A stretch of DNA of 38,097 bases from Candidatus Altimarinota bacterium (lineage in GTDB: Bacteria > Patescibacteriota > Gracilibacteria > BD1-5 > UBA6164): NCBI GenBank assembly GCA_013350285.1, contig JAAXWG010000002.1, forward strand, positions 262,513 to 300,609. The letters are read 5' to 3'. The translations under genes and the position numbers were made by a program. The notes below the pieces were generated by a model. The model made no database searches. It saw only the letters and a program-made list of their open reading frames with translations, and had not been told where the DNA came from. Position 1 is the first letter of the stretch, and each line of letters opens with the position of its first letter. This document shows, in pieces, positions 1 to 38,097 of this stretch.

Positions 1-555
1 TTCAATGCTCCTATTGGAAATTGGGACACAAGTAATGTTACCAGTATGGAATATATGTTTGATGCTACTCCTTTTAATCAGGATATCTCTAACTGGAACA
101 CTGCTCAAGTTACCAATATGGCTAGTATGTTTGGTAGTACTCCTTTTAATCAGGATATCTCTAGTTGGAATACTGCTCAGGTTACTGATATGTCTTGAAT
201 GTTTTATGCCTCTCCTTTTAATCAGGATATCTCTAACTGGAACACAAGTAATGTTGTTGCTATGCATGAAATGTTTAGATATAATAATGATTTTAATCAA
301 GATATTTCTAATTGGGATGTAAGTAATGTTAAATACATGTGGGGAATGTTCTTTGATGACACTAACTTTAATCAAGATATTTCTAACTGGAACACAACTA
401 GTGCTGAAAATATGGGATATATGTTTTACTATGCTGATAGTTTTAATCAAGATTTAAGTTCTTGGAATGTTTGTAATGTTACTGACTATGAAAACTTTAC
501 AGAAGGTGCTTATTCTTGGATTCTTCCAAAACCAATATTTGGGACTTGTTGATAA
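1..555 (+). CDS. DUF285/BspA-type surface repeat protein, 3' part
   Basis: The gene enters from outside the window, so its start is missing. It is made of tandem repeats of about 25 residues with the core [13 protein letters not shown] followed by an M..MF motif, which is the DUF285 (BspA-like, Mycoplasma lipoprotein-type) surface repeat. Seven copies are visible. One in-frame TGA (196-198) falls in the repeat motif MSGMF, where glycine is usual. The repeat array ends with the common closing motif W-LPKP-F and then TGA-TAA at 550-555. Such repeats are known from exported, cell-surface adhesin-like proteins; the partner here is unknown. The following 430 bases look like a frameshifted continuation, so the true protein may once have been longer. 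Repeat family is clear; function is inferred. Confidence 0.85.
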
Positions 556-986
556 GGTAGAACCTTATATATTTATGTTTGAAAATAGTAGTAAATATAC
601 TTTTAATTGGATAATAATATTTGTGATATTAATGATATTGGAAAATTAATCTTGATGAACTCACTTTAAAAACTAATGAAATTATTCCATGAATTTCTCA
701 ACTTACATCAAGTGTAGTTTTTGTTGATGGAGTATATACTACAAGTTGAACTATATCTTATAATTATCACTTTCAAGCTAATATTGTTATTTCTTGGGGT
801 ACAAATTGTACTTATCAATGAAGAAAAATTACTTGAGTAACAACTCCTATTACAAATTATAGTTATAAATCAAATATTCTAAATCAGATAAATCCAATAA
901 GATATAATTATTATAATTCTCTTGCTGAAAATTATGGAATAAATTGAACTAATTATGATGATTCTAAACATATTTCAGACTTTTAA
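556..986 (+). pseudogene. Frameshifted C-terminal continuation of the upstream repeat protein
   Basis: No single frame is open here, but coding-like fragments follow each other: frame 2 at about 551-606 ([14 protein letters not shown]), frame 1 at about 607-650 (NNICDINDIGKLI) and frame 3 from 651 to the TAA at 984-986. The last piece contains IVISWGTNC and ENYGING and is clearly homologous to the C-terminus of the prepilin/beta-helix protein at 1085-3646 (IVISWGINC, KYGSNGN). The two copies align GGA with TGA at one glycine. Three apparent frame changes within about 100 bases suggest either a decayed gene end or indel errors in the assembly. The C-terminal module seems to be a shared surface-protein tail of unknown function. 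Confidence 0.6.
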
Positions 987-1010
987 TAATTAAGTATAAT
1001 TATTAAAAGT
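979..1010 (+). terminator. Perfect 14-bp hairpin at the end of the repeat-protein region
   Basis: A 14-bp perfect inverted repeat with an AGTA loop overlaps the final TAA. It is AT-rich and is not followed by a clear T-run, so it could be a weak terminator or an RNA-stabilising stem. Confidence 0.45.
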
Positions 1011-1024
1011 CAATATATATTTCT

Positions 1025-1053
1025 TTGTCTAAATTTTTTAGATATGATATTAT
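1025..1053 (+). promoter_or_regulatory. Possible sigma70-type promoter for the long prepilin
   Basis: TTGTCT (1025-1030) and TATTAT (1048-1053) are separated by 17 bases and lie about 30 bases before the ATG at 1085. In such AT-rich DNA matches of this quality arise by chance, so this is only plausible. Confidence 0.35.
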
Positions 1054-1084
1054 TTACTTACATCTATAACTTTATTTATTATTT

Positions 1085-3646
1085 ATGAAAAACAAAAATA
1101 AAAAATTAGCTTTCACATTTGTGGAACTTATTATTACTTCTGTCATAATTATAATTATTTCTACTATTGGATTTTATAGTTATTCAAAACATATAGGTAA
1201 CTCTAAAGATTCTGAAAGAGTATCAAATATGGTAAATCTTTCATCTTGATTAAAAGATTACAAACAAAATAAATGAATTTATCCCCTTCCTTCAGATTAT
1301 TTCACACTCACAAACTCTTGAACAGAGTTAGTAAAACAAGGAAAAATAGATAAATCATTTTCTTTGGCAAGTTTAAATAAAATTCCATTTGATCCAAGTA
1401 CTGATAATCCTTACTTATATTGAATAACTCTAAATAAGGAAGAATATCAAATTGCATCAACCCTTGAAAATAATTGAACTCCTATTGCTTTAGTAGAATG
1501 AGATTATAAAAGTGTATCAAAAAATATTCTGCCAAGTTTACTTATTGCTTACAATGGAACCGGAAATATAGATATAAGTAAAGAACCTTTCAAAAATAAA
1601 TTTATCCTCAATTGATTTCCTTATAATCTTCCCTACAATCTTGAAAATGGAACTCCTTTTAGTGCATCCTGAGTTGTTTTGTCTTCAATTTTAATAGAAC
1701 AAGATGAGAAAATATGGCAAAATATAGATTATAAAAGTTGTGAAGAAATATGTAATGCAGGAAAAAGCTTAGGTGATGGTGAATACCAAATCCTTACTAA
1801 TACTTGAGGACTCATAAATATAATTTGTGATTTTGATGAAGGATGAAGTTGTGAAAATGAAAGTACACTATCAGCAAATTTTTGTGTAAATCCTAAGCCT
1901 ACAAATGCTAATATTAATGTAGGAATACCAACTATGTCTAATCAATCTTGGCAAAATACAAATCCAAATAATCCTTGCTATTTTACTTGTAAAGCACATT
2001 ATACTTGGAATGGAATAAATTGTATAGCAGATACCCAAATATTTACTTGTTGAGCAAAACCAGAAAATACCTCTTGGAATAGTATAAATTCTTATACTCA
2101 AACTTGGGATGGATCTAACTGGATGCCTTCTGATAGTGAAAGCATTTATAGTACTACTACTACAACTAGTTGTCATTATGTTTGTTCAAGTTGATACTCT
2201 TGGGATGGAAGTAATTGTATAGTTTCTGGAACACTTATTTCTTGACCTTGTACTAATCTTCCTAGTAATACTCTTTATTACAATAATTCTTCTAATTATT
2301 CTCTTGTTGATGCTCCTACTTGAACCTCTCTTGATGCTCTATCTGCTTGATATTCTTCATCTCCTGATGATAATACTTGTCAATTTAAATGTAATTCTTG
2401 ATATTCTTGGAATGGAAGCAATTGTGAATTAGATACCCCTGATGAAATAAAAGAAATTTTTGCAGATGAAAGTGAATATAGTAATAATTGGAATAATAAT
2501 ACTTGTAGTCCTGATACAATGAATGTTATAAATATTCTTCCTTGAACTAATACAATTCCTAATACACTTAATGAAAATACAATATATAAACTCATAAATT
2601 GAAATTATATAACTACAAATCCAATTGAAATTTGATGAGATTGTGTATGACTTATAGGTGAAGAAAATACTATAATTTATAGTAATTCTCAATTAGAAAA
2701 TGGTGTAATAACTGCCTATTGAAGAGAAAATTCTATTATATCTAATATTAGTGTAGATAATGAATCAAACTGAGCTTGATGAAATCATGATAAAAATCGT
2801 CTTTGAACTTATTTTGAAGGATTAAGAAATAGTACTTTTAAAAACATTAAAATATACAATTCTTATTACAAATGAATTCGGTTACACGATGTAGATATTT
2901 CAACATTTGAAAATTTACAAATTTATAACAGTGGTGATTATTGAATTTTCTTTAGAGATTCAGACAAGAATACATTCAATAATATTCAAACTTATAATAA
3001 TCAGGGATTATGAATATGAAATGATGGAGGAGAATTTAATACTTTCAATAACATTCAAAGCTATAATAATAATTATTGACTTATCCTTCATGGATTACAA
3101 AATAGTATAATAAGTAATGTACATGCCTATAATAATTATTATACTGGAATAGATTTTGCTTGGTCAAACAATAATAGTATAAATAATACTTATATTTATA
3201 ACAATTATGTTGGAGTGAATATATCTGAATCTTACAATAATAAATATTATGGTGATATAAAAATGTTTTGAAATGATTATATTGCAGTATGAACAGATGG
3301 AAATGATAGCTTTTTAAGTTCTTGAAATTCTTCTGAAAACATCCCAAGTAATGCTCAACTTTGATCAAGTCTTGATTTTTGAAATGGTGCTATTATAACA
3401 CTATGACTATCTGTCACATGTAATTATCATAGTAATCCAAATATAGTTATCTCATGGGGAATAAACTGTTTAGATAGAGGAAGAAAAACAAGTGGATTAA
3501 CAACTCCTGTTACAAACTATCTTTATGGAAATGATATACTAAAACAAAATCAACCAATTAAATATAACATTTCAAATTCTTTATTTGAAAAATATTGAAG
3601 CAATTGAAATGAATATGATACCAATAAATATATAGGTGAATTTTAA
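1085..3646 (+). CDS. Prepilin-like protein fused to Cys-rich repeats and a beta-helix (853 aa)
   Basis: The N-terminus (about residues 8-35) is a type IV prepilin helix: LAFTFVELIITSV, with the conserved Glu at +5 and Ala rather than Gly at the -1 cleavage position. A globular pilin-like part follows (residues 36-260, homologous to the protein at 3797). Next come Cys-rich units of the type C-x-SGYSWNGSNC (about residues 290-460), in which TGA fills the glycine position of SGYSW. A low-complexity Asn/Tyr-rich stretch (about 560-760; FNNIQSYNNN, NNTYIYNN) then looks like a right-handed parallel beta-helix of the NosD/PbH1 kind. The tail IVISWGINC...GEF matches the fragment at 777-986. Ordinary pilins have 130-250 residues, so this is a very long one, probably a tip adhesin or minor pilin displayed by the pilus. 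The role is inferred. No Shine-Dalgarno is visible. Confidence 0.82.
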
Positions 3647-3649
3647 TAT

Positions 3650-3681
3650 AAAAGGAGTTGCTTTAAAAAGCAACTCCTTTT
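3650..3681 (+). terminator. Rho-independent terminator
   Basis: A 14-bp perfect stem (AAAAGGAGTTGCTT and its complement) with a short AT loop lies directly after the stop codon at 3644-3646 and runs into T-rich DNA. Confidence 0.85.
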
Positions 3682-3796
3682 ATATTAAATATTTTATTTA
3701 CCTTTTTATTTTTAATAAAAAAATTTCAAAGTCTTACCCTTGCTATTTTTCATATTTCTTTATACTTTTATAAGTTAACTATAATATTATTTTTCT

Positions 3797-4543
3797 ATGA
3801 AGAAACAAAAAACTGCATTTACTTTTGTAGAGCTTATCATAACATCTGTAATAATTATAATGCTTTCTACCCTTGGTTTTTTTAGTTATTCAAAACATAT
3901 AAGTACATCAAGAGATGCTGAAAGAATGGCTCATCTATGAAACATAAATTCTTCTCTCAATCTCTATAAACAAAAAAAATGAGCTTACCCTCTTCCTTGA
4001 GATAATTTTAGTTTTACTAATTTATGATTAGAAATAGTAAAACAAGGGAAAATGAATGAAAAAATGAGCCTTTCTACTCTTGATTCTCTTCCTCTTGACC
4101 CATACCTTCATATCCCCTATATTTATTCTATTACTCAAAATAGGCAAGAATTCCAAATATGAACAAGTCTTGAAAATAATTGAAACTCAATTGCTTTATT
4201 ATATTGAAGCTATAAAACTGTAGCAAAAAATATTCTTCCAAGTATTATGATTGCTCATAATGGAAGTGGAAGTGTGGAAATTACAGATAACTCATATAAA
4301 AATAAATTTATTGTTGATGGAACAAGGCACAATCTTCCTTATAATCTTGAGAATTGAATTCCTTTTAGTGATGGAATAGGTTTTTCTTGAGTTATAGATG
4401 ATATAAATACAAGAATTCCTCAAAATAGAGATTTTGAAAATTGTAATGAGATATATGAGGCTGGGAAAAGTATAGGAAATGGAGAATATCAGATTCTTAA
4501 TTCTAGCTGAAGTCTTGATAATATTAGCTGTATTTTCCCTTAA
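3797..4543 (+). CDS. Prepilin-like protein, short paralogue (248 aa)
   Basis: The N-terminal KTAFTFVELIITSV and hydrophobic stretch to about residue 30 match the type IV prepilin class, again with Ala at -1 and Glu at +5. The rest aligns along its length with residues 1-260 of the protein at 1085 (shared SYSKHI, DAER/DSER, KNILPS, NGEYQIL) and then stops at TAA. It therefore looks like the pilin module alone, without the Cys-rich and beta-helix extension. About a dozen TGA codons lie in frame and are read as Gly. Likely a minor pilin or pseudopilin. ATG 3797 is chosen because it places the usual short basic leader (MKKQK) before the cleavage site. Confidence 0.82.
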
Positions 4544-4642
4544 ATATAATATATTATTAATTATTGATAATATTTTTGACATATTTAAAATTATGTTTTA
4601 TAATATATCTATATCTTCAAAATATATTATAAAATTATTATT

Positions 4643-5281
4643 ATGGATGAAGGAAAAACACAAACAAAAATAAGTATAAGTAGTCTAAAAGCTGATTTTG
4701 ATAAAGATAAAATTTCAACTTCTCCTTCTTCTTTAAAGGATGAAAAGTCTAAAATTGAAGAGAAGAAAATAAATATTATTGAAGAAGAAAAAACAAAAGA
4801 GGATATTTCCCTCTCTTGAGAAGAAATAAACTGAACTTGAGAAATATTGAAAGAAGAAAATAGTGATGAACTCTTTACAAATTATACTCCTATTTTTGAA
4901 AAAAGAAGAATAAGTTTTCTTGAAAGACTAGAAGCTCTAAAAAAGAAAGCAAAAACAAATTATAAATTTATACTTATTATTATTTTTGTTTGATGAATAA
5001 TAACCTGATCAATCATTTATTTAGATCCACAACATCAGTCTTTCCCAAATTATAAAGCAAATGTACTTAATATTGTAAGTAAAATAAAATGAGATAAAAA
5101 TATCAATACTTCAAGTATAGAAAATAAAGAACAAATAAATATAAGTGGTCTTTCTCTTTCATGAACTATTAAAGCAGATGAAGAAAATAACTCTATCTTA
5201 ACAACTGAAAAAGAGCAAATAAAAATTGAAAGAGAGAAGGTTTGAAGAGAAAAAATTAAAGAATATTTCAAAAATCATTAA
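4643..5281 (+). CDS. Single-pass membrane protein of unknown function in the pilus block (212 aa)
   Basis: I do not recognise the family. Residues 1-85 are charged and Lys/Glu/Asp-rich with no signal peptide. One transmembrane segment lies at about 112-135 (KFILIIIFVGGIITGSIIY). The remaining 75 residues are polar and rich in Asn, Ser and Glu. Topology is probably N-in, with a short outer domain. Its position between prepilins and pilB, and its own downstream terminator, suggest a pilus accessory role comparable in place (not visibly in sequence) to PilN/PilO-like assembly proteins. That is inference only. Three in-frame TGA codons fall within or next to the membrane helix. Confidence 0.72.
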
Positions 5282-5300
5282 TCTTAAATATAAATTTTTA

Positions 5301-5337
5301 AAATCCTCTTTAGAGTAAGTCTTAAAGAGGATTTTTT
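5301..5337 (+). terminator. Rho-independent terminator
   Basis: Stem AAATCCTCTTTA with complement TAAAGAGGATTT and a T-run, 20 bases after the stop of the 4643 gene. It separates that gene from pilB. Confidence 0.85.
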
Positions 5338-5440
5338 ATTAAAGTTATTATTTTTATTTTATCAAGTATATTTTCTTCCTTTTTATCAAAATTAATGTTA
5401 AAATGGTATAAAATTGAAAATAACCAAAAATAACTAAATT

Positions 5441-6670
5441 ATGGAACAGGATAAAAATGTGATTATACAGTCTATGCAAATAAAAAAAGATGTCTGAGAT
5501 ATTGTAGAATATGTCAATTGGATTTTTAAGTCTGCTATAGAACAAAGAGCATCAGATATCCATATAGAACCTACTGAATTTTTTCTTATGGTTCGTTTTC
5601 GTCAAGATGGTGATTTTCTCATTATTGATAAACTAGATAGAGAAAATATATCAAGCATTGTTACAAGATTAAAAGTACTTGCAAAAATAAAAATAGATGA
5701 AAATAAAAAACCTCAAGATGGAAAAATAACTTATTATTATGAAGTAGAAAATAAAAATATAGATATAAGGCTTTCTACCCTTCCAACAAGTTATTGAGAA
5801 AAGGTGGTAATGAGAATTTTGAAACCAGATGCAACTCTTACTAATATCACAAAACTTGGGCTTATTGATGTAAACTTGGAAAAAGTAAGAGAGGCTCTCA
5901 AAAGTAAATATGGTATTATGCTTGTTGCTTGACCAACAGGATCTTGAAAATCAACAACTCTTTTTTGAATACTTAAAAATTTTAATCCTCTTGATTACAA
6001 TATATCAACCCTTGAAGATCCAATAGAGTATGCAATAGAATATGTAAACCAATCTCAAGTAAAACCAGATATTTGATATACCTTTGCAACAGGACTGAGA
6101 AGTCTCGTAAGGCAAGACCCTGATATTATAATGGTTTGAGAAATAAGAGATAAAGAAACGGCAACTCTTGCGGTAGAAGCAGCACTTACCTGACATCTTG
6201 TACTTTCTACTATCCATACAAATAGTGCAACTGGAACTGTACAAAGGCTTATCAATATGGGAGTAGAACCTTTCTTGCTTTCTAGTGCGATGAAGATGGT
6301 AATCAGTCAAAGGCTTGCAAAAAGAATGTGTCCTTTTTGTAAAAAAGAAAAAGTACTAAGTGAACAAGTAAGAAAAAAAGTAGAAGGATTTTTGAAACCT
6401 ATTATGGAAGAAGAAGAATTAAAAAACCTCGTTTTTTATGAAGGAGCTTGATGTGAGAAATGTAATAATTCATGATATAAGTGAAGAATGTGAATTCATG
6501 AAGTTCTCATAGTAGGAGATTATCTCGAATCTATGATACTTGAAAGAAGAAGTGCAAATGAAATGGCTGAAAAAGCTATAGAACATTGAATGATAACTAT
6601 TGTTCAAGATGGTCTTATAAAAGCAGCTCTCTGAGAAACAACCGTTGAAGAAGCACTTAAACTTATATAA
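5441..6670 (+). CDS. pilB: Type IV pilus assembly ATPase PilB (GspE/VirB11 family), 409 aa
   Basis: Cytoplasmic hexameric motor that powers pilus extension. Walker [10 protein letters not shown] is at residues 164-172, with its first and third glycines encoded by TGA. The Asp box follows (EDPIEY), then Walker B IIMVGEIRD (about 229-237) and the His box [12 protein letters not shown]. The C-terminal zinc knuckle typical of PilB/GspE rather than PilT is present: CPFC at 297-300 and C338-x2-C341. The protein begins right at the ASDIHIEP domain (residues 33-40), so the N-terminal MshEN/N1 domain of usual PilB proteins (about 560 aa) is missing. A TATAAA box lies at 5407-5412. A phosphatase and pilC follow in the same direction. 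Confidence 0.96.
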
Positions 6671-6691
6671 AATATTAACAAAAACAAAAAT

Positions 6692-9600
6692 ATGTTATTT
6701 AAGAAAAAAGAAAAAATAATTCCCAAAAAAGATATTACCATTAATAAAGAAATAATTAATGAGTCTATTATAAAAGATAATAATAGTAAAAAAGTAAAAA
6801 AGAAAGAAGAATCTAAAGTTCCCCTTCAAGAAAAAATAAAAAAAGAAGATATATTAATAGAAAAAATGGAAAATATAAACTCATTAGATAATCATAAAGT
6901 TTTACTAGAAACAAAAAATGAAACTAATAATAAAATTATAGAAGAAATAGAAAAAAATGTTGAAAATAAAAATGATAAAGACATAAAAAAATTAAAAAAG
7001 AAAAAAGAACTTGATACAAAAAAAGTAAAAGACTTTCATGATGTAGTAAAAGCTATTAATATATATATTTCTGAAAAAGATTGGGAAAAAGCTTATAAGG
7101 CAATAGAGGAAATAAGAAAAAAAGAAAAAAAGTCTCTTAATATACTAATAAATGGAATAGAAAATAATAACAAAAAATTAGATCTGAAAAAAAGATTTGA
7201 AAAAAATACTCTTATTATAAATAAACTTGAAGAAAAAATAAAAAAAGAAGAAAAAAAATACAATACTAAAATATCTTGAGAAAATTTTATATTAAAAATA
7301 AAAAATATAATTCCTTTTTTTTCAAAGATTCATAAACAGCAAGACTCTACTAGTCTTACATCAAAAATTCCATCAAATTATAATAAAGATAATTACAATA
7401 ATATTGTTACAAATAATGAAGCACCATTACAACAAAATAATATTGTTATAAATAATGAAAATATCATAAAAGTTGAGAAAAATGAGCAGGAACTTATTCT
7501 TCCAATTTCTGAATTAAAACCAATAAATGATATTAATAATGAATGAATAGAAGAAATTAAAAAAGAAGAATTGAAAGATAATACTCAAGATTCTTTAATT
7601 AATAAAGAGTTATTATTGAAAGAAGAAGAGAAGAAACAAGTTGAAATAATAAAAGAAGGTGTGATATGAAAAATATCAATTAGTCAAATGAAAAAAAATG
7701 ATGAAATACAAGAAAAAAATGAAACAGAAGAACAAAATAAAATAATAGAAGAACAAAAAATAGAAGATGAAAAAATAGAAGAAGAAAGAAAAAATGTTCT
7801 CATGGAAGAAAAAGAAGAAAATGATAAAATTTGAAATGATAAAAATAAAAAAAATTTAAAAAAGAAAAAAGAGCTTGATACAAAAAAAGTAAAAGACTTC
7901 CATGATGCAATAAATGCTATTGATATATATATTTTTACAGAAGATTGGGAAAAGGCTCATAAAGCAATAGATGAAATAAGACAAAAAGAAGAAGAGGCTC
8001 TTAATATATTTGTAAGAGCAATAGAAGATTCTAATAAAAAAAGAGAGGAAAAAAGGAGATTTGAAAAAAATGCTTTTATTATAAGTAAGCTTGAAGTAAA
8101 ACTTAAAGAAAAAGAACAAAAGTATAATGATAAAATATCTTGAGAAAGGTTTAAGCTTAAATTTAAAAAAATAAAAGAAGAAATTACACTTCTTTCAAAA
8201 ACTCATAGAAATCAAGAAGCTCTCAATCTCCTTTCAAATTTTCTTGAGGACAACAAGGATAAATATGTTGTTATACAATTTTACAACAAAGAAAAAAGAT
8301 CTATTCAAAGAGCAATAGAAAAAGATAGGATAAGAGAAGAAGTAAATGCGAAAAAAAATACTAAAAACGAAGCATTGAAACTTATTTGACAAACGATGAA
8401 TTTGGAAGAATGACAAGAACAAATAGAAGGTGGAGAAAATAAAGAATGACAAGAAAATAAATTCAAAAAAATATTTAATTTTTATAAAATAATACTTGAG
8501 AAAAAAAGAAAAAGAAAGCTTATAGATGAAGTAACTTCCCTTATAGAATCTCAAAATCAAGCAGAAATGGATATAGCAAAAAGTAAGCTTGAAAAAGTTC
8601 ACCAAGGTCTTATAAAAGAGCTTATGGTAAATAATATCAGAGGATATGAATTTTTTTGAAAAATACTTGGAGCAGATAAAATATCATGAGATACTTTTTG
8701 ATTTTTGGATGATAAAACAAAATATAATTTCTTTCTTTGAGATGCAACAGGACATTGAGTAAAGGCAGGACTTATTGTATCACTCCTTAATAGATTATTT
8801 AATAAATATTCTGTATGAAATCCTTTAAGAAAAATTGTATTTAATATTAATAATTGACTTAAACAAGATCTACAAAGTAGAAATTTTATAACTTGAATAT
8901 TTTTTGAAATAGAGAAAGAACATCCTCAAATAATACAATATGTTGGTATGGGACATGAGCCTATGTTTATATATAAGTCAAAAGAAAAAAGGGTTGAAAA
9001 ACTTATTCCATGAGGACTTGCATCTTGAATTAGAATAATTAAAGAAGAAGATGATGTTAGGATAAAAGATATTGAATTGGAAAATGAAGATATGCTTATT
9101 TGTTTTAGTGATGGTATTGTAGAAGCAAGAAATATGAGCTCTGAGCTTTATTGATTTGAAAAACTTGAAATATGTATACAAAAAAATTGAGAAGGATCAA
9201 ATATTACAAAACTTTATAATGCTATTATTGATGATGTAAAGTCTTTTAAATGATGAGCTAAATTTGAGGATGATGCAACTGTTATTATTTTAAAAAGAAA
9301 TGAATTAAAGGATATTATACAAGAAAAAGATAATTATCTTCAAGAAGTTGCTTCAAGGGAATGACTTTCTAATAAGACTGTTAAAAAAATGATATGAAAA
9401 ACAAAAGAACAACTTGAAGCAGAAATTGAAAAAATAAAAAAAGAAAAACAATTGTTAAATATCATAAAAGTACTTGAATGATATTATTATACCTGAGAAA
9501 TACTTATGCTCAAACAAGAAGCAATAAGATTTATCAAAGAATGATTCATTCATCCTAAAATAAATAAATATCTCAAACTTGCAATAGCAAATGAGACAAA

Positions 9601-9733
9601 ATATAAAGTAGAACAAAAAAATAAGAAAATAGAAAGTAAATATAATGTATTGAAAGAACTTATGAAAAAATGAGATTATATGACCGTTATAAAAGAATGT
9701 AATGAGATTATAGCAAAAGATGGAAATATATAA
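6692..9733 (+). CDS. Coiled-coil protein with C-terminal SpoIIE-type PP2C phosphatase domain (1013 aa)
   Basis: A 645-residue Lys/Glu/Asn-rich, largely coiled-coil region precedes a PPM/SpoIIE-type Ser/Thr phosphatase domain at about 645-867. The domain keeps the full metal-binding set: SGDTF (about 665), GDATGHGVKAG, GMGHEP, CFSDGIVEA and EDDATV (about 860). A module of about 95 residues starting DTKKVKDFHD occurs twice, near residues 108-200 and 396-490. It carries DWEKA-KAI-EIR, which resembles a TPR-like helical hairpin. A third helical region closes the protein (about 900-1013). Several glycines of the active-site loops are TGA. SpoIIE phosphatases usually dephosphorylate anti-sigma antagonists or partner proteins; no STAS substrate is seen here. 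The gene sits 21 bases after pilB and 25 before pilC, so control of pilus assembly is a reasonable guess. The start is the first ATG after pilB. Confidence 0.88.
7013..7291 (+). repeat. Intragenic duplicated module, copy 1
   Basis: Encodes about 93 residues from DTKKVKDFHDVVKAI to KISGENF. It matches copy 2 at 7877-8155 over its whole length with many substitutions, which points to an old duplication within the phosphatase gene. Confidence 0.8.
7877..8155 (+). repeat. Intragenic duplicated module, copy 2
   Basis: Encodes DTKKVKDFHDAINAI to KISGERF. The shared anchors are DWEKA, KAI-EIR-KE, RFEKN and ISGE; TGA encodes Gly in the last motif of both copies. Confidence 0.8.
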
Positions 9734-9758
9734 ATTTACCCTTTAAAAAAAAGAGAAA

Positions 9759-10976
9759 ATGCTTACTTGAGCTTTTTACGACAAATACTGAAACTTTGAT
9801 AATACAAAATTTCTCAAACTTCTTGAGGAAGCAAGAAAGATGCAAATAAAATCCCAATTAAAAAGTTGAGGATCCTCTTTTGGAAAAGAAATTTCTCTCT
9901 TTAATAAGGTTTCTAAAAAAGAACTTCGGCAATTTATAAATAAACTTTCTATCTTCATTAATTCTTGAATTGATATTAAATGAGCCTTAAGTATCCTTGT
10001 AAAACAGGTTAAAAACCCTTTTATGAAAAAGATAGCAACAGAAATAAAAAATAATATTGATCATGGTATAGGAATAAATGAAACAATGAGACAATATCCA
10101 AAAGTATTTGATGGATTAACTGTTTCTCTTATAGATGTAGGAGAAAAAACTTGAAAACTTGGAAAAATACTTGCAGAACTTGATGATAATCTTTTAGAAA
10201 GTATAGAATTAAAAGGAAAAGTAAAGTGAGCAATGATTTACCCTGTAATTCTTCTTAGTCTTACCCTCCTCATGGTAGTTGGTATGATGACATTTATTGT
10301 TCCAAAAGTAACAGAATCATTTAAAAAAACAGGAACAGCTCTCCCATGACCAACTCAAATTATTGTAAATATATCAGATTTTTTTATTGCAAAATGGTAT
10401 GTTATTATTATTTCTATCTTTATAACTATTATTTCTGTTAAAATTATTTGAAAAACTTATATAGGAAAAATTTCTTTTGCTAAATTATTTGTTAATATGC
10501 CTATATTTTGATATGTTGTAAAACAATCAAATATCGTTTATTTCATCAAATCTTTTACCATACTTCTTGATTCCTGAGTTCTTTTACTTGATTCTCTAAA
10601 AACTGCAAGTACTGTAGTACCAAATATGCTTTATAAAAAAGAGCTTGTAAGAATAAAAAATGAAGTGGAAGTGTGACTAACTATATCAAAATCCCTTGGT
10701 CTTAATCTTGATTATGAAGAATGAGTATATCTCAATAAGCTTTTTTCAGAAGAATTTGCTTATGTTATAAGTACTTGAGAAGAAACATGAACACTCTCAG
10801 ATTCTCTTAAAAAAATAGGAGGAAATTACAATGGAGAACTAAAAAGGTATATTGGAAATATGTCGAGTATGATGGAGCCTATTATCATTGTTATTGTTGG
10901 TGTACTTGTTGGTAGTATTATCATTGCAGTTATGCTTCCTTTCTTTGAAATGGGAAGTATTGCAAAGAAAATGTAA
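9759..10976 (+). CDS. pilC: Type IV pilus inner-membrane platform protein PilC (405 aa)
   Basis: Polytopic GspF/PilC protein with two copies of the T2SSF domain (about residues 60-185 and 260-390). The first has the family pattern LSIFINSGIDIKGALSIL, then GEKTGKLGKIL. The second has LLDSGVLLLDSLKTAS, then STGEETGTLSDSL. Hydrophobic helices lie near residues 155-185, 205-235 and 365-395 (EPIIIVIVGVLVGSIIIAVM), as expected. The length matches usual PilC (about 400 aa). It anchors the PilB/PilT motors and the assembling pilin. It closes the pilB-phosphatase-pilC run and is followed by a strong terminator. Many glycines are TGA. Confidence 0.95.
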
Positions 10977-10983
10977 AACAATT

Positions 10984-11012
10984 AAAAAACGAGTTTTTTA
11001 ACTCGTTTTTTA
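10984..11012. terminator. Bidirectional rho-independent terminator between convergent genes
   Basis: Stem AAAAAACGAGTT with its complement, A-rich on one side and T-rich on the other. It lies between the end of pilC (+) and the end of the minus-strand gene at 11015, and can serve both. Confidence 0.85.
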
Positions 11013-11014
11013 AT

Positions 11015-11854
11015 TTAAAATTCACTCAAATCTATTTGAGAAGTTAATGTAAATATTTTATTTATTTTCTTTCATTCTTTATAAACCTCTTTAAAATTTC
11101 AAGATTCTTTTTTAAAAAATTTATATAATATCATTAATTCACTTATATTAATAGAAAGATTGACTATATTAGTATCATCATTTTCTAATTGTTTATTTCA
11201 TCAAAAAGCTATATTTTCCAATTTTATTTTTGACAATCAATTACATTCAAGCTTTGCTCTTTCTTTTATAATATTTTCTTCATCATATGTTCATGGAATA
11301 ATTGAATTTTTAATCCCTTCAATACATAAAATTTCCATTTCATTAAGACTTACTCAAGTATTGGTATCTGTTTTTTTAAAATCAAAATATTTTTCATCTC
11401 CCGTAATTTTTCTTTTTTCTCATTTTCAAAAATAAAGTAATTTAAAAATATCTTTTACTGTTTGCTTATTTTTTTCACTATCCAAAAAATATATATCCAG
11501 ATTCATATCTGAAGCCTCTCAATGCCTTAATCTTTGTCATAAAAATAATAATGGATAACTTTTTACTGAATCAAGATTCGTTTGTAATGTATTACAAATA
11601 TCCTCTTTAGAACTCTTACATTCTATACTAAAATCATTTGGATAAACATATACTTGATAATAATCATATTCTTTCAATTTTTCTTCTTGCCCTTTTTCTA
11701 TACTTATAGAATTTTTCATTTTTATTTCTTCTATTTTACTTTCTACATCATCAATAAATAAAAAATAAAAACTAATAAACACTATAATAACAAAGATTAT
11801 TATCATAGTAAACTTCTTTTTATTAAGAGAATATAATTCAAAAAAATAAAACAT
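11015..11854 (-). CDS. Membrane-anchored protein of unknown function (279 aa)
   Basis: I do not recognise the family. A basic N-terminus (LNKKKF) precedes one transmembrane helix at about residues 16-33 (MIIIFVIIVFISFYFLFI). The remaining 245 residues are polar and form an outer domain with three or four scattered Cys. TGA is read through about nine times, as in YFGNGE-like stretches. It starts 26 bases after the stop of the giant prepilin and is probably co-transcribed with it. That placement and the single N-terminal helix suggest a pilus-associated or pseudopilin-like partner, but no prepilin cleavage motif is visible. Function unknown. Confidence 0.75.
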
Positions 11855-11880
11855 AGCTTTAAAAATATTTTAAATAAATT

Positions 11881-14800
11881 TTACTGTATAATAAATCCAT
11901 CTGAAACAGCTGTAGGAGAAGATATGCTTTCATTATAACTTTGTACTCTCCATTCATAAGTAGTATTGTTGTTCAAACTAAAATTCCTATTTGCTTTTAT
12001 ACAACTTGCATCTGTTACATCAGCAGATACAATACAAGCAGATGTTTGGCTTCCTATATCAATTCTATCAAAAACTATAGATTTATGTGTTTTATTATAA
12101 AGCTGTACAAAATAACCCATTGTTTCAGGAACGGATGAAAAACTTAATCAAACTTTTTTAACTTCTGATTGAGAATCAATATCAGATCCATAATTTACAC
12201 CATCTCTTACCATTGATGGTGGATTAATTCTTGAACTTGCTATTTGGTATACATATCCATCTTCTGCTGAAACTATTATATCTAATAATTTATCATCATT
12301 TGTGTCTCAAAAAATCATTCTTTTTATAGCAGAACCAATATTATAAGCCTTTATTATATTTCAATTTAATCAAATAATATATATATATCCATCTCCTCAT
12401 CAAACAAGTACCTGAATACTTCCATCTTGAATAAAGTCTCCTAAAAGAACATCTGCTGTAGGAAGAGGTATTAAATTATTATTTAAAATTTCTTGAGCAT
12501 TTGCATATTTTCTAGCATTTAAATAATAATTATTAAAATTATTTGTTATATTTGTTCCATTCCAAGATTTAAGAGAAACCTGTCAATCAAGTCATCTAAA
12601 AGCAACATATGTTTTGTTATTAAATCTATGAAATGAAGGAATTCATCAACTTATTCAAAAAGTAGAAATTACATCTCATGGAATATTTACAAGACTTGAA
12701 AGCTGAATTTTATTTGAAGAATTTACTTTCATAACTCCTGCATTATTTGTTCCTCTTATAACCTCTTTTTTTCAATCTCCATCAAAATCAAAAGCTACAA
12801 GAGCTATTTCTTCACTATATGGTGACATCTGATTTCATTCAGTAACAACTCATCAACTTATTGATAATACTCTTGTTGCTCTTGCATCAGTTCAAGGAAT
12901 AAGCTCATCAATACCATCTCCATCAAAATCTTCAGAAACATTAGAATGACTATTTCATCCGTCACAATATCCATTTCAATTTCACCGATCTAAGTCAGGA
13001 ACTATCTGACTTCCATCTACTCAACTTCTTATTGTATAAAAAAGATGATTAGGCCATGTAGCTGTAGAAGTACAATATGACCGAGCTATATCAAATACTC
13101 AATCTCAATTCAAATCTCAAACCCATCATGTAGAATTGTATTTCAAGCTATAACTTCAAGGAGCATTAAATGTATAGGCTTTTCATCATATAAATACCTC
13201 ATTATATCAATCTAAATCCATATCATAAGAAAAAAAGAAATCATTATTTAGCTTAATAGGAGGAGATCAAGGATAAGAACTTCTCGCATCAAACATTCCT
13301 ATTCAGCTTATCATCAATTTATTATACCTAGATTCTCATAATCATAATTTAGATATAACCAAATCTTTTACTTCCCCTCAAGAATAAAAATTATCTGATG
13401 TTATTTTTGTAAAATTATAATTTCCTAAAGATGCTTTCGTTCTATAATAATTAATAGTATTTGTTGTTAGATTATAAGATAGAGCATACATATCATTATT
13501 ATCTTCTGTCAATCCCCATTTTATACAAGAAGGAACTCAACTTGTTGGTCAAAACTGTTTTACAAAAGTTACTCCTGTATCCTCTACTTCATAAAATTTA
13601 AAGTACCCTCCATCCGAAACTACAAATTCTTTCTTTCCATTTCCATTTGTATCATAGGATGCAAGAAACACTCAAGCATTTTTATTTCTTTCTCTTCTTA
13701 TATCATATCCTCCATCAAATAAAGTATTTCCAAAAAAAGAACCTCTCACTTTTAATGAACTTGATGTCAAAAAAGTATTTATTCCATTAAAAGTATAAAA
13801 ATAATACTCTCATCATTTGAGTAATACAACATAATCTTTTATTCCATTGCTATAAATTCCTGCCAGTGTATAACTTGTATCAAAAGCATTATATGCTAGT
13901 TCATAATTAAAAGATTCATTTTCAGTAGATGTTTTTTTATATCAAGAATCTAAAGATCATTTATATTTTAAGAGAAGCCATTTATTAACTAAATCAACAG
14001 GATCTCTTCCATAAGAAAGTATATAAGAATCTTCAGGATTTGTCTGATTTCTAAGAGCTATAGGAATAGAAAAATTTCCATAAGAAGTAAGTCAAGAGGC
14101 TCCTACAACTCTTGGATTTGATAAAGACATATATTGAACCATTACTCAAGAAGTATTGAGTCAAGCAACTCATAAACGAGAAAGTTTATTATTATTTAAT
14201 TCTTCATCAATTCTATAAATATACTCATCATTTCAATCATTATTAATATCATAAAAATACCCTATTCAACTATTCCGTCAATTTCAACTATTTCCTCAAA
14301 CAAATATTTTTCAGAAAGCAGGCATTTTGTATTTGAGGTTTCATGAAAGACTCGGATTTACATCATTAGAATAAAAAGCAAAGGTATGTGATCATTTTGT
14401 TCAAATAACTAATTTTGAAGCTATATTTCCCATAGCCCATTGTTGTGGTTGATATCCATCACTTCATTCATTATAATCTCCATATCATTGAGAAGACCAA
14501 AGTGTTTCCCCTATTACCTTTCCTGATGAGTTAAAGAAACGAAAAGAATTATATTTATTATACCATTGTTTAAAATGATATTCATTTATACCATCTCCAT
14601 TTACATCAAAAACTTTATAATCTATTGTTGGCCATCAAGGTTTTACTGTCTTTACTGGTCAAGATGCAGAATTTGAAATCCGCTCTAAATCTCCATTTGC
14701 TCAATTGATAACTCCAATATACCAATCATTTCATAAAGCAACTATAATTGATTTTACACCATTTCACAAAATATTTTCTATTCACAAAATAGCCCTAATA

Positions 14801-16071
14801 TCTAAAACTTTTGTTTCCCAAATATTTCCTCAAGTAATAGTATCTCATAAATATATTTTTCCCCCATATCAATATATAATATTTTCATTTCCATCTCCAT
14901 TAACATCAAATCCTCCATAATATATCAATGGTGATTTATTTGTAGTAAAAAGTCTCCATTTTACTCAAATAGACTTATTAAGTGCTCCTGACATTCCCAT
15001 ACTATTTCTATGATGATCAGCGGTTCAAACTCACTGTCATCTTGATCATACATCTCAAAAGGGCCACTGTCATACATAATTTGTTTCTCCATTTGGAAGT
15101 AATGCTCAAGTATCAACATCTCAAAAAATAATATCAGAAACTTCATCCCCTCAATCACATTCAATTTCAAGTATGTTTACTACTTTTTTTGTAAGAGCAC
15201 AAGAATATTTTATAAAATCAAGTGTAGGATTATATATATCTGCATATACAAGGGAAAAATCAATATAATCCTCTTGTCATTCTAAGGTTGATTGATTATA
15301 TCTATCACTTAACTTTTTATAAAAACCAAGTCTTGTATCTTGATTTTTTAAATCTTGAAAATTTCAAATAAAAAGTTCATTATCTTCATCTGTAAATACA
15401 GCAAGTCATTCATAAAAATCAAAAACTTTTGATAAATTTGAATTATTTATATTATAAGAACTTGGTAAATTTTGATATCAATTATATGCTAATTTTTTAT
15501 TTCCTATTATATCAAAAAAATCTGTTTCTGATGCATCTGAAGTTATTATACTTGGACTACTTAATATATAATCTTTCCCTCAAGTAGATGTTAATAATGC
15601 TTTTGCATTATAAGTTCCTACAATAGCGGTTCTTAATCAATTTGTTCAAAAGCTTGCATTTAAAAATGAAAAACCTCAATTTTCTACTGCAAAACCTATC
15701 TGATATTCCAATAAATTTGTTAGTACTGAATAAGTATATTCATTTTTTGTAAGAGGATCAAGAGGAACCTCATTTATTCTTCATGCTATTGCTCTTGTTT
15801 GTTCTCAAAAGGTTCATTCTTTCCATATAGTTGCTCAAGTAAATATTATATCTCTAGGATTTGTTGGGAGAGGAAAAAATGATTTTTCTGTTTTAAAAAG
15901 TTCTAAATTTTTTTTTATATTATTTATATCAGAAGTTCTTACTGAATCTCTCGCATTTTTACCATATCATTGAATACTTGTAAAAGCTATAGCTCAAAGA
16001 ATAGTTAAAATAACTATGGTAACTATAAGCTCTACCAAAGTAAATCAAATTTTATCTTTAGAACTTTTCAT
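11881..16071 (-). CDS. Giant prepilin fused to FG-GAP/VCBS-like repeats and a C-terminal Fn3-like domain (1396 aa)
   Basis: Residues 9-32 are a classical prepilin signal: IG|FTLVELIVTIVIL, with the cleavage Gly (codon at 16047-16045) encoded by TGA and Glu at +5. After a pilin-like part (to about residue 280), a long region carries repeated Asp/Gly calcium-type motifs such as FDVNGDGN, DVNGDGINEY, DINNDGNDE and DFDGDGIDE. These are characteristic of FG-GAP/VCBS beta-propeller repeats (integrin-alpha-like adhesins). The last 95 residues (TYEWRVQSYN) resemble a fibronectin type III fold. I checked the frame line by line: it has no TAA or TAG before 11881. ATG 16071 is preceded by AAGGGG at a short distance, the only convincing Shine-Dalgarno in the window. 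Likely a pilus-displayed adhesin; ligand unknown. Confidence 0.87.
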
Positions 16072-16076
16072 TTTAC

Positions 16077-16082
16077 CCCTTA
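16077..16082 (-). promoter_or_regulatory. Shine-Dalgarno-like AAGGGG before the giant prepilin
   Basis: On the minus strand AAGGGG ends five bases before the ATG at 16071. It is notable because nearly all other genes here have only A/T-rich leaders. Confidence 0.55.
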
Positions 16083-16241
16083 AATAAAAAAATATTGATA
16101 TTATATTTTATACCTAGATTAGCTTAGAAAGTAAGTTTCTAATAATTTTTAAAATTGATTATATATATTTTTTTTTTCTAATCAATAAATTAAATCTAAA
16201 ATGTTTCTTTTTTATAAATTATACTAAAAAATCAAAAAAAT

Positions 16242-16803
16242 AAAAGTCTAGCAAACAAACTATAATTTCCTTGATTTTTCCCTACTATTCCTATACAATG
16301 TAACTTGTCTGTTTTTACAGATTTTATATTTATATTCTAATTTTTTTAGAAATGAAAAATTTAAAAAGGTGATTTACATTAGTGGAACTTATCGTAGTTA
16401 TCACTATCCTTGCAATTCTCTGAAGTATTGCTTTTATCTCTCTCCAAGGATACTCTTCTGATGCAAGAAACTCTAAAAGAACAAGTGATCTTGGTTCTTT
16501 AGAAAGTGCTATGAGTACTCAACTTGCTGAAGGGCAAAGCATTCTTTCTTTTGCATCTTGAACTACTGCAAACCAACTTACTACTCCCTCTATAGCAGGA
16601 AGTAATAGTACTACTGCTGATTACAATGCTGGAACTGTTAATTATTCTGCTCTTCCTGTAAAATCTACTGATTTTCAAGATCCAAGTGGAAATGCTTCTT
16701 ATGTAGTAGGAGTAACAACAAGAAAAGATGGAAAACATGAACTTGCTGCAAGTATGGAGCAAGGAGCTGGATCTAAAGTTGCAAAAGTTATTGGTGATTA
16801 TTC
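16242..16803 (+). repeat. Direct repeat copy A: pilin promoter, leader and first 150 codons
   Basis: The stretch from AAAAGTCTAGCAAACAAA through the promoter, leader and pilin codons up to GDYS recurs 937 bases downstream with constant spacing (no indels). Divergence is concentrated in the promoter spacer, and becomes strong after this point in the C-terminal third of the gene. Confidence 0.9.
16271..16299 (+). promoter_or_regulatory. Promoter of pilin gene 1
   Basis: TTGATT (16271-16276), a 17-base spacer and TACAAT (16294-16299). Both hexamers and the spacing are conserved in the second pilin promoter, although the spacer sequence differs, which supports function. The leader contains a TCTGT-TTTT-ACAGA hairpin shared by both genes. 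Confidence 0.8.
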
Positions 16804-17107
16804 CGCAAGAACAAATGCTACTATAGCTATAGGAACTGGTTCTAATCTTAGTGTTGTAACAATAACAAATAATACTGATATCAATAAATTCTTTACTGCT
16901 GATACAGTAATATCAGATGGTACTGGACCAACAGCAAGAACTATCTCAAAAATATCTTCTGACGGTAAAACTATTACTCTTAGTGGTAATGTTCCTACTA
17001 ATGCAACAACTCTAGCTCTTAGTGCTACTGAAAGTGGAGGACTTATTGATGCAGGAGGAACTTCAGCTTGAATAGTTACTGATGGTTGAGTTAATCTTCC
17101 TTACTAA
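16352..17107 (+). CDS. Type IV pilin 1 (251 aa)
   Basis: Leader MKNLKRG, cleavage before FTLVELIVVITILAILGSIAF, then the usual alpha-1 helix and globular domain. This is a textbook major-pilin N-terminus. The cleavage glycine (16370-16372) is TGA. Residues 30-150 (RNSKRTSDL, AGSNSTTADYNAG, VVGVTTRKDGKHE, GDYS) are nearly identical to the next gene. Residues 150-251 differ more, but keep NTDINK-F-ADTV and DGKT-TLSG and end in NLPY. A promoter and terminator of its own suggest a monocistronic, highly expressed gene. It is the polymer subunit candidate for the PilB/PilC/PilT machine. TAA stop. Confidence 0.95.
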
Positions 17108-17124
17108 TTTTTCTATAAAAATTT

Positions 17125-17157
17125 AAAAAATCCAAGTAGTTTTACTTGGATTTTTTT
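17125..17157 (+). terminator. Rho-independent terminator of pilin 1
   Basis: Stem AAATCCAAGTA with its complement TACTTGGATTT followed by eight T, 18 bases after the stop. Confidence 0.9.
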
Positions 17158-17178
17158 TAACTAAAAAAATAAATAATA

Positions 17179-17740
17179 AAAAGTCTAGCAAACAAATTAT
17201 AATTTCCTTGATTTTTTTGATTAGTTCGTGTACAATGCGGCCTATCTGTTTTTACAGATTTTATATTTATATTCTAATTTTTTTAGAAATGAAAAATTTG
17301 AAAAGATGATTTACATTAGTGGAACTTATCGTGGTTATCACTATTCTTGCAATTCTCTGAAGTATTGCTTTTATCTCTCTCCAAGGATATTCTTCTGATG
17401 CAAGAAACTCTAAAAGAACCAGTGATCTTGGTTCTATAGAAAGTGCTATAAGTACTCAACTTGCTGAAGGACAAGCTATTCTTTCTTTTGTTTCTTGATC
17501 TGCTGTAAACCAACTTACTACTCCCTCTATAGCAGGAAGTAATAGTACTACTGCTGATTACAATGCTGGAACTGTTAATTATTCTGCTCTTCCTGTAAAA
17601 TCTACTGATTTTCAAGATCCAAGTGGAAATGCTTCTTATGTAATGTGAGTAACAACTAGAAAAAATGGAAAACATGAACTTGCTGCAAGTATGGAGCAAG
17701 GAGCTGGATCTAAAGTTGCAAAAGTTATTGGTGATTATTC
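17179..17740 (+). repeat. Direct repeat copy B: pilin promoter, leader and first 150 codons
   Basis: Second copy of the 16242-16803 unit at an exact offset of 937 bases. At one glycine codon copy A has GGA and copy B TGA (VVGVTT/VMGVTT), a direct synonymous exchange under code 25. Confidence 0.9.
17208..17236 (+). promoter_or_regulatory. Promoter of pilin gene 2
   Basis: TTGATT (17208-17213), 17-base spacer, TACAAT (17231-17236). It is followed by the shared leader with the hairpin ATCTGT-TTTT-ACAGAT. Confidence 0.8.
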
Positions 17741-18050
17741 ACAAAGAACAGTGGCTGCAGCTACCGTTGCTGTAACATTAGGAGATGCTACTCTTAAAAC
17801 TGTTAATGTTACAAGTAATACTGATATAAATAAACTTTTCCCAGCGGATACTGTTACATTAAATGCTAACACATACACTATTGCAAAAATAAGCACTGAT
17901 GGTAAGACTCTTACTCTTAGTGGTTCTGTAGCTCCTGCTTCTGGTAATGTTGCTCTTTCTGTTCAAGAGATTGGAGGACTTATTGATGAAAAAGCTTCTG
18001 GTGGTGGTACTACTCCAGTTACTGATGGTGGTACAAACCTTCCTTACTAG
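17289..18050 (+). CDS. Type IV pilin 2 (253 aa)
   Basis: Near-duplicate of pilin 1: leader MKNLKRG, TGA-encoded cleavage Gly at 17307-17309, FTLVELIVVITILAILGSIAF, and almost identical residues to about 150. The C-terminal domain has diverged (NTDINKLFPADTV, STDGKTLTLSG, a GGGTTPVTDGG linker, NLPY end). Stop is TAG. Its own promoter and a terminator flank it. The two genes could encode alternative major subunits or a major and a minor pilin; sequence alone does not decide. Confidence 0.95.
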
Positions 18051-18063
18051 GATTAATCTTTAT

Positions 18064-18097
18064 AAAAAAACTCAAACTTTCGTTTGAGTTTTTTTTG
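18064..18097. terminator. Bidirectional terminator between pilin 2 and pilT
   Basis: Stem AAAAAAACTCAAAC with complement GTTTGAGTTTTTTT around a TTTC loop. It lies between the convergent pilin 2 (+) and pilT (-) genes. Confidence 0.88.
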
Positions 18098-18168
18098 TGT
18101 TATTTTATATTTATAAAAGTACTTTTTTTGACTTTTGATAAATGATTTATTTGTTTTGTAAAAATTCT

Positions 18169-19248
18169 TTAAATAGAATCTTTTATAAATTTATGATTAT
18201 TGGCATATTTATATCCTTCCTCTTCGGTGATAAATCCTTGTTTTATATATCTTACTATATCTGTTTCTAGAAGTTGCATTCCTTCTCTTGATGACATCTG
18301 TAATACCGAAGGAATTTGATGAAGATCATTTTCTCTTATGAGGTTTGCTATTGCTCCATTTTTTATAAGAATTTCTTTTGCCATCATTACTCCTGTTCCA
18401 TCTCTTGTTACAAGAAGTCTTTGAGAAAATACAGCAACTAAAGCATCAGATAGCTGTAATCTTATTTGATTTTGCTCAGCTGCATCAAATGTATCCACTA
18501 TTCTTGATATCGTTTGTATAGCACTTCTCGTATGGAGAGTAGAAAGCACAAGATGTCCTGTCTCTGCAAGAGTCATCGCCATTTCCATCTCTTTTTTTGT
18601 TCTCATTTCTCAAAAAAGTATAACTTGTGGATTTTGTCTCATTGCTCCAGCAAGAGCTATCTCATAATTTGGAACATCTTTTCCTACTTCTTTTTGTTCT
18701 ATGATAGATTCTTTGTGCTCATGAAGATATTCTACTGGATCTTCTATCGTAATAATATGTTTTCTATAATTTTCATTGATATAGTTTACCATAGCGGCTA
18801 GTGTCGTACTTTTTCCTGATCCTGTCGGTCCAGTAACAAGAATAAGTCCTTGTCAAAATTTTGTTACCTCTTTGTATATATCAGTAAGTCAAAGCTCTTC
18901 AAGATTTGGAATATAAGCATTAAGAAGTCTTAATACAACCATATAATTCGCCATCTGGAAAGAAATATTACACCTAAACCTTCTATCTCAAAAAGAAAAG
19001 GCAAAATCAAGATTTTGTTCTTTAAGAAGAAAATTATGTTGATTTTGTGTCATAAGAGATTCTGCAAATTCTAAAGTATCTTGGGGATTTAGTTTTTCGA
19101 TTCCTTCATCTACACTTACAATTTGTCCTCCTATCTTTATTGATGGAAAAGTTCAAACAGTGATATACATATCGCTTCCTTCAGAATCTATCATTACTTG
19201 TAAAAGTTGATCTCTTATAACATGTTCAGGTCTTATTGCATCTTTCAT
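18169..19248 (-). CDS. pilT: Twitching motility/retraction ATPase PilT (359 aa)
   Basis: GspE-superfamily motor of the PilT branch. Walker [10 protein letters not shown] is at about residues 140-148, here with glycines as GGA rather than TGA. The Asp box follows ([10 protein letters not shown]), then Walker [15 protein letters not shown] and the His box [14 protein letters not shown]. The C-terminus contains the PilT hallmark around AIANLIRE and a QMSSREGMQ-like stretch. It lacks the Cys-x2-Cys knuckle seen in PilB. The length is close to the usual 345-370. It drives pilus depolymerisation and retraction. It faces the pilin genes and has only about five TGA codons, fewer than its neighbours. 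Confidence 0.96.
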
Positions 19249-19252
19249 AATA

Positions 19253-19297
19253 AAAAAAATGGTTAAATATATTGTCTTTCTTATTTAACCATTTTTT
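19253..19297 (-). terminator. Terminator of the sorting-signal protein gene
   Basis: Stem AAATGGTTAAAT with complement ATTTAACCATTT, flanked by A/T runs. It lies between the TAG at 19316 and the start of pilT. Confidence 0.8.
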
Positions 19298-19315
19298 GTT
19301 ATTTTTTGCAATTAA

Positions 19316-20179
19316 CTAAGCAGTTTTTGCTTTTTTTCTCCTTGAATAAGTGAAGAATGTATTTATAATTAAAGTTCCAAGAATAAGTACCCAAGTTTCA
19401 GCTCAAGTATCAGGAGTATGAGGAGTATTCATAGCAACTTCTTTTAAATTTCATTTTTCTTCTTCTTTTGCTGAATTTAATCATTCTTCTACAATTGCTC
19501 ATGATTCAGACAAAAGTTGTAGTGCTTCTTCACTTATTTCTTGAGTTTCAAAATCAAATATTCCATCATTAAAAGAAAGTTCTTTTCCAAATACATCTTT
19601 AAGTGAAATAAGCATTATTATATATTCTGAATCAGATGTAAAACTATTTTTTGTATTCAAAGTTATATCTGTTTTATACTTAGAAATACCTTCTATTCAA
19701 ACTCAAGATAATACTTTATATTCAAATTCTTCTCAAATTAATCATATTTTATAATAGATATCTATTTCTGTACTATCTTTTACAACAAGCTTATCAATAG
19801 TTGGATTTTCACTATCTGTATTGATAAATTCTGCTCCTTTTATATTTTTTCCAAGAGCAAAATCCATATTTCCTTCTGCTCCAAAAACAGAAAGTATACT
19901 ATAATTTGTATCAGGAGTAAGCTCCTCTGAGAGAGTAATATTGATAATATTCTCTGCCACTGGGCTTTTTTCTACCTTTTGGATACTCAGATCTTTTAGT
20001 ACCTTAATATCTCCTTCTAAAGTATCATCAGCTAAATCTATAGTTCAAGTAAGAGTCATTTTAAGAGAATTTGGAGACATAACTGTTACTTTTTCTATAT
20101 TTGCTGTGTCTGCTCAAAATGCAGTGATTGCAAGCATTGACAATATGCTAATGCAAAATATTTTTGTTTTTGTTTTCAT
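19316..20179 (-). CDS. Secreted surface protein with LPXTG-like C-terminal sorting signal (287 aa)
   Basis: Residues 1-22 form a signal peptide (KTKTKIF, a hydrophobic core, ITAFGADTA cleavage area). Residues 25-230 look like one or two Ig-like beta domains (VTVMSPNSLKMTLTG; LSEELTPDTNYSILS), similar in flavour to bacterial SbsA-type Ig domains. A Glu-rich linker leads to TPDTGAETW, a hydrophobic helix (VLILGTLIINTFF) and the basic tail SRRKKAK. This is the three-part layout of a sortase substrate, with the motif Gly encoded by TGA. No sortase gene lies in the window. Stop is TAG. Probably attached to the cell surface; partner unknown. Confidence 0.85.
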
Positions 20180-20339
20180 AATTGTTGGATTAAAAACTAA
20201 TGAAACAATTATATTAAATCATAGTTTTAAAATTATGTCAAATATTTTATAATATTTTTTTGTAATTTGTAAATATTTTTATTTCTAGGCATTAAAAAGA
20301 CATCAAAAAAATTTTTTAAGATATTAAAAGAAAATTTTA

Positions 20340-20365
20340 TATAAAAAAATTTGTATTTTTTTATA
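20340..20365 (-). terminator. Weak A/T hairpin after the exchanger gene
   Basis: Ten-base perfect inverted repeat (TATAAAAAAA and complement) made of A and T only, just past the TAG at 20379. It may end the nusA run, but base composition makes chance formation likely. Confidence 0.35.
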
Positions 20366-20378
20366 AATTTTTAAAAAA

Positions 20379-21347
20379 CTATATTGCGAGAACTTGATTA
20401 TATATGAGATAAGACATATAACTCATATAAAGAAATAAAAATATACTCCCCTCTAAACGACCAAGTATTTCTCTTTGTCCTACAAAAAGAAGAAATATAA
20501 GAAGAAGAAAAGTAATAAGTATCATAAAAAGTACATCAAAAATACTTCCGCTCTCAACAGAAAGTGGATAAATAATAGAAGTAATTCCTAAAATAAAAAG
20601 AGTATTAAAAATATTTGAACCTATAATATTTCCTATTGCTATATCACTATTTTTTTTCTTACTCGCAATAATAGAAGTCATAAGCTCTGGGAGACTTGTT
20701 CAAACAGCAACAATAGTAAGCCCTATAAATGTCTCTGAAACTCAAAAAGAAAGAGCTATAGCTCTTGCTGATCGTACAAGAAGTTCGGCTCAAAGAGCAA
20801 GTCCTATTATTCCTCCAATAATATATATCATAGATTTTACGATAGACATTTCATTTACTTTTTCTGAAAAAAATTGTGTTTCCTGTTTTGAAATTCCAAA
20901 AGTATAAACAAAAAATATGAGAAAAAAAAGTAATAAAACAAGTCCATCTCATCTTGTTAATATATTTTCTTTTGCTTGAGAAAAAAAACTATCAAATATG
21001 AGAAAAAATAAGGCAAATGAAGAAAGTAAAGTGAAGGGTATTTCTTTATAAACAGTAGAAGTTTTTGCTTTGAGTGGATAAATAAATCCTGAAATTCATA
21101 AAATAAGAAGTATATTTGCAATATTTGAACCAAGTATATTTCCAAGAGCAATTCCTGTTTCTCACTTCATAGCAGAAAATACATTAACAAAAAGCTCTGG
21201 TGCAGAAGTTCAAAAAGCAACAATAGTGAGCCCTATTACAAGCTCTGATATTCCAAATTTTTTTGCAAAACTAGAAGCCCCATCAACAAGAAAATCAGCT
21301 GATTTTATTAATATTAAAAATCAGAAAACAAGAAAAATATAGCTCAT
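20379..21347 (-). CDS. CaCA-family Na+/Ca2+ exchanger-like membrane protein (322 aa)
   Basis: Two inverted alpha-repeats are visible: VIGLTIVAFGTSAPELFVNV with ALGNILGSNIANILLILG, and FIGLTIVAVGTSLPELMTSI with AIGNIIGSNIFNTLFILG. These carry the Glu and Asn/Ser ion-binding residues of the YrbG/NCX-type calcium/cation antiporters. About ten hydrophobic helices are present and the length is typical (about 320). The glycine of both GTS motifs is TGA. It follows ruvX by three bases and is probably translated from the same mRNA. Cation specificity cannot be read from sequence. Stop TAG. Confidence 0.92.
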
Positions 21348-21350
21348 AAA

Positions 21351-21737
21351 TTATTTTTTTAAATGTAAGTAAGATTCTAATATCAAAAATGCAGCTATAT
21401 CATCTTTGTATTTTTCCTTTATTCATAATTCTTTTTGTATATTTTCTGCTTCAAAACTTGTAAATCTCTCATCAAATCCAATAATTTTAATTTCTGAAAA
21501 TATATTTTTTAATTTTTTTATAAATTTTTGAGTTTTTTCTAATTGTTTTGTATCTGTATTATATAAATCGTATGGTAAGCCAACAATAATTATTTTTGTA
21601 TTTTTTTCTTGAATAATCTTTTTTAATTCTTGTATTATCTTTGTTCTTTCTACGATTTTTAGAGGGAGAGAAATTCATTCTCGTGAAAAGGCTATCCCAA
21701 CCCTTTTATCTCATAAATCCAAAGCAAGATATGACAT
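21351..21737 (-). CDS. ruvX: Putative pre-16S rRNA nuclease / Holliday junction resolvase YqgF (128 aa)
   Basis: RNase H-like fold protein of the YqgF/RuvX family. It starts with the metal-binding motif LALDLGDKRVGIA. VGLPYDL follows in the middle, then DERFTSFEA, and the C-terminal Asp pair motif DDIAAFLILESYL. Length is standard. The Gly in DLGDKR is TGA. The start codon lies one base after the L9 stop. Family members process the 5' end of 16S rRNA; the resolvase role is the older name. Confidence 0.93.
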
Positions 21738-21738
21738 T

Positions 21739-22182
21739 TTATCTAATTTCAATAATAATTTTTACCATTGTTCCTCCTCAAATTTTTACAAAAATAGTAT
21801 GAGTTCCAGATTTTTTTATGTGTCCATCTGGCATTTCAATATCTGATTTTCAAAAATGAAGCTTAAATTGTTGTTTTAGTTTTTCTATAACATCTTTTTC
21901 TCAGATTGATCAAAAAGTTTTCCCTCCTTCTGATTTAGGAAGTTCGAAAGAAATAGTTTTTCCATTCATTTGTTCAAATATTTCATTTCTTTGTTCTACA
22001 ATATCCCTTCTTTGATTTTCTTTTTTTTGTTTTTGCTCTGAAATTTTCTTTTCTATATCATGACTATATTCTTTTGCAAGTCATTTTGGAAAAAGAAAAT
22101 TTGTCGCATATCCATCTTTTACTTCTTTTACTTCTCATTGCTTAGCAACATGAAGAACATTTTTTAAAAATATAACTTTCAT
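21739..22182 (-). CDS. rplI: 50S ribosomal protein L9 (147 aa)
   Basis: N-terminal rRNA-binding domain MKVIFLKNVLHVAKQGEV, DGYATNFLFPKGLA, then a long connecting helix (residues 45-75, EKKISEQKQKKENQ) and a C-terminal domain (KTFGSIGEKDV, SGTHTIFVKI). Length matches L9 (about 148). The family glycines in GEV, PKGLA and GSIG are TGA. It lies 17 bases after nusA and directly before ruvX, so a shared transcript is likely. Confidence 0.95.
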
Positions 22183-22199
22183 AATTTTTTTCTTATTTT

Positions 22200-23258
22200 T
22201 TAATCTATTTCTTGGAGAGAAATTTTATATCCTACAAGATCTGCTGCAAGGTTGACATTTACTCAACCTTTTCCAACTGCTTTTGCTCTTTCTTCTTGTT
22301 TTATAAATACATTTGCTACTCCATTTTCTTCATCTATTTCCACTCTTTCTACTTCTGCTGGAGTAAGAGCTTTTGCTATAATTTCTTTTATATCATTTGT
22401 ATTTGAGATAATATCTATTTTTTCACCACTCAGTTCTTCCATCACTGATTTTACTCTCATTCATTTTTGTCCAATAAGTGTTCCTACTGGATCTATTTCA
22501 TCATAAGCAGTACTTACAAGCATTTTTGTTTTTACTCATGGATGTCTTACTACTCTATCTATCACTACTATACCATCTATTACCTCAGGAACATACTGAG
22601 AAAATATAGCTGGAACAATTTCAGCTCTTTTTCTTGATAATATTACTTTTGGATTTGCTCCATCAGTATTTGATACTTCAGCAATATAAACATAAAATCT
22701 TGCTCATGGAGAATAAGTATCTCTTGATACTTGTTCATTTTTTGGAAGGATAATTTGATTTCCATTATAATCAAAAATGACTTTTCATCCTTCTACAAGA
22801 TCTACTTTCATACTTACAACTGTTCCCTCTTTTCCTACAAATATATCATAGATTTTTTCTTTTTCTGTATCTCCTATTTTTTGGATAATTACTTGTCTTG
22901 CTGCTTGTGAAGCTATTCTTCAAAAAGCCTCAGCATTATCTCCCATAACATCATCGGTCATATCAAGCTCTATTGTATCTCCTTCTTGAAATCATTCAGC
23001 ATCATCTCCTAATTCTTCAAAACTTATTTCAAGAGCTGGATTTTGAACTTCACGAACAAGAGTTTTTTCTACTGTTATTTCTATTTCTCAAGACTCAAGA
23101 TTTAAATGAACATTTACCTTTTCATCCTTATATCCATAATCTTTTTTATAAGCAGTTCTGATTGCTGCTTCTATGATTTCTATAAGTTTTTCTTTTGGAA
23201 TCTTCTTTTCTGCTGAAATCATATTTATAGCAGCTTCTATTTTTTTAATATCTAACAT
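22200..23258 (-). CDS. nusA: Transcription termination/antitermination factor NusA (352 aa)
   Basis: Order of domains: N-terminal RNA-polymerase-binding domain (residues 1-135; AAIRTAYKKDYGYKD, QAARQVI-QKI), S1 domain (about 140-205; GTVVSMKVDLVEGGKVIFD, GARFYVYIAEV), then two KH domains (SRKRAEIVPAIFSQYVPEV; DPVGTLIGQKGMRVKSV; GVNVNLAADLVG). The length is that of a short NusA without C-terminal acidic repeats. KH glycines (GQKG, KGG) include TGA. First gene of nusA-rplI-ruvX-exchanger. A leader with tandem hairpins precedes it. Confidence 0.95.
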
Positions 23259-23283
23259 ACGATAACTAAATAAAAATATAAAA

Positions 23284-23324
23284 GTTTTCTTAAAAGAAAA
23301 CGAGAATTTGTGTCCAAATCCTCG
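23284..23324 (-). promoter_or_regulatory. Tandem hairpins with U-run in the nusA leader (possible attenuator)
   Basis: On the minus strand a 10-bp stem (CGAGGATTTG, GACA loop, CAAATTCTCG, one wobble pair) is followed at once by TTTTCTTTT. A second stem, GTTTTCTT/AAGAAAAC, overlaps it by one base. A GC-containing stem plus U-run before nusA has the form of an intrinsic terminator. Confidence 0.6.
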
Positions 23325-23350
23325 CCCTTCTTCTAAATACAGAGTACATT

Positions 23351-23377
23351 ATAATGATTTTTTTAAAAATTCAAGAA
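23351..23377 (-). promoter_or_regulatory. Probable nusA promoter
   Basis: A perfect TATAAT (minus strand, about 23351-23356) with TTGAAT 15 bases further upstream. Spacing is short but the -10 is ideal. The transcript would start shortly before the leader hairpins. Confidence 0.5.
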
Positions 23378-23403
23378 AAGTTGAAAAAATTGATTTAAAA
23401 AAG

Positions 23404-25926
23404 TTATTGGGTTTTATCTAAATCTATTTCAAATGGTTTTTCTAGTGGCTTTACAGCAGTATCTGGAATAGGTTCGCACCAAAATGTCCCCCAAGCTTTA
23501 CGAGTACCTGACATAGATATCTTTAATTTTGCTTTATCAACAACACTTCAGTTTACTTTTCATTCTCAAGTAACATTTAAATCATCTATACAGTTTTTTG
23601 TATCCTTATCTAATCAAAATAAATCAAAAGATGATGAAGGTCATCAAGCCTTAAGTTTTCATTCCCATTTTGTATCTACTAAATTTCATTTATCATCAAC
23701 TCATCATACTACTTTTACTTCTAGTGTTGCACTCCATCAATCATTATTGTATGTTTGTTTTGCTCATCAAGACACTGTTCAATTTTCTATAATTACTTTT
23801 ATTGGTAATCTAATTTTATCTCATATTGGATATGATTTTTCATATATTCAATCAAAAGCACTTGCATCAGCATAAACTCTAATTGAAGTTTTTACAAAAT
23901 CATCTATTTTTCAAGTAACTATGTTATCTATATAATCATCAAATCCATTTCAAACAATCTTTTTAAGAGCTTCTTTATATCATTCTAAACTATGTTTAAA
24001 CTGTTCTTTTACAAAATCTTTATAATTTCAAGCAACTGTTTCTCAAGCTCATTTTGCATTTTTAATTATTGTTGCTAATCATTCTCTAAGAATCTCTGTT
24101 AATTTTTTACTTACTATAATCTCAGCTTGTTTTATCTCAGCAACAATTGCTTGCTTAGCCTCTAGTTCAACTGCTTTAGTCAGTAATCCCATTGCTTCTT
24201 TAGATGTTAAGCTTTTTAATCATCATTTTTCAGCATTGGCTCATATTTTTGTAACAAAATTCACAACTTTACTTCAAAAATTCTTTGCTACTTCTTTTCA
24301 TCCTGCTCCTGCTGTTCATTGTAAAAGTACTTTTGATCATCCTATAAAAGATAAACCAACATCAAGTCATCCTTCAATTAATGTTCATACAGTTGCTTGT
24401 TTATCAGCAATTTTATAAATTCATTTTCAAAAACCTGTAAACATTCAAACTGTTAATTTTGCCAATCAACCTACTCACCAACTTGTCCGTCCTTCTCAAA
24501 TAGTTCATTCTATAGCATTTTTTATTGCATCTTCAGCTCATTCAAGCTGTCATCAAGCATCCTTTAATACATCTGATCCCGATACTCACTTATCATAATT
24601 ATTTCATATCCTTTTAAAATTTGATCATATTTCACTCGTTACTTCATCAAGAGTATTTCAATTTGCCAAACCAAATCATGCATCCATTGTAGATTTTGTT
24701 ACTGCACTTGCTGTATCAAGAGTTACTCAAACAACAGTTTTGGCTCAATTAAATCATTTTTTTGCTCATTCCCATGTCATATTCGCTGCTGATTTTAATC
24801 AACTTTTTATTGTATCTATTGTATCCGAGCTAGTAACAGAACTTTGAGATAAAGTATCATAGGCAGTTCAAAGATCATCATCTGATACTGCATAAACTTT
24901 TGATAATAAATATGATTTCTTATTTGCTATTTTTTTTATATCAGAAAGTGATATAAGATTACTTTTGTTCACTTTTCATAATTGTGTTTCTGCATTTTTA
25001 GTAAATTCTTCCATATATGAAAGATATTGTTTAGATAGTTCAACATCATCTTTTGAAAAATATTCATTTCATTTAATTGAATTAAGTTTATTTTTTACAT
25101 CTAATATATTTGTTTTTACAAAATTAAGAGATGATTTAGCTAAGTAATAATCTCAAGTCTCAATTTGTTTTAAAGCAGTATCAATATAAATCATATGATT
25201 TTTTATTTCATCTATTTTTTTATTTAAAGATGATAGTTTTTTCATTTTATCTTCAAATACTTGGGCTTCTCATTTTAAATCTTTATTATCCTTATAAAGC
25301 TCTGATAAAATAACACTACTCGTTAATAAATATATTGTATCTTTGGTAATTTTTTTTCCTAAATCAAGTGAATACATAGTTTTTTGGTATTCAAAATTTG
25401 ATTTTGCAAATAGATTTACAATTTTTGAAGTATCAATACTTTCATAATTAGCTATCAATATTTCTTCTCATACCAAACTTTCTGTAATATTTTTTGTTAT
25501 TTCTGCAATAAATTTTCTAGATTTTTTATCTTTTTTTAAAACAATGTCAGTAAAATCAAAATATTCACTTTTAAAAGGTTCCAGTAGTTTTTTTATTTCT
25601 ATATTTTTTTGATATAATTCATTTGTCAATTTTATAGTCTCATCTATTTTTCATTTTTTTAATTTATTGTACTCTTTGTATCAAGGAAGTATCTCTTCTT
25701 GGTTTCAAAGATAATATGGAGTTGATAAATATATCATACTGATTGTATCATTTTTTGTATAATACCCTGCTTCTTTAGAATCTTTAGGACTTGGTAAATC
25801 AAAAGAAAATGGATTTTCAGGAATATTAATATTTTTATCACTTGAAAGCCAAAAATATATTCATATAGAAACAAAAAGTAATAATAATACTATTACTAAA
25901 CTTAGAAATTTTTGTTTAGATTTCAT
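23404..25926 (-). CDS. Membrane-anchored Gly/Ala-rich protein of unknown function (840 aa)
   Basis: I do not recognise the family. A basic start (MKSKQKF) and a transmembrane helix at about residues 9-30 (SLVIVLLLLFVSIGIYFWL) anchor it. Residues 60-385 are Lys/Ser/Asn-rich and mostly helical. Residues 385-560 are rich in Gly, Ala and Val with amphipathic patterns (GAKKGFNGAKTVVGVTLDT, GLDVGLSFIGGSKVL, GTAGAGGKEVAK), reminiscent of pore- or colicin-like segments. Residues 560-660 are charged helices, and the last 180 form a beta-rich domain with two Cys (NCIDD, WCEPIPDT). I checked the frame for TAA/TAG and found none. Glycines of the central region are mainly TGA. An exported effector, toxin or adhesin is possible but unproven. 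Confidence 0.8.
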
Positions 25927-25937
25927 AATTCTTACAT

Positions 25938-25975
25938 AAAAAAATAAGACTTTTTTAGTTTAGTCTTATTTTTTT
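25938..25975 (-). terminator. Rho-independent terminator of ftsZ
   Basis: Stem AAAAATAAGAC with complement GTCTTATTTTT and A/T runs on both sides. It lies 28 bases past the ftsZ stop and just before the next gene start. Confidence 0.85.
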
Positions 25976-26002
25976 TATAGTCAATAGTATTGAAAACTCT
26001 TT

Positions 26003-27235
26003 CTATTTCTTCACTTTTCTCAAAAATGTAGGAATATCTAAATCATCTTCTGCTGGTTTTTGTGAATGAGAAGAAATTGGAGATGTGCTTATTCCATTTC
26101 CACTATGAGAAGATGGATTTACTCTTGTGTCATTTACTGCTCTTTTTCAAAAAGGATTATTTTTAAATTCATTTACAGTACTTATCTTTCCATCACCAAA
26201 TTTTTTATTTGAATTTTCATCAAATCAAGTCGCAACAACTGTTATTTTTATTTCTCCTGTATAGTCAGCATTAAGAGTTGCTCCAAATATAATATTTGCC
26301 TCAGTATCAACTGATTCAGTAATAATTCTTGCTGCTTCATCTACCTCAAACATAGAAAGGTCTGTTCCTCAAGTAATATTAAAAAGAAGTCCTCTTGCTC
26401 CAGCAATAGAAAGCTCTAAAAGTGGGCTATCAATTGCTGATCTTGCTGCTTCTACTGCCCTATTTTCTCATGAACCATATCCTATTCCCATAAGTGCTGA
26501 CCCTGCATTTTTCATAACTGATCGTACATCAGCAAAATCAACATTAATAAGTCAAGGTTGAGTAATAAGATCAGATATACCTTGTACTCATTGATTTAGT
26601 ACTTCATCTACGATAGAAAAAGCATCTAAAAGTGGAGTTTTTTTATCTATAATAGAAAGTATTCTATCATTTGGTATAGTGATAAGAGTATCTACTTTTT
26701 CTTTTAAAGCCTCATATCCATCAATAGATTTACTCATTCTATTTTGTCATTCAAAAGCAAATGGTTTTGTTACTACTCATACTGTTAAAGCTCCTAGTTC
26801 TTTTGCTATTTCTGCTACAACAGGAGCGGCACCAGTTCAGGTTCCTCCTCCAAGTCCACAAGTAATAAATACCATATCAGCTCAAGAAAGTGCTGCTTTT
26901 ATTTCTTCTCTTGATTCTTCTGCTGCTTTTTTTCCTATATCTGGATTACTTCCTGCTCCAAGTCCACAAGTAATAACCTTTCAGATATTGATTTTTCTTT
27001 CTGGAAGAGATCTAAATAAGGCCTGTGCATCTGTATTAAGTGAAATAAATTCTACTCATTCAAGTCATCCTTCGATCATTCTATTCACTGCATTTGATCA
27101 ACCACCACCTACTCAAACAACAATAATTTTTGCTACAGGTGAAATAGAATCAGATATATTTATTTCCTCTGGTCAAGATGACTTTTTTGGATTTTTTGTA
27201 AGTAAATTTTTTAATTTATCTTCTCTTTTTATCAT
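26003..27235 (-). CDS. ftsZ: Cell division GTPase FtsZ (410 aa)
   Basis: Tubulin-like protein forming the division ring. Visible motifs: VGVGGGGSNAVNRM near residue 40, NTDAQAL, the tubulin signature GGGTGTGAAP (about 130-140) with TGA inside it, [19 protein letters not shown] and the MGIGYGSGENRA loop. A variable linker of about 60 residues leads to the C-terminal peptide [10 protein letters not shown], which FtsA binds. The conserved Arg in DFADVR is CGA, so CGA is still Arg here. It follows ftsA with a 51-base gap. Stop TAG. Confidence 0.97.
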
Positions 27236-27286
27236 AATATATTAAATTACAAAACTAAAATTAATGTTCTTATTTTTTTATTTTTT

Positions 27287-28525
27287 TTAAGGAAGGAGTC
27301 TCTTAAACACTTTTATAATAGAAGAAAATACTCCTGTTACATTAAGTGAAAAAAATGATGCTGGTGCAGAATATTTTTTTGCAAGTATCATTGTTCCTAT
27401 AGCTGAAGCAAATACAGGATCACTTATTGTTGTATCAGCAAGACTATCTTTTTCTACAGGTGTTCCTATAAAACAAGGGAGTCTTAAGATATCTTTTGCT
27501 ACTTCAAGAAGTCCTCTTGCTTTTGCTCATCCTCATACAAGAATTGCTCATTCTGGAAGCATTCCATCCTTTCCTACCTTTCTTAATTCTTCTCTTACGA
27601 AAAAGAGTATTTCCTCATATCTTGCTGTTGCTATTTTAGAAAGATATAATCTTGAAAGCATCATATTTTCTCAAATATTCAATCTTGATAAATCTATCTC
27701 ATCTTCTCCTCATTTTAGTATATCTTCTGAAAGATTTAATTCAGAAAATTCTAATTTGAGTTTTTCAGCAACATCAATAGAAGTTCTCAATCAAAGAGCA
27801 ATATCATTTGTTACATTATCTCCTCCTATGGGAATAATAGAAGAAAATTTTAATGATCCTTCTTCAAATACAGTAACTCCTGTTGTAGAAGCACCAATAT
27901 CTATACACACTACACCAAGTTCTTTTTGTCTTTTTGTCAAAACTCCTTCTGGAGCAGATAAAAGATTTGGATATATATCATAAACCTCTATTCCTACATC
28001 AGCAACTGCTTTTTTAATATTACTCAACACATTTAAATTCATTGAAAAAATATGGGCTACTGCTTCTAGTTTTCTTGCTGACATTCCAAGAGGGTTTTTT
28101 ACTCCTTCTTCCAAATCAACAACAAAATATTCTGGGATTACTTTTAAAATTTCTTTATTTGGCATATCAACTCCATTTTTACACATTTCAAGCACTCTAT
28201 CAATATCATCTTGAGCTATCTCAGATCCAGATATAGCAACCACTCATTTACTGGTAATTACTTCAAAAGAAGAAGAATTAAAAGATAAAAAAGCTCAAGA
28301 AACTTGCTCTCCTGCCATTTTTTCAGCATCTTCAAGGGATTTATCAAGATTACTTTTAAATTCTTCCATATCAAGGATGTTTCCTTTTCTAATTGCATTT
28401 GAAGAAGCAATTCCTATTCAAAGAACATGGAAGCTCTTAGTTTCGCCTTCTTCAAATCTTCATATTACTGTTCTTATTTTAGATGTTCAAATATCTATAG
28501 CAGTAATAGTTCCGTCAAAACTCAT
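27287..28525 (-). CDS. ftsA: Cell division protein FtsA (412 aa)
   Basis: Actin-fold membrane tether for FtsZ. Phosphate 1 motif AIDIGTSKIRTVIG at residues 9-22, the SHS2-like 1C domain (SSNAIRKGNI, LDKSLEDAEKMAG), then VVCIDIGASTTGVTVFEEG (phosphate 2) and GGDNVTNDIA. The adenosine motif ILVGGGAKARGLLEVAK follows, with glycines as TGA and GGA. The C-terminal end VFSSIIKVFKRLLP is an amphipathic membrane-targeting helix. Length standard. ftsA-ftsZ order is the usual division pair; a promoter lies in the divergent region 28526-28753. Confidence 0.96.
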
Positions 28526-28559
28526 ATTTTTTATAAGGTTAAAGTTAATGTTCTAATAT

Positions 28560-28589
28560 TTTATACAGCTTTTGTATTGTTTAAAGCAA
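28560..28589 (-). promoter_or_regulatory. Probable ftsA promoter
   Basis: Minus strand TTGCTT (28589-28584), 18-base spacer, TATAAA (28565-28560), about 35 bases before the ftsA start. It uses the same -35 hexamer as the divergent promoter at 28696. Confidence 0.55.
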
Positions 28590-28695
28590 AGAAATATATT
28601 TCCTACAACTTTTTTTACAAAGGGAATTATATTGAGATATACTTCTTTTTCCACAAAAAATTTTAAATAATGTTAAAAAAATAAGGCTTCTTTGT

Positions 28696-28724
28696 TTGCT
28701 TTTAAGAAATAAATAGGATACAAT
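28696..28724 (+). promoter_or_regulatory. Probable promoter of the membrane phosphatase gene
   Basis: TTGCTT (28696-28701), 17-base spacer, TACAAT (28719-28724), 29 bases before the ATG. The -10 is identical to that of the pilin promoters. Confidence 0.6.
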
Positions 28725-28753
28725 AAGATAAAATTATTTAAATAATTAACTTT

Positions 28754-29953
28754 ATGAAGTATTTAGTTAATATAACAAATCTCCTTGTTGTTATAATTCT
28801 TCTCCTCAATGTTGTATTTATTTATTTTTGATGAGACTCTATTCTTGGAAGTCAAGGAATAGAAAAATATTCTATTCCAAGTCTTATTTTTATCATAGAA
28901 GCTCTTCTTATAATTTCTATAATAAAAATAGTGTATGAAAAACCTATCATTGATTTAGAATATACTATTAAAAAATTTCTTTATGGAAAAATAAAAGCAT
29001 GACCTATAGAAATAGAAAAGTCTGTAAATCCTCATCTTAATTATATTATCTTATTTTTTACAAATACTCTCACAACTCTCAAAAATATAAAGGATGAGTT
29101 TATTCACGGAAAAGAAATAAAATCAGAAGTAGAACTCGGAAAAGAAATTCAGTCAAAACTCCTTGAGAAAAAACTAGGCTCTATCCCTTCTCTCAATGTT
29201 GTTGCAAAATCAAAACCAGCATGAGAAATAGGATGAGATAGTTATGATGTGATTCAAGAGTGAGATAACTATTATGTGTATGTATGAGATGCAACAGGGC
29301 ATTGAGTTGGAGCTTGATTTATTATGATGATGGTAAATGCTCTTATCTCTTGATTTTCAAAAATCTATGAATCATGAGCAAAAATTCTTGCTGAAACAAA
29401 TGAGGTTTTGAAACCAAGAGTAAAAGCAAATCTTTTGATGACTATGCTTCTTATTAGATGGAATGAAAAAGAAAAAAGACTTTTTATGACAGGAGCTGGG
29501 CATGAAAATCTTATCGTATACAAGCATAAACTCAATAAATGCTTTAAAATAAAATCTTGATGAGTTGCACTTGGTATGATAAAGGATATTTCTAAACTAC
29601 TCAAAGAGCAAGAAATAAAATTTGAAATAAATGATATTCTTGTACTTTATAGTGATGGAATAACAGAAGCTATTAATCAGGGGAAAAAAGATGGAAATGA
29701 ACAAAGGTTTTGAGAAGAAAGACTTGTATCAGCAATACAAAATGCTCCAAATATATATGGGAAAGATTATAAAAGTACTTCTAATGTATTTAACAATATT
29801 AGTATAGAACTTTCAAAATTTATGGGATACAACCATATTCAAATGGATGACATCACTCTTGTCGTGGCTCATTATAGAGGAGAAGAATATAATATAAATG
29901 AGGATAAAGAAACTCCTCTTGCTGAGGATTTTATTACAGAATGGAAATGGTAA
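28754..29953 (+). CDS. Membrane-bound SpoIIE-type PP2C phosphatase (399 aa)
   Basis: Two transmembrane helices (about residues 8-27 and 42-64) are followed by a linker and the RsbU/SpoIIE-type phosphatase domain (about 130-385). Conserved elements: GKEIQSKLL (the typical linker helix of RsbU-like enzymes), GEIGGDSYDV, GDATGHGVGAG, TGAGHENL, YSDGITEA and MDDITLVV, so the metal-binding aspartates are intact. These enzymes dephosphorylate Ser/Thr residues, often on STAS-domain antagonists; no such partner is in the window. The VirB4-like ATPase follows in the same direction after 116 bases. It is a second phosphatase of the same family as the one in the pilus operon. TGA encodes several active-site glycines. 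Confidence 0.92.
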
Positions 29954-30069
29954 AATTTTAAACATAAATTTTTTAATTTTTCTAGTCCAATTAAAGCAAA
30001 AATTTGAAATAAATGTTTTGTAAAATATAATGTTGTGCAAGACATTTATTTTTTATACAAAATCTCCCT

Positions 30070-31929
30070 GTGGAAAAACAAGAAAAACTGCTCGCACTTA
30101 TAAAAAAAAGGTATAATTGAGATATTTTTTGATATAATTGAGACTTATATCAAGAAGGAACAGAAAAAAAACAAGAAGAAACTTTTTCAAAACAAGATGA
30201 AAAAATAATACTTGAAGTAGAAAAAGATTACAAAGAAGCTCTTGCTTATATAAAAGATATTATTTCTCCTGCTTTTTTAAAAGTATTTCCTGATAAAATC
30301 AGAATTAATAATACTTTTGTAAAGACTTATTTTGTCTATTCTTATCCGACTTTTTTGGAATGAAATTGGCTATCACCTGTTATTAATTGGGATGTAAAAT
30401 TTGATGTAAGTCTCTATATTTACCCTATTGATTCAGCTTACATACAAAAATATTTAAGAAAAAGACTTACTCAACTCTATTCTGAAAGAAGTATAAATGC
30501 AGAAAAATGACTTATTCATGACCCAGCAGTTGATGCACAAATACAAGATGTAGAAGAACTCAGAGAAAAACTTACAAGAGGAATGGAAAAATATTTTCAT
30601 TTTTGAATTTATATCACTCTTTATGCAGAAGATGAAGAAAAACTCAATAAAATAGGAAAAGATATAGAAACTATTTTGGCTGGAAGAAATGTCCTTCAAA
30701 AACAAAGTTATTTGAGAGCAGAACAAGGATTTATCTCTACGGGACCTTTTGCAAAAGACGAACTTGGAGTCTATAGAAATATATCTACTTGATGACTTTC
30801 TACTACTTTTCCTTTTAGTTCATCTACTCTAAGTCATGACGAAGGAATTCTTTACGGAATAAATACTCACAATAATTCATTAATAATTTTTGATAGATTT
30901 AAAATGGAAAATGCAAATATGTGTGTATTTGCAAAATCATGATCTTGAAAATCTTTTACTGTAAAACTAGAAATTTTAAGAAGTCTTATGCTTGGAACTG
31001 ATGTAATCATTGTTGATCCAGAAAATGAGTATAAGCCTCTTGTTGATACTGTTGGAGGAAGTTATCTTAATGTCAGTCTTAATGCAAAAGAAAGAATCAA
31101 TCCTTTTGATCTTCCTCTTTGACTCAAAGACCAAGAAACAAGATCTTGAGATTTACTCAGAAATGCTGTTATAAATCTTCTTGGGCTTATGAATCTTATG
31201 CTTTGAAAACTCAATTCAGAAGAGGAGTCTATAATGGAAAAAGCTCTTATCACAACCTATAGTCTCAAATGAATTACCTTAGAAGATGATAGTGCTATTG
31301 GAAAAGAAATTCCTATTATGAAAGATTTACAAGATGTTCTTGAAACAATGGAATGAGGAAAAGGACTTGTAAGAAGAATGGAAAAGTATACAACTTGAAT
31401 TTTTTCTTGAATATTTAGCCAAAGAACAAATATTGATCTCCAAGATTGACTTCAAGTTTTTTCTGTAAGAGACCTTGATGAAATTTTGAGACCTATTGCA
31501 ATGTTTGTTATTCTTAATCATATATGGAATAAAGTAAGAAGCTCTACTAAAAAAAGGCTCCTTGTCATAGATGAAGCATGGAATATTATGCAATATGATG
31601 ATACTGCAAAATTTCTGTTTTGACTTGTAAAAAGAGCAAGAAAATATAATTTAGGAATAACAACTATTACTCAGGATGTAGAAGATTTTGTAAAAAGTTC
31701 TTATGGAAAACCTATTGTAACAAACTCATCTATTCAGCTTCTTCTTAAACAATCTAGTGCTTCTATAGATATATTACAAGATGTTTTTAAGCTTACTGAA
31801 CAAGAAAAGTATATTCTTCTTAATTCTTGAGTTGGACAGGGATTATTTTTTGCTGGAACTGAGCATGTATGAATCCAAATTGTAGCAAGTTTTTATGAAG
31901 AAAAAGTCGTCTCAACAAGTTTTAAATAA
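30070..31929 (+). CDS. VirB4/TraC-like ATPase (619 aa from GTG)
   Basis: Conjugation/type IV secretion-type ATPase. Walker A SGSGKSFT is at about residues 290-297, with both loop glycines as TGA. It is followed by VIIVDPENEYKPLV, which is characteristic of VirB4/TraC, then Walker B LLVIDEAWNIM (about 497-507) and the TTITQDVEDF helix. An N-terminal domain of about 270 residues precedes the motor (ISTGGLSTTFPFSS, GINTHNNS). The frame is open from 30031, but no ATG lies upstream of the conserved part. GTG 30070 is the only canonical start and gives VEKQEKLLALIKK; TTA or ATA starts a little upstream cannot be excluded. No other secretion genes are adjacent. Confidence 0.85.
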
Positions 31930-31955
31930 AACTTTATTTCTTAATATTTCTTCTT

Positions 31956-32669
31956 ATGCAAAAAAGATTTCTTCCTATTGTAAGTGCTTTTATAAGTATT
32001 ATCATTTCTGCTTGGATATCACTTACTCCTTTGGCTTGAGTGACACAGAAAGACATATCTGATAAATATTATAGTCTCATTACTCCTGCTCCTTTTACTT
32101 TTTCTATTTGGAGTCTTATTTATCTTGCTTGGATAGGGGTATCCTTTCTTATAGCAACGAAAAAAATTAAAATTTCAAAAAGAGAAAATTTATTTTTTTC
32201 TCTCTCTATGTTTCTTACAAGTCTTTGGCTATTTCCTTGGCATCTTGATGAAATAGCTATCAGTCTTGGAGTAATTTTACTTATTATTGCTTCTTTTATT
32301 TATCTTTTTTCTCTTTCAAGAAAAAGTGAAAAAATATTTAGATATACTATTGATTTGTCTCTTTGATGGATATTTATTGCAACTATTGCAAATACAACAG
32401 TTTTTCTCGTAAGTAAAGGAGTTAATATAGGACTTACTTGGGTTTTTATGGCTCTTTGAGTTTTAGCTCTTGTAAATGGTATTATTGTCAAAAAATATAA
32501 AAATTTTATTCCTTCTTTTGTTTTTCTTTGGGCTTCGCTTGGAATCTATATAGAACAAGAAAATATGATTCTCAAGAAAACTATTATTAGTCTTGCTTTT
32601 ATATTTATTCTTTTTCTTGTAAAAGAATTTTTTATAAAAGATGAAAAGAAAAAAAATAAACTAAGTTAA
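31956..32669 (+). CDS. TspO/MBR-like tryptophan-rich membrane protein (237 aa)
   Basis: Six or seven hydrophobic helices. The segment LITPAPFTFSIWSLIYLAWIGV matches the conserved P-F-x-W-L-IY signature of tryptophan-rich sensory proteins of the TspO/MBR type, and LWLFPWHLDEI resembles its later Trp-rich helix. All tryptophans are TGG and the four TGA codons read as Gly. Known relatives bind porphyrins or other hydrophobic ligands; function here is open. It lies 26 bases after the VirB4-like gene. The family assignment rests on few motifs, so it is moderate. Confidence 0.65.
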
Positions 32670-32700
32670 ATTTTATTTATTTTAATAGCTTTATTAAATT

Positions 32701-33075
32701 ATGAAAAAAAAAGTACTAATTATTGAAGACAATATAGATTTATTAGAAATTTATAAAATTAATTTTGAGATGGAAGGATTTGTAGTTGATACAGCAAAAA
32801 ATGGAATGGAATGAATTGTAAAACTTTTAGAAAAAAAACCAGATATTATTGTCTTGGATATTATGATGCCAAGTATGAATGGGTTTGAGGTATTAAAAAC
32901 AATAAAAACTCAATCATCAATAAGTATACCAATAGTTGTGTGTAGCAATCTTTCTTCAAAGGAAGATGAAACCACAATAATGGAATCCGGAGCAGATATT
33001 TATTTAAGAAAGTCAGACTATAAATGAGAAGAAGTTGTAAAAAAAGCAATAGAATTATTAAAACAAAAAATATAA
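32701..33075 (+). CDS. Receiver-only response regulator (124 aa)
   Basis: A single CheY-like domain: acidic pair IIEDN (residues 7-11), phospho-acceptor Asp53 in IIVLDIMMPSMNGFEV, the VVCSNLSS switch region and a C-terminal Lys in YLRKSDY. There is no output domain. It ends three bases from the end of the histidine kinase gene on the opposite strand, so kinase and regulator are convergent neighbours and probable partners. Such stand-alone receivers often act by protein-protein contact, as in motility control. Confidence 0.93.
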
Positions 33076-33078
33076 AAC

Positions 33079-34404
33079 TTACCCTTGTTTTATAGGGAGA
33101 ATAAAGGAAAATGTACTTCCCTTTCAATAGCTACTTTTTATAAATATTTTTCCGCCCATTCACTCTATTATATTTTTACATATAAAAAGTCCTAATCCTG
33201 TTCCTTTTTCTGTTTTATTAAGATGTGATCAAATTTGAGAAAATTTTTTAAATAATTTATTTATATCTTTTCTTCTTATTCCAATTCAAGTATCCTCAAT
33301 TGATACTTGAAAATTTCTTTTATCGGACATTTCTTCTAATTTTATAATTATTTTTCAATCAAAATTTGTGAATTTATAAGCATTAGAAATAAGGTTTATA
33401 AGTACTTGTTTCAATTTTTCTTCATCAACCATAGCAGTAATATCTCATAGATTGTGCTCAATTATTATATTTTTTTCACTTAACAAGTTTGTAAATTCTT
33501 CAATTGTCTTTACAATTAATTCTCTTATATTTGTTGATGTAAATTCATAATCCATTTTTCAAGATTCAATTTTATTAATATCAAGAGTGTCATTAACAAG
33601 CTCTATTAAAGTATCTGTATTTGATAAAACTCTTTCTCAATATTTTTTTTGGGTTTCATTTATTGGTCCAAATTTTCCTTTTAAAAATAAGTTTACATAT
33701 TCTTTAATAACTGTCATAGGAGTTCTTAGCTCATGGGAAGTTACGGAAATAAATTCATTTTTCATATTTTCTAATTCTCTCTCTTTTGTAGCATCTCTAA
33801 AAACAATAATACAAGATCTTTTTCAAGATGAAAAATTTTCAAGTGGTGTAGAAATAAGAGAAATAGGAATATTTTTGTTTTTTCAAATGAGAAGAATATT
33901 TTTATTAAAAAAATATTCTTTTCCTTCTTTTAATGTATCTAGAATAAAATTTCATATTTTTATTTTTTCATTATCTGAAACAAAATTGATATATTCATTG
34001 TAATTTTTTCATTTTAGAAATTCTTTTGAATATCCTGTTAATAAAGATGCTTTACTATTAATTATAACAATAGTATTGTTTGAATCTACAACAATGAGCC
34101 CCTCTCAAAGATTATCTATGATAGAAGCAAGATTATCTTTACTTTCTTGCAATTTTTCATTTATCTCAATATTTTTATTGAGTATATTTGAAAGTTGTTC
34201 ATTTTTTGTAGTAAGTTCACTTGAACTTACTTCTAGAGTTTTTTCTACCAAAGAAAGCCTTTCATTTTCATAAGTATATTCTTCATCTATGGCATTTAAA
34301 AAAGGATTTAATTTTTCATACTCCTCTTTTTCCAAAAAATTCAAATATTTACTTATTTGTTTTTTTAAAAGCTTTGATTTAACACTATTTTGCCAAGAAT
34401 ACAT
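33079..34404 (-). CDS. PAS-containing sensor histidine kinase (441 aa)
   Basis: No transmembrane helix is seen. Residues 45-95 form a coiled coil (SSSELTTKNEQLSN). A PAS domain follows at about 95-205 (GLIVVDSNNTIVIINSKASLLTGYS). The HisKA dimerisation domain has the H box TSHELRTPMTV with His at about residue 224. The HATPase domain has N box NLISNAYKFT, G1 EDTGIGI and G2 GTGLGLFICKNI, all intact. It starts five bases after the stop of the FIST gene, so the two are co-transcribed and the kinase is presumably the cytoplasmic output of FIST sensing. TGA fills several Gly positions. Confidence 0.93.
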
Positions 34405-34409
34405 AAAAT

Positions 34410-35534
34410 TTAATCTTCTGATATTAAAATTGTTGTCATAGTCTGATTATGAAGAAAATAATCAGAATCTATACTAATATTTTTTCAAATTTCCCCATAA
34501 GAATAAAATCAAGCTATTTTACAATCTTTTCAAACAACACTTATAACTTCTTCTATTTCTTCTTCAATCCTTTGCCTTAAAACCATTCTTCTTGAAATAC
34601 AGTTTACTAAAAGAGCAATTTGAGGATGAGGATTTAATTTATAAGATTCTCTTGTTGAACTCCCTGCTCATTTTATTATATCATCATAACTTGCTTTCAT
34701 AAAATATGCACTATATCATTCTGGTACATCAGATGAAAATACTACACTTTTATCTTCTTTATTTATTCTTAATAATGTCCTTACAACTGCTTCATCTTCA
34801 TTTTTATCAAAAATACTTATTGGTATAGGATAGAATAATCAAGATTTATCTCACAAGTAATCCTTATAAAGTTCTAAAGCTGGTTCTCAATCAACTTCAT
34901 AAACTATATTTCATTTTGATTTTGTAATAGTCCTTTTTATACCAAATTTTGTCCATCAAGAAACAGAACAAGATCATATTTTTATAGAATCACCATAAAG
35001 TCAAATCATTACTATATTATTTTTTTCTACAGAAAAAGAATTAAGTCAAGCATATGTGTTAATAACATCTGGATTATCTCAAGCAAGTCATCATGTAACT
35101 CAAATATTTCTGGGTAATATTTCTTTCATTCATTTAATTAATTCCGATCCATTTACTCATAATCCATCTGAAAATACTAAAATATGTTTTAAGTCATTAC
35201 TCAATAATTCTTTTGCTAATTTTGAAGCTACTTCAATACTATTTTCTATATTATTTACCTCTCAAGATACTAATTTAATAGGAGTTTTATCAAAAGTCAT
35301 AGCAGTAATAGATATAGATTTATCAAAAATACTATTTCCTAATATTTCTCAATAAGTTGAAATATAAACTATATCTGATTGCGGATAGAATGATTTTAAC
35401 AAACTATGAACATCTATATTATTTGAATCTCTTAAAAAATCAGGTGCAATAAAAACAAGAACTAGTTGAGCAGAAGTATTTATTTCCTCTGATGACCATT
35501 TTTCAGAAATATATTGTCTTTGTTCTATTTTCAT
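34410..35534 (-). CDS. FIST-domain sensory protein (374 aa)
   Basis: FIST N domain at about residues 20-210 (AQLVLVFIAPDFL; ELLSNDLKHILVFSDGLWVNGSELI; ILPRNIGVTGGLAGDN) and FIST C at about 215-365 (VSGWTKFGIKRTITKSKGN; VYEVDGEPALELYKDYLG; GYFSYGEI-like end). FIST is a known ligand-binding sensory module of signal transduction proteins, proposed to bind small molecules such as amino acids. Here it stands alone and is encoded just before a cytoplasmic kinase, i.e. as a split sensor. Two FIST hallmarks, GLAGDN and FYSYGEIG, use TGA for Gly. Confidence 0.9.
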
Positions 35535-35568
35535 ATTTTTTATGATAGTATTATAAATATTACTTATA

Positions 35569-35597
35569 ATATTACTATATTATCTTTTGTATTGCAA
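35569..35597 (-). promoter_or_regulatory. Possible FIST-kinase promoter
   Basis: Minus strand TTGCAA (35597-35592), 17-base spacer, TAATAT (35574-35569), about 35 bases before the FIST start. Moderate match only. Confidence 0.4.
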
Positions 35598-35685
35598 AAA
35601 ACACTCACTTTCTTTAAGGAAAATCTAAAAAACTAAGTTTTTGTTATTCCTCTACACTCATACCGAGTATAAACTTAAGCAAAAA

Positions 35686-35722
35686 TCTATTTAAATAGAC
35701 AAATTCATTTTAAAAAATGAAT
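35686..35722. terminator. Two palindromes between the unknown gene and the FIST operon
   Basis: A 14-base palindrome (TCTATTTAAATAGA, 35686-35699) and a 9-bp stem (ATTCATTTT/AAAATGAAT, 35703-35722) with T-rich flank. They lie downstream of the minus-strand gene ending at 35759 and may end its transcript. The rest of 35535-35758 is AT-rich with no other structure I can support. Confidence 0.4.
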
Positions 35723-35758
35723 AATTTTATTTTTTTTAATTTTCTTAATATCCTATTT

Positions 35759-37204
35759 TTAAGGATAATTTCATTCTATACGAAGACAAACATTATCTAT
35801 AAAACTTTTAAAAAATATTTTTTGAGGAAGTTTTTTTATTATTTCCCTTGCTACTTCTAAATTTTTTGCTAATTTTCTTTTTAATTTTTCCTTTTTTTCT
35901 TTTGACAAAGATAATTGACTAATATAAATATCTAAACTTTCTTGTCTTAATTCTATTAAAAAATCTTTTACTGCTTCTGTAATATTTATTTCTTTATTTT
36001 CCAATATTTGATCTTTTGTTATTCATAATTTTTCTCTTTCTGAAATCACTTTCTTTAAAATTTTATCTCCCCATTGTTCATATTCTATTGTTATATTTTT
36101 AATATTTCAATGTTCTTCTAAGAAATAAGGTATCAAATTTGGAGTCATATCTGGAGGAGTATTTGCAATTTTAATTATATTTTCAGCTACATTGAGAGAT
36201 TCAAGTGGAATTCTTGCTACAAGAGGTTTTCCTCCTATAGGAATATCCATTCAAACTCTATCTGCTGCTTCTTTAGACATTATTAAACTTACAGGTCATC
36301 TTGATAAAAGCATTGGACTATATACTAAACCTAAAATAATATTTTTTATATAAACTCATTTTTTCTCAAGCTCTAAACGATTATCTTCTATTATTTTTGT
36401 TACTTCATTTTTAAAACGGGCATAATGTGAAACATCTCCTACCATAGGAGACTCAAAAGCCTTTGCCATAATAGTATTAAAAAAAATTATAACTATTGGT
36501 TCTCTTGAATTTCTATTTAATAAACTTTGTATAAAATGCCTAATAAACTCAATTTGATTATCTGCTAATCTTTTCCTAAGTTCATTTTTTTCTGTAATAG
36601 TAGTTCAATCATGCCATTTTTGTCAAGTTTCTGGATTTATAATATCCTTCACAATTATATTTTTAAATTTTTTATACCATTCATCGCCTGCTCCTAAAAT
36701 TGCTTTCCATCTAATTGCTTCTTTTTGTATGTCATCTATTCATCCATCCCACTCTGCAAAAGTATTTGGATTGATATTTGGATCAAGCATTCTATATGGA
36801 TCCATATCCATTCCTGCTGATAAATATATTATAGATTTTTTATTGGGAAGACTTTCTATAATATATTTATTTGCCTCTGTTTCTGGTTTAAAAACATCTC
36901 AAGAATACCCCTCTTTATCAGGATTGGCCCACTTTGATATTTCTTGTATTGTTCATTCATTTCTACTTCACACTGGTGTAAAAGAAATTCCATTTTCATA
37001 TAATATATTTGAAATATCTTTTCATATTCCTGTCCTTGGTCATATTATTACTTTTTCATATTCATTGCCAGTTAATATTGTATTAACTTCATTTGGAAAG
37101 TAATTAACTTCATTTTTTCTTGACCATAATCTTGTGATAGCTTCATTTAATAATTGTTCATCGGATATCCTATTTCATTTTTGATCATGTATTAAAGTCT
37201 CCAT
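35759..37204 (-). CDS. Protein of unknown function (481 aa)
   Basis: I do not recognise the family. No signal peptide or membrane helix is seen, so it is probably cytoplasmic. An early segment, YEKVIIGPRTGIGKDISNIL (about residues 49-70), looks like a nucleotide- or sugar-phosphate-binding loop but is not a clean P-loop. SIIYLSAGMDMDPYRML (about 127-143) resembles a Rossmann-type strand-loop. A helix-rich middle (FIRHFIQSLLNRNS, EPIVIIFFNTIMAKAF) and a long Lys/Glu-rich C-terminal helix region follow. The TGA at 35773-35771 is read through and the stop is TAA four codons later, ending in EGNYP. It is isolated between terminators. Confidence 0.75.
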
Positions 37205-37246
37205 TTCCTAAAAAAGATTAAAAACTAAAATTTTTCATATAAATAA

Positions 37247-37280
37247 AAAGGGAATTAAATATATAAAATTCATTCCCTTT
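37247..37280 (-). other. Hairpin in the leader of the unknown gene
   Basis: A 9-bp stem (AAAGGGAAT/ATTCCCTTT) with a 16-base loop, 43 bases before the start at 37204 and followed on the minus strand by U-rich sequence. It may be a leader structure or a terminator remnant. Confidence 0.4.
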
Positions 37281-37354
37281 AACCTTAAAATTAATAACAA
37301 TTTAAAGAATTAAAAAACAAAGCAAGTATAAACAAAATAAAAATAAAAAAAATA

Positions 37355-37390
37355 AAAAATCTTAAAAAAAATTGATTTTTTAAGATTTTT
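37355..37390. terminator. Strong A/T hairpin between divergent genes
   Basis: A 15-bp perfect stem (AAAAATCTTAAAAAA and complement) with an AATTGA loop. It insulates rplK from the divergent gene ending its leader region. The rest of 37205-37510 holds the hairpin at 37247 and the rplK promoter/leader. Confidence 0.6.
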
Positions 37391-37424
37391 CTACATAATA
37401 CTGCCGGCTGCTTCTAAAAACAAA

Positions 37425-37510
37425 TATAATAGACTTATCTTTGCCCCCGAAAGCAATAAAAAATAAGCATTGTTATATTTTTCACCATTTTTATTATTAA
37501 ATATTAGACT
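37425..37510 (+). promoter_or_regulatory. rplK -10 box and leader
   Basis: A perfect TATAAT (37425-37430) without a clear -35 hexamer. The leader carries TTGC-CCCCGAAA-GCAA, a short stem in a GC-richer patch that stands out in this AT-rich region. Ribosomal-protein leaders are often autoregulatory targets; whether this one is cannot be told here. Confidence 0.45.
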
Positions 37511-37972
37511 ATGGCTGCTATAAAAGGATACATAAAACTTCAAATCAAGTGAGGACAAGCGACTCCAGCTCCTCCGGTAGGACCTGCTCTTGGACAACAC
37601 GGAGTACCTATTCCACAATTTACTCAGGCTTTTAATGAACAAACAAAGGATAAAATGGGGATTGTTCTCCCTGTTGTTATTACTGTTTATGAAGATAGGA
37701 CTTTTACTTTCGTAGTAAAGCAACCACCTGCATGAGTACTTATTAAAATGAAACTTGGTCTTAAAAGTGGTTCTAAAATACCTCAAAAAGATAAAGTAGG
37801 ACACTTAACAATAGAACAACTTAAAGAAATTGCTGAACAGAAAATGCCAGACTTAAATGCTGTTGATCTTGCTGGAGCTATGAAAATTATTATGGGAACT
37901 GCAAGAGCAACTGGAGTTACGACTGATATTGATACTATGACATTAAAAGAACTTAGAGAAAAATTGAAATAG
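37511..37972 (+). CDS. rplK: 50S ribosomal protein L11 (153 aa)
   Basis: Starts [32 protein letters not shown], which is the diagnostic L11 N-terminal motif (with TGA for one glycine). The [16 protein letters not shown] linker follows and the C-terminal rRNA-binding domain [23 protein letters not shown]. It binds the GTPase-associated centre of 23S rRNA. Length is slightly above the usual 141-143. Stop TAG, then a strong terminator. rplA does not follow, unlike in most bacteria, where L11 and L1 are adjacent. Confidence 0.96.
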
Positions 37973-37981
37973 TTATAATAT

Positions 37982-38015
37982 AAAAACTAGTCTTTTCATA
38001 AAAAGACTAGTTTTT
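37982..38015 (+). terminator. Rho-independent terminator of rplK
   Basis: A 15-bp stem (AAAAACTAGTCTTTT and complement) with a CAT loop and T-run, 10 bases after the TAG. Confidence 0.92.
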
Positions 38016-38021
38016 AATTTT

Positions 38022-38096
38022 GCTTCTATCGTCTAGTGGCTAGGACGGGACCCTCTCACGGTCCAGACAGGGGTTCAATTCCCCTTAGAAGTACCA
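38022..38096 (+). tRNA. tRNA-Glu (anticodon CTC), CCA encoded
   Basis: Acceptor arms GCTTCTA and TAGAAGT pair over seven bases (one G-T). The D-arm region GTCTAGTGGCTAGGAC, the anticodon stem GGACC/GGTCC with loop CTCTCAC (anticodon CTC) and the T arm GGGGT-TCAATTC-CCCTT are all present, with the 3' CCA encoded. It reads GAG, a minor codon in this AT-rich genome. The tRNA-Gly(UCA) needed for UGA decoding is not in this window. Confidence 0.95.
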
Positions 38097-38097
38097 A

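What the first reader, a model, noticed from the sequence alone, without database searches (positions are those of the whole stretch)
6692..9733. SpoIIE-type phosphatase embedded in the pilus assembly operon
Between pilB and pilC, a place normally held by pilus genes only, lies a 1013-residue protein with duplicated TPR-like modules and an intact SpoIIE-type phosphatase. This suggests direct Ser/Thr phospho-control of pilus extension, perhaps by docking to PilB/PilC through the coiled coil. I know of no described pilus system with this arrangement.
Basis: partly seen in the sequence, partly recalled or inferred. Interest (0 to 1): 0.8.

Follow-up and report, generated by a model that had tools for sequence, protein, structure and literature searches.

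The report
Phosphatase wired into pilus operon
In an order of tiny, mostly uncultured bacteria (Gracilibacteria, BD1-5) a Ser/Thr phosphatase gene always sits between the two core motor genes of one type IV pilus system; together with a matching kinase and switch protein elsewhere in the genome it probably forms an on/off switch linked to that pilus, an arrangement I found in no other lineage and in no paper searched.

Summary
With genetic code 25, window 6692-9733 encodes a 1013-aa protein with an intact SpoIIE-type PP2C domain (Pfam 3e-33) between pilB and pilC. It is fixed: in all 53 loci readable on both sides of the gene, pilB and pilC flank it; the rest end at contig edges. Metal-binding Asp are invariant (54/54). 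Genomes lacking the phosphatase also lack this PilB ortholog, and paralogous pilB2-pilC2 pairs have no phosphatase. The gene order was not found outside the order.

The 'direct phospho-control of PilB/PilC' reading is weaker. The genome has no Hanks-type kinase match, but one SpoIIAA-like STAS protein with the phospho-acceptor Ser, and one RsbW/SpoIIAB-like kinase, which in this family usually lies behind a second pilus operon. Only one sigma-70 factor was found. The phosphatase's nearest relatives are encoded with STAS and kinase genes. Best reading: the phosphatase arm of an Rsb-type partner switch, not aimed at an alternative sigma factor, tied to one pilus machine (analogue: cyanobacterial HmpU-V-W). 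Substrate, output and direction of signalling are inferred. New variant of a known kind; interest about 0.6.

The parts
5441..6670 (+). pilB1, T4P extension ATPase, 409 aa (code 25)
   Evidence: Pfam T2SSE 5e-122; ortholog (55-78% id) present only where the phosphatase is
6692..9733 (+). SpoIIE-type (PPM/PP2C) phosphatase gene 'phos1', 1013 aa (code 25)
   Evidence: ortholog between pilB and pilC in all 53 loci with both sides readable
6971..7396 (+). first copy of the N-terminal helical module (aa 94-235), lineage-specific extra copy
   Evidence: 60% identical to copy 2; absent from most orthologs, which start at the second copy
7835..8266 (+). second copy of the helical module (aa 382-525), the one shared by orthologs
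   Evidence: helices in AF2 model
8690..8692 (+). catalytic D667 (KISGDTFG motif)
   Evidence: 54/54 D
8714..9298 (+). SpoIIE/PP2C domain (aa 675-869, Pfam limits)
   Evidence: Pfam PF07228 3e-33; best folds SpoIIE 5ucg and Rv1364c RsbU domain 3ke6
8741..8758 (+). D684 and following loop (D-A-T-G-H-G)
   Evidence: D684 54/54
9110..9115 (+). D807-G808 (SDG)
   Evidence: 54/54
9269..9274 (+). D860-D861 (DD)
   Evidence: 54/54
9332..9730 (+). conserved C-terminal helical domain (aa 881-1013), not part of Pfam SpoIIE
   Evidence: conserved columns, helices with good pLDDT
9759..10976 (+). pilC1, T4P inner-membrane platform protein, 405 aa (code 25)
   Evidence: Pfam T2SSF 1e-47; downstream of phos1 in every readable locus
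4643..5281 (+). protein with one hydrophobic segment, upstream of pilB1; perfect sigma-70-like promoter at 4576-4604 ahead of it
   Evidence: weak homologues upstream of pilB in some relatives
28754..29953 (+). second SpoIIE phosphatase 'phos2', membrane-anchored, next to virB4; possible second phosphatase acting on the same STAS protein
   Evidence: Pfam SpoIIE 4e-33; phos2-virB4 pair conserved in the order; homologues in other orders of the class follow a STAS gene

Best explanation
phos1 is the phosphatase (RsbU/SpoIIE-like) arm of an Rsb-type partner switch attached to one type IV pilus machine (PilB1/PilC1). An RsbW/SpoIIAB-like kinase (G000:C5:114410-114937) phosphorylates Ser60 of a small SpoIIAA-like STAS protein (G000:C2:81377-81721); phos1, held at the PilB1/PilC1 machine through its helical N- and C-terminal domains, dephosphorylates it. 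The state of the STAS protein then turns a pilus function on or off, not through a dedicated alternative sigma factor. Shown here: fixed gene order, intact catalytic residues, presence of kinase and STAS genes with catalytic and acceptor residues, shared presence with PilB1. Inferred: that this STAS protein is the substrate, that phos1 sits on the machine, and that pilus activity is the output.
For: pilB1-phos1-pilC1 in 53 of 53 loci readable on both sides, over two families and about 26 genera. Presence is shared with PilB1: 16 genomes without phos1 have only PilB paralogs at 52% identity or less, and their pilB2-pilC2 pairs have no insert; the window's own genome also has a pilB2-pilC2 pair without insert. 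Catalytic Asp invariant 54/54; fold matches SpoIIE, RsbU domain of Rv1364c, SiaA. STAS protein resembles SpoIIAA (E 3.5e-12) with Ser60 aligned to Ser58, 'NSKSIG' invariant in the nine aligned. Kinase: HATPase_c_2 over cut-off, weak match to SpoIIAB (E 0.002), N-box and G-box residues invariant. Kinase profile in 67/77 and STAS profile in 76/77 genomes; family f2 lacks phosphatases and kinase and has only remote STAS proteins. Kinase gene follows the minor-pilin gene pilX and HU in 11 of 15 same-family loci. phos1 is sister to phosphatases of kinase-STAS-phosphatase cassettes (94/89), one of which is divergent from a PilB/GspE-like gene. One sigma-70 region 2 match and no Hanks kinase match in the genome.
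Against: Kinase and STAS genes are unlinked to phos1. The same STAS/kinase pair is present in genomes that lack phos1 but have phos2, so phos2 may be its main phosphatase. The kinase-pilin neighbourhood is limited to one family; elsewhere only the HU-kinase pair is kept. The STAS phospho-site has Asn instead of Asp before the Ser. No interaction or enzymatic data.
Confidence: 0.55

Rival explanations
1. Information runs the other way: PilB1/PilC1 control phos1, so the pilus motor or surface contact is the input signal and the STAS switch reports pilus state to the rest of the cell.
For: phos1 has helical flanking domains but no recognised sensor domain; SpoIIE-type enzymes are normally the input element of partner switches and are switched by dimerising linkers (PMC12143880, PMC5468089); phos1 is absent together with PilB1 while STAS and kinase stay, which fits an exchangeable input better than an output regulator.
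Against: No output target identified; only one sigma-70 match in the genome, so a transcriptional readout would have to act otherwise. The kinase behind a pilus operon in one family fits output as well.
Confidence: 0.2
2. Direct phospho-control: phos1 dephosphorylates PilB1, PilC1 or a pilin.
For: Strict gene linkage to PilB1/PilC1. A PP2C phosphatase acting within a secretion machine is known (PppA, T6SS; fold hit 6jkv; its function is from general knowledge).
Against: No Hanks-type kinase match in this genome and few in the order. The SpoIIE-subfamily enzymes studied in PMC11418112 act on STAS-domain proteins, and such a protein is present.
Confidence: 0.13
3. phos1 joins a partner switch that controls the primary sigma factor (as proposed for the Chlamydia Rsb network and sigma66), and its place in the pil operon only couples expression.
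For: Only one sigma-70 match in the genome; Chlamydia precedent (PMC4552016, abstract).
Against: Does not explain why gene order is strict, why phos1 is absent only together with PilB1, or why the extra helical domains are conserved.
Confidence: 0.07

Closest known systems
HmpU-HmpV-HmpW partner switch, Nostoc punctiforme (PMC6495340 and PMC8256260, citing Riley et al. 2018)
   Same: Phosphatase, STAS protein and RsbW-like kinase; acts in development of T4P-motile hormogonia; STAS protein proposed as the output by a mechanism other than the canonical sigma factor one
   Different: hmp genes are their own locus, not inserted between pilB and pilC; different phylum; phosphatase architecture not compared here
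BtrU-BtrV-BtrW, Bordetella type III secretion (PMC7498569)
   Same: SpoIIE phosphatase of a partner switch encoded with a secretion locus and required for secretion
   Different: btr genes form a separate locus that includes an ECF sigma factor; not between core motor genes
SiaA-SiaB-SiaC, Pseudomonas aeruginosa (PMC7647112, PMC8457831)
   Same: PP2C phosphatase, kinase and STAS-like SiaC with an output that is not a sigma factor; biofilm formation; SiaA is a fold hit (6k4e) and SiaC a weak Pfam hit of the STAS protein
   Different: output is the diguanylate cyclase SiaD; no pilus linkage
B. subtilis SpoIIE-SpoIIAA-SpoIIAB and RsbU-RsbV-RsbW
   Same: closest solved folds or sequences for the phosphatase domain, STAS protein and kinase
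   Different: control sigma F or sigma B; the window's genome shows a single sigma-70 match
pilB2-pilC2 pairs of the same order
   Same: PilB and PilC families, adjacent genes
   Different: no phosphatase between them

Membership tests
SpoIIE/RsbU-type PPM (PP2C) phosphatase | Pfam SpoIIE domain over cut-off | tested here: met
   115.8 bits vs cut-off 25
SpoIIE/RsbU-type PPM (PP2C) phosphatase | metal-coordinating Asp residues | tested here: met
   D667, D684, D807, D860/D861 invariant in 54 sequences; SpoIIE D628, D746, D795 per PMC5468089. Ala follows D684 where SpoIIE has G629, a backbone-carbonyl ligand
SpoIIE/RsbU-type PPM (PP2C) phosphatase | fold | tested here: met
   AF2 model, Foldseek top hits SpoIIE 5ucg E 3e-13 and RsbU domain 3ke6
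SpoIIE/RsbU-type PPM (PP2C) phosphatase | dephosphorylates a STAS-domain protein | not testable with these tools
   candidate substrate present
Rsb-type partner-switching module | STAS protein with phospho-acceptor Ser | tested here: met
   SpoIIAA match E 3.5e-12, Ser60 aligned with Ser58
Rsb-type partner-switching module | RsbW/SpoIIAB-like kinase with intact N and G boxes | tested here: met
   HATPase_c_2 46.9 bits vs 27.4; invariant motif residues; SpoIIAB match E 0.002
Rsb-type partner-switching module | genes for phosphatase, STAS protein and kinase linked (usual, not obligatory) | tested here: not met
   three separate loci in this genome; linked in other cassettes of some relatives and, for STAS plus phosphatase, in other orders of the class
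Rsb-type partner-switching module | kinase switches partner between STAS protein and target | not testable with these tools
   target unknown
sigma-factor-controlling Rsb system | alternative sigma factor as target | tested here: not met
   one Sigma70_r2 match in the genome; sigma-54 was not searched
HmpUVW-like pilus partner switch | three genes in one hmp-type locus; mutant phenotype in T4P motility | tested here: not met
   genes are in separate loci; phenotype not testable. Works-like claim only
TPR protein | Pfam TPR match | tested here: not met
   no TPR family up to E 0.1; helical hairpins in model
type IV pilus assembly locus | PilB (T2SSE) and PilC (T2SSF) homologues | tested here: met

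The most novel reading that the evidence does not exclude
phos1 is an integral regulatory subunit of the PilB1-PilC1 motor that reads the motor's state and feeds it into a STAS/kinase switch (or the reverse), so that a type IV pilus of a presumably host-dependent bacterium is coupled directly to a Ser-phosphorylation switch without an alternative sigma factor.
Probability: 0.3. Interest if true: 0.78.

Novelty: new variant of a known kind. Interest (0 to 1): 0.6.

Why it matters
Type IV pili are reported as essential for host attachment in a related Saccharibacterium (cited in PMC11452946), and how such reduced, host-dependent bacteria control them is little known. A phosphatase fixed between pilB and pilC in most of an order, with its probable kinase and switch protein conserved as single genes, gives a small and testable candidate circuit. 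It also adds a case in which Rsb-type switching has moved away from alternative sigma factors to a surface machine.

Tried and rejected
Table 11 reading: rejected, frame broken by 28 TGA. Chance insertion or local oddity: rejected by 53/53 synteny. Decayed enzyme: rejected by invariant Asp. TPR membership: no Pfam support. Hanks-type kinase as the opposing enzyme: no match in the genome. A second STAS hit (C5:99743-100045) is the C-terminal part of a SulP-type transporter, so not an Rsb-type antagonist. pilB-phosphatase-pilC outside the order: none in 380 phylum genomes, and in the scan of 84,980 species genomes the matches to the whole protein were Gracilibacteria/Patescibacteria-type records with the same gene order. 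Literature for a SpoIIE phosphatase in a pilB/pilC locus: no paper holding the terms; two Gracilibacteria papers do not mention phosphatase or SpoIIE in the main text; most subscription papers are not held. Complex prediction of phos1 with PilB/PilC or STAS was not available.

Full report
Observation. The window uses genetic code 25 (TGA=Gly); under table 11 the gene is cut by 28 TGA codons. Under code 25 the ORF 6692-9733 encodes 1013 aa. It lies 21 bp after pilB (5441-6670) and 25 bp before pilC (9759-10976), all on the + strand. Pfam gives SpoIIE at aa 675-869 with E 3e-33, T2SSE for PilB and T2SSF for PilC. No terminator-like site was found on the + strand between pilB and pilC, and a perfect sigma-70-like promoter lies at 4576-4604 (a consensus match only). 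There is no Pfam TPR match.

Conservation. A search with the protein found matches in 73 of 77 genomes of the order, counting all SpoIIE paralogs. Using profiles for the three families, 60 loci with phos1 were examined: 53 have pilB immediately upstream and pilC immediately downstream on the same strand (median spacing between open frames 3 and 6 bp), and the other 7 miss a neighbour only where the contig ends. In a further genome (G062) pilB1 is followed by the start of a homologous phosphatase N-terminus before the contig ends. The metal-binding Asp (D667, D684, D807, D860/D861) are identical in 54 of 54 homologues.

A natural control. Sixteen genomes of the order without phos1 were searched for PilB: their best hits are paralogs at 52% identity or less (PilB1 orthologs are at 55-78%), and where pilC is readable next to them it follows directly with no phosphatase. 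The window's own genome carries four PilB-type ATPases; one paralog is followed directly by its pilC. So the phosphatase belongs to one of several pilus systems, and is present or absent with it.

Range. In 380 genomes of the phylum the profile found, outside the order, essentially only isolated PP2C matches. In other orders of the same class these are about 380-aa membrane-anchored phosphatases, many directly preceded by a STAS gene whose phospho-site mostly reads INS-E-G-I-G, and about 526-aa proteins; a named record of this kind is Peregrinibacteria (L154). In the scan of 84,980 species genomes the records matched over most of the protein were Gracilibacteria/Patescibacteria-type MAGs, all with the pilB-phosphatase-pilC order where readable. 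The record titles place the order in the Gracilibacteria (BD1-5) group; its exact taxonomy name was not shown.

Structure. AF2 with 36 homologues gave mean pLDDT 81 for aa 385-1013: N-terminal helical hairpins, a disordered stretch, two linker helices, the PP2C domain and a conserved C-terminal helical domain. Foldseek's best hits are SpoIIE, the RsbU domain of Rv1364c, RsbX, RssB and SiaA. The pTM of 0.51 means that domain arrangement is uncertain. Known SpoIIE-type enzymes are switched by dimerising helical linkers in front of the PP2C domain (PMC12143880, PMC5468089), which fits the anatomy but was not tested.

The rest of the circuit. The genome has no Hanks-type kinase match. It has one HATPase_c_2 (RsbW/SpoIIAB-like) gene and one free-standing STAS gene; a further STAS hit is part of a SulP-type transporter. 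Order-specific profiles find the kinase in 67 of 77 genomes and STAS proteins in 76 of 77. The two genomes of family f2 lack both phosphatases and the kinase and have only remote STAS proteins, although they retain PilB paralogs; this is one genus, hence one event. The STAS profile matches SpoIIAA (E 3.5e-12) with Ser60 at the position of the phosphorylated Ser58. The kinase has invariant N-box and G-box residues and matches SpoIIAB weakly (E 0.002). In this genome the kinase gene is the last gene after PilN/PilO-like, PilC2, minor pilin and HU genes (the PilN/PilO names rest on position and size only); of 30 kinase loci, 27 have HU next to the kinase, and 11 of 15 loci of the same family also show the minor-pilin-like gene pilX. 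Only one Sigma70_r2 match is present. In a tree of PP2C domains phos1 is a clade (100/100) whose sister (94/89) is the phosphatase of three complete kinase-STAS-phosphatase cassettes in the same order, one of which is divergent from a long PilB/GspE-like ATPase gene.

Mechanism. The parts fit a partner switch: the kinase phosphorylates STAS Ser60, phos1 removes the phosphate, and the state of the STAS protein sets an output that is not a dedicated alternative sigma factor. The strict linkage to PilB1/PilC1 says that the switch serves that machine or is served by it. Sequence cannot tell these directions apart. phos1 being absent with PilB1 while STAS, kinase and phos2 remain fits 'input' slightly better; the kinase's place behind pilin genes fits either. 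Direct dephosphorylation of PilB or PilC remains possible but has no matching kinase.

Comparison. Partner switches acting on surface machines are known: HmpU-V-W in hormogonium development and T4P motility (PMC6495340, PMC8256260), BtrU-V-W in Bordetella type III secretion (PMC7498569), SiaA-B-C in Pseudomonas biofilm formation (PMC7647112). What differs here is the insertion of the phosphatase between the two core motor genes, its helical flanking domains without a recognised sensor, and its fixation in an order of presumably host-dependent bacteria. I found no paper describing this, with the limit that subscription papers are largely absent from the library. I rate it a new variant of a known kind.

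Limits. All function is inferred from sequence; no complex modelling was possible; counts depend on draft genomes, some incomplete; the kinase-pilin neighbourhood was read in 30 loci only; nine aligned STAS proteins, not all 76, were checked for the Ser; kinases other than the Hanks and RsbW types, and sigma-54, were not searched.

Noticed in passing
window 28754-31929 (+): A second, membrane-anchored SpoIIE phosphatase (phos2) lies directly upstream of a VirB4-like ATPase gene and divergent from ftsA-ftsZ. The phos2-virB4 pair is kept in relatives across the order, also in genomes without phos1, so a phosphatase is tied to the type IV secretion ATPase as well. A 2025 survey of Patescibacteria T4SS does not mention a phosphatase in its main text.
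   Followed up: partly
L080:2030-7940 (G000:C5): PilN/PilO-like, PilC2, minor pilins, HU and then the RsbW-like kinase in one run of genes; the HU-kinase pair is conserved in 27 of 30 loci.
   Followed up: partly
L098:4034-10249 (G019): Complete kinase-STAS-phosphatase cassette divergent from a 912-aa PilB/GspE-like ATPase with a long N-terminal extension.
   Followed up: partly
L185:2156-6618 and L196:2248-6615: In two gammaproteobacterial MAGs three PilT-like ATPase genes are followed by a SpoIIE phosphatase gene, an apparently independent pilus-phosphatase neighbourhood.
   Followed up: no
window 32701-35534: CheY-like receiver gene, PAS-histidine kinase and a FIST-domain sensor gene next to each other; possibly a sensory cluster.
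   Followed up: no
window 11881-16071 (-): 1396-aa protein with a pilin-like N-terminus and FG-GAP-like repeats; pilin-like proteins of very different size in one neighbourhood.
   Followed up: no
L066:2006-3891 (G072): phos1 is split into two overlapping frames in this draft genome, either a frameshift or an assembly error.
   Followed up: no
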